This document shows positions 1-64,000 of a DNA stretch of 64,000 nt, one piece after another. The stretch covers positions 372,001 through 436,000 of the forward strand of contig NZ_POXG01000001.1 in the NCBI RefSeq assembly GCF_003044565.1, in the 5' to 3' direction. The notes beneath the pieces are model-generated. The model was not told where the DNA came from and did no database searches. It saw nothing but the letters and a program-made list of their open reading frames with translations. Each line of letters starts with the position of its first letter. Positions within the stretch are counted from its first letter, which is position 1. This DNA comes from Neisseria sicca (GTDB lineage Bacteria > Pseudomonadota > Gammaproteobacteria > Burkholderiales > Neisseriaceae). The position numbers and the translations under genes are program-made.

Positions 1-132
1 CAACGCGCTTAAATTTCCCATATGAAGGCAACTGCTCATCCCTATTTGCCCGTATGGGTTTGATAGTAGATTCAATCCGACCGATAACAAGCCGCACTGT
101 TTAAATCGAATCCGCGAGAAATCAGCCCCTTC

Positions 133-175
133 GGGCAATTTCGTATTGCCCCTGCGTGCCATAGGCTAATATAAT
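133..175 (+). promoter_or_regulatory. Putative promoter and overlapping inverted repeat upstream of the pot operon
   Basis: A -35-like TTGCCC (146-151) and a perfect TATAAT (170-175) are spaced by 18 bases. A perfect 7-bp inverted repeat, GGGCAAT-N5-ATTGCCC (133-151), covers the -35 hexamer and could be an operator. Sequence 1-130 holds no gene that I can recognise. The promoter lies about 190 bases before the chosen potG start. Confidence 0.5.
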
Positions 176-365
176 AGCGAGTTCTGCGGAGACGGTTTAT
201 CCTTGTATTTCCACCCGTTTCCCATCCATGCTGCCCGTGCGCTTCACAAGAGTTTCAGACGACGTTTCGACGTTGCGACTCCCGCCAGCAATCAAACAGC
301 TTTTTATCACCCTTTCGAAAATCCGTTTTGCCGGTACTCGTCATTTTTATTGGAGTATTGCCATT

Positions 366-1490
366 ATGACCGCAACCACTGCGTCTTCAGCCAAACCTTA
401 TCTCAAAATCCAAGGCTTGGTGAAAAAGTTTGGTGACAATTACGCTGTCGATAACATCGACTTGGATATTTATCAACATGAAATCTTTGCCCTTTTGGGC
501 AGCTCCGGCAGCGGCAAATCCACGCTGCTGCGTATGCTGGCGGGCATGGAAAGCCCCAATCAGGGCAAAATCATTCTGGATGGTCAAGACATTACCAAAC
601 TTGCCCCCTACGAGCGCCCCATCAATATGATGTTTCAAAGCTATGCCCTGTTCCCGCACATGACTGTGGAGCAGAACATTGCCTTCGGTCTGAAACAAGA
701 CAAAATGCCGAAAGATGAAATCGCCGCGCGCGTGGAAGAAATGCTGCGTCTGGTTCAGATGACCAAATACGCCAAGCGCAAACCGCATCAATTATCCGGC
801 GGTCAGCAACAGCGTATCGCTTTGGCACGCAGCTTGGCAAAACGTCCGAAAATCCTGCTGCTTGACGAACCTCTCGGCGCGTTGGACAAAAAATTGCGCC
901 AACAAACCCAGCTCGAATTGGTCAACACGCTGGAACAAGTCGGCGTAACCTGCATCATGGTTACGCACGACCAAGAAGAAGCGATGACAATGGCGACCCG
1001 CATCGCCATTATGTCCGACGGTCAGTTGCAACAAGTCGGTACGCCTAGCGATGTATACGACTATCCAAACAGCCGCTTTACTGCTGAATTTATCGGCGAG
1101 ACCAATATTTTCAGCGGCGTTGTGATTGAAGACCATGCCGATTATGCCGTCATCGAATGCGAAGGCTTGGAAAACCACGTCCGCATCGACCACGGTTTGG
1201 GCGGCCCGAGCGAACAAGACATTTGGGTCAGCATCCGTCCCGAAGACATTGATTTGTACAAAGAAAAACCTGACCACTTGGGCAGCTTCAACTGGGCAAA
1301 AGGTACGGTTGAAGAAATCGCCTACCTGGGCAGCTTCGCGATTTACCACATCAAACTCGCCAACGGTCGCGTCGTCAAAAGCCAAGTTCCCGCACCTTAT
1401 TGGTATGTGCGTAACATCACGCCGCCGACTTGGGACGAAACCGTCTATATCAGCTGGCCGGAAAACCAACCGACTCCGTTATTCCGTTAA
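366..1490 (+). CDS. potG: Putrescine/polyamine ABC transporter ATPase PotG-like
   Basis: ATPase of a polyamine importer, 374 aa, close to the usual length for PotG. The Walker A motif GSSGSGKST is at about residues 45-53, the LSGGQQQR signature follows near residue 145, then the Walker B stretch ending LLLDEP and the switch histidine in VTHDQEEAM. The C-terminal third is a TOBE-type regulatory region, as expected for this subfamily. The frame is open to base 228, but I chose ATG 366: GGAG precedes it, and the upstream extension crosses an uptake-like sequence and has no domain character. It is first in the operon potG-potH-potI; potH starts 15 bases after the stop. The sequence resembles PotG of the E. 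coli potFGHI system more than PotA. No periplasmic binding protein (potF) lies in the visible part of the cluster. Confidence 0.93.
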   Translation: MTATTASSAKPYLKIQGLVKKFGDNYAVDNIDLDIYQHEIFALLGSSGSGKSTLLRMLAGMESPNQGKIILDGQDITKLAPYERPINMMFQSYALFPHMTVEQNIAFGLKQDKMPKDEIAARVEEMLRLVQMTKYAKRKPHQLSGGQQQRIALARSLAKRPKILLLDEPLGALDKKLRQQTQLELVNTLEQVGVTCIMVTHDQEEAMTMATRIAIMSDGQLQQVGTPSDVYDYPNSRFTAEFIGETNIFSGVVIEDHADYAVIECEGLENHVRIDHGLGGPSEQDIWVSIRPEDIDLYKEKPDHLGSFNWAKGTVEEIAYLGSFAIYHIKLANGRVVKSQVPAPYWYVRNITPPTWDETVYISWPENQPTPLFR

Positions 1491-1505
1491 TTTAAGGGGA
1501 ATGAG

Positions 1506-2471
1506 ATGAACCTTAAAAAACTGAAAAACAAACTGTTCCGCCGCCCGGGTCAGCGCGCGGTCATCGCCGTGCCATATGTTTGGCTTTTAGTGCTATTTCT
1601 GATTCCGTTCGCCATCGTGCTGAAAATCAGCTTTGCCGAACAAGAAATCGCCATTCCGCCGTTTACGCCGCTGACCAGCGTCGATGAAGATTTAGGTCGT
1701 CTGAATATCGCCATCAGTTATCAAAACTATGCCGATATTTTCCAAAATTTTTGGAACACCCTGAATCCGTTCGGCGACAGCGAAAACAGCAATATCTATC
1801 TGATGACCTACTGGTCTTCGATTAAGACTGCGCTGACGACGACTATCATTTGTCTGCTGATCGGCTATCCGACCGCCTATGCGATTTCGCGCGCCAATCC
1901 CTCCATGCGCAACGGTCTGCTGCTTGCGATCATGCTGCCCTTCTGGACTTCCTTCCTATTGCGTGTTTACGCATGGATGGGTCTTTTGGGACACAACGGC
2001 ATCATCAACAATTTCCTGCTCAAAATGCAGATTATTGAAGAACCTTTAGACCTGTTCTACAACGCGTTCTCGCTGAACTTGGTTATGGTTTATGCCTATC
2101 TGCCGTTTATGATTCTGCCGCTTTACACGCAACTGGTGAAACTCGACAACCGCCTGCTCGAAGCTGCTTCTGATTTGGGTGCAGGACCGGTCAAATCGTT
2201 TTTCACCATTACCCTGCCTCTGTCCAAAACCGGCATCATCGCAGGTTCCATGCTGGTTTTCGTTCCCGCAGTCGGTGAATTCGTGATTCCCGAGCTGGTC
2301 GGCGGTTCGGAAAACCTGATGATCGGTAAAGTCTTGTGGCAGGCGTTCTTCGATCAAAACAACTGGCCGCTGGCTTCCGCCGTCGCCGTCGTCATGGTCG
2401 CATTGCTGGTCGTGCCGATTGCACTATTCCAACATTATGAAAACCGCGAATTGGAAGAAGGAGCCAAATAA
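1506..2471 (+). CDS. potH: Putrescine ABC transporter permease PotH-like
   Basis: Inner-membrane permease of the polyamine importer, 321 aa, close to E. coli PotH. It shows an N-terminal membrane segment (about residues 20-40), a periplasmic stretch, and five further hydrophobic segments. The cytoplasmic EAA loop reads EAASDLGAGPVKSFF at about residue 219 and is the docking site for PotG. AAGGGG lies just before ATG 1506. Its stop codon overlaps the start of potI by one base (TAATG), which points to translational coupling and a 1:1 permease pair. Confidence 0.93.
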   Translation: MNLKKLKNKLFRRPGQRAVIAVPYVWLLVLFLIPFAIVLKISFAEQEIAIPPFTPLTSVDEDLGRLNIAISYQNYADIFQNFWNTLNPFGDSENSNIYLMTYWSSIKTALTTTIICLLIGYPTAYAISRANPSMRNGLLLAIMLPFWTSFLLRVYAWMGLLGHNGIINNFLLKMQIIEEPLDLFYNAFSLNLVMVYAYLPFMILPLYTQLVKLDNRLLEAASDLGAGPVKSFFTITLPLSKTGIIAGSMLVFVPAVGEFVIPELVGGSENLMIGKVLWQAFFDQNNWPLASAVAVVMVALLVVPIALFQHYENRELEEGAK

Positions 2472-3361
2472 TGCAAAAATCCCGATTATCTTGGTTCCTG
2501 AAACTGATGCTGATGCTGTCGCTGGCGTTTCTGTACATTCCGCTGGTCGTCTTGGTTATCTATTCGTTTAACGAATCCAAGCTGGTTACCGTTTGGGGCG
2601 GCTTTTCGACCAAGTGGTACGGTGCATTGCTGGAAAACGACACCATCTTGGAAGCCGCTTGGCTGTCGCTGCGTATTGCCGCCGCATCCTCGCTTGCAGC
2701 CGTCGTTTTGGGCACGCTGGCAGGCTACGCGATGGCGCGCATCAAACGCTTCCGCGGCAGCACCTTGTTTGCCGGTATGATTTCCGCGCCTATGGTTATG
2801 CCTGACGTGATTACCGGTTTGTCCATGCTGCTCCTGATTATTCAGGTGCAAATGTTCCTGCAAGGCAGCGGCGAATTGCTCCAAAGGCTTTACTTCGACC
2901 GCGGTTTCTTCACCATTTTCCTCGGACATACGACGCTTTGTATGGCATACATTACCGTCGTTATCCGTTCGCGTCTGGTGGAGCTCGACCAATCGCTCGA
3001 AGAAGCCGCCATGGACTTGGGTGCGCGTCCGCTGAAAATCTTTTTCGTCATCACCCTGCCCTTGATTGCCCCTGCCATCGCTTCAGGCTTCCTGCTCGGC
3101 ATTACCCTGTCGCTGGATGATTTGGTGATTACCTCCTTCCTGTCCGGTCCCGGTTCTTCCACATTGCCGCAGGTAATTTTCTCCAAAATCAAGCTGGGTC
3201 TCGACCCGCAGATGAACGTGTTGGCAACCATCCTTATCGGAATCATCGGTACGCTGGTTATCGTCATCAATTATTGGATGATGCGCCAAGCAACCAAACG
3301 CGATCGAGAAGCCGCCGAAGCCTACCGTCAGGAAAAGCTCGCCGCAGAAAAAGCGAATTGA
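2471..3361 (+). CDS. potI: Putrescine ABC transporter permease PotI-like
   Basis: Second permease subunit of the importer, 296 aa. It has about six hydrophobic segments and the EAA loop EEAAMDLGARPLKIFF at about residue 177. Its start overlaps the potH stop. The C-terminal tail is long, charged and probably cytoplasmic. It is the last gene of the tight potGHI cluster and is followed directly by a rho-independent terminator. As part of a potFGHI-type system it would import putrescine, feeding the oxidase encoded next. Confidence 0.92.
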   Translation: MQKSRLSWFLKLMLMLSLAFLYIPLVVLVIYSFNESKLVTVWGGFSTKWYGALLENDTILEAAWLSLRIAAASSLAAVVLGTLAGYAMARIKRFRGSTLFAGMISAPMVMPDVITGLSMLLLIIQVQMFLQGSGELLQRLYFDRGFFTIFLGHTTLCMAYITVVIRSRLVELDQSLEEAAMDLGARPLKIFFVITLPLIAPAIASGFLLGITLSLDDLVITSFLSGPGSSTLPQVIFSKIKLGLDPQMNVLATILIGIIGTLVIVINYWMMRQATKRDREAAEAYRQEKLAAEKAN

Positions 3362-3370
3362 CCCAATCAG

Positions 3371-3408
3371 ACAGGCTGACCGCATCAATGCAAGGTCAGC
3401 CTGTTTTC
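3371..3408 (+). terminator. Rho-independent terminator after potI
   Basis: An 11-bp stem (3371-3381 with 3394-3404) is followed by TTTTC. It is not an uptake-sequence hairpin, unlike most terminators in this window. Confidence 0.85.
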
Positions 3409-3431
3409 TTCACACAACCTGTTTGACAACT

Positions 3432-3462
3432 TTTCAGACGACCCTCCAAAGGTCGTCTGAAA
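3432..3462. repeat. Inverted pair of uptake sequences before puuB
   Basis: TTTCAGACGACC and GGTCGTCTGAAA face each other with a short loop. The pair lies between the potI terminator and puuB. Confidence 0.8.
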
Positions 3463-3482
3463 CCACCGTAAAGCATTACCCT

Positions 3483-4778
3483 ATGATTCATCCCAATTTG
3501 AAAGAATACCTTCCCTCCTATTATTTCAGCACCATTAATCCCCACGCCGCTTATCCCAAACTTGAAGGTCGTCTGAAAACCGAAACCTGCATCATCGGCG
3601 GAGGATTGACAGGACTTTGCACCGCCCTCCCCCTTGCCGAAAACGGACGTGAAGTAACCGTACTCGAAGCTGCACGCGTCGGCTTCGGCGCATCAGGGCG
3701 CAGCGGCGGGCAAGTCATCAGCGATTACGCCTGCGGTATGGAAGAAATCGAAAAACAAGTCGGTTTGGAACAAGCCCGCTGGTTTTGGCAGCAATCCCTG
3801 CAAGCCGTCGAACTCGTTGACGAACGGGTTAAAAAACACCAAATCGCCTGCGACTGGCAGCGCGGCTACGCCACCGTCGCCGTCCGCAAACAGCACTGGA
3901 AAGAATTGCGACAATGGCACGAACACGCTCAAAAACATTACAACGCCACGCATTACCAACTTTGGGATAAAGACACGCTCAAACAACAGCTTAACAGCGA
4001 TATGTACTTAGGCGCGCAATTCGACCCCAATTCCGGTCACCTCCATCCGCTCAACTACACCCTGGGCGTCGCCCGCGCCGCTGTTGAAGCCGGCGCGCAA
4101 ATTTTCGAACAGTCCCCGATGACCCGTATCGAGCCCTATCAAGGCAGCTGGCTCGTCCATACCCCGAGCGGCAGCATCGAATGTCAAAACCTCGTATACG
4201 CCGTCAACACCTACGCCGGTTTGCATAACAAATTCAAAACACTAGAAAAAAAAGCCATCGCCATCAGCACCTTCATCATCGCCACCGAGCCGCTGGGCGA
4301 ACGCGCCAGAGACCTCATCCGCAACAACATGGCCGTCTGCGACAACCGCTACGTCCTCGACTACTACCGCCTCAGCGCGGACGGCCGCCTGCTCTTCGGC
4401 GGTAAAGACAACGAGTTCATCGACGACCCTGAACGCATGACCGAGCTTGTCCGCCAAGACATGCTCAAAGTCTTCCCGCAGCTTGCCGATGTCAAAATCG
4501 AACACTCATGGGGCGGCGAATGCGACATCACCGCGAACCTCGCCCCCCACTTCGGCAGACTCGCCCCTACTGTTTACTATGCCCAAGGCTACTCGGGACA
4601 CGGCATGGCGATTACCGGCATAGCAGGCCTTGCCATCGCCGAAGCCATCATGGGCGACGATGGTCGTTTGAAACCGTTTGAAAAACTCAAACACCCAAGC
4701 ATCATTACCCAACCTTTCCTGCGCAAACTCGGTTCCTTCCTCGGCTCGAAATATTACCAATGGAAAGACAGCCGTTAA
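3483..4778 (+). CDS. puuB: FAD-dependent oxidoreductase, gamma-glutamylputrescine oxidase-like
   Basis: DAO-family flavoenzyme, 431 aa from ATG 3483. The N-terminal FAD-binding motif (IIGGGLTGL) is near residue 40 and a GASGRSGGQ stretch follows, as in PuuB. A C-terminal GYSGHGMAITGIAG segment closes the FAD site. PuuB oxidises gamma-glutamylputrescine with release of hydrogen peroxide. Its position right after a putrescine importer supports putrescine use as carbon or nitrogen source, although puuA, puuC and puuD are not in the window. The frame is open back to 3423, but that extension would translate the uptake-sequence hairpin, so I prefer 3483. The ribosome binding site there is weak. Other DAO-family substrates cannot be excluded. 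Confidence 0.8.
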   Translation: MIHPNLKEYLPSYYFSTINPHAAYPKLEGRLKTETCIIGGGLTGLCTALPLAENGREVTVLEAARVGFGASGRSGGQVISDYACGMEEIEKQVGLEQARWFWQQSLQAVELVDERVKKHQIACDWQRGYATVAVRKQHWKELRQWHEHAQKHYNATHYQLWDKDTLKQQLNSDMYLGAQFDPNSGHLHPLNYTLGVARAAVEAGAQIFEQSPMTRIEPYQGSWLVHTPSGSIECQNLVYAVNTYAGLHNKFKTLEKKAIAISTFIIATEPLGERARDLIRNNMAVCDNRYVLDYYRLSADGRLLFGGKDNEFIDDPERMTELVRQDMLKVFPQLADVKIEHSWGGECDITANLAPHFGRLAPTVYYAQGYSGHGMAITGIAGLAIAEAIMGDDGRLKPFEKLKHPSIITQPFLRKLGSFLGSKYYQWKDSR

Positions 4779-4806
4779 GTATTTGGTTAAGCTCAACCAC
4801 ACAAAT

Positions 4807-4850
4807 AAAAGGTCGTCTGAAAACCCGATTCAGGTTTCAGACGACCTTTT
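4807..4850. terminator. Uptake-sequence hairpin terminator
   Basis: AAAAGGTCGTCTGAAA and its complement end in TTTT on both strands. It lies between the convergent puuB and the minus-strand lipoprotein gene, so it can serve both. Confidence 0.75.
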
Positions 4851-4972
4851 CGATATTGAACGCGAAACAAGATAGATTCTTAAGGTTTCCAATCACACTG
4901 CCATCGCATCAAGCTCTCAGCCGACGCTCAATAAGTCTAGGTTTCCACCCTTCCCGTTTACTCCCAAACCCA

Positions 4973-5809
4973 TCACATCAAATGAATCCTGCTTGCCGGA
5001 TTGGAGACATTTTCATAGACGGTAATCAAAACGATTTTCCCGCTCTCGTCAAACACAATTTCCAGATAAGGTTTATCGGGGCTGCGGTCGCGGTTGAACA
5101 GGCGGAATGCCTTTTGCGCCTCAAAAATCTTCCCGCGCGATTTCAAATATTCGGGCAACTGGCTGATGTTTTGAAAACTGCCGCCAAACCCGCCGCCGTG
5201 TTTCTTGAGATATTCCGGCGTTGCTTCTATGCCGAAATTGCGCGTTATTCTCAGCGGCTGATCCGAGCCTTGGCTTGTCTGTTTGCCTATTGATAAAACC
5301 AGCGCATCCTGCTGTCTGAGTGTCTCTACCTTTTGTGTCAGCGATTCTACCGCCTGCTGATTATAGCTCCGCTCCCTTTTTGCCATCTGATCAATAGCTT
5401 CTATCACTTTATTAACGTTTTCAGGGTCATTCGCATCGATATCAGGAAACATTGCCTGAGCCAGAGGATCATCTCCGCCGGGAATGCCCCAAATCGCCGC
5501 CAATTCTTTAGGGCTGCGTTCAAACAAACAACTGGAATCGATATTCTCGGCAACCTGACGGACAAAATCATCAATGCCGTCAATCTGATGCAGGTTGGTG
5601 CAATTTGAAGAAGGTGCACTTTCTGCTTGCTTGATGCTATTAGAGTTGGACACTATTGGGTTCAAATCGGATTGGAAAGAGGCTGACGATGCGGAGGACG
5701 AAGCGGCAGATGCGCCGACTTCTTTCGTTTTATCTTCTTTGTTCGGAGAACACGCGGTCAGCATGATTGCTGTGACCAATAAGAGAAGTGATGACGTTTC
5801 GTTTTTCAT
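4973..5809 (-). CDS. Putative lipoprotein of unknown function
   Basis: 278 aa from the Met at 5809. The first 20 residues form a lipoprotein signal ending in the lipobox LTAC, so the mature protein starts with a lipidated Cys followed by Ser-Pro, and is probably outer-membrane anchored. A Ser/Ala-rich low-complexity linker (about residues 30-65) follows, then a mostly helical region with a Gln-rich heptad-like stretch near residue 170 that may be coiled coil, and a C-terminal YLEIVFDESGKIVLITVY strand segment. I do not recognise a family. The longer frame to 5857 translates an uptake sequence and lacks a signal peptide, so it was not used. It is a single gene flanked by uptake-sequence hairpins. 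Confidence 0.75.
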   Translation of the reverse strand: MKNETSSLLLLVTAIMLTACSPNKEDKTKEVGASAASSSASSASFQSDLNPIVSNSNSIKQAESAPSSNCTNLHQIDGIDDFVRQVAENIDSSCLFERSPKELAAIWGIPGGDDPLAQAMFPDIDANDPENVNKVIEAIDQMAKRERSYNQQAVESLTQKVETLRQQDALVLSIGKQTSQGSDQPLRITRNFGIEATPEYLKKHGGGFGGSFQNISQLPEYLKSRGKIFEAQKAFRLFNRDRSPDKPYLEIVFDESGKIVLITVYENVSNPASRIHLM

Positions 5810-5830
5810 AATATTGTTTTCAACATAAAA

Positions 5831-5871
5831 AGGTCGTCTGAAAATCTGCCATTTCATTTTTCAGACGACCT
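5831..5871. terminator. Uptake-sequence hairpin
   Basis: A 14-bp inverted repeat (5831-5844 with 5858-5871). It is positioned to end metXW transcripts and sits just before the lipoprotein gene start. Confidence 0.6.
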
Positions 5872-5901
5872 CTTGTTAGTACAACTCAAAAACCTCATTA
5901 T

Positions 5902-6058
5902 TATAGTGGATTAAATTTAAATCAGGACAAGGCGACGAAGCCGCAGACAGTACAAATAGTACGGAACCGATTCACTTGGTGCTTCAGCACCTTAGAGAAT
6001 CGTTCTCTTTGAGCTAAGGCGAGGCAACGCCGTACTGGTTTAAAGTTAATCCACTATA
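5902..6058 (+). repeat. Correia repeat enclosed element, full length (157 bp)
   Basis: Starts TATAGTGGATTAAATTTAAATC and ends with the inverted counterpart GTTAATCCACTATA. The interior carries the GGTGCTTCAGCACC palindrome and the AGAGAACGATTCTCT-type palindrome typical of full-length CREEs. It lies in the 3' region of metW. Confidence 0.93.
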
Positions 6059-6080
6059 CCAACAAGGTTCTCAGCCTATC

Positions 6081-6671
6081 TTACCCAACGCGGTAAAACG
6101 CCAAGCTGCCCAAAAGGTTGGGGAAATGTTTGACCTGTTTGTTACCCGTCATGACCGCGCGTTCGAGGACGCGGATTTTGTTTTTGGCGCACAACAAATC
6201 AAAGTCTTTGAGCGTACACCAATGGATATTCGGCGTGTCGTACCAATGGTAGGGCATGCGTTCGGAAACCGGCATATGACCGCCGATGGCGATTTGGAAT
6301 CGGTTGCGCCAGTAGCCGAAATTCGGGAAGCTGACAATCGCCTGTTTCGCCACGCGCATGAGGCAGCGCAGGATTTTTTCGGTATTCTGCATGGCTTGGA
6401 TGGTTTGGCTCAAAACGATAACGTCAAACGTTTGGTCGCCAAATTCTGCCAAACCTTGCTCCAAATCGGCTTGAATGACGTTCACGCCGCGCGACATGGC
6501 GGCGATGACGCTGTCGGTGTCGATTTCGATGCCGTAGCCGCTGCATTTTTTGTGTTCCACCAAAGCCGCCAGCAATTCGCCGTCGCCGCAGCCCAAGTCC
6601 AAGACGCGACTGCCTTCGGGAATCCAGTCGTAAATCAACTGCAAATCGTCGCGCAAATTCATGATCGGCAA
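6081..6671 (-). CDS. metW: Methionine biosynthesis protein MetW
   Basis: 196 aa (193 if started at the Met at 6662). MetW is a class I methyltransferase-like protein that works with MetX in homoserine acylation. The SAM-type motif [11 protein letters not shown] is at about residues 25-35, followed by an acidic motif-II residue in GIEIDTD. The start overlaps the end of metX: the inner ATG at 6662 forms an ATGA overlap with the metX stop and may be the true start. The metX-metW order is the common proteobacterial arrangement. Confidence 0.93.
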
Positions 6672-7798
6672 TCCTTGTCAACATTGTTCATATAAACCGC
6701 TACGGCGCGCATATAAGCCTCGTCTTTCATCAAAAAAGCGTCATGGCCGTGGTTGGATTTGACTTCGATATACTGCACCGGCTTGTGCGCCGCAATCAGC
6801 GCTTTGACCAACTCTTTGGAACGCGCGGGCGAAAAACGCCAGTCGGTACTGAAGCTGGCGACAAAAAATTTCGCTTTCACATTTTGCAGGGCGCGGGTCA
6901 GACTGTCGCCGAAATCCGCCGCCGGATCGAAATAGTCCAAAGCCTTGGTCATAAGCAGGTAAGTGTTGGCATCAAACCGTCCGACAAATTTGTCGCCCTG
7001 ATAGCGAAGATAGGATTCCACTTCAAATTCAACGCCATAGCCGTATTGATAGCCATTGGAACGCAAATCGCGTCCGAATTTTTTGCCCAAACCGTCTTCG
7101 GCAAGATACGTAATGTGTCCCATCATGCGGGCAATCCGCAAGCCCCGTGCGGGAACGGTATTGTGGCTGCGGTAATGTCCTTCGTTGAAATCGGGGTCGG
7201 TCAAAATCGCCTGACGCGCCACATCGTTGAACGCGATATTTTGCGTGGACAGTTTCGGCGCAGACGCAATCACCAAGGCATGGCGCACGCGCTCGGGGTA
7301 AGAAATCGTCCACTGCAAAGCCTGCATACCGCCCAAGCTGCCGCCGACAATCGCCGCCCATTGTTCGATACCGAGATAATCGGCAAGCGCGGCTTGGGAT
7401 TTTACCCAGTCCTTCACCGTAACCACCGGAAAATCCGCGCCGTATTCCCTGCCCGTTTCAGGATTGATCGACAAGGGCCCGCTGCTGCCGTCGCAGCCGC
7501 CCAGATTGTTCAAACCGACCACGAAAAAACTTTCCGTATCAATCGGTTTGCCGGGGCCGACCATATTGTCCCACCAGCCTGTGTATTTATCCTCCGCCGA
7601 ATGCCTGCCCGCAACATGATGGTTGCCCGACAGCGCATGACAGATTAAAACCGCATTATTTTTTTCGGCATTCAGCTCGCCGTAGGTTTCAATCATCAGA
7701 TCAAAACGCGGCAAAGTTTTACCGTTTTCCAAAACCAGCGGCATCTCAAACGGAATTTTTTGGGGCGTTACAATGCCCACCGAGGCATTTTGACTCAT
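6659..7798 (-). CDS. metX: Homoserine O-acyltransferase MetX
   Basis: 379 aa alpha/beta-hydrolase-fold enzyme of methionine synthesis, transferring an acyl group to L-homoserine. The nucleophile elbow [12 protein letters not shown] (Ser at about residue 149) is clear, and the catalytic Asp and His lie in the C-terminal third ([11 protein letters not shown]). Whether acetyl-CoA or succinyl-CoA is used cannot be decided from the family alone. The start at 7798 has AGGA a few bases upstream. It is coupled to metW by overlap. Confidence 0.93.
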
Positions 7799-7955
7799 AT
7801 CCTATTCCAACAAATGCGGCGAAAAGCGTTATTATATAGCAAACGGCATGACTTTTTGACACGGACGGACAAGCAGCCTGACGCGCTGAAACATCTGTCC
7901 CCATGCCACCGTGCCCGAACCATACTTTTTCAGACGACCTCCACCGTTTCCCGAT

Positions 7956-8156
7956 ATGATAGGCAGACTTTTCCGTATTTTTTTCTTTTTCGCACTTGCC
8001 GCGCTGATTATCAACCGCCTCTTCAGCCGCAAGCAAAAACGCGCCCTGCGCGATGTCGCCAAAATCAGCGCATGGGTACTGCTCGGCGCAGCCGCAGCGA
8101 CGCTGTTTTGGTATCTGGTCATGCTGTATTTCAAACACATTCCGGATTCTTATTGA
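7956..8156 (+). CDS. Small two-segment inner-membrane protein
   Basis: 66 aa from ATG 7956, or 81 aa from 7911. Two hydrophobic segments (about residues 5-22 and 42-62) flank a basic loop with RKQKR. The longer start would translate an uptake sequence at about 7930-7942, so the inner ATG is preferred, although neither has a good ribosome binding site. Function unknown. It is transcribed away from metX and ends before an uptake-sequence hairpin. Confidence 0.55.
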   Translation: MIGRLFRIFFFFALAALIINRLFSRKQKRALRDVAKISAWVLLGAAAATLFWYLVMLYFKHIPDSY

Positions 8157-8180
8157 CCGGATGTTGGTAGCCAAACAAAT

Positions 8181-8225
8181 AAAAGGTCGTCTGAAAACCC
8201 AAATTCAGGTTTCAGACGACCTTTT
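8181..8225. terminator. Uptake-sequence hairpin terminator
   Basis: AAAAGGTCGTCTGAAAACC pairs with GGTTTCAGACGACCTTTT. It sits between the small membrane protein and the convergent prfH, with T/A runs on both sides. Confidence 0.75.
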
Positions 8226-8279
8226 CCCGTATATCAAAAACACGGGGGATTACGGCATTACCAAAGCGGCTGTCTCAAC

Positions 8280-8924
8280 TCAACGTTTAGAATCCGACTT
8301 CTCCTTAAACTCCGTTCCGACGAACGTCCGTTTCGGATTGCCACGTTCCACCTGATAAAGCCGGCTGTGTTGCGCGCGGGCGTAATCGTCGGTCTGCCCG
8401 GCATAATGTTCCGCCAGCTTTTGCGCCAGCAGGGTCAAAGCCAATTTTTTGTTGGCATGCTGGCTGCGTTCGCTTTCGACGCGTACGGAAATACCGCTTG
8501 CCTTATGAGTGGCACGGACGGCACTTTCAGTTTTATTGACGTGCTGCCCGCCTTTGCCGCCCGAACGGCAGGTTTGAAACTCAATTTCGCTTTCAGACGG
8601 CATTTCAGGCATATCGGGCATACGGAAAACGCCAATATACCAGTTTTTACGCGGATGCTTGGGGCGGACGGGGCTGGTGCATATCCATTGGAGCGAACCT
8701 TGCCAACGCTGTGCCAAAGTTTCGGCATGATTGCCGTCCACTTTAAGCATCGCAGACATAATACCGTGTTTATCGGCGGTTTCGGAGATGATTTCCACTT
8801 CGATACCTTCCGCCTTCGCCTCAGCAAGCAACCTGCCCAATACGAAACGAGCAAAGATGCGGCATTCGGCAGGCCCTTGCGCAGTGGAAATTTGCAGATA
8901 AACCGTTTGTAAATTTTGCTTCAT
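8280..8924 (-). CDS. prfH: Peptide chain release factor H homologue (PrfH)
   Basis: 214 aa from the Met at 8924, short for a class I release factor because it lacks the codon-recognition domain. It keeps the peptidyl-tRNA hydrolysis motif, GGQ at about residues 125-127 within GGKGGQHVNKTESAVRATH, and a basic C-terminal tail. PrfH proteins encoded next to RtcB are known to act on ribosomes whose 16S rRNA was cut in the decoding centre by colicin E3-type toxins, releasing the stalled peptide so that RtcB can reseal the rRNA. GGAGAA lies just upstream, overlapping the end of rtcB, so translation is coupled. The five-codon longer start at 8939 is less likely. Confidence 0.93.
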   Translation of the reverse strand: MKQNLQTVYLQISTAQGPAECRIFARFVLGRLLAEAKAEGIEVEIISETADKHGIMSAMLKVDGNHAETLAQRWQGSLQWICTSPVRPKHPRKNWYIGVFRMPDMPEMPSESEIEFQTCRSGGKGGQHVNKTESAVRATHKASGISVRVESERSQHANKKLALTLLAQKLAEHYAGQTDDYARAQHSRLYQVERGNPKRTFVGTEFKEKSDSKR

Positions 8925-8926
8925 AT

Positions 8927-10066
8927 TTATTCTCCGCATCCGCTGCTGGTTTTGTAAGTCAAAACAGGTTTGAACTGGGCGACCAATTCAATCAGACCAG
9001 CGTTTTTCATGGCTGAAATAACGCTGTCTATGTTTTTATAAGCCTGCGGAGCTTCTTCAAAAATCAGAGCCTTATCCTGACAAACGACCACGCTGCCGAA
9101 GGCGGTTTGGCGCAGGCTGTCGACGGAATATTTGTGTGACAGGCGACCTTTGCATTCGCCGCGTTGCCATTTCCGTCCTGCGCCGTGTGCCAATGTGTTC
9201 AACGAAATTTGGCAATCTTGGGTCGGCAGAACCAGATAGCTATAATCGCCGCGCGAGCCGGGTATCATGACCAAACCTTTATCGGCGGGCGTTGCTCCTT
9301 TGCGATGCAGCCAGCCGGTTTGCCCTGCGATTTCGGTTTGCTCGAGGAAATTGTGATGCACGTCGAGCAGACATTCGCCTTCCGTACGCCAGCGGTCGAG
9401 CATTCTGGCGGCAATCAGGCGGCGGTTTAGACCGGCGAACTCAAGGGCTGCCTGATGTTCGGCAAGATAGTCCGCCGCAGCCTCGCTGCCTTCCGCCAAA
9501 CCTCGATGACCGTAGGCTTCGACGTGGCGTCGCAAAATCTGCTGACCCAAGCCGCGCGAACCGCTGTGTACCAACAACTGCAAACGGTCTGAATCAAAGG
9601 CAGCGGGAAGCAAATCGTCGCGGTAAACAGTTTCAACGGTTTGCAACTCGGCAAAGTGATTGCCGCCGCCGATGGTGCCGACTGCGAGGTCGTCTGAAAA
9701 CGGATAATCGGATGCGGATTCTCCGAGTAAGATTTCTTGTTCGTCTTGGCTCAAAGGCGTATCGATGTTGCCAAGCTGCTTGGCGAGTTTGACGGGTTTG
9801 AGCTTGGCAGCGGACAAATCGGTTTGCCAAAACGCCATGCCGCAGCCGATGTCGTTGCCGATGAGTGCGGGGTAAAAATGGTGATCGCTGAAAAAAGCTG
9901 CGCCGACGGGATAACCGCGCCCCGCGTGCAAATCAGGCATACCGGCTACGCGCAGTATGTGCGGCAGCTTGGCGGTGGTTTCGAGTTGGGCGACGGCGTT
10001 GCCTTCAATCCAGGTTTCTGAATCAGCGATGATGTGAATATGATGGGGATGTTGATAATTGCCCAT
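8927..10066 (-). CDS. rtcB: RNA ligase RtcB, PrfH-associated type
   Basis: 379 aa from the Met at 10066; the frame is open to 10099 without added domain content. RtcB joins 2',3'-cyclic-phosphate or 3'-phosphate RNA ends to 5'-OH ends using Mn2+ and GTP. Visible signatures: the metal-binding Cys in NDIGCGMAFW (about residue 75), GGGNHFAELQ, HSGSRGLG, DVHHNFLEQ, the GMP-pocket motif IPGSRGDYSY, and AHGAGR, whose His is the guanylylated residue in the family. The length is nearer the shorter RtcB2-type than E. coli RtcB. No rtcA or rtcR is adjacent; prfH follows at once, defining an rRNA-repair operon. A strong promoter lies about 280 bases upstream. Confidence 0.95.
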   Translation of the reverse strand: MGNYQHPHHIHIIADSETWIEGNAVAQLETTAKLPHILRVAGMPDLHAGRGYPVGAAFFSDHHFYPALIGNDIGCGMAFWQTDLSAAKLKPVKLAKQLGNIDTPLSQDEQEILLGESASDYPFSDDLAVGTIGGGNHFAELQTVETVYRDDLLPAAFDSDRLQLLVHSGSRGLGQQILRRHVEAYGHRGLAEGSEAAADYLAEHQAALEFAGLNRRLIAARMLDRWRTEGECLLDVHHNFLEQTEIAGQTGWLHRKGATPADKGLVMIPGSRGDYSYLVLPTQDCQISLNTLAHGAGRKWQRGECKGRLSHKYSVDSLRQTAFGSVVVCQDKALIFEEAPQAYKNIDSVISAMKNAGLIELVAQFKPVLTYKTSSGCGE

Positions 10067-10248
10067 GTATATGCTTTCTTTAACACGGACAGAGGGCAAA
10101 ACGAATCCAAACCGACGGCTTAAAAAGGAAACGCGGCTTGAAAATATACCGACTGCCGTCTGACGTTTTCAGACGACCTCTGTCCGATTGATGGGAAAGC
10201 AGCCCGAAGCGGGCGATAGGGAAAATGCGGGAACGCGTTGTCCGAAAA

Positions 10249-10308
10249 TCAGACCGACGCTTGGGCTGCAAAGAATGTGATTGAGCGGATTGAAGTATTG
10301 CGTGTCAT
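10249..10308 (-). CDS. Possible 19-aa leader ORF in the rtcB 5' leader
   Basis: ATG at 10308 has a strong AAGGAG ribosome binding site at the right distance. The reading frame runs 19 codons to TGA at 10249 and its peptide matches nothing I know. It lies inside the leader between the rtcB promoter and rtcB, about 180 bases before the rtcB start, and could be a regulatory leader peptide or a decayed gene start. Confidence 0.35.
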   Translation of the reverse strand: MTRNTSIRSITFFAAQASV

Positions 10309-10349
10309 GGCTGCTCCTTTCTTTGCATGTGAAAATTGAAAACAGGCGG

Positions 10350-10379
10350 ATTATAGGGGAAATGTTTGAAACGTTACAA
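10350..10379 (-). promoter_or_regulatory. Sigma-70-type promoter for rtcB-prfH
   Basis: Read on the minus strand, TTGTAA (10379-10374), an 18-bp spacer and a perfect TATAAT (10355-10350). Transcription would begin near 10343, giving a leader of roughly 275 nt before rtcB. There is no obvious sigma-54 -24/-12 element, unlike the RtcR-controlled rtcBA operon of E. coli. Confidence 0.65.
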
Positions 10380-10527
10380 TAAAACTGCGTTTTTTATGAA
10401 GAAATGTTGTATAACTGCCATAATGTAATGAAAACAAAAAAGCAGCCTGTTACACTACCCGAACCATCGTTTCACGTTATCAGACCGCCGCTTGGTTTAT
10501 CATCTATTTAAACCTGTTCCGACAGGC

Positions 10528-10556
10528 TTTCAGACAACCCCAAAGGTTGTCTGAAA
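10528..10556. repeat. Compensated variant of an uptake-sequence hairpin
   Basis: TTTCAGACAACC pairs perfectly with GGTTGTCTGAAA. Relative to the usual dialect the same base pair is changed on both arms, so the hairpin is kept although the uptake word is lost. Confidence 0.7.
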
Positions 10557-10732
10557 ATCAACAACACAAAAATTAAAACCTTACCGACCACCCATACGCA
10601 TCAACCGCAGCATGCCCAACCGCTGGCGGTAAAACTTCCGAAAAGCCATTCAAAAAGCGGACTGCACGCCAAATAAATTTTGTAAACGGTTCCACACAGA
10701 GGTCGTCTGAAACCACCAGAAAGGCAAAAACC

Positions 10733-11551
10733 ATGAAACCTAAATCCCTCTACCGCGCCGCCCTGCTCGAACACCTCTTTTATGCTTCCTTAACCACCGA
10801 TCCTGCCGAAGCCCGCCCTGCCTACCGTACCTACCGCCAACTCGCCAAAAAAGGCTGTCCCGACGGCTGGTTCGGTCTCGGTCGCAGCCGCCAATACGGC
10901 TACGGTATCAAACAAAACCGCGAAAAAGCCGAAAAATATTACCGCCGTGCCGCCAAACTCGGTCACGCCGAAGCACAGGAAGCCCTCGGTCTTCTATACG
11001 AATTTGAAGAAAAGCCCGACTACCGCCGCGCCCGCAAATGGTATACACGCGCACTTGAACAACACAGCAGCGATACCCCCGATGCGGCCTACCGCCTCGG
11101 CTGGCTGTACGAGCGCGGCCTCGGCTGCAAAAAAGACATTCAGAAGGCCTGTCAGCTCTACCGCAAAGCAGCCAAAGCGGGTTGCGCCGAAGCTCAACGC
11201 GCCCTCGGCTACCTATACGATGAAGGCCTCGGTCTGCCCCGAAACTACACCAAAGCCTACAAATGGTACGCCCGCGCCGCCTTACAAGCAGATGAAGCCG
11301 CCTGCAACAACATAGGCTTCCTCTACTACAAGGGCAACGGCATGCGCCGCAACACACACCAGGCAAAAAAATGGTACAAACTCGCCGCCCGCGCGGGCTG
11401 CATCATGGCATTATCCAACCTCGGTATCCTCTATGAAGATGCCGGTCGTCTGAAAAAAGCCGCCCGCTACTACCGCCGTGCCGCTGAGGCTGGCAATAAA
11501 TATGCCGCCAAGCAATTGAAGCGGCTGGACAAGAAAAAGTCTGCACAATAA
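10733..11551 (+). CDS. Sel1-like repeat (tetratricopeptide) protein
   Basis: 272 aa built almost wholly of Sel1-like repeats of about 36 residues, seen as repeated A-x-x-x-L-G-x-x-Y-E/D-x-G-x-G units followed by a (K)A-x-x-W-Y-x-x-A-A half. About six units can be counted from residue 45 to the end. No signal peptide or membrane segment is seen, so it is probably cytoplasmic. Such solenoids bind other proteins; the partner is unknown. The 420 bases upstream hold the rtcB promoter, a variant hairpin and one uptake sequence, but no other gene. A second Sel1 protein is at 21431-22843. Confidence 0.85.
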   Translation: MKPKSLYRAALLEHLFYASLTTDPAEARPAYRTYRQLAKKGCPDGWFGLGRSRQYGYGIKQNREKAEKYYRRAAKLGHAEAQEALGLLYEFEEKPDYRRARKWYTRALEQHSSDTPDAAYRLGWLYERGLGCKKDIQKACQLYRKAAKAGCAEAQRALGYLYDEGLGLPRNYTKAYKWYARAALQADEAACNNIGFLYYKGNGMRRNTHQAKKWYKLAARAGCIMALSNLGILYEDAGRLKKAARYYRRAAEAGNKYAAKQLKRLDKKKSAQ

Positions 11552-11555
11552 ACTG

Positions 11556-11597
11556 AGGTCGTCTGAAAACGGCGTGTCGCGTTTTCAGACGACCTTT
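11556..11597. terminator. Uptake-sequence hairpin terminator
   Basis: AGGTCGTCTGAAAAC pairs with GTTTTCAGACGACCT. It lies between the convergent Sel1 and MarR genes and overlaps the last base of the latter. Confidence 0.75.
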
Positions 11598-12100
11598 CAC
11601 TTATTCCCTTCCAAAATATCCAGCCATTCCTCCAGTCCGTATTGAAGCGATGTTTTGGTTTTTAAATCTAATTTTTTCATCAGCAGCTTTTCGTTCTCCA
11701 CATGCGGAAACAAAGCTTTCTCAATCAATTCTTTGCCTTTATCGGTCAAACGCACCAGCATACTTCGCGCGTCGTCCGGATTGGGCAGGCGGTCGATTAA
11801 GCCTTGGTTTTCCAAGTTTTTCAGGCGCGTGGTCATGGTACCTGATGTTACCATCAGCGAAGAGAACAACTCAGTTGGGGTCAACGTATAAGGCGCGCCG
11901 CTGCGGCGCAAAGTAGCCAGCACATCGAACGAGCCTTCGGTTAAACCGTATTCTCCGTAAACTTTTTCCAATTCGCGTGCGATTAAAGCAGCGGCGCGTT
12001 TCAGACGACCTATTAACAACATATTCTCTGCTTCCAATTCTGGTAGTTCCTGCTTCCATTGGGCAACGGCGCGGGCGGCTGCATCAAGGTGTTCGGTCAT
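11597..12100 (-). CDS. MarR-family transcriptional regulator
   Basis: 167 aa. The winged-helix core spans about residues 55-125: recognition helix around PTELFSSLMVTSGTMTTRLKNLE, and a wing with the conserved DARSMLVRLTDKGKELI motif. MarR proteins bind palindromes as dimers and are released by small phenolic or electrophilic ligands. It is divergently transcribed from the nitroreductase gene, and two matching palindromes lie between them, so it very probably represses that gene and itself. No reactive cysteines stand out, so a small-ligand signal is more likely than thiol oxidation (inference). Confidence 0.88.
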   Translation of the reverse strand: MTEHLDAAARAVAQWKQELPELEAENMLLIGRLKRAAALIARELEKVYGEYGLTEGSFDVLATLRRSGAPYTLTPTELFSSLMVTSGTMTTRLKNLENQGLIDRLPNPDDARSMLVRLTDKGKELIEKALFPHVENEKLLMKKLDLKTKTSLQYGLEEWLDILEGNK

Positions 12101-12138
12101 AGAATGCTCCGTTCGGTTTTCAATGGCGATTATTTTAT

Positions 12139-12183
12139 CTTGACTTCAAGCTAATTTCTATTTATATTTAACTTGAAATCAAG
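12139..12183. promoter_or_regulatory. Twin MarR-type operators over the nitroreductase promoter
   Basis: Two copies of CTTGA-N2-TCAAG (12139-12150 and 12172-12183) are centred 33 bp apart, about three helical turns. The first contains the -35 TTGACT (12140-12145) of a promoter whose -10 TATATT is at 12163-12168 with 17-bp spacing; the second covers the expected start site. The pair as a whole forms an imperfect larger inverted repeat. Confidence 0.75.
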
Positions 12184-12204
12184 ATAACTCAACTGGAGAA
12201 AACC

Positions 12205-12870
12205 ATGTTTGCCGATAAACAAACCGTTTTAAATGCCTTCCATTTCCGCCACGCCTGCAAAAGTTATGATGCGGCGAAGAAAATCCCTGCCGATGATTTT
12301 GCTTATATTCTGGAAACCGCACGCCTGTCGCCCAGCTCGTTCGGGCTGGAACCTTGGCGGTTTTTAGTGGTGCAAAACGGTACTCTGCGCGAAGAGTTGC
12401 GCGACATCGCATGGGGAGCGGCGGAAAAAATTATGGATTGCAGCCATTTTGTGATTCTGCTGGCGCGTACGCAGACTGCCATGCAGACGGATTATCAGGA
12501 AAAAATCTGGGGCGGCGTGCATGGGATGCCGTCTGAAACCGTTGAAATGATGCAAGGTTTTTTTAACCAGTTTGCCGAAACCGATTTTGCCATTGCCGAT
12601 AATCCGCGCTCGTTTAACGACTGGGCGTCCAAGCAAACCTATATCGCGTTGGCAAACATGATGACCGCTGCCGCGTTGATTGGTGTGGATTCCACACCGA
12701 TGGAAGGCTTTCAAAAAGAAAATGTGGAAAAACTGCTGTCGGAAAAAGGTTTAATCAATCTTGATGAATACCGCGTCAGCGTCATGGCGGCGTTTGGCTA
12801 TCGCACAGGCGAACCCAAGCGCGCTAAAACGCGGCAGACGATAGAAGATATCGTTGATTGGATTGAATAA
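12205..12870 (+). CDS. NAD(P)H nitroreductase / quinone reductase family protein
   Basis: 221 aa FMN enzyme of the NfsB/nitroreductase family. N-terminal FMN-contact residues (FRHACKSYD, about residues 14-22), LSPSSFGLEPWRF near residue 46, and the late GVDSTPMEGF loop are characteristic. Members reduce quinones and nitro-compounds by two electrons. AACTGGAG precedes the ATG. Control by the divergent MarR protein suggests induction by electrophiles or phenolics. The AhpD-like gene downstream would suit the same stress response. Confidence 0.9.
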   Translation: MFADKQTVLNAFHFRHACKSYDAAKKIPADDFAYILETARLSPSSFGLEPWRFLVVQNGTLREELRDIAWGAAEKIMDCSHFVILLARTQTAMQTDYQEKIWGGVHGMPSETVEMMQGFFNQFAETDFAIADNPRSFNDWASKQTYIALANMMTAAALIGVDSTPMEGFQKENVEKLLSEKGLINLDEYRVSVMAAFGYRTGEPKRAKTRQTIEDIVDWIE

Positions 12871-13008
12871 ACGCCTGAAAATCAGCAACACAGACATTCA
12901 CCAGTTGGCAAAATCAAGAGTTTTGAATGATGGCAGCCTGCACTTGGATGAAGAAGGTTTCCGTCAGGCTAAATTTCCCACCCGCTTATTCATTTATTTG
13001 GAGGACTT

Positions 13009-13473
13009 ATGCGCTTACATTATTCCCAATATGCCCTTGACAGCTATAAGGCACTGCTGGCTTTGGAAGCCAGCCTCACGCTGAATAATACCTTGAAAGA
13101 TTTAGTGAAACTGCGCGTTTCGCAAATCAACGGGTGCGCTTTTTGTGTCGATATGCACGTTAAGGAAGCCAAGCTGCACGGCGAGCGCGAACTGCGCCTG
13201 CACCATTTGGCCGTTTGGCACGAATCAACTCTGTTTACTGAAAAAGAACGGGCCGCGCTGAAATGGGCGGAAAACCTGACCCGCATCTCCAAACAGGGTA
13301 TCCGCGATGCGGACTACGCAGCGGTACGCACTCATTTTGATGAAGAAGAACTGGTGGCGTTGACCCACGTCATCAACACCATCAACGTCTGGAATCGCCT
13401 GAACGTGGCTTTTGCCACCCCAACAGGCAGCATGGACGGCCTGATGGGATTGGAGAAGGCAGGGCTGGTTTAG
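13009..13473 (+). CDS. AhpD-like carboxymuconolactone decarboxylase-family protein
   Basis: 154 aa, all-helical CMD/AhpD fold. The redox motif CAFCVDMH (CxxC plus following His) is at about residues 42-49, as in peroxidase-linked AhpD-like proteins that turn over hydroperoxides. TTGGAGGACTT gives a strong ribosome binding site before the ATG. It lies about 140 bases after the nitroreductase gene and may be cotranscribed. The gap holds no convincing gene. Confidence 0.88.
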   Translation: MRLHYSQYALDSYKALLALEASLTLNNTLKDLVKLRVSQINGCAFCVDMHVKEAKLHGERELRLHHLAVWHESTLFTEKERAALKWAENLTRISKQGIRDADYAAVRTHFDEEELVALTHVINTINVWNRLNVAFATPTGSMDGLMGLEKAGLV

Positions 13474-13652
13474 TCTGGCAAGACAATCTGAAATCGATCA
13501 AACAACGACAGAGGCTACCTAAAATATAAAAAGCAGTCTACACATTCAAAACCAAATTGCAGGCTGCTGTTGCCCCATCACACCCCATTCCCTTTTTTCA
13601 GACGACCTACTGCATAGTCAATCTGAAAAGCTGCATTCCTACGAGAATCAAA

Positions 13653-14513
13653 ATGCCCAGCAGTACCGCCACCATCCTGACCACCGCGCTCGCCCCGCTG
13701 ATTTGGGGCAGCACCTATCTCGTGACCACCGAATTCTTGCCGCCCGACCGCCCATTTACTGCCGCTCTGATACGCGTGTTGCCCGCCGGACTTTTGCTGT
13801 TGGCGTGGACGCGGCGGATACCCAAACGCGATGAATGGGCGACGGTTGTCTTGCTCGGTTTTTTGAACATCGGCTTTTTCCAAGCCATGTTGTTTGTGGC
13901 GGCGTATCGCTTGCCGGGTGGACTGGCGGCGGTGTTGAGTTCGACGCAGACGCTGATGGTGTTGGTGTTCACTTGGTTAATCGGCAAAACCATGCCGCCG
14001 AAAGCGGCTTGGGCTTGGTCGGCGGCAGGGGTTTTGGGGATTGCGCTCTTGGTTTTGTCGCCGCAGGCGCGCTATGACGGGATGGGGATTTTGGCGGCAT
14101 TGGCGGGCGCGGCGGCGATGGCGTTGGGTGTGTATTTGTCGAAACACCGCCGCACTTCGTTACCCGTGTTGGCGTTTACCGGCTGGCAGCTTTTCATCGG
14201 CGGCTTGTTTTTACTGCCCGTCGCCCTGCTTGCCGAACCGCGGCTCGAATCTTTAAGCCCCGCCAATATCGGCGGCTATCTGTATTTGTGCCTGTTTGGT
14301 GCCGTGTTAGCTTATGTGTTGTTTTTCAGAGGAATTGCCAAACTTTCGCCTGCTGCGGTTTCATCGCTGGGACTACTCAGCCCTGTCTCGGCATTTGTTT
14401 TAGGCTGGCTGCTTTTAGGGCAAGGGATGGACGCGAAGTCATTGGCAGGATTTGCGTTGGTGTTGGTATCGATATTCGGGGTACAGCGGGCGGTCATGAA
14501 AAAGGTCGTCTGA
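13653..14513 (+). CDS. EamA-family drug/metabolite exporter
   Basis: 286 aa with ten hydrophobic segments arranged as two EamA repeats (about residues 8-135 and 145-280). The hallmark LIWGSTYLVT near residue 13 and the GLAAVLSSTQTLMVL segment place it in the DMT superfamily (PecM/YdcZ-like exporters). The substrate is unknown. The frame is open to 13557, but ATG 13653 begins the first membrane segment properly, and the extension crosses an uptake sequence. Its last codons and TGA are supplied by the left arm of an uptake-sequence hairpin. Confidence 0.85.
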   Translation: MPSSTATILTTALAPLIWGSTYLVTTEFLPPDRPFTAALIRVLPAGLLLLAWTRRIPKRDEWATVVLLGFLNIGFFQAMLFVAAYRLPGGLAAVLSSTQTLMVLVFTWLIGKTMPPKAAWAWSAAGVLGIALLVLSPQARYDGMGILAALAGAAAMALGVYLSKHRRTSLPVLAFTGWQLFIGGLFLLPVALLAEPRLESLSPANIGGYLYLCLFGAVLAYVLFFRGIAKLSPAAVSSLGLLSPVSAFVLGWLLLGQGMDAKSLAGFALVLVSIFGVQRAVMKKVV

Positions 14514-14556
14514 AAACAGCCTTGAGCCTTCAAGCTGCGTTTTCAGACGACCTTTT
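14499..14556. terminator. Uptake-sequence hairpin terminator
   Basis: AAAAAGGTCGTCTGAAAAC pairs with GTTTTCAGACGACCTTTT. It separates the convergent EamA and hpnC genes, and the left arm contains the EamA stop codon. Confidence 0.75.
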
Positions 14557-14568
14557 GCACTGGTCGGT

Positions 14569-15384
14569 TTATTTCTTCAAGAATGCCCGTTTCAGAATAA
14601 TCAACCAATCTTTTTTATCCAAAACAGGACGTTGCGTAAATACATCGTATTTGCTGCCGTCCAGTTTCTGCAAAATCAGTTGTCCGCCGACAATAATCAT
14701 CCGCAATTCAAATCCCAAGCGGCCTTTCAGCGTTTTACCCAAGGGCGAACCGCCTTTGAGCATTTGGAACGCACGGTTGCATTCATACGCCATCAGCCTT
14801 TGGAACGCAAAATCCGCTTTGCCTTCGGCAATTTGCGCTTCGCTGACATTAAATTTTTGCAAGTCGTCCTGCGGGATATAGACGCGGCCTTTCTGCCAAT
14901 CGACGGCAACGTCCTGCCAAAAGTTGATGAGTTGTAATGCGGTGCAGATGCCGTCGCTTTGGGCGATGCTGACTTCGTCGGTTTGTCCGTACAGGTGCAG
15001 CATAATGCGCCCGACCGGATTGGCGGAACGGCGGCAGTAGTCGATCAGGTCGCCAAAATCCTGATAACGGGTTTTGACAACATCCTGACTGAATGCGGAC
15101 AAAAGATCGTAAAACGGTTGCAGCGGCAGCTTGAAAGGTGCGATGGCTTCGCGTTGCAAACGTTGCATTAACGGAGTCAACGGCGCTTCGCCGCGCTGTA
15201 TGCGGTCGAGCTCGGCTTTGAGTTCGTCCAAAGCGCGCAAGCGTTCAGCGGCTTCGGCATTGCCTTCGTCGGCGAGGTCGTCAGCAGTGCGCGCAAAAGC
15301 GTAAACGGCATGGGTGGGCTTACGCAGGCGGCGCGGCATGACAAGCGAGCCGACGGGGAAATTTTCGTAATGATTGACGGACAT
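14569..15384 (-). CDS. hpnC: Squalene/phytoene-synthase family protein, HpnC-like
   Basis: 271 aa from the Met at 15384. Trans-isoprenyl diphosphate head-to-head synthase fold with two Asp-rich Mg-diphosphate sites: ARTADDLADE (about residues 31-40) and NFWQDVAVDW (about 165-174). The YAFARTADDLADEG form fits HpnC (hydroxysqualene synthase) better than HpnD. The frame extends to 15456, but that part covers an uptake sequence. No hpnD, hpnE or shc lies nearby, so whether it makes squalene or a carotenoid precursor is open. Confidence 0.82.
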   Translation of the reverse strand: MSVNHYENFPVGSLVMPRRLRKPTHAVYAFARTADDLADEGNAEAAERLRALDELKAELDRIQRGEAPLTPLMQRLQREAIAPFKLPLQPFYDLLSAFSQDVVKTRYQDFGDLIDYCRRSANPVGRIMLHLYGQTDEVSIAQSDGICTALQLINFWQDVAVDWQKGRVYIPQDDLQKFNVSEAQIAEGKADFAFQRLMAYECNRAFQMLKGGSPLGKTLKGRLGFELRMIIVGGQLILQKLDGSKYDVFTQRPVLDKKDWLIILKRAFLKK

Positions 15385-15745
15385 AGATATTTTAAATTCG
15401 GTATCTTGGGGTCGTCTGAAAGTACGGAGCCGCATTCTCAAATGGTTTACCAACAACGCGATATACTTTCAAACCCATATTAGCAACTCAGCATGATTTT
15501 AACACAACACATTATTTTATTAATGATTTAACTGTACGGTGCAAATGGAAATCCAAATTCAAAAACACCAAATCATCCTGTTGTCCAAATTCAGACGACC
15601 TTTTTCACAAAACGGATTTTAGATACAAAAAAGACGCGAAGTCATCAAACCTTGATTCAACACCACGCCTCCCTCATTCCCCAATATATCCGCAACCGTT
15701 TGATTCGCTTATAATCCTCATACTTCCAAGCAAGCGGAGACGACG

Positions 15746-16006
15746 ATGGATATGATTATTTTCACTAATATTTTCTTAATCGTTCTATGTATTTTCACCA
15801 TGCTGCTGGTGTGGTCGCGCAATTGGAAGCGCAAACAGGCGTATTTTGAAAAAATCAAAAACAATCCGGACAATCTGAAATGGCTTGAGCACAATCTGAC
15901 TGGAAAAGAAACAACAGACCTTAAAAACATCAACGAGCATTTCGGGCTGCCTTTGCTGCAAGCGAAGCAACTGCTGGAATACTACAAGCAACAGTCAAAA
16001 AAATAA
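15746..16006 (+). CDS. Small membrane-anchored hypothetical protein
   Basis: 86 aa: one N-terminal hydrophobic segment (about residues 3-22), a basic stop-transfer WKRKQ, then a soluble helical tail with a possible HTH-like INEHFGLPLLQAKQLLEYY stretch. Function unknown. TATAAT at about 15711 may be its -10 box. The roughly 360 bases between hpnC and this gene otherwise hold only two single uptake sequences. Confidence 0.6.
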   Translation: MDMIIFTNIFLIVLCIFTMLLVWSRNWKRKQAYFEKIKNNPDNLKWLEHNLTGKETTDLKNINEHFGLPLLQAKQLLEYYKQQSKK

Positions 16007-16020
16007 TCTGTCTTTCCAAA

Positions 16021-16064
16021 CAGGCGGACTGAATAGCGGGCAATATTCAGTCCGCCTGTTTTTT
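16021..16064 (+). terminator. Rho-independent terminator
   Basis: A 15-bp perfect stem (16021-16035 with 16044-16058) is followed by a T-run. It ends the small membrane protein transcript and insulates the next gene. Confidence 0.9.
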
Positions 16065-16085
16065 ACCCGTTTCAAAAAATCTTTT

Positions 16086-16107
16086 TATTTCTGTATTGAC
16101 AGAAATA
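16086..16107. promoter_or_regulatory. Candidate operator upstream of the GbsR-type gene
   Basis: A perfect 8-bp inverted repeat, TATTTCTG-N6-CAGAAATA, lies 27 bases before the start codon. This fits autoregulation by the encoded winged-helix protein. Confidence 0.5.
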
Positions 16108-16133
16108 AAAGACAAAAATAAAATACTCTCACT

Positions 16134-16652
16134 ATGAAACTGAATCCGACCACTGAAAAATTCATCCTCCACTGGGGCGAAATGGGCACCAAATGGGGCG
16201 TCAACCGTACCGTTGCGCAAATCCATGCCCTGCTCTACATCTTGGGTAGACCGATGAATGCCGAAGAAATCACCGAAACGCTCGGCGTAGCGCGCTCCAA
16301 TGTCAGCAACAGCATCAAAGAGCTGCAAAACTTGAGACTGGTGCATACCGTGCATATTCTGGGCGACAGGCGCGATCATTTTGAAACTTCAGACGACGTC
16401 TGGACTTTGTTTCGCACCATTGCAGAAATGCGTATGCAGCGTGAAATCGAACCGACGCGGCAATTTTTGCAAAGCCTGATCGACAGCCCTGAATTTAGTC
16501 AGGAAAACGAAACCGCCAAACAGCGAATCCGACAAACCCATGATTTCATCAATACGCTTACCATGTGGGCAAATGAAATGTTGAAACTTTCTACTTCAAC
16601 CATGGTGAAAATTTTAAAAATAGGCGCCGGAATACAAAAATTTTTCCGATGA
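16134..16652 (+). CDS. GbsR/MarR-type winged-helix transcriptional regulator
   Basis: 172 aa. The N-terminal winged helix (about residues 15-95) contains [26 protein letters not shown] and a recognition helix at [15 protein letters not shown], which is the GbsR-family pattern. The C-terminal half is helical and probably dimerises. GbsR-like proteins control osmoprotectant or membrane-related genes in other bacteria; the target here is unknown. A palindrome just upstream suggests self-control. A CREE follows its stop codon by 20 bases. Confidence 0.85.
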
Positions 16653-16671
16653 TGCCAATCAAATGGTTTTT

Positions 16672-16778
16672 TATAGTGGATTAAATTTAAATCAGGACAA
16701 GGCGACGAAGCCGCAGACAGTACAGATAGTACGGCAAGGCGAGGCAACCCCGTACTGGTTTAAAGTTAATCCACTATA
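16672..16778 (+). repeat. Correia repeat enclosed element, short form (107 bp)
   Basis: It has the CREE termini but lacks the central 50 bases with the GGTGCTTCAGCACC palindrome. Its right end abuts AT, so a TATAAT hexamer (16775-16780) is formed at the junction, 40 bases before the next start codon; some CREEs are known to supply promoters in this way. Confidence 0.93.
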
Positions 16779-16820
16779 ATATACCCAACCTGGTTTCTCT
16801 TACGCAATCATAGGTGTGTT

Positions 16821-17180
16821 ATGTCGCATTCAACAGAAGATTATTTTGACTATCCGAGAGGGAGAGTCATTGTCGTTTATGCTGCATCTACGCTATTTTT
16901 TGCGTTTAGTCTCGGCTACTATGCTTTATTCTTTACCGTACCTGCCCTAATTTGCGGTTTGATCTTAAGCTTGACGTCTACATACAGAGACTTACACGGC
17001 CTTATACGGGCAATCATAACCGGATCGTTATGCGGTTGCCTGTATCTTTTACTGTTTGGTGCAGATTTTGTCACCAGCCTCCTAGCCGGCGTGGTAATAG
17101 GCGGTACTTATTCTTTAATTGTCGGTCTTTTGAGCTTACCCAATCCTCCGGGGGAGGATGATATTCAAGAACCTACCTAA
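16821..17180 (+). CDS. Small multi-pass membrane protein of unknown function
   Basis: 119 aa with about four hydrophobic segments (residues 16-34, 36-53, 62-80, 84-105) and an acidic proline-rich tail. I do not recognise a family. The CREE immediately upstream may provide its promoter. Confidence 0.6.
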   Translation: MSHSTEDYFDYPRGRVIVVYAASTLFFAFSLGYYALFFTVPALICGLILSLTSTYRDLHGLIRAIITGSLCGCLYLLLFGADFVTSLLAGVVIGGTYSLIVGLLSLPNPPGEDDIQEPT

Positions 17181-17271
17181 TTTTTTTACTCCAACATTTC
17201 TCTTTTGGCAGAAATTTTAGAAATTACAGACTAAATATATAAACAACCCGAAATGAAATTAGGAAACCAAT

Positions 17272-17661
17272 ATGTCTGGCAACGCTACGCACACTCTCCC
17301 CGCTTACCTGCCTTACTCGATGGGGCTGCTATGGCTTTGGAGCGGTACGCAACCTCTGTTCTTCATGCCTGAAATGTCATTGGATTTGCTGCATTCGGTC
17401 GGCATTCCTAATCCGTTGCAATGGCCGACATTAATCGTCGCTTCGCTGCTGGACATCGGTTTTGCCTTTTTATGCTTCAGCCGCTTTCGCTCCCGTTCAG
17501 CAATATGGCTGCTGCAATTGATAACCGTCGCAACATACAGCCTGATCATCGCCTTCAGGCTGCCTGAAATGTGGGCGCATCCATTTGCGCCTTTGGTAAA
17601 AAACCTGCCGATTATGGCTATTTTATTTTTCCTGTATCAATCCGTAGGAGATAAGAAATGA
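17272..17661 (+). CDS. DoxX-like membrane protein
   Basis: 129 aa with four hydrophobic segments in DoxX-like order. The conserved early LLWLWSGTQPLFF and a PL..PTL pattern resemble the DoxX-like domain (DoxX_3) that in other bacteria is fused to an SDR domain. Its end overlaps the next gene by 4 bases (ATGA). It is the first gene of a three-gene operon with the DUF2269-like and SDR genes. Confidence 0.72.
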   Translation: MSGNATHTLPAYLPYSMGLLWLWSGTQPLFFMPEMSLDLLHSVGIPNPLQWPTLIVASLLDIGFAFLCFSRFRSRSAIWLLQLITVATYSLIIAFRLPEMWAHPFAPLVKNLPIMAILFFLYQSVGDKK

Positions 17662-18140
17662 ACACCTATTTAATTGTTAAAACCCTGCACATCATCTCGG
17701 CTACCTTAATGGTCGGCACCGGTTTTGGTACAGCGTTTTACCTCTTTTGGGCAAACCGCAGCGGCTCGGTTGCCGCGCAGTCGGTCGTATCGCATTGGGT
17801 CATCAAAGCAGATTGGTGGTTTACGACCCCCGCCGTCATTTTCCAACCCTTGTCCGGTTTATGGATGCTATACGAACGCAGCTATACCGTGTCGACGATG
17901 CTAGAACAAGATTGGATATGGATGACGCTTGGTTTATACGTTCTTTCGGGCATTTGCTGGCTGCCCGTTGTCTGGCTGCAAATCCGCATGGCAAAGATTG
18001 CTGAAAAAGCGCACAAAGAAAACGCAGACAGCATTCCGGAACCCTATTGGCGTTACGCCAGACGCTGGGAATTGCTGGGCTATCCCGCTTTTTGCGCCAC
18101 TATCGTGATTTACTTCCTGATGGTAATGAAACCGATTTAA
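17658..18140 (+). CDS. DUF2269-like integral membrane protein
   Basis: 160 aa. The N-terminal KTLHIISATLMVGTGFGTAFYLFW with its early His is typical of DUF2269. There are four membrane segments and a conserved WWFTTPAVIFQPLSGLWM stretch. Its start overlaps the DoxX-like stop codon. Function is not established; the context suggests a membrane redox or quinone-linked complex with its neighbours (inference). Confidence 0.75.
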   Translation: MNTYLIVKTLHIISATLMVGTGFGTAFYLFWANRSGSVAAQSVVSHWVIKADWWFTTPAVIFQPLSGLWMLYERSYTVSTMLEQDWIWMTLGLYVLSGICWLPVVWLQIRMAKIAEKAHKENADSIPEPYWRYARRWELLGYPAFCATIVIYFLMVMKPI

Positions 18141-18178
18141 AGATTTTCAGACGACCTCAGCAACAACATAGAAAAACC

Positions 18179-19018
18179 ATGAACATCATTATTTTCGGAG
18201 GCAGCGGCTTCATCGGCAGCCGTACCGCCCAAATCTTAAAAGAACAAGGTCACCAAGTTTGCACACCCGACCGCCGCGCCTTCGATTTTCTTCATCCCAA
18301 CGAAACCGCCGCACGCCGTTTATTAGAGGGGCAAGACGTCCTCATCAACTGCATCGGCATCATGAACCGTCATGCTGAAATACTCGAAACCGTACACCAC
18401 CACACGCCCAAACAGCTCGCCACATGGGCAAAAGCAGCAGACATAAAACGCTGGGTGCAACTATCCGCACTGGGTGCCGATCCATCTCAATCCATCAACT
18501 TTGTCGGCAGCAAAGGACGTGGAGATGATGCCGTCGCCCAAAGCGGCATACCGATTGCGATAGCCAGACCATCCGTCGTTTACGGGCGTGGGGGAACCAG
18601 CTGCGAACTGTTCATCAAACTGGCCCGCCTCCCTTTGCTTCCCCTGCCGGAAGGCGGACGCTTTTACTTACAGCCCGTACATCTTGCCGATGTTGCCGAA
18701 GGTTTGGCAAAACTGGCTGTCCAAACCGACACCGATCATAGCATCATCAATATGACCGGCAGTCAAACGCTGACCTTGGCAGAATACCTAACCACCCTCC
18801 GCTTAACCCTGCACCACAAACCGCCACAACGTATCCTGCCCATCCCCCTGCGCCTGATTGACCCTGCGCTGCCGTTGGTAAACATCCTCAGCAACGGCAT
18901 CGTCAGCCGCAACAGTTTTGCCCTACTCGAGCAAGGTTCGTGCGCCGATTATTCTGATTTTGCAGCTTTACTGGGGAGAGAACCATTAGCCGCAGAAAAC
19001 TTTTCCCGTCAAAGTTGA
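18179..19018 (+). CDS. SDR-family NAD(P)-binding epimerase/reductase
   Basis: 279 aa atypical short-chain dehydrogenase. The Rossmann motif FGGSGFIGS is at about residues 5-13. The typical active-site YxxxK is not obvious; SKGRGDD replaces it, as in complex-I-assembly-like (NDUFA9) atypical SDRs. The upstream frame to 18047 overlaps the previous gene and includes an uptake sequence, so ATG 18179 was chosen. It is the third gene of the DoxX/DUF2269/SDR operon and ends before an uptake-sequence hairpin. Confidence 0.82.
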   Translation: MNIIIFGGSGFIGSRTAQILKEQGHQVCTPDRRAFDFLHPNETAARRLLEGQDVLINCIGIMNRHAEILETVHHHTPKQLATWAKAADIKRWVQLSALGADPSQSINFVGSKGRGDDAVAQSGIPIAIARPSVVYGRGGTSCELFIKLARLPLLPLPEGGRFYLQPVHLADVAEGLAKLAVQTDTDHSIINMTGSQTLTLAEYLTTLRLTLHHKPPQRILPIPLRLIDPALPLVNILSNGIVSRNSFALLEQGSCADYSDFAALLGREPLAAENFSRQS

Positions 19019-19034
19019 ATCAGACATACACACG

Positions 19035-19085
19035 AAAAGGTCGTCTGAAACCGCCTCGTCATAAGCCGGTTTCAGACGACCTTTT
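19035..19085. terminator. Uptake-sequence hairpin terminator
   Basis: AAAAGGTCGTCTGAAACCG pairs with CGGTTTCAGACGACCTTTT directly after the SDR gene. Confidence 0.78.
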
Positions 19086-19213
19086 ACCCTAACGCAAGAG
19101 ACCGCTGATACAATAAAGCGCCCGCCTGAAGAATATTTTGCTACAATATGTAATTATATGTTATATAATCAGTATATTATCAATAAAATAATATTTTTAT
19201 CACGACTCATATT

Positions 19214-19942
19214 ATGGCTCAGAAACTTAAAACACATATTAAATACATCCTACTTGCTTCCGTCTTGCTCTCCGGCTGTCAGACAACCTTTGAAGAAGAT
19301 CAAACCCGGCGCAGCAAAATCACCCAATTCGCCCTCAATCACCCCGTAGCGGCGCAAGCCATCGGTATGGAAGACACAGGCTCATTCAATATCAGCAGCA
19401 ATGCCACGCGTTTTGCCTACCGCAGCGGCTTAGACGACACAGCCAACGGAGATGGCAAAGGCACGCAGGTCAATGCCGTGCGCCAAGCCCTGTGGCAAGC
19501 CGCCATTACCTCCCAATTCGACAACGTAATCGCCGAAGAAGCAGGTAATGCCTACCTTGCCGACATCAAAATCCGCGAAGGGAAAATCAACTATTTCAGC
19601 CGTTATCTCGCGGACCAGGCAGTTGACCAACGCAACAACCGTATCGGCCGCAGCATCGGCAGCGGCAGACCCAATACCGACATGAAAACCCTTGCCGAAA
19701 GTGTTTTGCTCTATTACCACAAAATCGGCTTGTGGACCGCATCGGAAACACGCACCGGCGGACGCAAAGTATGGCGCATCACCCAAGAAAAACTCAGCCC
19801 TGCCGCCTACCGCGAAGCCATGAAAAATATCGAGCCGCTGGATGCCCAAGGCTTGCGTGAGGAAGAGCGCAATATGCCCAAACCCGACAAAATCGACTCG
19901 ATTTCCAAAACGGTCAAAGCCATCAGAAAAGTAAAAGACTGA
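19214..19942 (+). CDS. Putative lipoprotein, DUF6973-like
   Basis: 242 aa. The signal segment ends in the lipobox LLSGC (Cys at about residue 21). The NAVRQALWQAAITSQF segment near residue 90 resembles the His/Asp-rich helical core of the DUF6973 family; the rest is mostly polar and helical. Function unknown. An imperfect uptake-like sequence lies right at the lipobox codons. The upstream 130 bases are AT-rich and could hold the promoter. Confidence 0.72.
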   Translation: MAQKLKTHIKYILLASVLLSGCQTTFEEDQTRRSKITQFALNHPVAAQAIGMEDTGSFNISSNATRFAYRSGLDDTANGDGKGTQVNAVRQALWQAAITSQFDNVIAEEAGNAYLADIKIREGKINYFSRYLADQAVDQRNNRIGRSIGSGRPNTDMKTLAESVLLYYHKIGLWTASETRTGGRKVWRITQEKLSPAAYREAMKNIEPLDAQGLREEERNMPKPDKIDSISKTVKAIRKVKD

Positions 19943-20006
19943 TTTGTCGGTACTCTGAGCAAATTTTGAGTAATCTCCCAAAACGGCGTAAACTATCGTA
20001 AACCCA

Positions 20007-20045
20007 TTTTCAGACGACCCCTGCTTGTAAAGAGGTCGTCTGAAA
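20007..20045. terminator. Uptake-sequence inverted pair before hemB
   Basis: TTTTCAGACGACC and GGTCGTCTGAAAA face each other with an 11-base loop. It would end the lipoprotein transcript. Confidence 0.6.
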
Positions 20046-20066
20046 ACATTTCTCCTGCCGATTTAG

Positions 20067-21095
<1,029 letters not shown>

Positions 21096-21106
21096 AACGA
21101 CAACAA

Positions 21107-21142
21107 AATGCCGCCGGTTTTCACAGAATGCCCGGCGGCATT
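21107..21142 (+). terminator. GC-rich hairpin after hemB
   Basis: AATGCCGCCGG pairs with CCGGCGGCATT. The T-run is poor, so termination may be partial. Confidence 0.6.
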
Positions 21143-21250
21143 CACATTCAGGCATTTGCCTGACAAAATTTATTACAACGGAATGAATAATCAGGTAATT
21201 TCTGGTAAAATACTGCAACTCTCAAGCAAACACTTACAGCGTCCGTTTTA

Positions 21251-21407
21251 TATAGTGGATTAAATTTAAATCAGGACAAGGCGACGAAGCCGCAGACAGT
21301 ACAGATAGTACGGAACCGATTCACTTGGTGCTTCAGCACCTTAGAGAATCGTTCTCTTTGAGCTAAGGCGAGGCAACGCCGTACTGGTTTAAAGTTAATC
21401 CACTATA
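21251..21407 (+). repeat. Correia repeat enclosed element, full length (157 bp)
   Basis: Complete CREE with both termini and the central palindromes. It ends only 23 bases before the start codon of the Sel1 gene, so it forms that gene's immediate 5' region and could affect its expression. Confidence 0.94.
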
Positions 21408-21430
21408 AAATTCAAAACATATACAATAAA

Positions 21431-22843
21431 ATGAATACAACAACCGCAGATACACTATTCCGGGAAGCTCACTCATTCATGACCCAAATCCCGCCCGATT
21501 TTGCCGCCGCAGTCCCGCTGTTGCAAAAAGCGGCAAACGAAGGTCATACGGAAGCAGAATTCCATCTTGCAGGCTGCCTGTTGCAAGGGCAAGGCATACC
21601 TGCCAACCGCGAAGCCGGCATACGCCTGATGCAGCAAGCGGCGCGTGACGGTCATCCCTACGCCAGTTATAACCTTCTTCAAATCCAAGAAGCACAAGGC
21701 ATGCCGCTCAATACCCTGCTTCCTTCCTATCGGGAATTGGCAGAAGCGGGCATTATCGAAGCACAGCTTAAACTGATGCGCGCTTATCATGACGCAGGTC
21801 AGCACGAAGAAGCCGTCGATTGGGCCGTACTTGCCGCGCGTCAGCAAAACCCTCAAGCCTTATATTTCTTGGGGCAGCATTGCCAATATACTTCGCCGCC
21901 CGATTATCCCCAATCACACCAGCTTTACCAACTCGCCGCCAAACAAGGATTTACTCCAGCGAATTGGCAGCTTGGGTTGCAATACAAGCTCGGACAAGGC
22001 GTGGCGCCAGATATTGATCAGGCAGCCCAACACCTCTACATCGCGGCAAGTGACAACATTGCGCCTGCACAGGTCGCCCTTGCGGAAATTCTGCTTCCGA
22101 CCCATCCCGACAAAGCCATCCGTTGGCTGGAAACCGCCGCCAGACAAAACAGCAGCGATGCTTACGCCAAGCTCGCAGAAATTCATCTGTTGGGCAAAGA
22201 TGTTCCGAAAGACACGGATAAAGCACGCCGCTACGCCAAAGCAGCCGCCCGCCGCAATCATCCCGAAGCGCTGCGTTTACTCGGCGATATCTACCGCTAC
22301 GGACTGGGTATCCTTCCCGAGCCCTCCAAAGCGCGCCATTACTATCAGCTTGCTGCTGATTTGGGCAATCTTGCTGCACACCAAAAACTACTCGCCGACA
22401 TTGCCCTGAACAATAAGCAAAACTACCCCCAAGCCAAAGAACACGCGTTGCAACGCCAACAGGCAGAGCAATTCTATCAGCTGGCTTTTGCCGCCCATTA
22501 CGGTCTGAACCGCTCGCCCGACCATACTGAAGCGTTAACGCTCTATCAACAGGCCGCAGATTTGGGACACAGCAAAGCGCAAACCAATCTCGGCATGATG
22601 TACTACAACGGTCATGGAACAGAGACCGACTATACCGAAGCCGCCAAATGGTTCGCGCAGGCGGCACAGCAAAAAGACACGATGGCGCAATACAACCTCG
22701 CCTGTCTCTATTTCCACGGGACAGGCGTCCGCCGCAATACTGCTTTGGCATGCCGTTGGCTCGAAACCGCCATTAACGACGGTCACGAACAATCTGAAAT
22801 CCTCAAGCAACTGCTGGCGCATTGGAAACAGCAACTCCCATAA
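21431..22843 (+). CDS. Sel1-like repeat protein
   Basis: 470 aa solenoid with roughly ten Sel1-like repeats along its length; the GVRRNTALACRWLETAI unit close to the C-terminus is a clear example. No signal peptide is visible, so a cytoplasmic location is expected. It is larger than the Sel1 protein at 10733-11551 and not a close copy. Its 5' region is a CREE and another CREE lies 130 bases after it. Confidence 0.83.
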   Translation: MNTTTADTLFREAHSFMTQIPPDFAAAVPLLQKAANEGHTEAEFHLAGCLLQGQGIPANREAGIRLMQQAARDGHPYASYNLLQIQEAQGMPLNTLLPSYRELAEAGIIEAQLKLMRAYHDAGQHEEAVDWAVLAARQQNPQALYFLGQHCQYTSPPDYPQSHQLYQLAAKQGFTPANWQLGLQYKLGQGVAPDIDQAAQHLYIAASDNIAPAQVALAEILLPTHPDKAIRWLETAARQNSSDAYAKLAEIHLLGKDVPKDTDKARRYAKAAARRNHPEALRLLGDIYRYGLGILPEPSKARHYYQLAADLGNLAAHQKLLADIALNNKQNYPQAKEHALQRQQAEQFYQLAFAAHYGLNRSPDHTEALTLYQQAADLGHSKAQTNLGMMYYNGHGTETDYTEAAKWFAQAAQQKDTMAQYNLACLYFHGTGVRRNTALACRWLETAINDGHEQSEILKQLLAHWKQQLP

Positions 22844-22976
22844 TATCCTACGCGCGGCAACATTTTTCCAAAGAAGCTGCCAACGCTTGTGATATCCATC
22901 CAAACCATTGCCTCCGCGTTGCGATTAATGAGGTATCGTTCTACGATAAGTTGTATCACTTGCCCATTTTAAAAAA

Positions 22977-23133
22977 TATAGTGGATTAACTTTAAACCAG
23001 TACGGCGTTGCCTCGCCTTAGCTCAAAGAGAACGATTCTCTAAGGTGCTGAAGCACCAAGTGAATCGGTTCCGTACTATCTGTACTGTCTGCGGCTTCGT
23101 CGCCTTGTCCTGATTTAAATTTAATCCACTATA
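22977..23133 (-). repeat. Correia repeat enclosed element, full length (157 bp)
   Basis: Complete CREE in the orientation opposite to the one at 21251. The pair brackets the Sel1 gene. Confidence 0.94.
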
Positions 23134-23147
23134 TTGGAAAACAATAG

Positions 23148-23194
23148 AAAAGGTCATCTGAAAACCCTGATTGGGGATTTTCAGACGACCTTTG
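23148..23194. terminator. Uptake-sequence hairpin terminator
   Basis: One arm carries a changed base (GGTCATCTGAA), giving a G-T pair in the stem. It ends the minus-strand TonB-dependent receptor gene. Confidence 0.68.
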
Positions 23195-23220
23195 TCTTTG
23201 CCGGTTGGTCTATCCGGATA

Positions 23221-25443
23221 TTAGAAATCCAATTCCGCTTTCAGCCAGTAAGTACGCGGCATGCCGACGACGGCGAAGCTGCGGTCGTATTGCCCGCGCT
23301 GTACCTGCCAGTAGTTTTTGTTGAACAGGTTTTCCACCGAGCTGCTGACGGTCAGGGTATTTTTGCCGAGCTTGGTTTTGTAGCGCGCACCTACGTCAAC
23401 CAAGGTATAGGATGGGAAGGCGTATTGTTTTTGCGTGTCTTGATAAGACTTGCCGAAGTACGAAACGTTGCCGTTCAGCGTCAAGCCTTCGGCAAACGGG
23501 GTGTCCCATTCCACGCCCGCTTTGGCAATCACGCGCGGGTTGGCGACTTGTACGCCGTTAACCAAATTATCGGCGAAATTCGGATAATCTTTTACGGTTG
23601 ATTGCAGATACATCAGACCGAAAGTCGGACGCAGGGTTTTGTTCAACAAGTTGGCATAGGTATTGAACTCAATACCGCGGCTGCGCTCCATGCCTTGCTC
23701 GGAACCGCTATAAGCCAAGCCTGCATTTTTGCGCGCTGCGAAATCAGTACCTGAAGTTGTGTTGCCGCGCCAGTAGCCCGGACGTTTGATTTGGAACGCG
23801 TTTAAAGTGGTTACAAAGTCGCCCCAGTTTTTGCGTACGCCGACTTCAAATTGGCGGCTGACGCGCGGATCTGCCATCGTCACATGACCGTCCTCATCGG
23901 TACGGATGTTGGACGGCTCCAAATCTTCCATATAGTTTCCGTAAACCACCAAATCAGGCTGCGGAACCCATGCCGCCATCAACATCGGGCTGAAACGGTT
24001 CGCATCCGCTTTGCGGCCGTTTAATTTGTTTTTCTGCTCGACGGCTTGGAAACGCCCGCCCAAAGTGAGTCGGTATTTGTTGTCGGCAAAACCAAGCGTG
24101 TCAGATACCGCCAAACTGTTCACTTTGATCACGGTGTCCACTGAAGGCGTTGCACTCCATGCCGTTCCTAAGTTGGAATCCAATTTTGCCAACTGGGTTG
24201 GAATATCAAGGCTCGGATCGATAACGCTGCTTCGTGTTTGACGTGCGCCTTGATAAGTGGTGCGTTTACGGTCGATACGGTCAAATGCGGCACTCCAGTT
24301 GTGACTTACCGGTCCGGTTTCAAATTCGCCGCGAGCAGTCAGATTCATACTGAGCGTTTTGAAACGCTGGTCGGTCAAACGTGCGCGACCTGAATTGTAG
24401 GTCAAACCGCTGCTTGTGACGGTAGGAGAGGCGAAATTACCGTAATAACGTGCATTGTTGTAGCCGATACCGCCTGTAATTTGGGCATTTTCAAATGCAT
24501 CCCATTCGAAAGTCAGCATATTCGTTTGACCGCGCGTATTTTGAGCCTGCCAGCTCGGCGCCAGATTCACTTTGCCTTCAGGTGCGGCAAACAAGCGTCC
24601 GTTGGCGTTTTGAATGTCCTGCATACGCGCGCGGCCGCCGTTGGTTTTGCGTTTGGCGTAGATGGAGTCGAACGCCACGCGCAGTGTTTCGCCGCGGTAG
24701 TCGGCATTTAAGGCAAATTCTTTGTTGTCTTCGCTGTAACCGTGGCGCGGGGTGTCGCCGTGGCGCAGTTTGCCGTTGGCACGCACGCCGAATTCTTTGT
24801 TTTCGCCGAAACGTTGACCCAAGTCGAATGTGCCTTGTGCGCGGTTGTTGCTGAACCAGCCCAGACCGATTTTGCGGTTGCCTTCATCGGCGGCTTTTTT
24901 GGTTTCGATATTGACGGAGCCGGATACCGCGCCTTCGGGGTCCATGCCGTTTACGGCGGTGGACGCGCCTTTAATCAATTGCGCGGAGCCGACATGTACG
25001 CTGGCTGTGCCTTGCGTGCCGTACATACCTGCCAAACCGTTGACGCTGAATTGGCGCGCATCAAGCTGATAACCGCGGAAATACAAGCCGGTCAATGTGT
25101 TGCTTTCGCCGCCGAACTGCCAAACGGAAGCGTCTTTTTTCGCTACGGCATCCACTAAAGTACGCGATTCGGTGTTGTTGAGGGCTTGTTCGTCGTAGTT
25201 GACGACGGTAATCGGCGCGGTAAAGGCGTTGGCTTTGCCCAATACGCCCAAGTTCACGCGGTCGCGCAAGTCGCCGTCGCTGGCGATGGAGTAAGAACGG
25301 GCGGCTTTGACGCGTTTGGCATCGGCGCGGACATTGACTTCCTGCAACTGCTGTTGCACAGGGGTTTCGGGTGTCGCTTCATCGGCGGCATACGAAAATG
25401 CGCTCGCAATCAAAAGCGGCATCAGGGCTAATTTGCTGTTCAT
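23221..25443 (-). CDS. TonB-dependent outer-membrane (siderophore-type) receptor
   Basis: 740 aa from the Met at 25443, with a signal peptide ending SAFSYA|ADE. A TonB-box-like LQEVNVRA is near mature residue 18. The plug domain has FRGYQLDARQFSVNGLAG and SAQLIKGAS; the rest is a beta-barrel ending in the outer-membrane signature LDF with terminal Phe. AGAAGGAATTT is a good ribosome binding site. The overall form matches ferric-siderophore receptors, but the ligand is not determinable. It is divergent from an SbmA-like ABC transporter with a 250-bp shared region, which suggests joint regulation. Confidence 0.88.
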   Translation of the reverse strand: MNSKLALMPLLIASAFSYAADEATPETPVQQQLQEVNVRADAKRVKAARSYSIASDGDLRDRVNLGVLGKANAFTAPITVVNYDEQALNNTESRTLVDAVAKKDASVWQFGGESNTLTGLYFRGYQLDARQFSVNGLAGMYGTQGTASVHVGSAQLIKGASTAVNGMDPEGAVSGSVNIETKKAADEGNRKIGLGWFSNNRAQGTFDLGQRFGENKEFGVRANGKLRHGDTPRHGYSEDNKEFALNADYRGETLRVAFDSIYAKRKTNGGRARMQDIQNANGRLFAAPEGKVNLAPSWQAQNTRGQTNMLTFEWDAFENAQITGGIGYNNARYYGNFASPTVTSSGLTYNSGRARLTDQRFKTLSMNLTARGEFETGPVSHNWSAAFDRIDRKRTTYQGARQTRSSVIDPSLDIPTQLAKLDSNLGTAWSATPSVDTVIKVNSLAVSDTLGFADNKYRLTLGGRFQAVEQKNKLNGRKADANRFSPMLMAAWVPQPDLVVYGNYMEDLEPSNIRTDEDGHVTMADPRVSRQFEVGVRKNWGDFVTTLNAFQIKRPGYWRGNTTSGTDFAARKNAGLAYSGSEQGMERSRGIEFNTYANLLNKTLRPTFGLMYLQSTVKDYPNFADNLVNGVQVANPRVIAKAGVEWDTPFAEGLTLNGNVSYFGKSYQDTQKQYAFPSYTLVDVGARYKTKLGKNTLTVSSSVENLFNKNYWQVQRGQYDRSFAVVGMPRTYWLKAELDF

Positions 25444-25552
25444 AAATTCCTTCTGTCTTTGAGGTGGGTTATTTTTGTTGCAATAAGCGTTAAAAATCAC
25501 AAAGTAATTTTGCTGAGGAATTATATTTGATAACATTCTGCTTTTCTATAAA

Positions 25553-25575
25553 AAGTGATGATAACTATTTGTAAA
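25553..25575. promoter_or_regulatory. Weak Fur-box-like sequence between the divergent receptor and ABC genes
   Basis: TGATAACTATTTGTA matches the 7-1-7 Fur pattern at about 10 of 14 positions. The region is strongly AT-rich and holds both promoters. This is a suggestion only. Confidence 0.25.
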
Positions 25576-25693
25576 AACAAAAATACAACATCAATCAAAA
25601 CTTTATCCATAGTAATTGTAAATTATTTTATTAAGCGGAGAATCAGGGTTTCAGACGACCCCTACCCGCTGCCTGCCTCAAGAGACAACGCAT

Positions 25694-27463
25694 ATGCAAA
25701 AATGGCAAACCGAGCTTTATTCCACGCCGTCTTGGCTGTTACAGACCTTGTTGATGGTCGCCGCCGCCTCGGCGGTGATTCTGTTTTTGGCACGCGAAAC
25801 GCGCTTCGGGCGTGAGTTTGCCTATATCCTGCGGCTGTGCCTGACGCCAAAAAGCGCGGTCAAAGTATTGCTGCTGATTACGGCGATGATTGCGCTGCTG
25901 CTGACCGAAGTGCGGCTGAATGTATTGAGTACCTTTATGTCCAAAGGGCTTTACGACTCGATGCAGGATTTGAACGCCTCCGCGTTTTGGATGTTTGCAG
26001 CGATGAACGCGGGCGTGGTGTTGGTGCGGGCGTTTAACAACGTCGTCAACGACTTTCTCGACCAAGGCTTGGCGATTAAATGGTCGGAGCGGCTTAATGA
26101 AGTGCTGACGACGCGCTGGCTTGCCGACAAAAACTACTACCGCCTGCAAATGCGCCGCCATGCGCCGGACAACATCGACCAGCGTATCCAACAAGACGCG
26201 CAGGATTTCATCGCCTCAACCATAGAATTTGTGCGCGGCATGGTCAATTCGGTCGTTACCTCGCTGGAATTTGCCGTTGTTTTGTGGGGCTTGGCGGGCA
26301 TCCTGACCGTGTTCGGTTTCGACATTCCGCACGGCATCGTTTGGTTTGTCTATATGTTTGTGATTTTGGCGACCTTTATCGCCATGTGGATAGGCAACCC
26401 GTTGATTCGTTACAACTATGAAAACGAAAAACTCAACGGCGACTACCGTTATTCCCTCATCCGCGTGCGCGACCACGCCGAAAGCGTGGCGTTTTACAGC
26501 GGCGAACAACACGAACACGACCAGCTTGCCAACCGCTTCAAAGCCATCATCCGCAACCGCTGGCGTATCGCCCGCCAAAGCGTCTGCTTAAGCGGCTTTA
26601 ACGATATGTTTACCAACGGAATCAAGCTCTTCCCCATTATTTTGCAAGCCCCGCGCCTGTTTGCCGGACAAATCAAAATCGGCGACATCCAGCAGACCGT
26701 CCAAGCCTTCTCCCGACTGCAAAACGCCCTCTCCTTCTTTCGGATGTTCTACAACAAATTCACCGCCTACCGCGCCCGACTGGAGCGTCTGTACGGATTC
26801 TTGCTGAGTACGGAAGAACAACATAGCGCGCAGCAGCCTGACATTACCGAAGTTTCAGACGACCTCTCGCTGGAAAACGTCGCCCTGTTCCGCCACAACG
26901 GCGAAATCCTGTTGAGCGGCATCAACGTCAACCTCAAAAGCGGCGATTCCCTGCTGATACGTGGTCCGAGCGGTTGCGGCAAAACCTCGCTGCTGCGCGC
27001 GCTGGCAGGGCTTTGGCCGTTCGGCAGCAGCGGCAAAGTCAGCCGTCCGCCGCATCAAGACATCCTCTTCCTGCCGCAACGCCCGTACACAGCGCAAGGC
27101 AGCCTGCGCGACGCGATTTGTTACCCCGACATCGACAAACAGCATCCTGAGCTAGCCGAAGCCATGAATACCTGCCGCTTAGGTTATCTGATTGATAAAT
27201 TAGACAAAACCGACGACTGGCAACACAAGCTCTCCCCCGGCGAACTGCAACGCGTTGCCTTTGTCCGCGCCCTGCTCTCGCAGCCCAAAGTCATCCTACT
27301 CGACGAAGCCACCGCCGCCTTGGACGAACCGACTGAAGCCCTGCTCTACCGCGCCCTGAAACAAAAACTGCCGCAGAGCATCATCATCAGCATCGGCCAC
27401 CGCAGCACGCTCAACGAGTTTCACGATTTCCGCCTCGATGTCGGCAACGCAGCTTGCGATTGA
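25694..27463 (+). CDS. ABC transporter permease/ATPase, SbmA/BacA-like (YddA type)
   Basis: 589 aa. The N-terminal half is an SbmA/BacA-type membrane domain of about five to six segments, including [22 protein letters not shown] and a long cytoplasmic helix pair. The C-terminal ATPase has Walker [10 protein letters not shown] (about residue 426), [11 protein letters not shown] as signature, and Walker [14 protein letters not shown]. Homologues export or import peptides or small hydrophobic compounds. It starts at ATG 25694 after an uptake sequence. Divergence from a TonB-dependent receptor suggests a shared substrate, perhaps a siderophore (inference). A CREE begins 4 bases after its stop codon. 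Confidence 0.88.
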
Positions 27464-27466
27464 ATG

Positions 27467-27573
27467 TATAGTGGATTAACTTTAGACCAGTACGGCGTTG
27501 CCTCGCCTTGCCGTACTATCTGTACTGTCTGCGGCTTCGTCACCTTGTCCTGATTTAAATTTAATCCACTATA
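27467..27573 (-). repeat. Correia repeat enclosed element, short form (107 bp)
   Basis: CREE with both termini but without the central palindromic 50 bases, in minus orientation. It lies directly behind the ABC gene's stop codon. Confidence 0.93.
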
Positions 27574-27580
27574 AAGCGAC

Positions 27581-27658
27581 GAGGTCGTCTGAAAACCCGT
27601 AAGGGTTTCGCCAAAACGAGCGCAGCGAGTTTCGCTAAAACTTTTTCAGACGACCTTT
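27581..27658. terminator. Uptake-sequence hairpin with long loop
   Basis: GAGGTCGTCTGAAAA and TTTTCAGACGACCTT enclose a second small stem. It lies between the ABC gene and the DUF2130 gene. Confidence 0.6.
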
Positions 27659-27697
27659 CTGCTAAAATGACACGCTTCAAATACGAGGGAACCCGCC

Positions 27698-29008
27698 ATG
27701 CACGAAATCAAATGCCCGCACTGCCATACCGCGTTTACCGTCAACGAAGCCAGTTACGCCGACATCCTGAACCAAGTCCGCACCCAAGAATTTCAAACCG
27801 AAATACACGAACGCCTGCAACAGGCGCAGATGCAGTTTCAAAGCGACATACAGCTTGCCCAAGCGCAGGCGCAAAATCAGTTCGACAAAATCTTAGCCGA
27901 CAAAAACCACGAAATCGCCACCCTGTCCAACCAAATCAACGCTTACGAAAAAGACAGCAAACTCGCCGCCGCCGAAATCGAAGGTCGTCTGAAAGCGCAA
28001 ATCGCCGAGCAGGACAAATTGATTGCCGAACTGAAAGCGCAGGCAAAATCGCTGGAAACGGCGAAAAACATGGAAAAAGAGCTGGAAATCACCAAAGCCG
28101 TTGCCGAAAAAGAGCGCGAATTGGGCAATTTGAACACGCAGCTCATGCTGCAATCCAAAGAAAACCAGTTGGAAAAACAAAGCCTGCGCGAAAAATACGA
28201 AGCCGAACTCAAACAAAAAGACGAAACCATCGCCTTCTACAAAGACTTCAAAGCCAGACAGTCCACCAAAATGATAGGCGAAAGCCTCGAGCAGCACTGC
28301 GAAACCGAATTCAACCGCATCCGCACCACCGCCTTTCCACAAGCTGTCTTCGGCAAGGACAACGACGCCAAAACCGGCAGCAAAGGCGACTACATCTACC
28401 GCGAAACCGACGAAGAAGGCAACGAAATCATCTCCATCATGTTTGAGATGAAAAACGAAAACGACGAAACCGCCACCAAAAAGAAAAATGAACACTTTTT
28501 CAAAGAGTTGGACAAAGACCGCAGAGAGAAAAACTGTGAATACGCCGTCCTCGTCTCACTCTTGGAAGCTGACAGCGACCTCTACAACAACGGCATCGTC
28601 GATGTATCCTACGCCTACCCGAAAATGTATGTCGTACGCCCGCAGTTCTTCATCCCCATCGTTTCCCTGCTGCGCAACGCCGCGCTCAATTCATTGAAAT
28701 ACAAACAAGAATTGGCACAAATGCGCGCGCAAAACATCGACATCACGCACTTTGAAGAAGACTTGGACAAGTTCAAAACCGACTTCGCCCGCAATTACGA
28801 ACTCGCCAGCCGCAAGTTCCAAACCGCCATCGACGAAATCGACAAAACCATCAGCCACCTGCAAAAAACCAAAGAAGCCCTGCTCTCTTCGGAAAACAAC
28901 CTGCGCCTCGCCAACAACAAAGCAACCGATTTGACCGTCAAAAAATTAGTACGCAAAAATCCGACCATGAAGGCTGCCTTTGCCGCGTTGGAGAAAAAAG
29001 AGGATTAG
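27698..29008 (+). CDS. DUF2130 protein, coiled coil with nuclease-like core
   Basis: 436 aa. The N-terminus has a CPHC half zinc-ribbon (residues 6-9). A long Gln/Glu/Lys-rich coiled coil spans about residues 30-190. The DUF2130 core (about 195-330) has [25 protein letters not shown], whose Asp and later E-x-K match the order of PD-(D/E)xK nuclease residues. A further helical part closes the protein. DUF2130 proteins are widespread and uncharacterised, and a DNA-acting role is inferred from this core. Start ATG 27698 follows GAGGGAACC. A long overlapping frame (27667-28446) is an artefact of the biased composition. Confidence 0.85.
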
Positions 29009-29143
29009 ACTTGCATCATGAATGGACATAGACACCCGCCAGCCGTCACGCCCGCGTAAATACGCCCGCGTAAACAGGAATGACGGCGGACAGGTGTTTC
29101 GTTTTCCATCAATCCGTAAGCAAATCCATTTGTCCAAACATAC

Positions 29144-29191
29144 AAAAAGGTCGTCTGAAACAGATGGTTTGGCTGTTTCAGACGACCTTTT
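29144..29191. terminator. Uptake-sequence hairpin terminator
   Basis: AAAAAGGTCGTCTGAAACAG pairs with CTGTTTCAGACGACCTTTT. It separates the convergent DUF2130 and purM genes. Confidence 0.8.
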
Positions 29192-29212
29192 ATTTAGATT
29201 CAGGCTTTCGAT

Positions 29213-30247
29213 TTAAGCCACTTGTGTTTGATGCTCGTCGCCATTGCGTTCGCGGATTTTGCCCAAGCGGTAAACCGTTTCGCCTTGTTCGGTTAAGAAT
29301 GCCTGTACCGCATCGGCATCTTCTTCGGCAATCACGACCACCATGCCGATGCCGCAGTTGAAGGTACGGTACATTTCTTGCGTTTCCACATTGCCTGCCT
29401 GTTGCAGCCATTGGAACAGCTTGGGCAATTCCCATGCTTTGGCGTCGATTTGGGCGACGGTGTTTTCAGGCAGGATGCGCGGCACGTTTTCGGTGATGCC
29501 GCCGCCGGTGATGTGCGCCATGCCTTTAATGGTGAATTTTTCCAAAGCGGCGAGGATGGGTTTCACATACAGGCGGGTCGGGGCGATGATGGTTTCGCGC
29601 AGTGTTTTGCCGTTGTCGAATTCGGCATCCAAATCGGGATTGTCGCGGGCGATGATTTTGCGGACGAGGGAGTAGCCGTTGGAATGCGCGCCGTTGGAAG
29701 CCAGACCCAACACGATGTCGCCCGCTTTGATGCTGCGGCCGTTGATGACGCTTTCTTTTTCGACCACGCCGACGGCAAAGCCCGCCAAGTCGTATTCGCC
29801 TTCGGGATACATGCCGGGCATTTCGGCGGTTTCACCTCCGATAAGGGCGCAGCCGGATTCTTCGCAACCTTGGGCGATGCCTTTAATCACGTCGGTAGCG
29901 CGGGCGACGTCGAGTTTGCCGCAGGCGAAATAGTCGAGGAAGAACAAAGGTTCCGCGCCTTGAACCAAAATATCATTGACGCTCATGGCGACGAGGTCGA
30001 TGCCGACGGTGTCGTGTTTGTCCCAATCGAAGGCGAGTTTGAGCTTGGTGCCTACGCCGTCTGTGCCGCTGACGAGGACAGGATTTTTGTATTTTTTGCT
30101 GATTTCGACCAATGCGCCGAAGCCGCCCAAATCACCCAACACTTCGGGACGCATGGTGCGTTTGGCAAAAGGTTTGATGTTTTCGACCAGTTGATCGCCG
30201 GCGTCAATGTCCACGCCTGCGTCGCGGTAGCTCAGTGGAGTGCTCAT
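29213..30247 (-). CDS. purM: Phosphoribosylformylglycinamidine cyclo-ligase (AIR synthetase)
   Basis: 344 aa, full length. It makes aminoimidazole ribotide in purine synthesis with ATP. The family's [17 protein letters not shown]-terminus, the [19 protein letters not shown]-site segment and [17 protein letters not shown] are intact. It is transcribed alone here; purE, the next-but-one step of the pathway, is at 36328. Confidence 0.97.
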
Positions 30248-30451
30248 GAATGGGTTCCTTATCGTGATTGGGACGGAAAAACGATGGAGCGTATTTTACC
30301 TTATTTTGCAGGCGCGGGCTTGGATTTTTCGGTGATTTTGTAAACAATCTGAGGTTTCAGACGACCTCATTTATTCTGTTATACTGGACGGCTAGGGGTC
30401 GTCTGAAAATCATCGCGGCGGCTCCCGCTGAAACACACATGGAAAGGTTTT

Positions 30452-31522
30452 ATGTATCAGAAAAAAACGCGCGGCATGAAGCCGTGGATCATTATGGGCT
30501 GCGTGATTGCGGCTTTTGTCTGGCTGCTGTACGCGCTGGGCGACATCCTGACGCCGTTTATTGTGGCGGCCGTCTTGGCTTATGTATTGAATCCGCTGGT
30601 GGAATGGTTGCAGAAAAAACGGATCAAACGCGCTCCTGCTTCCATGATCGTGATGGTATTGGCGCTGCTGTTGCTGCTGTCGCTGATGCTGATCATCGTG
30701 CCTATGCTGATCAACCAGTTCAACAATATGGTCAGCCGCATTCCCCAAATCGTCGATTTTACGCAAAACAAACTATTGCCTTGGCTGAACAATGCCGCAG
30801 GCGATTATATGCAAATTGATCAGGAGTCGGTCATTGCATGGTTGCAATCCCATACGGGCGAATTGAGCAACACGCTCAAGGCTTGGATGCCGATGCTGAT
30901 GCGCCAAAGCGGCAACGTCATCAGTGGCATGAGTAATCTGATACTGCTGCCGCTCTTGCTGTATTATTTCCTTTTGGACTGGAAACGCTGGTCTTACGGA
31001 ATCAGTGCCTTAGTTCCGCGCCGCTTTATCGACACTTATACGCGCATCACCAGCAATATGGATGAAGTTTTGGGCGAGTTCCTGCGCGGACAGTTGATGG
31101 TAATGCTGATTATGGGGCTTGTGTACGGGGTCGGGCTGATGCTGGTCGGACTGGATTCCGGTTTCGCCATCGGTATGATTGCCGGTATTTTGGTGTTTAT
31201 CCCGTATTTGGGCGCATTTACCGGACTTTTGCTGGCAACCGTCGCCGCTTTGCTGCAATTTAGCACATGGAACGGTCTGATTATGGTGTGGGTAGTGTTC
31301 GCTATCGGACAATTCCTCGAGAGCTTTATCGTTACCCCAAAAATCGTCGGCGACCGCATCGGTCTGTCGCCTTTCTGGGTGATTTTCTCATTGATGGCTT
31401 TCGGACAACTCATGGGCTTCGTCGGCATGCTCGCCGGTCTGCCGCTTGCCGCCGTAACCTTAGTCCTGTTGCGCGAAGGTGTGAACGCTTATTTCCACAG
31501 CCGTTTTTACAAACACAAGTAA
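30452..31522 (+). CDS. AI-2E/PerM-family membrane transporter
   Basis: 356 aa with about eight hydrophobic segments. The family-typical start (VWLLYALGDILTPFIVAAVLAYVLNPLVEWL), the large extracytoplasmic domain (about residues 85-150) and the C-terminal IVTPKIVGDRIGLSPFWVIFSLMAFGQLMGFVGMLAGLPLAA are all present. Family members export AI-2 or act as Na+/H+ antiporters; the substrate is unknown here. AAAGG precedes ATG 30452. Confidence 0.88.
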   Translation: MYQKKTRGMKPWIIMGCVIAAFVWLLYALGDILTPFIVAAVLAYVLNPLVEWLQKKRIKRAPASMIVMVLALLLLLSLMLIIVPMLINQFNNMVSRIPQIVDFTQNKLLPWLNNAAGDYMQIDQESVIAWLQSHTGELSNTLKAWMPMLMRQSGNVISGMSNLILLPLLLYYFLLDWKRWSYGISALVPRRFIDTYTRITSNMDEVLGEFLRGQLMVMLIMGLVYGVGLMLVGLDSGFAIGMIAGILVFIPYLGAFTGLLLATVAALLQFSTWNGLIMVWVVFAIGQFLESFIVTPKIVGDRIGLSPFWVIFSLMAFGQLMGFVGMLAGLPLAAVTLVLLREGVNAYFHSRFYKHK

Positions 31523-31529
31523 AAGGACA

Positions 31530-31575
31530 AAAAGGTCGTCTGAAATCGGATATGGGTTTTCAGACGACCTTTGTT
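31530..31575. terminator. Uptake-sequence hairpin terminator
   Basis: AAAAGGTCGTCTGAAAT pairs with GTTTTCAGACGACCTTTG after the PerM-like gene. Confidence 0.75.
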
Positions 31576-31607
31576 TCTCCTTGTAAACACATAAAGGAAC
31601 AGAAAAC

Positions 31608-32324
31608 ATGTTAGCCATCATCGGCGGCAGCAGCCTGACCAAGCTGCATGAACTGAGCATCACCGACCGTAAAATCGTCCGCACCCCCTACGGACTGACC
31701 AGCAGCCCTGTCTTAAGCGGCAAACTGGGCAGTCAGGACATCATCTTCCTCGCGCGGCACGGCTTCGGCCATACCGTCGCGCCGCATGAAATCAACTACC
31801 GCGCCAACATCTGGGCGTTGCATTCCATAGGTGTGGAATACATCGTCGCCGTTTCCTCCGTCATCAGCATCAACGACCGCTTTGAAAACGGCGCGCTCGT
31901 CCTGCCCGACGATTTGATCGACTACACCTACGGTCGTAAAGACACCTTTTTTGAAGGACAGGAAGAACCGGTCGTACACACTGATTTTCTCGACCCCTAC
32001 ACCGCCGGACTGCGCGAAAAAATCGTCGAACACGCGCAACAGCACCAAATGCCTTTATACACCCAAGCCGTTTACGGCTGCCTGCAAGGCCCGCGCTGGC
32101 CGACCCGCGCCGAAATCCGACGTTACCGCCGCGACGGTGTGGACGTATTGGGCATGACCGGAATGCCCGAAGCCGTCCTCGCCCGCGAACTGGGCATAAA
32201 ATACGCCCACTTTTGCGGCATCACCAACATCCGCTGCCTCAGCGGCGAAGCGACAGATACAGGCTGCGACTTGGAAACTGAGCTTGCCATCGGCAAAATC
32301 CGCCGCCTGCTTGCGGGTTTGTAA
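31608..32324 (+). CDS. MTAP/MTIP-family nucleoside phosphorylase
   Basis: 238 aa of the methylthioadenosine phosphorylase branch of the PNP superfamily. IIGGSSL (phosphate site), the RHGFGHTVAPHEINYRAN motif and MTGMPEAVLARELG are typical. The base-recognition stretch reads GITNIRCLSG, with Asn where adenine-specific MTAPs carry Asp residues. This favours a 6-oxopurine such as methylthioinosine, as in S-methyl-5'-thioinosine phosphorylase (inference). It salvages purine and sulfur from polyamine-derived methylthioadenosine. Confidence 0.85.
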   Translation: MLAIIGGSSLTKLHELSITDRKIVRTPYGLTSSPVLSGKLGSQDIIFLARHGFGHTVAPHEINYRANIWALHSIGVEYIVAVSSVISINDRFENGALVLPDDLIDYTYGRKDTFFEGQEEPVVHTDFLDPYTAGLREKIVEHAQQHQMPLYTQAVYGCLQGPRWPTRAEIRRYRRDGVDVLGMTGMPEAVLARELGIKYAHFCGITNIRCLSGEATDTGCDLETELAIGKIRRLLAGL

Positions 32325-32346
32325 AAGCTGAGGGAATGAAAAAAGT

Positions 32347-32619
32347 ATGATTTTTGAAATTTCTCAAAAACATTCATCAATCCTTTTTCAAGCTATTAGA
32401 GATGCTGAAGATTTTGCCAAAGAATTAAATATTGATGTTTACAAATGCCATATTGAATTTCATGAGAATATTCTTTGCAAGGATTTGCCATGCTATTTGA
32501 TTCATTTTTATGAAGAAATAGTCAATACGAGTTGGATGGATGTTTCTACTTTAAATGACGTCTGTGTGTATATTTCAATGGAAAGTTGCCAAACTATTTT
32601 ACTGACTCAAAGTAGATAA
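32347..32619 (+). CDS. AT-rich small hypothetical protein
   Basis: 90 aa, acidic and soluble, with no signal peptide or recognised domain. Base composition is far more AT-rich than its neighbours, suggesting recent transfer. The size and acidity recall small immunity proteins, but there is no toxin gene beside it. Confidence 0.5.
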   Translation: MIFEISQKHSSILFQAIRDAEDFAKELNIDVYKCHIEFHENILCKDLPCYLIHFYEEIVNTSWMDVSTLNDVCVYISMESCQTILLTQSR

Positions 32620-32663
32620 TTTGAATACATATCCTATGAGTAATAAGCCGTCTCCAATCCTGA

Positions 32664-32696
32664 CATAGTGTGTGTACAGAATGTACACACACTATG
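32664..32696. repeat. Perfect 15-bp palindrome with 3-base loop
   Basis: CATAGTGTGTGTACA and its complement are separated by GAA. No T-run follows on either strand, so it is not a classical terminator. It contains TGTACA-N3-TGTACA. Confidence 0.7.
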
Positions 32697-32732
32697 TTGA
32701 GGCTTCTCCCTTTATACTTCAAACCATGCAAA

Positions 32733-32762
32733 AAGGTCGTCTGAAAATTTTCAGACGACCTT
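32733..32762. terminator. Uptake-sequence hairpin without loop
   Basis: AAGGTCGTCTGAAAA is followed directly by its exact complement. It ends pcnB transcripts on the minus strand. Confidence 0.7.
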
Positions 32763-32867
32763 ATCATTAAGATAGATACGGCAGAAACAATTTGGCATTC
32801 AAACCAACACTTCAGTCCTTCAGCAAATAACAAACCAATAAGACAGAACCGCTTATTATCCGCCGAT

Positions 32868-34238
32868 TCATGATTCCGGCTTATCCGCCGCCGTTTTTTT
32901 CTTACGCGTGCGACGGCGTTTGCGATTCGGTTTGCCATCCGCACCATCGCCTTGCCCGTGTTGCCGGCGCTGTTGTGTGGCAAGCGTCATTTCTGCGCGG
33001 GCTTCCGCATCCGTATGTTGGAACTTCGTCCACCATTCAACCAAATCCCGCTCCACTTCGCCGACCTCTCCGCGCAACACAAGAAAATCATAAGCTGCAC
33101 GGAAACGCGCTTGTGCCAGCATTTTGTGCGGACGTGCGCCGCGTGTGAAGTCGAATTGCGGCTGAAGTTGCCAAATTTCCCGCATGGTCGCGGCAAATCG
33201 CTGCGGCACGCCCCAACCTTTTTCCACCGTCTCGCGCATGGTGTTCATGGCTTCGGACAAAGCATGGGCGGGCTTTTGACCGCGTTTGATGTTGTCCTGC
33301 CAATGTCGGTTCAAAACCGGCCACAATACGGCGGCGAGAACAAAGCCCACCGACACGGATTTGTCCGCGCGCAAACGCTCGTCCGTATTTTTCAAAGCCA
33401 GCGAGATAATGCGGTTTTCAGGTTTTGCAGCCGATTTGAGCGCAGTCAGAAGCGGATGGACGTCGTCTGAAACGCCGAGAGTATTCAATCGTTTCAGACA
33501 TTCTCTGGCATAACCGGAAAACAGCAGCTTCATGATTTCGTCAAACAGACGCGCTACGGGTTCGTGTTTCAGACGACCTGCCTGCTCCGGAATCGGCGCG
33601 GCGGTGTTTTCTTCCACTTCAAACCCAAGTTTGCCCGACAACCGCACGGCACGAAGGATGCGGACAGGGTCTTCCTGATAACGTTCTGCCGCATTGCCTA
33701 TCATCACCAGCTTGCGGTCGGCAATATCGCCGACGCCGTGGTGAAAATCGACGATTTCTTCTTTAATCGGGTCGTAATAAAGCGCGTTGCAGGTAAAATC
33801 ACGGCGCATAGCATCTTCTTCCATGCTGCCGTAAGTGTTGTCCTTCATAATCCTGCCGTGCGCGTTCTGTTGCACCTTGCCGCCGCCCCTGAAGGTCGTC
33901 ACCTCTATGGTTTCGGGACCGACCATGACGTGGACGATTTGAAAACGTCTGCCGATGATGCGGCTTCTGCGGAAAATCTTATGAACCTGCTCCGGCGTCG
34001 CATCGGTGGCGATATCGAAATCTTTAGGCTCGACACCCAGCAACAGATCGCGAACCGCCCCGCCGACAACATAAGCCTGAAAACCTTCGTCATGCAGACG
34101 GCGGACAACCTTTTCCGCCGCGAAACTCAGCATATCCGCGCTGATGTGGTGTTTGTCGAAAGGAAGGATTTCCTTCGCCACAGGCACTTGCTTCGGCTGC
34201 TTTCCGGGCAAAACTTTATGCAACCATTTTTTCAACAT
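32868..34238 (-). CDS. pcnB: Poly(A) polymerase I
   Basis: 456 aa. It adds 3' poly(A) tails to RNA and so promotes decay. The nucleotidyltransferase motif VVGGAVRDLLLG is at about residues 57-68 and the catalytic DxD in KDFDIATDAT follows. The Lys/Arg-rich C-terminus (KRRRTRKKK) is typical of PcnB rather than of CCA-adding enzymes. GGAAAGAG precedes the start. It is a single gene with uptake-sequence hairpins on both sides. Confidence 0.94.
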   Translation of the reverse strand: MLKKWLHKVLPGKQPKQVPVAKEILPFDKHHISADMLSFAAEKVVRRLHDEGFQAYVVGGAVRDLLLGVEPKDFDIATDATPEQVHKIFRRSRIIGRRFQIVHVMVGPETIEVTTFRGGGKVQQNAHGRIMKDNTYGSMEEDAMRRDFTCNALYYDPIKEEIVDFHHGVGDIADRKLVMIGNAAERYQEDPVRILRAVRLSGKLGFEVEENTAAPIPEQAGRLKHEPVARLFDEIMKLLFSGYARECLKRLNTLGVSDDVHPLLTALKSAAKPENRIISLALKNTDERLRADKSVSVGFVLAAVLWPVLNRHWQDNIKRGQKPAHALSEAMNTMRETVEKGWGVPQRFAATMREIWQLQPQFDFTRGARPHKMLAQARFRAAYDFLVLRGEVGEVERDLVEWWTKFQHTDAEARAEMTLATQQRRQHGQGDGADGKPNRKRRRTRKKKTAADKPES

Positions 34239-34262
34239 AAACTACTCTTTCCAAAATAAAAA

Positions 34263-34351
34263 GAGGTCGTCTGAAACCGGCGGCAAAGCCTTTGCGCAAT
34301 ATTCTGCCGGAAATACGGGCAAAATATTATGCAAAGGCTTCAGACGACCTG
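34263..34351. repeat. Nested inverted repeats with uptake sequences
   Basis: AGGTCGTCTGAA and TTCAGACGACCT enclose AAGCCTTTGC and GCAAAGGCTT. It lies in the pcnB 5' region, upstream of the likely ribosome binding site. Confidence 0.6.
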
Positions 34352-34409
34352 CCGTATCGCATTAAAAAATAAGGCGGCATTATACCCGAAACACCATAAG
34401 CCCTGAAAA

Positions 34410-34564
34410 TATAGTGGATTAACTTTAAACCAGTACGGCGTTGCCTCGCCTTAGCTCAAAGAGAACGATTCTCTAAGGTGCTGAAGCACCAAGTGAATCG
34501 GTTCCGTACTATCTGTACTGTCTGCAGCTTCGTCGCCTTGTCCTGATTTAGTTAATCCACTATA
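34410..34564 (-). repeat. Correia repeat enclosed element, nearly full length (155 bp)
   Basis: Both termini and central palindromes are present; a few bases are missing next to one terminus (GATTTAGTTAATCC). Confidence 0.92.
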
Positions 34565-34641
34565 TAGTCAAATATCTAAAAACCGTAACGGCGTTATCAG
34601 TTATAATAAAAGGCTGACGCAAACCCGCACGGAGCCGTACC

Positions 34642-34827
34642 ATGTATCACTACAAATCCGAAGCCACCCAATTCCTAGACAAACTCATCAAAGACAATCC
34701 GCAGCTGGAAACACAACGCCTTGAAAACCGTCATTTGTTGTGGGATGTCGAGCTGAATCCTCAAGAACAAAAAGAATTCGAAGCCGCCAAAGTCGCCAAA
34801 AAACCTTATACCTACTACCAAGACTGA
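34642..34827 (+). CDS. DUF3460 family protein
   Basis: 61 aa. The pattern YKSEATQFLDKLIKDNP followed by Q-x-L/R-x-x-LLWD and the late KPYTYY matches the small, mostly betaproteobacterial DUF3460 family. Function unknown. It is the first gene of a likely operon with the O-methyltransferase (13 bases downstream) and the CpoB-like lipoprotein. Confidence 0.8.
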   Translation: MYHYKSEATQFLDKLIKDNPQLETQRLENRHLLWDVELNPQEQKEFEAAKVAKKPYTYYQD

Positions 34828-34839
34828 CGGCCAAACGGC

Positions 34840-35508
34840 ATGACCACCCAGACACACAATATCAATCCGGCGCTGCAAGACTACCTCAACAGCATCGGCG
34901 AAAAAGAGCATCCCGCCCTGACCGCCCTGCGTTCGCGCACGCAATCCCACCGTTTAGGGAAAATGGCGATTGCCCGCGAACAGGCAGCCTTGCTGACTTG
35001 GCTCGCGCGCCTGCTCAAAGCCGAAAAATATCTGGAAATCGGCGTATTTACCGGTTACAGCAGTACTGCAGTCGCCCTAGCCCTGCCCGAACACGGCAAA
35101 ATTACCGCCTGCGACATCAACGTTACCTTTACCGATATCGCCCGTGAAACTTGGCAAGCGGCAGGGGTAGGACACAAAATTTCGCTACACCTGCAACCCG
35201 CCCTTTTGACTTTGGACGACCTGATAGCGCAAGGAGAAGCAGAAAGTTACGACCTCGCCCTGATCGATGCCGACAAACCGCCCACACCGCAATATTTCGA
35301 ACGCTGCCTGCAACTGGTTCGCAGCGGCGGCGTTATCGCCATCGACAATGTCCTGCTGAACGGGCGCGTTATGGGTAAAGCAGAACACGATGCCCCGCCC
35401 AGCCTAAACATACTCCAGTCCTTCAACCGCAACCTGCCCGACGATTCCCGCATCGTACCCATTACCCTGCCCGTCGGCGACGGTCTGACTTTGCTGCTTA
35501 AAAAATAA
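34840..35508 (+). CDS. Class I SAM-dependent O-methyltransferase
   Basis: 222 aa, catechol/caffeoyl-CoA O-methyltransferase type. Motif I is YLEIGVFTGYSSTAVALAL (about residues 65-83); the metal-binding region is LALIDADKPPTPQYFE (about 142-157) followed by IDNVLLNGRV. The substrate is unknown. It is tightly placed between the DUF3460 and lipoprotein genes. Confidence 0.88.
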   Translation: MTTQTHNINPALQDYLNSIGEKEHPALTALRSRTQSHRLGKMAIAREQAALLTWLARLLKAEKYLEIGVFTGYSSTAVALALPEHGKITACDINVTFTDIARETWQAAGVGHKISLHLQPALLTLDDLIAQGEAESYDLALIDADKPPTPQYFERCLQLVRSGGVIAIDNVLLNGRVMGKAEHDAPPSLNILQSFNRNLPDDSRIVPITLPVGDGLTLLLKK

Positions 35509-35509
35509 A

Positions 35510-36250
35510 ATGAACAAAACCCTTCCCATCCTGTTTGCCGGCATCCTCCTGCTCAACGCCTGCGCCTCTACCGCCCCCAAACCCAAATCCGGCGACACCT
35601 TCATGCTGCCCGATATTCCCACCGCCGCAGCCGAATCCTCCGCCATTCCCTATCCCGATTTGAACACGATGACTCAAATCGAACGCTTGGGTATGCAGGT
35701 CGAACGTTTGGAGCGCGAGATGGAAAACACCAACCAGCGCCTGCAACAACTTGAAAAACAAAACAAAACCCCGCGTCACACCAATAGGAAAGTGCCCGCC
35801 CAACGTTTGGACGACCAAAAACTCAAAAGCACCTATCTGGCAAACGGCGGCACCGCACCTTCAGAAGCCGACTCCGCCGACCAAAACGAAACCCGTCTCT
35901 ACAACCAAGCCCTCAAATACTATCAGCGCAACAATTACGCCGCAGCGGCCGCAGTCTTAAAAGGAGCAGACGGCGGCAACGGCAGCGAAAGCGCCCGACG
36001 CAATATGTATCTGTTGCTGCAAAGCCAACAGCGCATGGGCAATTGCGAATCCGTCATCGAAATCGGCGGACGCTTCGCCAACCGTTTCCGCAACAGCCCG
36101 CAAGCCCCCGACGCGCTCTTCAGCATCGGGCAATGCCAATACAAGCTGCAACAGAAAGACATCGCCCGCAACACATGGCGCAAACTGATACAGAGCTACC
36201 CCGGCAGCGCCGCCGCCAAACGCGCCGCCGTCAGCATCAAGCAACGATAA
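35510..36250 (+). CDS. CpoB/YbgF-like TPR lipoprotein
   Basis: 246 aa. Lipobox LLNAC (Cys at about residue 18). A coiled coil (about residues 60-85, with MQVERLEREMENTNQRLQQLEKQ) precedes TPR-like helical pairs from residue 125 on, in the order of CpoB, which coordinates envelope constriction with PBP1B and Tol-Pal. Classical CpoB has a cleaved signal peptide rather than a lipobox and usually lies next to pal, so orthology is uncertain. The start follows the methyltransferase stop by one base. Confidence 0.72.
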   Translation: MNKTLPILFAGILLLNACASTAPKPKSGDTFMLPDIPTAAAESSAIPYPDLNTMTQIERLGMQVERLEREMENTNQRLQQLEKQNKTPRHTNRKVPAQRLDDQKLKSTYLANGGTAPSEADSADQNETRLYNQALKYYQRNNYAAAAAVLKGADGGNGSESARRNMYLLLQSQQRMGNCESVIEIGGRFANRFRNSPQAPDALFSIGQCQYKLQQKDIARNTWRKLIQSYPGSAAAKRAAVSIKQR

Positions 36251-36251
36251 C

Positions 36252-36289
36252 TTTTCAGACGACCTCCCATATTCAAAGGTCGTCTGAAA
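36252..36289. terminator. Uptake-sequence hairpin
   Basis: TTTTCAGACGACCT and AGGTCGTCTGAAA with a 12-base loop, just after the lipoprotein stop codon. Confidence 0.6.
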
Positions 36290-36327
36290 TCATTCATTGA
36301 ATAACGTTTTATACACCAGGAGTAAAT

Positions 36328-36813
36328 ATGGCCAAAATCGGCATCATCATGGGCAGCAACAGCGACTGGCCCGTCATGCAGCAGGCAGCGCAGTTTCTCA
36401 AAGAGTTCGGCGTCGAATACGAAGCCCGCGTCGTGTCCGCACACCGCACCCCCGATTTAATGTTCGAATACGCCGAAACCGCCCGCGAACGTGGCATCAA
36501 AGCCATCATCGCGGGCGCAGGCGGCGCGGCACACCTGCCCGGCATGGTTGCCGCCAAGACCACCGTCCCCGTATTGGGCGTTCCCGTGCCCAGCAAATAC
36601 CTGCGCGGCGAAGACTCCCTGCTCTCCATTGTACAAATGCCCAAAGGCGTTCCTGTCGCCACTTTCGCCATCGGCGAGGCAGGAGCCGCCAACGCCGCCC
36701 TGTTCGCCATCTCATTGCTTGCCAACGAAAACCCCGAGCTGGCGCAAAAACTTGCCGATTTCCGCGCCAAGCAGGAACAAACCGTTTTAGACATGGAGCT
36801 GCCTGAGGCATAA
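36328..36813 (+). CDS. purE: N5-carboxyaminoimidazole ribonucleotide mutase
   Basis: 161 aa, full length for class I PurE. It moves the carboxyl group of N5-CAIR to give CAIR in purine synthesis. The [10 protein letters not shown] phosphate-binding start, the SAHRTPD motif and the [11 protein letters not shown] loop are intact. AGGAGTAAAT is an excellent ribosome binding site. No purK follows. Confidence 0.96.
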
Positions 36814-36832
36814 CCATCGAGTTCATCTGAAA

Positions 36833-36894
36833 GGTCGTCTGAAAATGGGGTAAACGAAATCAAAGATTTTTGTTTACCCCATTTTCAGACGACC
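36833..36894. terminator. Extended uptake-sequence hairpin (23-bp perfect stem)
   Basis: GGTCGTCTGAAAATGGGGTAAAC is paired over its full length (36833-36855 with 36872-36894). It extends well beyond the uptake word, which argues for selection on the hairpin. Confidence 0.8.
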
Positions 36895-36924
36895 CTGTTT
36901 CATCACACAATCCTCTGAACGACA

Positions 36925-37260
36925 ATGAACAAAACTTTTGCATTCTTTCTACTCTCCGCCCTACTCTGCGCCTGTCAAAGCCCAAGCAAACCGCCCCAAG
37001 CGACTGAAGCAGTCCCCACCCGACAAGCACAAGCCACAACGGGCAACCTGATTATTTTCTACGATGAAGGCATCGGCTCAGGTTCATTGATGAAGGCAGT
37101 GAAAGACTCCGGTGCGAGCTTGGTTTACGAATACAAAAACCTGCACGGCATTGCCATCCGTCCAGCCGCCAACACCAATATTCAAGATGCCATTGCCTAT
37201 TTCCAAAAAGTAAACGGCGTATTGTCAGTCGAACAAGACCGACTGATGAAACTTCAATAA
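36925..37260 (+). CDS. Small lipoprotein with inhibitor-I9-like domain
   Basis: 111 aa. Lipobox LLCAC (Cys at about residue 17). After a short linker, residues 40-111 have the beta-alpha-beta-beta-alpha-beta order and closing VNGVLSVEQD of peptidase-inhibitor I9 (subtilisin propeptide-like) domains. It could inhibit or chaperone an envelope protease, but none is adjacent (inference). Confidence 0.62.
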   Translation: MNKTFAFFLLSALLCACQSPSKPPQATEAVPTRQAQATTGNLIIFYDEGIGSGSLMKAVKDSGASLVYEYKNLHGIAIRPAANTNIQDAIAYFQKVNGVLSVEQDRLMKLQ

Positions 37261-37420
37261 AGGTCAGCACTTAAATCAGCACATCTTTTAGAAGCCGATT
37301 ATGTTTGAAGCTTTTATGATAGACTGATTTTTTAGTTTACAATATCTATTATCTATTGCCTTCCTTTCAGGCAGGAATACGTTATAAAAAATACACAGAA
37401 AAAATAAAACGAATGGGAGC

Positions 37421-37858
37421 ATGATGGCAAACCGTATTTTCAGTATAAAATTTATAAAACCAATTAATTACCTCATTTTATTGCTACTTATTTCGTTTTC
37501 ATTTCTCCTTAATACTGATGAATTTTACATCATAGACTATATAACTGATGGGGATGTCTATAATTTATCTGGTTTACAAGGTGAAATAAACGACAACCCC
37601 ATGATTATTAAATTATTTTTGATAATAAACAATATTTCTATTCTATTCTTTCTATTAGGAAGAAAGTTTATTGGCATTTTCTGTTTCATCCTTACAGCGT
37701 ATTTTTTTGTCCATTTAATAGGCGACCTAGATTTATTGTTTCATATCATTTACTCAAGTATAAAACTTAAAAATTTATGGCTGATTTTAATACTCGTTTT
37801 GTATTTTTTACTGTGTTTGATTAACTTTTTCCCCCTGTTCAGTTCTGTGAAAAAATAA
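37421..37858 (+). CDS. AT-rich multi-pass membrane protein of unknown function
   Basis: 145 aa (or 144 from the second Met) with about four hydrophobic segments. It is very AT-rich and rich in Ile, Leu and Phe, unlike the genes around it, suggesting foreign origin. GGGAGC precedes the start. No family recognised. The 160 bases upstream are AT-rich with no other gene. Confidence 0.6.
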   Translation: MMANRIFSIKFIKPINYLILLLLISFSFLLNTDEFYIIDYITDGDVYNLSGLQGEINDNPMIIKLFLIINNISILFFLLGRKFIGIFCFILTAYFFVHLIGDLDLLFHIIYSSIKLKNLWLILILVLYFLLCLINFFPLFSSVKK

Positions 37859-37904
37859 AAAAAGGTCGTCTGAAAACCCAAAATCCGGTTTTCAGACGAC
37901 CTCT
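37859..37904. terminator. Uptake-sequence hairpin terminator
   Basis: AAAAGGTCGTCTGAAAACC pairs with GGTTTTCAGACGACCT between the convergent membrane gene and leuA. Confidence 0.75.
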
Positions 37905-37937
37905 TTGCTTTTTAAATTCAAATCAAGCCATTTAAGC

Positions 37938-39731
37938 TCAAATCGTACCGCTGCCTTGCGCTTTCGGTTTAGCAGAACCAAATTCCAGTTTGCTCAAGGC
38001 GGAGAGGTAGGCTTTGGAAGTGGCGACCAAAACGTCGGTATCCGCGCCTTGTCCGTTGACGACGCGGTTGCCGCGCGCCAGCCGCACGCTGGTTTCGCCC
38101 TGACTTTCCGTGCCTTGCGTTACGGCGTTGACAGAGTAAATCTGCAAAGTCGCACCGCTTTGCGCCACGCTCTCAATCGCTTTGAAAATCGCGTCGACAG
38201 GGCCGGAGCCGGTGGCGGAAGCGCGTTTTTCTTCACCTTTGATGCTGAACACGATGTCGGCGCGCGGCTCTTCGCCGGTTTCGGTGCTGATTTTTTGGGA
38301 GATGAATTTGTAGCTTTCGGCGCCCATGCTGCCCATTTCGTCGGACACCAGCGCGTGCAGGTCTTCATCGAAGATTTCGCGTTTTTTATCGGCGAGTTCT
38401 TTGAAGCGGGCAAACGCGGCGTTCAGCGCTTCCTCACTTTCCAACTCGATGCCCAAATCCGCCAGTTTGCTGCGGAACGCGCTGCGGCCGGACAATTTGC
38501 CCAAGGTCAGGCGGTTGGTTGACCAGCCGACCGATTCGGCAGTCATGATTTCATAGGTTTCGGGGTGTTTCAACACGCCGTCCTGATGGATGCCTGATTC
38601 GTGTGCAAAGGCGTTTGCGCCGACCACCGCCTTGTTGGGCTGAATCGGATAGCCGGTAATGGTGGACACCAGTTTGGATACCGGCACGATTTGCGTGGTG
38701 TCAATGCCGGTTTCCAAGCCGAAAAGGTCGTGGCGCACTTTCAAAGCCATCACGATTTCTTCAAGGCTGGCATTGCCCGCGCGTTCGCCTAAGCCGTTGA
38801 TGGTGCATTCCACCTGACGCACGCCTGCCTGAACAGCGGCCAGCGAGTTGGCAACTGCCATCCCCAAATCGTTGTGGCAGTGGGTCGACCAGACTACTTT
38901 GTCGCCGTTGGGCACGCTTTTGATGATGTTGCTGATACGCTCGTACCACACGGAAGGGATGGAGTAGCCGACGGTATCGGGAATATTGATGGTGGTCGCG
39001 CCCGCTTCGATAACCGCCGTAAAGATTTTGGCGAGGAAGTCCAAATCCGAACGCACGGCGTCTTCGGCGGAAAATTCCACATCGTCGGTGTATTCTTTGG
39101 CGATTTTCACTGCTTTGACCGCCGCATCAATGACCTGCTGCGGCTTCATTTTCAGTTTGTGCTCCATGTGGATGGGGCTGGTGGCGATGAAGGTATGGAT
39201 GCGTTTTTTCGGCGCGGGGGAAACGGCTTCGCCCGCTTTGCGCACATCGTTTTCAACGGCACGCGCCAGCGAGCAGACTGTGGATTTGGTGATGATTTTG
39301 GCAATCGCATTGACCGACTCGAAATCGCCCGGGCTGGCTGCGGCAAAACCCGCCTCAATCACATCCACACCCATTTTCTCCAACTGGCGGGCAATGCGGA
39401 TTTTCTCCTCTTTGGTCATGGATGCACCGGGCGACTGCTCGCCGTCGCGCATGGTGGTATCGAAAATAATTACGCGGTTGGTCTGTGTCATTTCTGTTCT
39501 CTCCAGAGATTCGTTTTTTTGTAAAAAAGCATTCAAATCCAGCGGCCTGCCTTGCGCTTCCGCCAGCGCGGTCAGCTTTTGCAGTTGCGCCAAAGGCAGC
39601 GACCCGCGCGTGCGCCATTTATAGATGGCGGCAGTTGTTGCGGCATTTTCGGGGTCGTACTGTTTCAACGCTTCGGCAAGTGCATTCACGCCGCCGAAAT
39701 AAGCAACTAAGCGGTCAATGTCTAATTGCAT
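37938..39731 (-). CDS. leuA: 2-isopropylmalate synthase with an in-frame N-terminal HTH extension
   Basis: The canonical LeuA of 517 aa runs from the Met at 39491: [12 protein letters not shown], the HxH metal site in [14 protein letters not shown], and the C-terminal regulatory domain (from about residue 395) that binds leucine. It condenses acetyl-CoA with 2-oxoisovalerate. The frame stays open a further 80 codons upstream to an ATG at 39731. That part reads as a Cro/YdaS-like HTH ([15 protein letters not shown], then [17 protein letters not shown]). Both starts have good ribosome binding sites: AAGGA before 39731 and GGAGAG before 39491. So the locus may make a 597-aa fusion, a normal LeuA, or both. 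Confidence 0.93.
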
Positions 39732-40014
39732 GATGTTCCTTGTCCAAACTTTATCGAAATTATGGTTTGCTTTGGAAGGGGATTATACGCATTTTAGACA
39801 AAACGACAATCTATTTTTCTAAAAATACGGATTTACTTTTTAAATCCAGAATTATTTTATACATTTTGTCCAATTTTATTTCAATATCTGAGTACAAAAA
39901 GGCAGGCGACACATAACTGCCCCTAAAAAATGAATAGGCATCACTGCCCAAACTACGCTCGCTTATTTTGAATGTCCTGCACACCATAACGGCAATACAT
40001 CGTAAGCCGAAATA

Positions 40015-40121
40015 TATAGTGGATTAAAATAAAAATGAGACAAGGCGGCAACGCCCGCCGTGTACGGGTAGTACATAAGGGCGTTGGCAACGCCGTATCA
40101 TTGCAATTTTAATCCACTATA
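40015..40121. repeat. Divergent Correia-like element (107 bp)
   Basis: The termini TATAGTGGATTAAAAT and ATTTTAATCCACTATA are CREE-like, but the interior (GACAAGGCGGCAACGCCCG..., GGGCGTTGGCAACGCC) differs from all other copies here. The length equals that of the short CREE. Confidence 0.8.
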
Positions 40122-40158
40122 GTAAACTTGCCGCCGGTTTCCCTTCCTCCTTCCCGCC

Positions 40159-41277
40159 ATGTTTCCCATTATCCCCACCGACCGCGCCGCTGCCGAATGG
40201 CGCAACGAAAGCACGCAGAAGCCGCCCAAACAGGCGGTTTATGTGCATGAAAGCAATGCCGCCGATATTCTGAAAAACGCCCACGCCCAAACGGCAACCG
40301 TTTGGACGGGCGATTTCCACAACGCCAAGCAAGTGTTGGCGGCGATGAAAAAACGCGTCCGCAGGCCGTCTGAAAAAACAAAAAACACGCTTGCCGATAT
40401 TCAGACGACCTTCCACACCCACCGCATGAAACAGGCGCAGCAAAGCCGTGTGTTGAACATGCTTGCCGTCGAAATCGGCGCGGGTTTTCAGTTAAGCAAC
40501 CCGCGCGCGCCCGACGTCCGCGCCGCCCTTGCCGATGTGTCCGCCGAGCCAAACGACACGCCGTTTTTACTGCCGCTTAACCAGCTTTTGGGCTTTATCG
40601 GCGCACACGAATGGCACAAAAAAGGCATAGACATTCCGCAGCTTGGCGGCAAAATCCATGTTCCCTTCGGCGTGTTCTCACCCCTGCGCGGCGAATATTT
40701 GGACTTAATCGCCCAAGCGCCGTTGAATCCCCATATTCAGACGGCGTTCGACATCGGCACAGGCTCCGGCGTTATCGCCGCCATCCTCGCCAAACGCGGC
40801 ATTCCCGACATCACCGCCACCGACACCAATCCCAAAGCCATCGCCTGCGCAACCGCCAACCTCGCCCGCTTGGGGCTGGACAAACAAGTCGCCGCCCAAG
40901 CCGTCGATTTGTTTCCCGAAGGACGCGCCGACCTGATAGTCTGCAACCCGCCGTGGCTGCCCGCCAAACCGACTTCCGCCGTCGAAACCGCCCTCTACGA
41001 CCCCGACAACGCCATGCTGACCGCCTTCTTAAACGGCGTGCGGCAGCATTTAAACCCGCAAGGCGAAGCGTGGTTAATCATTTCCGACTTGGCGGAACAT
41101 CTGCACCTGCGCGACCGCGATTTTCTGGAACAATGTTTTCAGACGACCTCTCTAGAAGTGGTCGATATTCTGAAAACCAAACCGCACCACCGCAAAGCCG
41201 CCGACGAATCCGACCCGCTCGCCTTCGCCCGCAATCGGGAAACCACTTATCTCTATCGTTTGAAAGCGAAGTCCTGA
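40159..41277 (+). CDS. SAM-dependent methyltransferase with NPPW motif
   Basis: 372 aa. The N-terminal 190 residues are a separate domain of unknown fold. The C-terminal class I methyltransferase has motif I AFDIGTGSGVIAAILA (about residues 195-210) and the catalytic NPPW (about 263-266), which marks methylation of a planar amide or exocyclic amine in proteins, rRNA or DNA, as in HemK and RlmG/RsmC-like enzymes. The exact substrate is open. It lies 40 bases before rsuA, so rRNA is a plausible target. Confidence 0.82.
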   Translation: MFPIIPTDRAAAEWRNESTQKPPKQAVYVHESNAADILKNAHAQTATVWTGDFHNAKQVLAAMKKRVRRPSEKTKNTLADIQTTFHTHRMKQAQQSRVLNMLAVEIGAGFQLSNPRAPDVRAALADVSAEPNDTPFLLPLNQLLGFIGAHEWHKKGIDIPQLGGKIHVPFGVFSPLRGEYLDLIAQAPLNPHIQTAFDIGTGSGVIAAILAKRGIPDITATDTNPKAIACATANLARLGLDKQVAAQAVDLFPEGRADLIVCNPPWLPAKPTSAVETALYDPDNAMLTAFLNGVRQHLNPQGEAWLIISDLAEHLHLRDRDFLEQCFQTTSLEVVDILKTKPHHRKAADESDPLAFARNRETTYLYRLKAKS

Positions 41278-41317
41278 TATACAATTAGGTCGTCTGAAAC
41301 CCGTTCCTGCCATTCCC

Positions 41318-42001
41318 ATGCAACTGATCAAATACCTCCAATCCCAAGGCATAGGCAGCCGCAAACAATGCCAGTGGCTGATTCAAAACGACTGTGTCGA
41401 AATCAACGATACGGTCTGCAACGACGCCAAAGCCGACATCGATCCCGCCGAAGTCCAAACGCTGCGCATAGACGGCGAAGACATCGTCGTCGTGCCCATG
41501 CCTTATTTTTATATCCTGCTCAACAAGCCCGCCGATTACGAAACCTCGCACAAACCGCAGCAATACCCCAGCGTTTTCAGCCTTTTCCCCGACCATATGC
41601 GCAATATCGACATGCAGGCGGTCGGCAGGCTGGATGCGGATACGACGGGCGTTTTGCTGATTACCAACGACGGGCAGTTCAACCACCGCGTTACCTCGCC
41701 GAAACACAAAGTACCCAAAATCTACCGCGTTACCCTGAAGCATCCTGCCGATAACAGCTTGTGTGAAACGCTGAAAAACGGCGTCCTGCTGCACGACGAC
41801 AACGAAACCGTCCGTGCTGCCGAAGCCGTTTTGGAAAATCCGACCACCCTGCTGATGACCATTACCGAAGGCAAATATCATCAAGTCAAACGCATGGTCG
41901 CCGCTGCCGGCAACCGCGTCGAACACCTCCATCGGGACGAATTTAACGGACGAACGGTAGAAAATTTAGCCTCAGGGGAGTGGAAATTCATCACAGTTTG
42001 A
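41318..42001 (+). CDS. rsuA: 16S rRNA pseudouridine synthase RsuA
   Basis: 227 aa. N-terminal S4-type RNA-binding domain (residues 1-45), then the RsuA/RluB/E/F core with catalytic Asp in GRLDADTTGVLLITNDG and the closing KYHQVKRMVAAAGN motif. It is expected to convert U516 (E. coli numbering) of 16S rRNA. It follows the NPPW methyltransferase with a single uptake sequence between them. Confidence 0.9.
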   Translation: MQLIKYLQSQGIGSRKQCQWLIQNDCVEINDTVCNDAKADIDPAEVQTLRIDGEDIVVVPMPYFYILLNKPADYETSHKPQQYPSVFSLFPDHMRNIDMQAVGRLDADTTGVLLITNDGQFNHRVTSPKHKVPKIYRVTLKHPADNSLCETLKNGVLLHDDNETVRAAEAVLENPTTLLMTITEGKYHQVKRMVAAAGNRVEHLHRDEFNGRTVENLASGEWKFITV

Positions 42002-42136
42002 AAATTTTGAAGTTTTTTCAAAAAAATTTTAACCATTATGATTTTTTTATTTGTTTAAAAACATGATGATATGATTGTTAAGATGTCATTAACTAAACTT
42101 AACGTCATCATTCGTGAACTATTATATAATTCGCGT

Positions 42137-42243
42137 GTCTGAGTAACACTTGCTTCGAGAGAAGTGAGTAAGTGAGTAAGACGTTTTCCCCGTAATGTGT
42201 TTGGCCATCTATACTTTTCCCCTTAGTATAGATGGTTTTTTTT
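42137..42243 (+). ncRNA. Candidate small RNA upstream of proA
   Basis: TATAAT at 42125-42130 is followed about 107 nt later by a strong rho-independent terminator: stem CCATCTATAC/GTATAGATGG (42205-42235) plus eight Ts. Between them are a small hairpin (CACTT...AAGTG) and repeated GTGAGTAA units, and no plausible gene. The -35 region is weak. It could be an independent sRNA or an attenuated proA leader. Confidence 0.5.
42205..42243 (+). terminator. Strong rho-independent terminator before proA
   Basis: A 10-bp perfect stem and eight consecutive Ts, 120 bases before the proA start and 204 bases after rsuA. Confidence 0.9.
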
Positions 42244-42363
42244 ATCTGCGATTTTCTCAGTCCCCTTCCCCAGTATCATTTGAACCGTCTCCCTGCATCC
42301 TATTGAATTCCCGTTCAGACGACCTTATCATCAACCCATTCCCATTTTTCCCGCAGAAACACC

Positions 42364-43623
42364 ATGCAAAACATCCAAGACTACGTCCGCCGCACCGCGT
42401 CCGCCGCCAAGCAGGCTTCCTATATTGTCGCTGCCGCCGAGACCGCACAAAAAAACGCCGCGCTCCTGCGCGCCGCCGAACTCATCAAACACCATCAAAC
42501 CGCCATCCTCGCCGCCAACGCTCAAGATATGGAACAAGCCGCGCAGAAAGGTTTGAATGACGCCCTGCTCGACCGCCTTCGGCTGAGCGAAAAAACCATA
42601 GATGCCATGTGCGAAGGTTTGCGCCAGATTGCCGCCCTGCCCGACCCCGTCGGCGAAATGGACGAATTCCGCACCCGCGAAAACGGCCTGCAAATCGGCA
42701 AAATGCGCGTCCCGCTGGGCGTTGTCGGCATCATTTACGAATCCCGCCCCAACGTAACCGTCGATGCCGCCGCCCTCTGCCTCAAATCCGGCAACGCCTG
42801 CGTCCTGCGCGGCGGCAGCGAAGCCTTCAACAGCAATATGGCGCTCTCCAAACTGATTACGCAGGCGTTAGTTGAAAACGGCCTGCCTGCAGCGGCGGTC
42901 AGCCTGATTGAAAACACCGACCGCGAAAGCGTCGGCGCCATGCTGCAAAGTCCCGAGTTTATCGACGTCGTCATCCCGCGCGGCGGCAAATCGCTGGTTT
43001 CCCGTATCGCCGCCGAAGCCCGCGTACCCGTCATCAAACACCTCGACGGCATCTGCCACGTCTATATCGACCGTGCCGCCGACGCCGACAAAGCCGTCAA
43101 CATCGCCTTCAACGCCAAAACCTCGCGCTACGGCACCTGCAACACCATGGAAACCCTGCTCGTCCACCAAAGCCGCGCCGCCGAAATCCTGCCCGTACTG
43201 GCGGAGAAATACGCTGCCCGCGACGTCGAGCTGCGCGGCTGCCCGCGTACCCTGTCAATCCTGCCCCACATTCAGACGGCCTCTGAAGAAGACTGGGACA
43301 CCGAATACCTCGCCCCCATCCTCTCCATCAAAATCGTCGACAGCCTCGAAGAAGCCGTCGCACACATCAACACCCACGGCAGCCACCACACCGACAGCAT
43401 CGTAACCGAATCCTACACCGACGCCCGCACTTTCCTGCGCACGGTCGACAGCGCCAGCGTCATGGTCAATGCCTCCACCCGCTTCGCCGATGGTTTCGAG
43501 TACGGCCTCGGCGCGGAAATCGGCATCTCTACCGACAAAATCCACGTCCGCGGCCCCGTCGGTCTGCACGGATTGACTTCGCAGAAATGGATTATCTTGG
43601 GTGACGGACAGGTACGTTCGTAA
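42364..43623 (+). CDS. proA: Gamma-glutamyl phosphate reductase
   Basis: 419 aa, full length. NADPH-dependent reduction of gamma-glutamyl phosphate to the semialdehyde in proline synthesis. [27 protein letters not shown] and the catalytic Cys in [15 protein letters not shown] (about residue 260) are intact. It starts 63 bases after an uptake sequence. No proB is adjacent. See the candidate sRNA/leader upstream. Confidence 0.96.
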
Positions 43624-43652
43624 TCCATCGCTTTCTTGAGAGATAAACCGAT

Positions 43653-43690
43653 AAAAGGTCGTCTGAAAAACAGTTTTCAGACGACCTTTT
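43653..43690. terminator. Uptake-sequence hairpin terminator
   Basis: AAAAGGTCGTCTGAAAA pairs with TTTTCAGACGACCTTTT after proA. Confidence 0.8.
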
Positions 43691-43722
43691 TTACTGCAAT
43701 GGCAAATCTTGTCGCTCTTTCT

Positions 43723-43879
43723 TATAGTGGATTAAATTTAAATCAGGACAAGGCGACGAAGCCGCAGACAGTACAGATAGTACGGAACTGATTCACTTGG
43801 TGCTTCAGCACCTTTAGAGAATCGTTCTCTTTGAGCTAAGGCGAGGCAACGCCGTACTGGTTTATAGTTAATCCACTAT
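43723..43879 (+). repeat. Correia repeat enclosed element, full length
   Basis: Complete CREE with an extra T in the central part and a mutated right terminus (CCACTATG), so it is likely an older copy. Confidence 0.92.
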
Positions 43880-44082
43880 GTTTTGCGGAAACGCAATATC
43901 GGCATACGGCTGTCATCAATTCAAACTATTCCATTATAATCATTCAAATTTCCATAACGGCTTAACCGCAATCCGATACGACGATTTTAAGTTTGATGTA
44001 TCCGCGCTCAGTATCTGCGCCCAAGAGGTCGTCTGAAACCACCCCGATTCCCATAAATCATCATCAAAAGGAAACCAGCATA

Positions 44083-45083
44083 ATGTCGGACAAACCCGCT
44101 CTGAAGGACGAAAAACCGCGCAAGCCGTACCTTACGCTGCTCTTTACCGTTTACGCCTTGTGTTACGGCGTTTTACTCGTGTTTCTCACCGTTCAGCTTG
44201 GCGTAGCTTCCGGCGCAGTGGCGGCTTTTTTTACATCTATGCTCTACGGCGGTATTTTCGGACTGGTCGCCGGCAGTCTGGCTACTGTGGCTGCAATGAT
44301 TACCTATTCGCTCTATATGCTCGGCTATATGCTGGTTTGGGGCATATTTACCGGTCTGATGATGACGCAGCTGCGTTTGCGTAGAAACCTGAAGCATATC
44401 TTGACCGCCATGCTCATCAGCTTTGTCTGTTCCTACATAGCCACGATATTGTTTGCGTTGTTTTTGTCAAAAGATGTAGAGATGCTGTTTACTTCTTATT
44501 TCAACGAAATAACGGCATTCAGCCTATTGAATGCGTTTGCCGTTATTCCTTTTGGGCTGGTGTTTTTACCTAGTGAAAGCGGGTATAAACGGGAGCGTGA
44601 AATTGCCGTGAAAACCTTAAAGGCGGGCATTCATACGGGGCAAGTTATTTTTGAACATGCAACTGAAAAAAAGGTATTTTCTCCTACCGCTGGTGGATTC
44701 TGCTTGCTTTTGCTTTGGCAGGCACGCCGATTTTCCTGACTTGCGCCCTCCTGATGCAGCCGGATTCCGCCTTCCCCGACGTACAGGCTTGGAGCGCACA
44801 CTTTATCCCGATGACTTTCTTTGGTTTTGCCGCCATGGTGGCAAGCGGTTTGACGGCAATGCTGATGCGTCTGCGCAAAGACCAAAAAGGCATTTTGAGC
44901 TGCCTTGCCCTATCGTCTGCCTACTTCGGCGTTATGGTTTATCTGCCGCCCATCAAGAATCCCGATTTGAACCCCTACGCCCATTTGCTCAACCCGTATT
45001 GGCTGCTGGTGGCTTGGCTGATATCGGTCGGCGCCTGCATTTGGCTGTCGTTTAAGAAAGTAGATAGAAGTAATGGCTCATAA
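44083..45083 (+). pseudogene. Multi-pass membrane protein gene interrupted at an A7 tract
   Basis: The first part (ATG 44083 to stop 44739) encodes about 218 aa with five to six membrane segments and AAGGA before the start. A second frame, ending at 45083, carries three more segments (ALAGTPIFLTCALLMQ, FFGFAAMVASGLTAML, YWLLVAWLISVGACIWLSF). At the A7 run 44666-44672, one more A would fuse the two into a single protein of about 333 aa. One A fewer would instead join an overlapping start at 44657 (MQLKK) to the second frame. As read, the first frame ends in a 26-residue tail of unrelated composition. It may be a true frameshift, slippage control or a sequencing error. Family not recognised. 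Confidence 0.65.
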
Positions 45084-45091
45084 CACTGACG

Positions 45092-45128
45092 AGGGGTCGT
45101 CTGAAAGGCGTTTCAGACGACCCCTTTG
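45092..45128. terminator. Uptake-sequence hairpin terminator
   Basis: AGGGGTCGTCTGAAA pairs with TTTCAGACGACCCCT, with a 4-base loop. Confidence 0.78.
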
Positions 45129-45495
45129 TCCATTTTATCGCCGCCATTTTTCTTGTCCAAATACACACAAATCTTTCCCAATTTGAAACAATCCCCTGAT
45201 TTTGTTATTATTCCTTCAAACAAAGAAATAATCATCATCCATTTTGTCTCACCCGGCCCTCATTACGGCTCATTCATCTGTGCGTTTTTACTCTCTTTTT
45301 CCCTTGTTTTTCGTCCGGCAGGACGGTTTAAACGCCATTCGTTTTTTGTCTGCGTTTTATAGTGGATTACCAAAAATCGGGAAAGTCTCGGACCCTGTCC
45401 GACAGACCATGTTTTATTCCCAGTTTTTGTTAATCAACCATATACGGCCTTGCGCCCGCGTCCGCCTGCCTCACCATCCCAAAGGAGGTCAAGGT

Positions 45496-47523
45496 TTGTC
45501 TTTATTTCATTTCTTACGCAACCGCTCTTCGTTCAATCCCTTCGTTGTTTCCGTTACGCTGTCCTTCGTGCTGCTGGTCATCAGCATCGCACTTTTGGTG
45601 CCTCAACAGGCGGAAACCGTCCTCAATGCCGCCAAAACGGGCATTTTCAAAAACTTCAGTTGGTTTTACATCTTGGCGTTTTCAGCCTTCTTCTTCTTCC
45701 TGCTCGCACTTTCGGTCAGCAGCTTCGGCAACATCAAGCTGGGCAGTAACGAAGAAGAGCCTGAATTTAGCTTTTGGTCTTGGCTCGCCATGCTGTTCGC
45801 GGCGGGTATGGGGGTCGGGTTGATGTTTTTCGGCGTCGCCGAACCGCTCACCCACTATCTGTCCCCAATTACCGAAGGCGGCAGCGGCGCAAGGCAGCAG
45901 GATGCGTTGCTCCACACCCTCTTCCACTGGGGCGTACATGCCTGGTCGGTTTACGCCGCCATGGCGTTGGCGCTCGCCTATTTTGCCTTCCGCTACAAAC
46001 TCCCGCTTTCCCTGCGCTCCTGCTTTTATCCGCTGCTAAAAGAGAAAATCGACGGTAAGGCAGGCGACATCATCGACATACTCGCGCTGGTCGCCACCCT
46101 GTTCGGCATCATTACCACGCTCGGCTTCGGCGCGGCGCAGTTGGGCGCGGGTTTGGCACAAATCGGCTGGATAAGCGAAAACACTTTTTCCGTACAAACC
46201 ATCGTGATTTTCGCCGTCATGGGTTTGGCAGTCGCCTCCGCCGCCTCCGGCATAGGCAAAGGCGTTAAAATGTTGAGCGAGATGAACTTGACCCTTGCCT
46301 TCGTACTGATGGTTTTCGTCCTCGCCACCGGCCCGACCCTCCACCTGCTTTCCGCTTTCAACGACAATCTCGGTACTTACCTGAGCAACCTCATACAACT
46401 CAGTTTCAAAACGTACAGCTACGAACAAAACCATACTGAATGGTTCGGCGGCTGGACCATCTTATACTGGGCGTGGTGGTGTTCTTGGGCGCCTTTTGTC
46501 GGACTCTTCATCGCCCGCATTTCGCGCGGACGCACCATACGCGAATTTATTTTCGGCGTTTTGGCAGTTCCCTCCTTGTTCTGCGTCATCTGGTTTACCA
46601 TCTTCGGCGACACCGCCATTTGGATTAACGACCACGTCGCAGGAGGCGCGCTCGGCGCATTGACCGGCACGCCTGAAAAACTCCTCTTCCGCTTCCTCGA
46701 ATACCTGCCGCTGCCGACTATTACCGGATTCATCAGCCTGACGGTTATCGCCCTATTCTTCATTACCTCCGCCGACTCCGGCATTTACGTTCTCAACAAC
46801 ATCGCCTCCCGCGACAAAAGCCTAACCGCTCCGCGTTGGCAGGCAGTGATGTGGGGGCTGTTGATGTCAGCCGCAGCCATCGTCCTCTTGCGCTTCGGCG
46901 GACTGCCCACCCTGCAAACCATGACCCTCATCGTCGCCCTGCCTTTCGCCATGCTCATGTTGGTTATGTGTTTCAGCCTCATGCGCGGACTAAACGCCGA
47001 CCACAAATACTTCAGCACCGCCGTTACCGCTTCCAGCGTCTATTGGAGCGGCGACAACTGGCAGGACAGGCTCGAGCGTATGCTGAACCAAACGCAGGAA
47101 CAAGACATTCTCAAGTTCCTCAAAACCACCGCCCTGCCCGCCATGCGAGAACTGGGCGAGGAGCTGTCCGACAAATACAGCCTGAGCGTCAACATCCAAA
47201 CCCACTTCGACCGCGAAGAGCCTGCCGTCGAATTTACCATCCACAAAGAGTCCCTGCGCGACTTCATGTATGGCATTAAAACTATCAAGCGCGAAGTGTC
47301 CGAACAACTTATCAAAGACGGCCACCTCCCGCACATCCGCCACAACGTAACCTACGAGCCCTACACCTACTTCTTCGACGGCCGCAGCGGCTACGACGTG
47401 CAATACATGAACCGCCGCGAACTCATTGCCGACATCCTCAAGCAGTACGAGCGTTACCTCAACCTCCTGACCAATGTCGGACAAGAACTCATGTCACACC
47501 AGCAAACCGAATTGGCGGAATAA
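45496..47523 (+). CDS. betT: BCCT-family choline/betaine transporter
   Basis: 675 aa from the TTG at 45496, close to the 677 aa of E. coli BetT. A near-perfect ribosome binding site, AAAGGAGGTC, precedes the TTG, and the protein then starts directly before membrane segment 1. The ATG starts further upstream (45244, 45411) have none. Twelve hydrophobic segments, the GMGVGLMFFGVAEP glycine stretch and the Trp-rich WTILYWAWWCSWAPFVGLFIARISRGRTIREF motif mark the BCCT core. The C-terminal 150 residues form the cytoplasmic osmosensing tail seen in BetT. It probably imports choline for osmoprotection with H+ or Na+. Confidence 0.9.
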   Translation: MSLFHFLRNRSSFNPFVVSVTLSFVLLVISIALLVPQQAETVLNAAKTGIFKNFSWFYILAFSAFFFFLLALSVSSFGNIKLGSNEEEPEFSFWSWLAMLFAAGMGVGLMFFGVAEPLTHYLSPITEGGSGARQQDALLHTLFHWGVHAWSVYAAMALALAYFAFRYKLPLSLRSCFYPLLKEKIDGKAGDIIDILALVATLFGIITTLGFGAAQLGAGLAQIGWISENTFSVQTIVIFAVMGLAVASAASGIGKGVKMLSEMNLTLAFVLMVFVLATGPTLHLLSAFNDNLGTYLSNLIQLSFKTYSYEQNHTEWFGGWTILYWAWWCSWAPFVGLFIARISRGRTIREFIFGVLAVPSLFCVIWFTIFGDTAIWINDHVAGGALGALTGTPEKLLFRFLEYLPLPTITGFISLTVIALFFITSADSGIYVLNNIASRDKSLTAPRWQAVMWGLLMSAAAIVLLRFGGLPTLQTMTLIVALPFAMLMLVMCFSLMRGLNADHKYFSTAVTASSVYWSGDNWQDRLERMLNQTQEQDILKFLKTTALPAMRELGEELSDKYSLSVNIQTHFDREEPAVEFTIHKESLRDFMYGIKTIKREVSEQLIKDGHLPHIRHNVTYEPYTYFFDGRSGYDVQYMNRRELIADILKQYERYLNLLTNVGQELMSHQQTELAE

Positions 47524-47548
47524 GTTTTGTTTGAATAAGTTGTAACCA

Positions 47549-47590
47549 AGGTCGTCTGAAAACGGATTTCCCGTTTTCAGACGACCTTTT
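47549..47590. terminator. Uptake-sequence hairpin terminator
   Basis: AAGGTCGTCTGAAAACGG pairs with CCGTTTTCAGACGACCTT after betT, followed by TTTT. Confidence 0.8.
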
Positions 47591-47671
47591 GTCATGTATC
47601 TACCCCCGTAGCGTGGGCTTTGCCCACGAAAAACCACCGCCCAATCCATCTTTAAAAAAACCAAATAAAAA

Positions 47672-47715
47672 ACGTCGTCTGAAAACCCAAGTCCGGCTTT
47701 TCAGACGACCCCTTT
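47672..47715. repeat. Second uptake-sequence inverted pair
   Basis: The left arm has CGTCGTCTGAAAA rather than GGTCGTCTGAAAA. It lies between the betT terminator and a CREE; no gene is seen in 47591-47986. Confidence 0.6.
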
Positions 47716-47761
47716 TGCCATCATCCGTAACACAATCTTTCCCCCGCGCAAACCGCTTCAT

Positions 47762-47918
47762 TATAGTGGATTAACTTTAAATCAGGACAAGGCGACGAAG
47801 CCGCAGACAGTACAGATAGTACGGAACCGATTCACTTGGTGCTTCAGCACCTTAGAGAATCGTTCTCTTTGAGCTAAGGCGAGGGAACGCCATCCTGGTT
47901 TAAAGTTAATCCACTATA
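47762..47918 (+). repeat. Correia repeat enclosed element, full length (157 bp)
   Basis: Both termini and the central palindromes are present, with a few substitutions near the right end (GAGGGAACGCCATCC). Confidence 0.93.
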
Positions 47919-47986
47919 TCACCCGACAGCGTTAACCCGACCGAAGTCGTCTGAAAAAAAGACCGAAACCGAGTACAATCCGCCAC

Positions 47987-48910
47987 ATGAAAAAACGCTC
48001 CAATCCCCTCCCGCTTTTAAACGGCGTCAAACCCAGCTATTTGGTGCTGCCGCACGAAAAATTGTTTTACGGCCTGCCCCTGTTGCATTTCCTCTGCGTC
48101 CGCTTTCCCTTCGTCGGCGAAAACGACTGGCGCAGGCGCTTGAACAGCGGCTTCGTCGTCGATGCAGACGGCGTGCCGTTTGACGAACACACGCTGTTCG
48201 AGCCGGGCAAAACCATGTTTTATTACCGCGAAACCAGCAGCCAAGATGAACCGACCATCCCGTTTGAAGAAAAAATCCTACACATCGACGACCATCTGAT
48301 TGTCGTTGACAAACCGCATTTCCTGCCCGTTATCCCCAGCGGACGTTTTCTGCGCGAAACCCTGCTCACCCGCCTGCGCCTGCGTCCGGAATTGCAACAT
48401 TTGAACGTAACAGACATTACGCCGGTTCACCGCTTGGACAAAGATACGGCGGGCGTGATGCTGTTGTCGCACAATCCTGCCACACGCCGCGATTATCAAA
48501 CGATGTTTCAAGAAAAAAGCGTCCGTAAAACTTATCACGCCATCGCGCCGACGCGGACGGATTTGGTGTATCCCTTAGATGTCGCTTCACGCATGGTACG
48601 CGGGGAACAGTTTTTCACGACGCAAGAAATCGAAGGCGAGCCGAACGCCCATACAACGGTCGAATTGATTGAAAACCGCGGCGAATTCAGCCTCTACCGA
48701 CTGACGCCGCATACCGGAAAAAAACACCAGCTTCGGGTGCATATGATGAGTTTGGGTATGCCGCTGCTAAATGACGCGCTTTATCCCACCCCTTTGGCGG
48801 CGGGGGATGAAGATTACGAAAAACCTTTGAGATTACTGGCAAAACGGATTGAGTTTACCGACCCGATCAGCGGAGAAGAACGGATGTTTGAAAGCGGATT
48901 TGAACTGTAA
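47987..48910 (+). CDS. RluA-family pseudouridine synthase
   Basis: 307 aa. The catalytic HRLDKDTAGVMLL is at about residues 147-159, IVVDKPHFLPVIP precedes it, and GKKHQLRVHMMSLGMPLLND closes the active site. The N-terminal 90 residues form an accessory domain without a clear S4 motif. It targets uridines in rRNA or tRNA; RluA-, RluC- or TruC-like specificity cannot be assigned. Start ATG 47987 follows the CREE and a single uptake sequence. Confidence 0.88.
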   Translation: MKKRSNPLPLLNGVKPSYLVLPHEKLFYGLPLLHFLCVRFPFVGENDWRRRLNSGFVVDADGVPFDEHTLFEPGKTMFYYRETSSQDEPTIPFEEKILHIDDHLIVVDKPHFLPVIPSGRFLRETLLTRLRLRPELQHLNVTDITPVHRLDKDTAGVMLLSHNPATRRDYQTMFQEKSVRKTYHAIAPTRTDLVYPLDVASRMVRGEQFFTTQEIEGEPNAHTTVELIENRGEFSLYRLTPHTGKKHQLRVHMMSLGMPLLNDALYPTPLAAGDEDYEKPLRLLAKRIEFTDPISGEERMFESGFEL

Positions 48911-48943
48911 GGACTTTGCCATCGTTCCATGCGATTCCAAAAC

Positions 48944-48979
48944 AAAGGTCGTCTGAAACCATTTTCAGACGACCTTTTT
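48944..48979. terminator. Uptake-sequence hairpin terminator
   Basis: AAAGGTCGTCTGAAA and its complement with a 4-base loop and T-run. It separates the convergent RluA-family and dac genes. Confidence 0.82.
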
Positions 48980-48992
48980 ACATCAACTCAGC

Positions 48993-50246
48993 TTATTTCG
49001 AACTGCTGCCGAACAAGCCTTTGAACCACAATACGATATCATCCCACATCCGTCTGAACCAGCTGCCTTCTTCAACGGAATGCAGGGCGACGACGTTTTT
49101 CTCGGTAATGACTTTGCCGTCTTTGACGATTTTGAGTTTGCCCAAGCTTTGACCTTTGCGGATCGGGGCGACAACGGGCTGGACGGTTTCTAAAATCGGT
49201 TTGATGTTTTGTCCGGCATCGTGGGGAATCGTGATGTACACGTCTTCCAGGAAGCCGACGTTCACCGATTTGCTGCTGCCTTTATAAACTTTGACCTTAG
49301 AAATGATTTCGCCGCTGTTGTAGAGCTTGGGCGTGTCGAATGCCTGCAATGCCCAGTTGAGCAGTTTGCCGCTTTCGGAAGCGCGGGCTTCGGTGGACTC
49401 AGTACCTACGACGATGGACACGATGCGTCTGCCGTTACGTTTGCTGGACGCGGCAAGGTTGTAGCCTGCGCTTTCGGAATGCCCTGCCTTCAAGCCGTCC
49501 ACGCTGGAGTCGCGGTAGAGCAAAAGGTTGCGGTTGGGCTGTTCGATATTGTTGTATTTGAAGGATTTAATCGAAAATACGGGATAGTATTTCGGATAAT
49601 CGTGTATCAGCGCGGCGGACAAAATGGCTAAATCGCCGACGGTGGAAACGTGGCCTTCGGTAGCCAATCCGGTCGGGTTTTTAAAGTGGGTTTTGGTCAT
49701 GCCCAAACGCTTGGCTTCTTCGTTCATTTGTTGGACGAACACGTCCACCGAGCCTCCTCCCATAGCTTCGGCAAGCGTGGTGGCGGCATCGTTGCCGGAT
49801 TGGACAATCATGCCTTTAATCAAATCACTCACGCTGGCGGGGACTTTGGGATTGAGGAACATCCGCGAGCCTTCGATTTTCCAGCCTGCGTCAGACACGG
49901 TCAGCATTTGGTCGGCGCGCAATGTGCCGTTTTCCAAAGCCTTGAACGTGAGGTAGGCGGTCATCATTTTGGTCAGCGAAGCCGGTTCGATCTGCGTGTC
50001 GATATTGTTGGAGGCAAGCACTTGATGGCTGTGCAAATCGGTAACAATGTATGCGGCGGCGGCAATGGCAGGCGGCGCATCGGGGCTGTTGATGCTGGGC
50101 ATCATGGCTTCGGGCTGGGACGCGGCGGCAGGAGCCGGCTCGGAAGCGGCAACTGCAGAGGCTGCGTTGTTTTTAGCCGCTTGCGGCGCGGCTTGCGCGG
50201 CGGTAATCATCATCGCCGCGATCAATACGGATAATGTTTTTTTCAT
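48993..50246 (-). CDS. dacA: D-alanyl-D-alanine carboxypeptidase, DacA/PBP5-like
   Basis: 417 aa from the Met at 50246, with signal peptide MKKTLSVLIAAMMITAAQA. It trims the terminal D-Ala of peptidoglycan stem peptides. Motif SxxK is SLTK in EPASLTKMMTAY and SxN is SGN in IVQSGNDAAT. The third motif, normally KTG, reads KAG (LKAGHSESAGY; codons at 49482-49490). A C-terminal PBP5-type domain and a membrane-binding amphipathic tail (RRMWDDIVLWFKGLFG) follow. An Ala/Pro/Ser-rich linker (about residues 20-55) precedes the catalytic domain. Confidence 0.87.
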   Translation of the reverse strand: MKKTLSVLIAAMMITAAQAAPQAAKNNAASAVAASEPAPAAASQPEAMMPSINSPDAPPAIAAAAYIVTDLHSHQVLASNNIDTQIEPASLTKMMTAYLTFKALENGTLRADQMLTVSDAGWKIEGSRMFLNPKVPASVSDLIKGMIVQSGNDAATTLAEAMGGGSVDVFVQQMNEEAKRLGMTKTHFKNPTGLATEGHVSTVGDLAILSAALIHDYPKYYPVFSIKSFKYNNIEQPNRNLLLYRDSSVDGLKAGHSESAGYNLAASSKRNGRRIVSIVVGTESTEARASESGKLLNWALQAFDTPKLYNSGEIISKVKVYKGSSKSVNVGFLEDVYITIPHDAGQNIKPILETVQPVVAPIRKGQSLGKLKIVKDGKVITEKNVVALHSVEEGSWFRRMWDDIVLWFKGLFGSSSK

Positions 50247-50461
50247 TGGAATGTGGTGCGGAAATAGAAATAAAAACAACCGCGTCGTGCGGTTTGGCGC
50301 AAAAGGCAATCATTATACCGCCGCATCTTCGCTTTGCTAAGATTTTTCTTGATTTCAGACGACCTCGAGGGTATGGTTTTACCTTTCCGCCGTTTTGTTG
50401 ACAAAGTTTGACGCGGACGGCAGACACTCCTTTCGAAAATACTCCTCCGGCACACAAAACC

Positions 50462-51988
50462 ATGAACAACCGCCCATCTTATTCCGATTACCTCATCCGC
50501 ATCCTGACCGCCTCCGTTTACGACGTTGCCGTCGAAACCTCGCTCGAACCCGCAATCGGGCTGTCGGGTCGTCTGAACAACAACGTCCTGCTCAAACGCG
50601 AAGACCTGCAACCCGTGTTTTCCTTCAAAATCCGCGGTGCGTACAACAAAATGGCGAAACTGCCCAAAGAAGCGCTCGCCTGCGGCGTGATCGCTGCCAG
50701 CGCGGGCAACCACGCACAAGGCGTCGCACTTTCGGCACAGCGTCTAGGCTGCCGCGCCGTCATCGTTATGCCCGAAACCACGCCCCAAATCAAAATCGAC
50801 GCCGTCAAAAGCCGCGGCGGCGAAGTCGTCCTCAAAGGCGTTTCCTACAACGATGCCTATGATTACGCGATGGAATTGGCAGAAAAAGAAAAACTGACCT
50901 ACATCGCCCCGTTTGACGACCCCGACGTTATCGCCGGACAAGGCACGGTCGGCATGGAAATCGTGCGCCAACGCCCCGACGACATTCACGCCATCTTCGT
51001 CCCCATCGGCGGCGGCGGACTGGCGGCGGGTGTTGCCGCATTCGTCAAACAAGTTCGCCCGAGCATCAAAGTCATCGGCGTACAAACACAAGACTCCTGC
51101 TGCATGAAACAATCCGTAGAAGCCGGAAAAGTCGTCAGCCTCAAAGATGTCGGCCTCTTCTCCGACGGTACCGCCGTCAAAGTCGTCGGCGAAGAAACCT
51201 TCCGCCTCTGCCGCGATCTCTTGGACGACATCATCACCGTTGACACCGACGCCATCTGCGGCGCCATCAAAGACATCTTCGACGACACCCGCAGCATCAC
51301 CGAACCCGCCGGCGCGCTCGCCCTTGCCGGCTTGAAAACCTATGCCGCCCGCAACCGCATCCAAAACCAAACCCTCGTCGCCGTCACCAGCGGCGCCAAC
51401 ATGAATTTCCACCGCCTGCGCCACGTTTCCGAACGCAGCGAATTAGGCGAAGGCAACGAAGGCATTTTCGCCGTAACCATCCCCGAAGAGCGCGGCAGTT
51501 TTCTCAAGTTCGTCAACCTGCTCGGCAGCCGCAACATCACCGAGTTCAACTACCGCTACGGCGATGACCAAAAAGCCCACATCTTCGTCGGTCTGCAAAC
51601 CGCAGGTTCCCAAGACCTCGCCGTCATCAGCCGCCAACTGACTGAAGCCGGGCTGCCCAATGTCGACCTAACCGAAGACGAAATCTCCAAAATCCACATC
51701 CGCTACATGGTCGGCGGACGCACAACAAAAGTCGCCCACGAACGCTTAATCAGCTTCGAGTTCCCCGAACGCCCCGGCGCGCTCGCCCGCTTCCTCAACC
51801 ATATGCAGGGCGGCTGGAACATCACCCTCTTCCACTACCGCAACCACGGCGCCGACTACGGCCGCATCCTCGTCGGCATCGACGTCCCGACCACTGACGA
51901 TGAAGCATTCGAAGACTTCCTCGAAAGCCTCGGTTACAGCTATCAGGACGAAACCCAAAACGCCGCATACCGCCTCTTCCTCGCTTGA
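50462..51988 (+). CDS. ilvA: Threonine dehydratase (biosynthetic)
   Basis: 508 aa. PLP enzyme converting threonine to 2-oxobutyrate, the first step to isoleucine. The PLP lysine is in FSFKIRGAYN (Lys56), the Ser/Gly loop is SAGNHAQGVALSA, and GGGGLAAGVA binds the cofactor phosphate. Two ACT-like regulatory domains (about residues 330-415 and 425-508) mark the isoleucine-inhibited form. The start at 50462 matches the usual N-terminus; the upstream frame to 50408 adds nothing recognisable. Confidence 0.96.
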   Translation: MNNRPSYSDYLIRILTASVYDVAVETSLEPAIGLSGRLNNNVLLKREDLQPVFSFKIRGAYNKMAKLPKEALACGVIAASAGNHAQGVALSAQRLGCRAVIVMPETTPQIKIDAVKSRGGEVVLKGVSYNDAYDYAMELAEKEKLTYIAPFDDPDVIAGQGTVGMEIVRQRPDDIHAIFVPIGGGGLAAGVAAFVKQVRPSIKVIGVQTQDSCCMKQSVEAGKVVSLKDVGLFSDGTAVKVVGEETFRLCRDLLDDIITVDTDAICGAIKDIFDDTRSITEPAGALALAGLKTYAARNRIQNQTLVAVTSGANMNFHRLRHVSERSELGEGNEGIFAVTIPEERGSFLKFVNLLGSRNITEFNYRYGDDQKAHIFVGLQTAGSQDLAVISRQLTEAGLPNVDLTEDEISKIHIRYMVGGRTTKVAHERLISFEFPERPGALARFLNHMQGGWNITLFHYRNHGADYGRILVGIDVPTTDDEAFEDFLESLGYSYQDETQNAAYRLFLA

Positions 51989-52005
51989 TAGGAATGTGCA
52001 ATATG

Positions 52006-52045
52006 AAGGTCGTCTGAAAACCTTTTTTATGGTTTCAGACGACCT
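52006..52045. terminator. Uptake-sequence hairpin terminator
   Basis: AAGGTCGTCTGAAAACC with its near-complement GGTTTCAGACGACCT after ilvA. Confidence 0.75.
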
Positions 52046-52198
52046 ATTCTTTCAATACAGCAGGACAATGTTAAATTCCAAAACTCCAAACCCATAAAAA
52101 TAGCGCGGAGCGGATTATTCACTCTCTTTAAAATCCGGTTTTCTTTTAAAACAAGACAACGCAAATCCCTCTGTTTTCAAAACAACCCTAATACCGCC

Positions 52199-52603
52199 AT
52201 GAACAAAACTTTCTTCCCCCTGCTCTACCTGCTCGTATCCCTCCCAATTTATGCACAATATGCCGACTACGATAAACCTGAACATTGGAAATTGATTCAT
52301 ACCGACGAATCAAAAGGATTCCGCATGTACGGCAACAGCTTTATCCGCCTGAACACAGAAAACAGAATGATGATAGAAGGACGCCACCATCAAGCCAAAC
52401 CGTTGAAATATTCGGGCAAGTTTTATACTAAATCACGCTTCATATACCGCATCGATTGTCAGAACAAAACAGGCACAGTGGAAGAGTTTTTCTTTCTGGA
52501 CAATGAAGGGAATATTCTCGAGCACTCCCTCGTGGATACCCTCCCTGTCGACATGATGCAAACCCCGCTTTCAAAGAAATTGCTCGAATTCACATGCATG
52601 TAA
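52199..52603 (+). CDS. Secreted protein, surface-adhesin-E-like
   Basis: 134 aa with a signal peptide of about 20 residues ending IYAQ. The rest is beta-rich: HWKLIHTDESKGFRMYGNSFIR and FIYRIDCQNKTG, with a second Cys at the C-terminus, so one disulfide is likely. The W...D...Y.N...I pattern and the central Y-x-I-D-C resemble the adhesin E (Haemophilus protein E) family; this assignment is tentative. Confidence 0.55.
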   Translation: MNKTFFPLLYLLVSLPIYAQYADYDKPEHWKLIHTDESKGFRMYGNSFIRLNTENRMMIEGRHHQAKPLKYSGKFYTKSRFIYRIDCQNKTGTVEEFFFLDNEGNILEHSLVDTLPVDMMQTPLSKKLLEFTCM

Positions 52604-52640
52604 GCAATCAGAATTTTATAACACGACAAAGCATCATCAA

Positions 52641-52693
52641 ATCATAAAGGTCGTCTGAAACCCTGTTTGATGGTTTCAGACGACCTTTATGAT
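52641..52693. terminator. Extended uptake-sequence hairpin (22-bp perfect stem)
   Basis: ATCATAAAGGTCGTCTGAAACC pairs fully with 52672-52693. The stem extends beyond the uptake word. Confidence 0.8.
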
Positions 52694-52753
52694 TTGTACA
52701 GAATCGGTTTACAAATAAATTTCTACCAAGAAGGAAATACAGGCTGCAACTTG

Positions 52754-53095
52754 CTATACCAACTGTGCAGCTTGATCTTCACACACAATCACAGCTTCCA
52801 GCCCTACCGATGATGAAATATAGTAAAAATCATATGATTCATGCCGTCTTTGTTCTACATAAAAACTGATGGATGGAAACGACTCAATCAACCATTCAGG
52901 ACATGATTGATTGTGATACGTCTGAATATCAAAAATAACATTCTGCGTACCGATATTATCAAAATCAAAAAACACTACATCCTGAAAATCCAATATTGAA
53001 TCATCGTCGAGGAAAAATTTTAGGATTTGTTTTTTTTCCTTATAAACATAGCCGATAATTTCTGCGTCGTGATAATCCTTATCAAAGTTTTTCAT
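52754..53095 (-). CDS. AT-rich small acidic protein, possible immunity protein
   Basis: 113 aa, acidic, without signal or membrane segments. Strand-rich, with FFLDDDSILDFQDVVFFDFDN. No family recognised. It follows the HEAT-like gene by 10 bases on the same strand; both are AT-rich against a GC-richer background. Such pairs in Neisseria are often orphan immunity genes from toxin loci (inference). Confidence 0.55.
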   Translation of the reverse strand: MKNFDKDYHDAEIIGYVYKEKKQILKFFLDDDSILDFQDVVFFDFDNIGTQNVIFDIQTYHNQSCPEWLIESFPSISFYVEQRRHESYDFYYISSSVGLEAVIVCEDQAAQLV

Positions 53096-53105
53096 ACTCT
53101 CCTCA

Positions 53106-53723
53106 CTAACCTAAAGCTATACGTGCATCTTCCGAAAAAACTGATTTATCTTCAATTAGCTGCTTAAGATACAATTTAATGAAAGGCAGTTTCCGATGAA
53201 ATGTCAAAACTTGGAGTGCAGCACTGGTTATTAACTCATTTTCATTTTTCTGGATGACATTCATTGCAAATTCTGCTTCATTAACAGTTATTGGCGCTCT
53301 TTTTAAAATACTCAGCGCCTCAATTCTAAGATAAATATCTTCATCAAGATTCTCAAAAAAATCAATTATTTTTTCAAAAATATAACCATAATCAAATTCG
53401 CCTATATACACCCTTAAAATGCTGAATGCTTCATGGCGGGCAATATCGGATTCTTTTGAACTTAGACCGATATCCAAAAGAAAATTCGCCAACTCCTCAG
53501 ACATATCCTCATCAGCGTAATTTTGTAGAAATTCTTCTTTCTCTCTGTCATTGTCAAATTTTTGATAGGATGATTTAAATTCTGCACCATTCATAATAAT
53601 GATCTCAAAAATATTTTTTGAATTTAATTTTAGTCCCAATTTGATTAACTTATCAGACACATATTCAAATTGCTGATAATACTCGACACGACTGACTATA
53701 CCGCCCCTATTTTTGGGATTCAA
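53106..53723 (-). CDS. AT-rich HEAT-repeat-like protein, possible immunity protein
   Basis: 205 aa. The C-terminal two-thirds show helical repeats of HEAT type (RHEAFSILRVYIGEFDYGYIF, LRIEALSILKRAPIT, ITSAALQVLTFHRKLPF). The N-terminus is less certain: the Met at 53723 has no strong ribosome binding site and an internal GTC/GTT-rich stretch follows. An uptake sequence lies just upstream. Forms an islet with the 113-aa gene. Confidence 0.55.
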   Translation of the reverse strand: MNPKNRGGIVSRVEYYQQFEYVSDKLIKLGLKLNSKNIFEIIIMNGAEFKSSYQKFDNDREKEEFLQNYADEDMSEELANFLLDIGLSSKESDIARHEAFSILRVYIGEFDYGYIFEKIIDFFENLDEDIYLRIEALSILKRAPITVNEAEFAMNVIQKNENELITSAALQVLTFHRKLPFIKLYLKQLIEDKSVFSEDARIALG

Positions 53724-53813
53724 CCTTTGTTTTCAGACGACCTTCCCATCTCATTTGGCTTCTGCCCTATAATACCAACCACAAATTTTTACCGTTCCCC
53801 CTAAGGACAAATC

Positions 53814-54539
53814 ATGAGCAATTACACCCGCACCTCGCGCGCTGCCGACAGCCTGCGCGACATCAAAATCACTCCGCACTTTCTGCCGCACGCCGACGGT
53901 TCGTGCCTGATCGAATGCGGCAACACCAAGGTTATTTGCACTGCTTCCATCGACGAAAACGTCCCGCCGTTTCTTCGCGGCAAAGGTCAGGGCTGGGTTA
54001 CTGCCGAATACGGGATGTTGCCCGCTTCCACTGCCTCGCGTATGCGCCGTGAAGCCGCGGCGGGCAAACAGTCGGGGCGCACTCAAGAAATCCAGCGCCT
54101 GATCGGGCGTTCGCTACGCGCCGTCGTGGATATGGAAAAACTGGGCGAACGCCAAATCCTGATTGATTGCGATGTGATTCAGGCAGACGGCGGTACGCGC
54201 ACCGCGTCTATTACCGGCGCGTTCGTCGCCCTGCAAATTGCGGCCAACAAGCTGCTTTCAGACGACCTTATTAGTGAAAACCCCATCCGCGAAGCCGTTG
54301 CCGCCGTATCCGCGGGCGTAGTAAACGGCGTGCCGCTTTTGGATTTGGACTATCCGGAAGACTCCGGCTGCGACAGCGATGTCAACATCGTTATGACCGC
54401 TTCAGGCAAAATCATCGAAATACAGGGCACAGCGGAAGGCGCGCCGTTCAGTTTGGACGAATTGGGCAAACTGATCGCGCTAGCGCAAAAAGGCATTGCC
54501 GAATTGACGGCACATCAGCAAGCCGCGCTTTCTTTATAA
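53814..54539 (+). CDS. rph: Ribonuclease PH
   Basis: 241 aa, full length. Phosphorolytic 3'-5' exoribonuclease that finishes tRNA 3' ends. The conserved [19 protein letters not shown] motif, [19 protein letters not shown] and the [19 protein letters not shown] phosphate-binding segment are intact. CCTAAGGACAAATC is a good ribosome binding site. Confidence 0.97.
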
Positions 54540-54602
54540 TTACAAATACTTGATAATAAAGAACAAGATCATTAGTTCTTAAAAAACCAAACCGTATTAA
54601 AT

Positions 54603-54674
54603 AGCAGATTCAAGGTAAAACTCGTCAAGGTTCAAGCATCTTACTGGCATCTTTACCCCGAATCTGCTTTTTTT
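54603..54674 (+). ncRNA. Structured RNA / terminator candidate after rph
   Basis: Outer stem AGCAGATTC/GAATCTGCT (54603-54611 with 54660-54668), an AA/CC internal loop, inner stem GGTAAA/TTTACC (54614-54619 with 54652-54657), a 32-base apical loop, and then a T-run. It ends rph transcription or a small RNA. The rest of 54540-54961 holds no gene: the sequence after the T-run is AT-rich with a TATAAA at about 54873 and degraded uptake-like words. Confidence 0.5.
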
Positions 54675-54961
54675 CATCTTTAATCAGGTCATTAGTTGAA
54701 ATTAGGGGAAAAATGTAGGCAATCGGTATAAGCTGTCCAACCTGCTTTTTTGCATCTGAAATTTTAAAAAATCCTGCTTATCCAATACGATATTTATGAC
54801 AAACGCCATATTAAATCGTCCCTAATTCAGACGAGCGGTCCTAAAACAAGATTAGCGTTAGTTGTATAAATTCAAACACTTATTTACAATATATGGTTCG
54901 CTTCGAGTTGCCAAACCTATATTTCGGGGCATCTGAATAATAAAAATTTCAAGGAACACTT

Positions 54962-56398
54962 ATGCCGTTGCTGTCGATTGAATTCGCAGTATTTTTTATT
55001 GCTTTTCTGCCTCTTTATTGGGCATTTTTCCGTATGCCGTCGGTGCAGAATATTTTGCTTCTGCTAGCGGGTATGGGTTGGCTGTATCACTTGAATCCTA
55101 TCTTTGCCGCCGTGATTGCCTGCTATTCGTCCTGCGTGCATTTGCTCGGCCTGTTGATGTCGTCTGAAAACGAAAACATACGGAAATTCTGGCTGGGCTT
55201 CGGCGTAGCGACTGCTTTGGCAGTATTGTGTTTCTTCAAATATTTCGATTTTTTCCGCCCGTTTATCCGCCAATACACGGGGCAGAGCGAGATTGTCGAT
55301 ATCTTGATGCCTTTGGGGCTGTCTTATTACACGTTTCAATCTTTGGCTTATTTGGTGTACTGCTGCCGCCATCCGATGGGCGACCGCTTTGCGTGGCATG
55401 AGTTGCTGCTGCATTTGAGCTTTTTCCCGACCATTACTTCCGGTCCGATTATCCGCGCGGCGGCGTTTAAGAGCATAGACGGCGAACAGGCGGGGGCTTT
55501 GGCGCAGATTCGGACTGCCGAAACGCGCGCATTGGTACGCCCAGCGCTGGCGGTGTGCTTGATTTTGCTGGGCATTGCTAAAAAGTGGTGGTTGGCGGGT
55601 GCGCTGGGAGAAGGCTGGGTATCGCCCGTTTTCGAGAATCCCGCCCAATTTGACGGCTGGGGCGTGTTGTCGGGGGTGTACGGCTATACCTTCCAGCTTT
55701 TCTTTGATTTTTCAGGCTATTCGGATTTGGTTATCGGGATGGCGATGCTGCTCGGTTTCCGCCTGCCGAAAAACTTTGCCGCACCGCTGCGCGCGTTCAA
55801 TATCCGCGACTTCTGGAACCGTTGGCACATCAGCCTTTCCACTTGGATACGCGACTACATTTATATTCCTTTGGGCGGCAACAAACACGGCTTCGTCCTG
55901 ACGCAGTTTAACTTGTTGCTGGCGATGGTATTGTCGGGCGTTTGGCACGGCTACGGCTGGAATTTCCTGCTGTGGGGCGCGCTGCACGGCGTGGCATTAA
56001 TTTTGCTCAACTGCGGCGACAAGATATTCGGTCGGGACGGTTCACGTCGTCTGAAAATCTTGCGACCGCTTGCCTGGTTCGTCACTTTTCATTTCGTCTG
56101 CTTCACTTTCGTCGTGTTCAACACCGGCAGCCTCGCCGATACGCAGATGGTTTTTGATGCCTTATTTACCAACGAAACAGGTTGGGCTGCGCCGAAGCAG
56201 GCAGATATCCTGCTGCTTGCCGCGTTTGGTCTGATGATTTTGCTCTACCCGTATTTGCTTCGCCTGTTTGACGGCGCGGTGGCGGCGTTGGAAAAAATGC
56301 CGATGTGGCTTTGGTTTATACCGCTGACGCTGGCGTTGGTGTTGATTATCGTATTGGCGCCGTCGGGCATTCCGGGCTTTATTTACGCCGACTTTTAA
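54962..56398 (+). CDS. patA: Peptidoglycan O-acetyltransferase membrane subunit (MBOAT)
   Basis: 478 aa integral membrane protein with about twelve segments. MBOAT signatures: SYYTFQSLAYLVY, FNIRDFWNRWHISLSTWIRDYIYIPLGG and the active-site His in SGVWHGYGWNFLLWG (about residue 322). In the Neisseria/AlgI-like PatA family it passes acetyl from cytoplasmic acetyl-CoA across the membrane for transfer to MurNAc O-6. It is first of the patA-patB-ape1 cluster; patB starts 15 bases after its stop. Confidence 0.9.
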   Translation: MPLLSIEFAVFFIAFLPLYWAFFRMPSVQNILLLLAGMGWLYHLNPIFAAVIACYSSCVHLLGLLMSSENENIRKFWLGFGVATALAVLCFFKYFDFFRPFIRQYTGQSEIVDILMPLGLSYYTFQSLAYLVYCCRHPMGDRFAWHELLLHLSFFPTITSGPIIRAAAFKSIDGEQAGALAQIRTAETRALVRPALAVCLILLGIAKKWWLAGALGEGWVSPVFENPAQFDGWGVLSGVYGYTFQLFFDFSGYSDLVIGMAMLLGFRLPKNFAAPLRAFNIRDFWNRWHISLSTWIRDYIYIPLGGNKHGFVLTQFNLLLAMVLSGVWHGYGWNFLLWGALHGVALILLNCGDKIFGRDGSRRLKILRPLAWFVTFHFVCFTFVVFNTGSLADTQMVFDALFTNETGWAAPKQADILLLAAFGLMILLYPYLLRLFDGAVAALEKMPMWLWFIPLTLALVLIIVLAPSGIPGFIYADF

Positions 56399-56413
56399 AA
56401 GGACAATCAGAAT

Positions 56414-57490
56414 ATGAAACGCTTTATTTCCCTGTTTGCTTCCCTTTTGGTTTGTACCTTTGGCGCGGCGTGGTTCAGCCAAGACTCCATTAATGCCTAT
56501 TGGCAGCAGACTTATCATCAGGCTTCGCCGCTGGAGCCGTTGTCCGAATACGAATGGTGGCGCACGGGCGCGAAGCTGCAACAAGACGCATACGCCTTTT
56601 CAGACGACCTCAAAGCACGTTTGGCAGGACAGCCTGTGATTGCCGAACCGGAACCTCAAATCGCTGAAGACGACGGGTCGTCTGAACAAAATGCGCAGCT
56701 CAATGCGTCCGAACCGCACGAAAAAAACCGTCCCGCCAACGGACGCCAAGCTCAAACGGCGCAACACGGCGGACAACCCGAAGCACATCATCTCCCTATT
56801 ACCCCACCTGCCAATATCGTTCTCGGACAAGGCGACAAAGTCTTTTTTGCGGGCGACTCGATGATGCAGGGCGTTGCGCCTTTTGTCGAAAGAAGCCTGA
56901 AAAAACAATACGGCATCCAGTCGGTAAACTTAAGCAAACAAAGTACCGGATTGTCCTATCCCAAGTTTTTCGACTGGCCGAACACCATCGAGCAGACGCT
57001 GAAACAACAAACCGACATCCGCCTTCTGGTCGTCTTCCTCGGCCCTAACGACCCGTGGGACTTCCCGAAAGGCAAAAAATACCTGAAATTCGCCTCGCGC
57101 GAATGGTCAGAAGAATACCTCAGCCGCGTCAACCGCATCCTGACCGCCGCCGAGCAACACCACGTCCAAGTCATTTGGATGGGCATTCCTTATATGAAAC
57201 AGGCAAAACTTAACAAGCAAATGCGATATCTCGACAAACTTTTAGCAGACGAGATTAGTCCAAAAGCCTTGTGGATACCGACCGACAAGCTCCTCAGCAA
57301 CGGCTCGGACACCTACGCCGACTCCGTCAACATCAATGGAAAAATCATCCGCTACCGCAGCAAAGACGGCATCCACTTCTCTGCTGAAGGACAAAAACTG
57401 CTCGCGGATAAAATCATGGAAAAAATCGTTTTTCAGACGACCCCTGAAATGAACGGCGAGGAACGCACGGAACAATTATCCGCACGTTAA
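56414..57490 (+). CDS. patB: Peptidoglycan O-acetyltransferase PatB
   Basis: 358 aa. An N-terminal membrane anchor (about residues 4-22) is followed by a Gln/Glu/Pro-rich linker (about 75-135) and an SGNH domain: GDSMMQG (Ser nucleophile, about residue 153), FLGPNDPWDFP, and the catalytic Asp-His in SKDGIHFSAEG. It moves acetyl from PatA to peptidoglycan in the periplasm, giving lysozyme resistance. Uptake sequences lie within the coding region. Confidence 0.88.
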   Translation: MKRFISLFASLLVCTFGAAWFSQDSINAYWQQTYHQASPLEPLSEYEWWRTGAKLQQDAYAFSDDLKARLAGQPVIAEPEPQIAEDDGSSEQNAQLNASEPHEKNRPANGRQAQTAQHGGQPEAHHLPITPPANIVLGQGDKVFFAGDSMMQGVAPFVERSLKKQYGIQSVNLSKQSTGLSYPKFFDWPNTIEQTLKQQTDIRLLVVFLGPNDPWDFPKGKKYLKFASREWSEEYLSRVNRILTAAEQHHVQVIWMGIPYMKQAKLNKQMRYLDKLLADEISPKALWIPTDKLLSNGSDTYADSVNINGKIIRYRSKDGIHFSAEGQKLLADKIMEKIVFQTTPEMNGEERTEQLSAR

Positions 57491-57603
57491 GCCCGTATCG
57501 GCAGCAAAAGGACGGCGTTTTGTTTATCCAATGCCGTCTTTTTCGTTACAATAGCCCTCCGCCGCGTCAAAAGACGTCGTCTGAAACCACACACAGGAAA
57601 CTC

Positions 57604-58713
57604 ATGAACATCAAAACCCTGTCCGTATCTCTTACCGCATTGTGTCTGTCTGCCGCCGCCCCTGCCGCCGATATGCTGCTGGAAAACTACGGCAGCAGCC
57701 GTCCCACATGGCTCTCCAAGCTCAAAAAACTTGACCGCAGCTCAGACGGCAAATTCCGCGTCCTCCAAATCGGCGATTCACACACCGCCGGCGACCTTTT
57801 CACCGAACAACTGCGCCTGCGCCTCCAACAAAAATGGGGCGACGGCGGCATAGGCTGGGTTTATCCTTCGAGCGTCAAAGGACAGCGCAGCGCAGCCGTC
57901 CGCTATGACGGCTCATGGCAAACCGTCAGCAGCCGCAGCGTTTCAGACGACTTCCCCTTAGGCGGCATCATCGCCAAAGCCAACGGCAGCAGCGTTACCA
58001 TCAGCGCCAAAGACGGCAGCAGCGGCGAGAAGCAGATTTCCGTCTTCGCCAAACCCGTCCTGCCCGAACAAACCCTGTCTTTCAACGGACGCGAAGTTCC
58101 CGCCGGAAGCAGCGGCTGGCAAATCATCCGTAGCACCAGCCGCCTGCCGCTGACCCTCAGCAGCTCCATGCCTTGGGACATCGGCTACATCAATATCGAA
58201 AATCCCGGACGCGGAGTAACCGTTTCCGCGCTCGGCATCAACGGCGCGCAACTGACCCACTGGTCCAAATGGCGTCCCTCTTGGCAGGATGACCTTGCCC
58301 AAACCCGCGCCGACCTCGTTATCATCGCCTACGGCACCAACGAAGCCTTCGCCCGCGATTTGGACATCACAGCCACCGAACAAAGCTGGCGCAGCTACAT
58401 CCGCCAAATCAAACAAAGCCTGCCCGACGCGGGCATCCTAATTCTCGGCGCACCCGAATCCCTTAAAAGCACTTCAGGAAGCTGTGGCACACGTCCCTCC
58501 ACTTTAAGCAGCATCCAACAAATGCAGCAGCGCGTCGCCCGCGAAGAAAAAATCATGTATTGGTCGTGGCAAAACGCGATGGGCGGCGAATGCAGCATGA
58601 AAAGCTGGATGAACCAAGGTCTTGCCGCTAAAGACGGCGTCCACTTCTCAGGCAAAGGCTACCGCCAAGCCTCCGACCGTCTCGCCGACAGCTTGATACA
58701 AATGGCGGATTAA
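57604..58713 (+). CDS. ape1: O-acetylpeptidoglycan esterase Ape1
   Basis: 369 aa from ATG 57604, with signal peptide ending APAADA-like (SAAAPAAD). SGNH motifs: GDSHTAGD (Ser, about residue 60), GINGAQ, the YGTNEAF segment, and KDGVHFSGKGY with the Asp-His pair near the C-terminus. It removes acetyl groups from MurNAc so that lytic transglycosylases can act. The insert of about residues 100-190 is a carbohydrate-binding-like module in this family. The frame to 57520 upstream includes an uptake sequence and no signal peptide. Confidence 0.9.
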   Translation: MNIKTLSVSLTALCLSAAAPAADMLLENYGSSRPTWLSKLKKLDRSSDGKFRVLQIGDSHTAGDLFTEQLRLRLQQKWGDGGIGWVYPSSVKGQRSAAVRYDGSWQTVSSRSVSDDFPLGGIIAKANGSSVTISAKDGSSGEKQISVFAKPVLPEQTLSFNGREVPAGSSGWQIIRSTSRLPLTLSSSMPWDIGYINIENPGRGVTVSALGINGAQLTHWSKWRPSWQDDLAQTRADLVIIAYGTNEAFARDLDITATEQSWRSYIRQIKQSLPDAGILILGAPESLKSTSGSCGTRPSTLSSIQQMQQRVAREEKIMYWSWQNAMGGECSMKSWMNQGLAAKDGVHFSGKGYRQASDRLADSLIQMAD

Positions 58714-58718
58714 ACAAT

Positions 58719-58752
58719 AAAGGTCGTCTGAAAATTTTCAGACGACCTTTTG
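58719..58752. terminator. Uptake-sequence hairpin terminator without loop
   Basis: AAAGGTCGTCTGAAAA directly followed by its complement and a T-run, after ape1. Between it and the CREE (58753-58879) I see no gene. Confidence 0.8.
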
Positions 58753-58879
58753 TTATGTTCGGGTTATCTCTACGCTTTCATTTAGGGCTCCAAACCGCAG
58801 GCAGAACAGTTTGGCGCTCCCTTTGAATCGCGCGTAGCACTATCGTTGCGAATATCAAGCCGAATCATGGCGCGGACGA

Positions 58880-59036
58880 TATAGTGGATTAAATTTAAAC
58901 CAGTACGGCGTTGCCTCGCCTTAGCTCAAAGAGAACGATTCTCTAAGGTGCTGAAGCACCAAGTGAATCGGTTCCGTACTATCTGTACTGTCTGCGGCTT
59001 CGTCGCCTTGTCCTGATTTAAAGTTAATCCACTATA
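58880..59036 (-). repeat. Correia repeat enclosed element, full length (157 bp)
   Basis: Complete CREE with both termini and the central palindromes, between the convergent ape1 and trpD. Confidence 0.94.
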
Positions 59037-59040
59037 AGAG

Positions 59041-59090
59041 GGTCGTCTGAAAACAGAAAAAAAAGATCGTGACCGTTTTCAGACGACCTT
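59041..59090. terminator. Uptake-sequence hairpin terminator for trpD
   Basis: GGTCGTCTGAAAAC pairs with GTTTTCAGACGACC, 4 bases past the trpD stop codon. Confidence 0.7.
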
Positions 59091-59093
59091 TGC

Positions 59094-60128
59094 TCATTCT
59101 TTGGCAAATTGCTGCGTAAAGCGGATAAATTCTTCTTTTTTCGCTTTTGCCTTGCCCGAATCGATGGCTGCCTCGGCGGCTTTGACACCGTCAGCCAGCG
59201 AAGGCACGACATTGCCGGCATAAAGCGCGGCGGCAGCGTTGAGCATGACGATGTCGCGTGCCGCGCCATGTTTGCCGCTCAACACTTCATCCATTTTCTC
59301 CAAAGATTCTTGCGCGTTGGCAACTTTGATTTCGTCCAAATCGCGGCGGATTTCAATGCCGAAATTGGCGGGGTTGATGTCGTATTCGCGGATTTCTCCG
59401 TCTTTCAGCTCGGCAACGCGGGTTTTGCCGGTCAGCGTGATTTCGTCCAAACCGCCTTCGCCGCATACGACCAAAACGTGTTTGGAGCCAAGCTGTTTCA
59501 ATACGCGCGACAGGATGCCGCACAAGTCGATGTGGAACACACCCAAGAGCTGGTTCGGCGCACCGGCAGGGTTGGTCAGCGGACCCAAGATATTGAAAAT
59601 ACTTCTAAACCCGAGCGAACGGCGCACGGGTGCGACGTGGCGCATCGCGCTGTGATGGTTTTGGGCAAACATAAAGCCCAAGCCTGTTTGACGGATGCTT
59701 TCGGCAACTTGCTTAGGCGTAATGTTCAACACCGCGCCCATCTGCTCCATCACGTCCGCCGCGCCGCTGGACGAAGAAACGGAACGCCCGCCGTGTTTGG
59801 CGACTTTCGCGCCTGCCGCCGCCGCGACAAACATGGAAGTCGTGGAAATATTGAAGGTTTTTGCGCCGTCTCCGCCCGTACCGACAATATCGACGAGGTC
59901 GTCTGAATTTTCCAGCGGCACTTTGGCGGCAAATTCGCGCATGACGGCGGCGGCGGCGGTGATTTCCGATACGGTTTCGACTTTAATCCGCAGACCGGTC
60001 AGGATGGCGGCGATTTGTTCTGGCAGCACCTGCCCGCTCATAATCTGGCGCATCAGGTCGGTCATTTCATCGTAAAACAATTCGTTGTTGCTGATTAATC
60101 GTTCGATGGCTTGTTGCGGTGTAATCAT
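59094..60128 (-). CDS. trpD: Anthranilate phosphoribosyltransferase
   Basis: 344 aa, full length. It joins anthranilate to PRPP in tryptophan synthesis. The PRPP-binding [14 protein letters not shown] (about residues 86-99), [18 protein letters not shown] and the anthranilate-tunnel [27 protein letters not shown] are intact. It lies 66 bases after trpG on the same strand with a variant hairpin between. Confidence 0.96.
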
Positions 60129-60159
60129 GATTCAATCCTTTTTCGGGTATTTTTACGTC

Positions 60160-60191
60160 AAACGTCGTCTGAAAGTTTTCAGACGACGTTT
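60160..60191. repeat. Compensated variant hairpin between trpG and trpD
   Basis: AAACGTCGTCTGAAA pairs perfectly with TTTCAGACGACGTTT. The G of the uptake word GGTCGTC is changed to C on one arm and the partner base has changed with it. Confidence 0.75.
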
Positions 60192-60194
60192 GTT

Positions 60195-60785
60195 TTAAGC
60201 GGCGGACGCTTGGAAGTCTTTAAATTCTTCCAAAAAGTTTTTCAACATATCGTGTCCGTGTTCGGTCAAAAGGGCTTCGGGGTGGAACTGCACGCCTTCA
60301 ATGGCGTATTCCTTATGCCGCACGCCCATGATTTCCTGATCTTCCGTCCATGCGGTTACTTCCAAACAGTCGGGCAGCGTATCGCGGGCGATGACAAGGC
60401 TGTGATAACGCGTGCAGGTAACGGGGTCGGGCAAATCTTTGAACATGCCTTTGTTTAAATGGAACACAGGCGAAACTTTGCCGTGCATCAGCGTTTTTGC
60501 CCGCACCACATCCCCGCCGAACGCTTCGCCTATCGTCTGATGTCCGAGGCACACGCCCATAATCGGCAGCTTGCCGGCGAAATGGCGCATGGCGGCGACC
60601 GAAATGCCCGCTTCTTTCGGCGAACAAGGACCCGGCCCGATAACGAGATATTGCGGTTTCAAAGCTTCGATTTCTTCGAGCGTAATATCGTCGTTTCGGC
60701 GGACGACGACTTCCTGACCGAGTTCGGCGAAATATTGGACGATGTTGTAGGTGAAGCTATCATAATTATCGAGAAATAAAAGCAT
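60195..60785 (-). CDS. trpG: Anthranilate synthase component II (glutamine amidotransferase)
   Basis: 196 aa class I amidotransferase supplying ammonia to TrpE. Catalytic Cys in [15 protein letters not shown] (about residue 79) and the His/Glu pair in [26 protein letters not shown] at the start is typical. pabA and trpG are similar in sequence, but adjacency to trpD supports trpG. trpE is not in the window. Confidence 0.93.
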
Positions 60786-60871
60786 TTCGAATCTAACCTG
60801 CTGTTAATTAAAGAATCTTTGTTATTACCGCCTGAATCATACCCGATTTAATACCCGCTTTTGATTTTCTG

Positions 60872-61042
60872 TTACGAAACTGGGCGCGTTTTAATCCAGT
60901 TTTCCACTTCATCTAATCGCCATCGGGAAGCTGATCCAATCTTGTACGGGCGCGGAAATTCTTCCTCCTTAATCATGGCATAAATTTTCGTTTTCCCGCA
61001 ACCTGTTTTCTCGACGACTTCTTTTATTTTAAGAAATTTCAT
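60872..61042 (-). CDS. AlpA-family excisionase/regulator
   Basis: 56 aa from the Met at 61042. The short MerR-like HTH reads KIKEVVEKTGCGKTKIYAMI, with SRWRLDEVENWI after it, exactly the AlpA/Xis form found in prophages and integrative elements. The longer frame to 61279 overlaps the neighbouring gene. Nearest element gene to trpG. No integrase is seen between it and trpG. Confidence 0.85.
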   Translation of the reverse strand: MKFLKIKEVVEKTGCGKTKIYAMIKEEEFPRPYKIGSASRWRLDEVENWIKTRPVS

Positions 61043-61112
61043 TTTCTGCCTGCCTTTCGTATTTTCATCAGGCGGTATTTCCGCCGCCTGTCGGATTTGG
61101 TTTTGCTGATTT

Positions 61113-61325
61113 TCAATTCTTTCTTTTAAAGAATCGTTTAAGCCAAGAAGCCCCACACAATACAGGCAACCTTGCCACAACTTCGCCCTCGTAAACTGCC
61201 GCGGCCTGCGCCCGAATCTTCCGCTTCGCCTCTTCGGCACTGTCGGCAAATACAGATGCCGACCAACACTTGCCGCCAAACTTGTATTTGAATGTAAACT
61301 CTCTCTGTTTTGAATTTTTACTCAT
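61113..61325 (-). CDS. Small phage-type hypothetical protein
   Basis: 70 aa, basic. FTFKYKFGGKCWSASVFADSAEEAKRKIRA suggests a small beta-beta-alpha fold common in prophage ORFs; function unknown. Its start lies within the last 8 bases of the MazG-like gene (ATGAGTAA overlap), so the two are translationally coupled. Confidence 0.65.
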   Translation of the reverse strand: MSKNSKQREFTFKYKFGGKCWSASVFADSAEEAKRKIRAQAAAVYEGEVVARLPVLCGASWLKRFFKRKN

Positions 61326-61773
61326 TTTCCCCTGCCTTTAAAAACTTCGCTAAATCGGGTTTGAAGTAATTTTCGCCTTTTACGATTTTCCCGTTCTCGT
61401 TGAAAATCGGATTGCCGTTTTCGTCGAACTTACTCCAGTTTGACAAATTGACTTCTTGCAGCGCGCCGACCATATCAAACCCCATCATATAGCCCACGCC
61501 GATTGCTGTTACGATTTGGTCGCAAAGGGAATCCAGTAGGTCGATTTCCCAGTTTTCGGGCAAATCTACAAGATCGCCGTCAATATTCTTATCAATGGCA
61601 TCACATACATAAAATTCTTGCGAAAGCTGTTCTGCTTGTTCCGCGTTGCAGGACAACGCCTGCATCATTTCTGAAACTTCTTCAAAATGCGCTCCAATTT
61701 GGGTTGCCTTATCTTTTTCTGTTGGATTTGGTTTTGCTGCCTTGAACCAATTAATGATTTTTTCAATGTTCAT
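61318..61773 (-). CDS. MazG-like NTP pyrophosphohydrolase, phage type
   Basis: 151 aa, all-helical. The metal-binding pattern EEVSEM (about residues 31-36) and DLLDSLCDQIVTA (about 78-90) is that of all-alpha NTP pyrophosphatases, and QEVNLSNWSKFDENGNPI is typical of the phage-borne MazG-like family. It probably hydrolyses nucleotides during element replication. Confidence 0.8.
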   Translation of the reverse strand: MNIEKIINWFKAAKPNPTEKDKATQIGAHFEEVSEMMQALSCNAEQAEQLSQEFYVCDAIDKNIDGDLVDLPENWEIDLLDSLCDQIVTAIGVGYMMGFDMVGALQEVNLSNWSKFDENGNPIFNENGKIVKGENYFKPDLAKFLKAGENE

Positions 61774-61785
61774 TTTTTTTAACTC

Positions 61786-62070
61786 CTATTTAATTTGCAC
61801 GGTGTATTCTTTTTGGTCATGCGGCTTGTTTTGGTTTACCGCCTGCGCTTGGTAGTAGGCGCATAAGCCGTCTGCACTTGGATAGGTTAAGACGTTGATT
61901 TTCTCGACCTTGTAAACTGCGCCGTCCTGTGTTTTAAATTCCTGCCCGATGCGGTATGGGCAGCCGTGTTTTTCAGGGTGTGCTTTCAGGTCGTCTAAAA
62001 TATCTTCACGCTTTCGGCTTAGATAATTAATCGTGGTTGATAGCTGTCTCAGGTCGTCTGAAATTGTCAT
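61786..62070 (-). CDS. Phage-type hypothetical protein
   Basis: 94 aa. An N-terminal helical half with RKREDILDDL is followed by a beta-rich half with CPYRIGQEFKTQDGAVYKVEKINVL. No family recognised. Its ATG overlaps the stop codon of the 38-aa ORF upstream (ATGA). An uptake sequence lies near its start. Confidence 0.6.
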   Translation of the reverse strand: MTISDDLRQLSTTINYLSRKREDILDDLKAHPEKHGCPYRIGQEFKTQDGAVYKVEKINVLTYPSADGLCAYYQAQAVNQNKPHDQKEYTVQIK

Positions 62071-62183
62071 TTCGCTGGCCCTTTCTGATATTCGTTTATC
62101 TGCACCGCCCCTTTCGGGATTCCTGATAGCTCGATAGTCATGACGACTACGGCGATCAGGATTGCGGCAATTATGTCTTTCAT
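62067..62183 (-). CDS. 38-aa single-span membrane peptide
   Basis: MKDIIAAILIAVVVMTIELSG forms one membrane span, followed by a short polar tail. It overlaps the gene before it and the gene after it by ATGA at both ends, a pattern that supports real translation. Too short for standard callers. Confidence 0.6.
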   Translation of the reverse strand: MKDIIAAILIAVVVMTIELSGIPKGAVQINEYQKGPAK

Positions 62184-63091
62184 ATAATTTCTGCCCGAAT
62201 CAAATCCTTGCGGAATTGGTTGTAATTAATCAGGCTGATTCCCGTGTTTTCCTCGAACGGAATCAGGATTTTTGCCATTGCGACACGCACAAAATCAGAC
62301 AATCGGTCGAAGCTGCCAAGCGTCTTATAGTCGTCATGGCGAAGTTCGGGGATTGTGTTTGCCGGTTCGATTGTGTTGTTACATTCAGCAATACGGTAGA
62401 AATGCCATGCCGCGTTTAAGACTTCCTCGCGCAACACGTTTTCTTTTTCGCCGATGTCTTTAGCGATGGCGCGTATCGATTTGCCGTTGATGATGTCGAA
62501 TAAGGCTTGGATGTAGCGTTTCGGTCTGTCGTACAGGCTGGCGGTGTACAAGGCGATTTGCACGCTCGCGCAATATAAACCGACCTTGTCGATGGTCTTT
62601 TCAGGGACAACCGCGTCGTATGCTTCGCAATATTGGATCAGCTTCAACACTGGCTTCAGGATTTCACGCCGTTGGTTTGGCGATAGGTCGTCTGAATCAT
62701 TACCGCGCAGGCTCTCGATTGCCGCCTGTGCTTCATTGGTCGCCTTACTTAATTCACTGTCGGCGTAGATGCAGGCGATGACACGCATTGCGCGGATAAG
62801 TTTTTCAAACACGGTTACGCTGATTCGGTCATAACCGTAAACCAGCACTTCATAGTGCATAAGGTTTTTGATGTTTTCGGTCAGTTGCGCGTCAAGGTTT
62901 TGCGGTTCGCCTTTGTGCATCGCCATTTTGTTCATGGCGTGGATTGTTGCGATGGCCGACAGCTTGTTACGGTCAGCGCGTTTGTTACCGATATTTTCGC
63001 GGGCGTATTTTTTGACGGTTGATTCTTTCTTCGACGCACGTTTTGCAGCCATCATTTGACTTGCCGTCGGTCTTGTTGCTACTGTTTGCAT
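62180..63091 (-). CDS. Phage/element protein of unknown function, 303 aa
   Basis: Basic N-terminus (KRASKKESTVKKYAREN), then an all-helical body. A C-terminal RYIQALFDIINGKSIRAIAKDIGEKENVLREEVL segment looks like an HTH, so DNA binding (regulator or replication initiator) is possible. GAGGAAAC precedes the start. No family recognised. Confidence 0.65.
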   Translation of the reverse strand: MQTVATRPTASQMMAAKRASKKESTVKKYARENIGNKRADRNKLSAIATIHAMNKMAMHKGEPQNLDAQLTENIKNLMHYEVLVYGYDRISVTVFEKLIRAMRVIACIYADSELSKATNEAQAAIESLRGNDSDDLSPNQRREILKPVLKLIQYCEAYDAVVPEKTIDKVGLYCASVQIALYTASLYDRPKRYIQALFDIINGKSIRAIAKDIGEKENVLREEVLNAAWHFYRIAECNNTIEPANTIPELRHDDYKTLGSFDRLSDFVRVAMAKILIPFEENTGISLINYNQFRKDLIRAEII

Positions 63092-63150
63092 TTTGTTTCC
63101 TCGCTAATTTCCGTCCTCTCAACGGCACTGGTTTTACTTGTCTATTTGTT

Positions 63151-63546
63151 TCACAAATCCGGTTCGAAGAACTCATAAACATTAGGAAAATCAGGCCAGT
63201 TTGTAACAATTCCATCGTCACTAATATCAATATGGATATATTCGCCTCTTTTACCTGGTATTAAATCAAACGGAACGTAATAATTATCAATCTTTCCTAC
63301 CTCATTCCCAGATTTGTCAAACAAGGTGTATATGCCGTTATTGCAGATATTGTCATGTATTACTACTGGCACATCTCCTTGCCAAGATATAACCTTACCT
63401 GTGTCAACTTCTATTAATAAATCAAGTTCGCCATCATCATTAAATAAATGGTTTGGCAAGCTTTCTGAAACATTATCATGTAATTCAACTTCTATTCTTA
63501 CAGAATGAATTTCAACTTCGGTTAATTTGTAAACTTCTACTTTCAT
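63151..63546 (-). CDS. Element-borne hypothetical protein
   Basis: 131 aa from the Met at 63546, which has AGGAG at the right distance; the frame extends to 63576. Beta-rich and acidic (VEVELHDNVSESLPNHLFNDDGELDLLIEVDTG). AT-rich. Function unknown. Confidence 0.6.
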   Translation of the reverse strand: MKVEVYKLTEVEIHSVRIEVELHDNVSESLPNHLFNDDGELDLLIEVDTGKVISWQGDVPVVIHDNICNNGIYTLFDKSGNEVGKIDNYYVPFDLIPGKRGEYIHIDISDDGIVTNWPDFPNVYEFFEPDL

Positions 63547-63577
63547 TTTTTTGCTCCTAAAATAGTCTAACGTCATG

Positions 63578-63925
63578 TTAGTTGTCTGCTGATAATTTCA
63601 TTGCCGCGTCTATCGCGTCGCGCAATAATGGTTTAGACGGCGTTAACTCAATACCATCATCAACCAAAACCCAGCCTTTACGCATTTCACGCTTAACCAT
63701 GCCGTCAATATTAATTATCCTTTCGATAAAATCTAAACGTTTAGTGTCTAAATTCTTAACAGAAACTAATTCATTAGCTTTTACAAATTCAGGATGGTGG
63801 TATCCTTTAAAATGAACCTTTGCTTCATTATGCTCTGTATTCATTCCAACAATTACCCCGATTTCAGGGTAAAAATCTTTGTTTTCATGTTGAACCAAAT
63901 CGCCGAATTTAAATTGGTTGGTCAT
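63578..63925 (-). CDS. Element-borne hypothetical protein
   Basis: 115 aa. FKFGDLVQHENKDFYPEIGVIVGM is a small SH3-like barrel start (as in YorD/CarD-type folds), then a helical tail. Function unknown. Confidence 0.55.
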   Translation of the reverse strand: MTNQFKFGDLVQHENKDFYPEIGVIVGMNTEHNEAKVHFKGYHHPEFVKANELVSVKNLDTKRLDFIERIINIDGMVKREMRKGWVLVDDGIELTPSKPLLRDAIDAAMKLSADN

Positions 63926-63927
63926 TT

Positions 63928-64000
63928 TTAATCCTTGCCGTGAATGTATTCTTCAATGATTCTTGAGGCTTCGATTAACTTCTCTTCGCCTATTTTTAAT
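63928..64000 (-). CDS. 3' end of an element gene, cut by the window edge
   Basis: The last 23 codons of an acidic helical protein (KLIEASRIIEEYIHGKD) end in TAA 2 bases before the next ATG. The start lies outside the window. Confidence 0.45.
   Translation of the reverse strand, partial: LKIGEEKLIEASRIIEEYIHGKD

What the first reader, a model, noticed from the sequence alone, without database searches (positions are those of the whole stretch)
8280..10380. RtcB-PrfH rRNA-repair operon with its own promoter
Seen: rtcB (guanylylated-His motif AHGAGR, metal Cys in DIGCGM) overlaps prfH (GGQ, no codon-recognition domain), with the prfH ribosome binding site inside the rtcB end. Known: RtcB2/PrfH pairs rescue E. 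coli from colicin-E3-type cleavage of 16S rRNA. Inference: this Neisseria defends its ribosomes against contact-dependent or secreted ribotoxins from competitors. A sigma-70-like promoter, not sigma-54/RtcR, suggests different control from the E. coli rtcBA operon.
Basis: partly seen in the sequence, partly recalled or inferred. Interest (0 to 1): 0.75.

Follow-up and report, generated by a model that had tools for sequence, protein, structure and literature searches.

The report
rRNA-repair operon with ribosome-sensing leader
This Neisseria carries the known two-gene kit that frees and re-seals ribosomes whose RNA was cut by a toxin, and in front of it a short hidden reading frame and a possible RNA switch, shared by related operons in many bacteria, that may turn the kit on when ribosomes stop working properly.

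Summary
The genes are as reported: RtcB2 (8927-10066, TIGR03073 519 bits) and PrfH (8280-8924, TIGR03072 241 bits), catalytic residues kept; a known rRNA rescue-and-repair pair. PrfH, however, lacks release-factor domain 1, not the codon-recognition domain, and the genes abut unless an alternative prfH start is used.

Such an ORF precedes rtcB2 in 87 of 88 beta/gammaproteobacterial loci (background 10 of 131 ORFs). A covariance model built without the window finds its leader (E 2e-6), those of an E. coli chromosome and two plasmid copies, and none in 24 control RtcB loci. The ORF's end covaries with its downstream partner, while its reading frame differs between clades: RNA pairing, not peptide, appears selected.

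In P. aeruginosa a like leader, PA5471.1, makes armZ (rtcB-like) respond to ribosome-targeting drugs. I infer that ribosome-state attenuation is widespread for rtcB2-prfH. Folding supports a switch in Pseudomonas and Enterobacterales, not in Neisseria. Toxin defence in this strain is untested.

The parts
10350..10379 (-). sigma-70-like promoter, TTGTAA-18-TATAAT
   Evidence: consensus scan; TATAAT or TACAAT followed by CCG in the same place in 13 of 13 Neisseria
10314..10320 (-). Shine-Dalgarno sequence AAAGGAG of the leader ORF
   Evidence: read from sequence; invariant in the 13-Neisseria alignment; an SD-like site before the ORF in 87 of 88 loci was part of the search rule
10249..10308 (-). 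leader ORF, 19 codons (MTRNTSIRSITFFAAQASV)
   Evidence: model R1, built without the window, matches 10324-10061
10321..10326 (-). GCAAAG, can pair with CUUUGC (10273-10268) near the leader ORF end (H1)
   Evidence: complementarity read from the alignment; not statistically tested
10268..10273 (-). CUUUGC, 3' arm of H1, inside the leader ORF
   Evidence: not statistically tested
10263..10269 (-). GCAGCCC, 5' arm of H2, inside the leader ORF
   Evidence: covariation across clades; present in 12 of 13 Neisseria, GCAGCAC in the other
10199..10205 (-). GGGCUGC, 3' arm of H2
   Evidence: invariant in 13 of 13 Neisseria
10202..10214 (-). local hairpin Hc, GCCCG-CUU-CGGGC, which uses part of the H2 3' arm
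   Evidence: alignment; formed in both predicted folds of the window leader
10195..10201 (-). UGCUUUC, 5' arm of H3, overlapping the H2 3' arm by three bases
10072..10078 (-). GAAAGCA at the rtcB ribosome-binding site, 3' arm of H3
   Evidence: 13 of 13 Neisseria have GAAAG there
8927..10066 (-). rtcB2, 379 aa RNA ligase
   Evidence: TIGR03073 519 bits; metal ligands and guanylylated His kept (roles recalled)
8280..8924 (-). prfH, 214 aa release-factor-like protein with GGQ
   Evidence: TIGR03072 241 bits; matches solved PrfH chains 7sa4 and 9mor

Best explanation
A known-type RtcB2-PrfH operon: PrfH frees ribosomes stalled by a cut in the 16S decoding centre and RtcB2 re-seals the RNA. Its expression is set by a leader ORF that reads the state of the cell's ribosomes. 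When ribosomes translate the leader ORF to its end they cover the 5' arm of H2; the downstream segment is then free to pair with the rtcB ribosome-binding site (H3), with Hc alongside, and output is low. When ribosomes stall early in the leader (damaged or drugged), the ORF end pairs with the downstream segment (H2), H3 is lost and rtcB2-prfH is made. Shown here by sequence: the genes, the conserved leader ORF, the conserved and covarying H2, an adjacent candidate H3, and in-silico switching in Pseudomonas and Enterobacterales. Inferred: that it switches in cells, that it does so in Neisseria, that it acts at translation rather than transcription, and that rRNA cleavage is a natural trigger.
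For: Leader ORF with SD in 87 of 88 loci against 10 of 131 background ORFs and, by a slightly looser rule, 6 of 24 control RtcB loci; none of the background or control ORFs has the CUUUGCAG-like motif that 72 of 88 have. H2 in a sequence-only alignment of 40 leaders: 85% of cells paired against 19-49% when slid, covariation score 0.167 vs 0.106 (0 of 500 shuffles as high). The best uninterrupted helix between ORF and spacer covers the motif in 59 of 83 distinct leaders. In 30 leaders chosen for diversity from those 83: H2 Fisher p 4e-11, H3 p 9e-4, H2 and H3 arms within 8 nt in 21 against 6.8 expected. Model R1 finds leaders left out of its alignment: the window, E. coli SMS-3-5, two plasmid copies; none in 24 control loci at E<=1. 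The motif is read in two frames (53 vs 19 of 87 leaders, 15 without it). Simulated early versus late ribosome, 64 of 83 leaders with adjacent arms: mean P(H3) 0.35 vs 0.66; P(H2) 0.75 vs 0.05, the last low mainly because the late ribosome covers that arm. P. aeruginosa PA5471.1, a 13-aa leader, controls armZ in response to ribosome-targeting drugs (PMC3516279, PMC12057347, PMC13041342; passages).
Against: For the window, equilibrium folding gives P(H3) 0.97 in every state and P(H2) below 0.001; the Neisseria group shows hardly any switch, nor do the Xenorhabdus, Burkholderiales, Vibrio and Pokkaliibacter leaders. Overall accessibility of the rtcB RBS does not differ clearly (16 of 83 up, 4 down; clade-level p 0.07). 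Singly, only 11 of 30 H2 and 4 of 30 H3 helices reach p 0.05. Looser duplex tests: 37 of 83 (H2) and 15 of 83 (H3) at p 0.05, and partner swaps hardly discriminate (10 and 8 of 83). In one search two of five measures (pairs changed on both sides, pair types) do not exceed the shuffles. H3 was sought only at the RBS, so its place there is by construction, and its columns pair poorly in the alignment. P. aeruginosa authors argue for transcription termination. Four of five further rtcB2 loci from a class-wide search show no R1 match at E<=1.
Confidence: 0.7

Rival explanations
1. The leader is a transcription attenuator: Hc or a similar hairpin stops RNA polymerase unless a stalled ribosome favours H2.
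For: This is the model drawn for PA5471.1 in P. aeruginosa (PMC13041342, figure legend; PMC12057347 calls it proposed and in need of more work). In Neisseria Hc is a GC-rich hairpin followed by UGCUUUCC.
Against: No terminator-like site by the scan in 10050-10500. Complementarity between spacer and rtcB RBS exceeds shuffles over 30 leaders (p 9e-4), which a terminator would not need. Two older papers speak of translational attenuation (PMC3575510, PMC3884212; passages).
Confidence: 0.35
2. The leader peptide itself is sensed: its sequence stalls the ribosome, as with macrolide-resistance leaders.
For: Within clades the peptide is conserved (TLCRSR in Pseudomonas; MQKNTTSLWAG in Comamonadaceae). 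In P. aeruginosa codons 3-4 matter in a cca mutant.
Against: The same RNA motif is read in two frames across clades, and even within Neisseria (LCSP-type in 6, FFAA in 7 of 13).
Confidence: 0.15
3. The operon is simply constitutive from its sigma-70-like promoter; the leader ORF only sets mRNA stability or basal level.
For: A promoter-like site is present; folding of the window leader predicts no switch.
Against: Conservation and covariation of the leader across beta- and gammaproteobacteria; the P. aeruginosa relative is drug-inducible.
Confidence: 0.15

Closest known systems
RtcB2-PrfH operon of E. coli (ATCC 25922; Maviza 2022, PMC9223846; PrfH structure 7sa4)
   Same: same two families and order, same near-overlap; the E. 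coli SMS-3-5 copy carries the same type of leader (72 bits)
   Different: chromosomal site differs (beside metX here; between yafP and pepD in SMS-3-5); RtcB about 54% identical to E. coli plasmid copies; the leader is not mentioned in the parts of that paper I read (abstract, discussion, passages)
PA5471.1-armZ-PA5470 of Pseudomonas aeruginosa (MexXY regulation)
   Same: 13-codon leader ORF upstream of an rtcB-like gene adjacent to prfH, alternative RNA pairing proposed, response to impaired ribosomes (passages)
   Different: there tied to the MexZ/MexXY drug pump; the window's leader has 19 codons, another frame, different H2/H3 letters and a strong Hc hairpin. The P. aeruginosa sequence itself was not examined here, only 25 leaders of other Pseudomonas
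E. coli rtcBA with RtcR/sigma-54
   Same: RtcB-type RNA ligase
   Different: another RtcB family, activator-controlled promoter, no PrfH (all recalled); the window genome holds no other RtcB

Membership tests
RtcB2 (TIGR03073) | score above the curated family cut-off | tested here: met
   519 vs 272 bits
RtcB2 (TIGR03073) | metal ligands and guanylylated His (D72, C75, N136, H137, H167, H254, H294; roles recalled) | tested here: met
   present in the window; H294 in 87 of 88 loci, the other six in 88 of 88
PrfH (TIGR03072) | score above cut-off, GGQ, domain 1 missing | tested here: met
   241 vs 167 bits; GGKGGQ; residues 8-197 align to RF2 128-322
RtcB2-PrfH module | the two genes adjacent and likely co-translated | tested here: met
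   2-nt gap in the window; prfH downstream in 86 of 88 loci
RtcB2-PrfH module | rescues cells from colicin E3-type 16S cleavage | not testable with these tools
   needs experiment; reported for E. coli in PMC9223846 (abstract and discussion)
PA5471.1-type leader | short ORF with SD upstream of an rtcB-like gene | tested here: met
   10308-10249
PA5471.1-type leader | alternative pairing of the ORF end and the downstream segment | tested here: inconclusive
   H2 conserved and covarying across clades, but the window's own fold shows no switch
PA5471.1-type leader | induction by ribosome-targeting drugs | not testable with these tools
   needs expression data

The most novel reading that the evidence does not exclude
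The rtcB2-prfH leader is a general, old bacterial sensor of ribosome integrity: an RNA switch whose ligand is the ribosome's own ability to finish a tiny ORF, conserved at RNA level and indifferent to the peptide. Drug-induced MexXY efflux in P. aeruginosa would then be a later borrowing of an rRNA-damage alarm, and plasmids move the alarm with the repair genes.
Probability: 0.5. Interest if true: 0.8.

Novelty: new member of a known kind. Interest (0 to 1): 0.6.

Why it matters
In the papers I could search, I found nothing on how rtcB2-prfH is switched on outside P. aeruginosa (listings and passages), apart from a remark that the E. coli K-12 relative is inducible by an agent that disturbs translation. 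A shared leader makes the question directly testable in laboratory E. coli, joins the ArmZ/MexXY drug response to 16S rRNA repair, and suggests that cells sense ribosome damage by failing to translate a short ORF. No Rfam 15 family matched the leader in the window or in ten other loci (gathering thresholds).

Tried and rejected
Global duplex energies and mate-swap tests gave weak discrimination, so I used contiguous helices, position and adjacency. RBS accessibility as a switch read-out gave only a trend. Solo leaders elsewhere: in 46 genus genomes R1 gave 30 matches at E<=0.05; 13 are the 13 rtcB2 leaders (five of them in the model's own alignment), and 17 are spans of 35-107 nt elsewhere. 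One of the 17 (G014, 30 bits) scores above the window's own leader in that search (24 bits, E 0.007), so R1 alone is not specific at whole-genome scale. I fetched four of the 17: three look like the SD and start of an ordinary ORF and one is a small intergenic ORF. In the window's own genome the leader is the best of nine matches at E<=1. Toxin co-occurrence by PF09000 gave too few cases. A GGQ pattern scan was badly written (it missed true PrfH) and was replaced by tblastn. PADLOC and Rfam gave nothing for the operon. A phage search with the third gene of other Neisseria found nothing. The primary PA5471.1 paper (Morita 2009) and Tian 2022 are not held, so remarks on conservation there cannot be excluded.

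Rows dropped: five of the 80 loci (L036-L040) are Neisseria already used. The 88 loci hold 83 distinct leaders after removal of the one without ORF and of duplicates. Alignment A2 used 40 of them (ten Comamonadaceae, the window and its near relatives, and near-duplicates left out). The 30 leaders were chosen by me.

Full report
The genes. On the minus strand the window holds rtcB (10066-8927, 379 aa) and prfH (8924-8280, 214 aa). Both exceed curated cut-offs by wide margins (TIGR03073 519 vs 272 bits; TIGR03072 241 vs 167 bits). PrfH's best relatives of solved structure are the PrfH chains 7sa4 and 9mor. RtcB aligns with RtcB proteins of solved structure, and the seven residues I checked as metal ligands or nucleotidyl acceptor (roles recalled) are present. 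It is the only RtcB found in the genome. So the pair is a regular RtcB2-PrfH module, described by Baranov 2006 (PMC1586002, passages) and reported to protect E. coli from colicin E3 (PMC9223846, abstract and discussion). Two details of the first report need correction: PrfH retains the codon-recognition region and lacks domain 1, and the genes abut rather than overlap if the start with the good ribosome-binding site is used.

Distribution. In the genus, 13 of 46 genomes carry TIGR03073 above cut-off and 14 of 46 carry TIGR03072 above cut-off; the fourteenth, G007, has only the last 102 residues of rtcB next to an intact prfH. The operon has different neighbours in different species: the metX side is shared by the window, L024, L025 and L031 only. 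It is patchy and has probably moved or been lost repeatedly (inference; no tree was made).

The leader. Aligning the DNA upstream of rtcB in the 13 Neisseria showed conservation concentrated in the leader: TATAAT or TACAAT, then GCAAAGAAAGGAG and an ATG, a 16-19 codon ORF, an invariant UUUGCAGC near its end, an invariant CGGGCUGCUUUC downstream, and GAAAG at the rtcB start. I then fetched rtcB2 loci from other bacteria (the best 80 kept of 301 relatives, so the set leans to close relatives). Counting the 13 Neisseria and 75 of those 80 (five are the same Neisseria loci), a short ORF with a Shine-Dalgarno-like site precedes rtcB in 87 of 88; the exception, L065, begins only 136 nt upstream of rtcB. 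The ORFs have 11-20 codons and end 79-231 nt before rtcB. By the same rule 10 of 131 other ORFs of those loci have such an ORF, and by a slightly looser rule 6 of 24 loci of other RtcB families; none of these has the conserved motif, which 72 of 88 rtcB2 leaders have. The 88 are not independent: 25 are Pseudomonas, and the set falls into 11 groups as I drew them.

Pairing. The best uninterrupted helix between leader ORF and spacer (H2) covers the conserved motif in 59 of 83 distinct leaders, with different letters in different clades: GCAGGUC:GGCCUGC or GACCUGC, GCAGCCC:GGGCUGC (Neisseria), GCGGGU:GCCCGC (Serratia), UCAGGCC:GGCCUGA (Xenorhabdus); Comamonadaceae, without the motif, have UGGGCUGGG:CCCGGUCCG or UGGACUGGG:CCCGGUCCA. 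A segment complementary to the rtcB ribosome-binding site (H3; sought only there) lies within 8 nt of the H2 3' arm in 64 of 83: CCAAUCC:GGAUUGG, UGCCAAUAC:GUAUUGGUA, UGCUUUC:GAAAGCA and others. In 30 diverse leaders the helices together beat dinucleotide shuffles (Fisher p 4e-11 for H2, 9e-4 for H3; singly 11 and 4 of 30 at p 0.05) and lie within 8 nt of each other in 21, against 6.8 expected. In an alignment made from sequence alone (40 leaders), H2 has 85% of cells paired, 19-49% when slid by one to three columns; cells with both sides changed (12 vs 3.8) and the covariation score exceed all 500 shuffles, whereas pairs with both sides changed (3 vs 2.2) and pair types (8 vs 7.6) do not. Related sequences can exceed shuffles without structure, and misaligned Xenorhabdus rows count against H2. 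Whole-region duplex energies were far less telling. H3 is in another register in Neisseria, and in the other 34 rows only 10 to 29 pair per column.

An RNA model made from those 40 leaders, which exclude the window, finds the window leader at 10324-10061 (36.5 bits, E 2e-6), other leaders left out of the model, E. coli SMS-3-5 (72 bits), a Klebsiella IncC plasmid (65 bits) and an E. coli plasmid (54 bits), each reaching the rtcB start, and none of 24 control RtcB loci at E<=1. It recovers 13 of 13 genus leaders, eight of them not in its alignment, though at whole-genome scale chance matches score similarly. Of five further rtcB2 loci from a class-wide search it matches L116 and not L117-L120 at E<=1; L120 has by eye a strong SD and a 12-codon ORF, and none was evident in L118 and L119. 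Among ten Comamonadaceae five match weakly, at the right place, and five do not. So the leader belongs to a large part of the family, not to all of it.

Peptide or RNA. The motif is read in one frame in 53 leaders (giving, for example, TLCRS or LCSP), in another in 19 (SFAGR, PFAGP, FFAA), and is absent from 15 of 87; both frames occur within Neisseria, 6 against 7, the window among the 7. This argues that the RNA pairing is under selection and the peptide sequence secondary.

What is known. In P. aeruginosa armZ (PA5471), an RtcB-like protein, is adjacent to prfH (PA5470) and preceded by a 13-codon leader, PA5471.1, through which ribosome-targeting drugs raise armZ (passages of PMC12057347, PMC3516279, PMC13041342). 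The 25 leaders I found in other Pseudomonas have 13 codons, 15 of them with Gln at codon 3, in keeping with the Q3 codon reported there. E. coli ykfJ, the K-12 relative, is reported as inducible by an agent that interferes with translation (PMC3516279, passage). I found no paper describing this leader outside P. aeruginosa in the listings and passages, but the primary paper of 2009 could not be read.

Mechanism. Folding each leader with a ribosome placed at codon 3 or at the last codon gives, over the 64 of 83 with adjacent arms, mean P(H3) 0.35 vs 0.66; H3 is higher by more than 0.1 with the late ribosome in 30 and lower in 2. P(H2) is 0.75 vs 0.05, but the late value is low mainly by construction. 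The effect is clear in Pseudomonas (0.15 to 0.67), Enterobacterales (0.16 to 0.80), the Aquitalea/Chitinimonas group (0.13 to 0.65) and Pseudoalteromonas (0.46 to 0.93), slight in Comamonadaceae, and absent or nearly so in Neisseria (0.78 to 0.86), Burkholderiales, Vibrio, Xenorhabdus and Pokkaliibacter; in the window P(H3) is 0.97 in all states. RBS accessibility as a whole shows only a trend. So the switch is inferred for the window by descent, not computed. Translation attenuation is my preferred reading because of the RBS complementarity; transcription attenuation, the published model for P. aeruginosa, is not excluded.

Toxins. A full PF09000 (colicin-E3-type) domain occurs in 1 of 46 genus genomes, one without the pair; two further partial matches lie in one genome without and one with the pair. 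This neither supports nor refutes ribotoxin defence in this strain.

Change on checking. Confidence in the best explanation was lowered from 0.72 to 0.70 because the position of H3 at the RBS is partly by construction of the search.

Noticed in passing
   Followed up: partly
L026, rtcB at 8223-9368: The guanylylated histidine (H294 of the window protein) is Tyr in this one of 88 RtcB2 proteins, suggesting a ligase without activity or with another role.
   Followed up: no
L031:8050-9005 (G007): rtcB reduced to its last 102 residues and no leader found, while prfH is open: prfH can outlast rtcB.
   Followed up: no
L165:2299-4179: On a conjugative IncC plasmid of Klebsiella pneumoniae the leader and rtcB2-prfH lie between qnrA6 and sul1.
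   Followed up: no
window 10150-10180: The spacer holds an inverted repeat resembling Neisseria DNA uptake sequences (recalled); similar repeats are in L024, L025 and L027-L030, single copies in L019 and L021, none seen in L022 and L023.
   Followed up: no
L121, L125, L126: Three loci of another RtcB family (below the RtcB2 cut-off) also have 13-14 codon ORFs with a Shine-Dalgarno-like site upstream, without the motif; possibly another leader family or chance.
   Followed up: no
L042:5092-5823: A 0.7 kb stretch between rtcB and prfH in a Conchiformibius MAG holds an ORF of 137 aa on the opposite strand.
   Followed up: no
L072, rtcB from 3961: The rtcB frame is open for only 299 codons in this Pseudomonas locus, with prfH found further downstream.
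   Followed up: no
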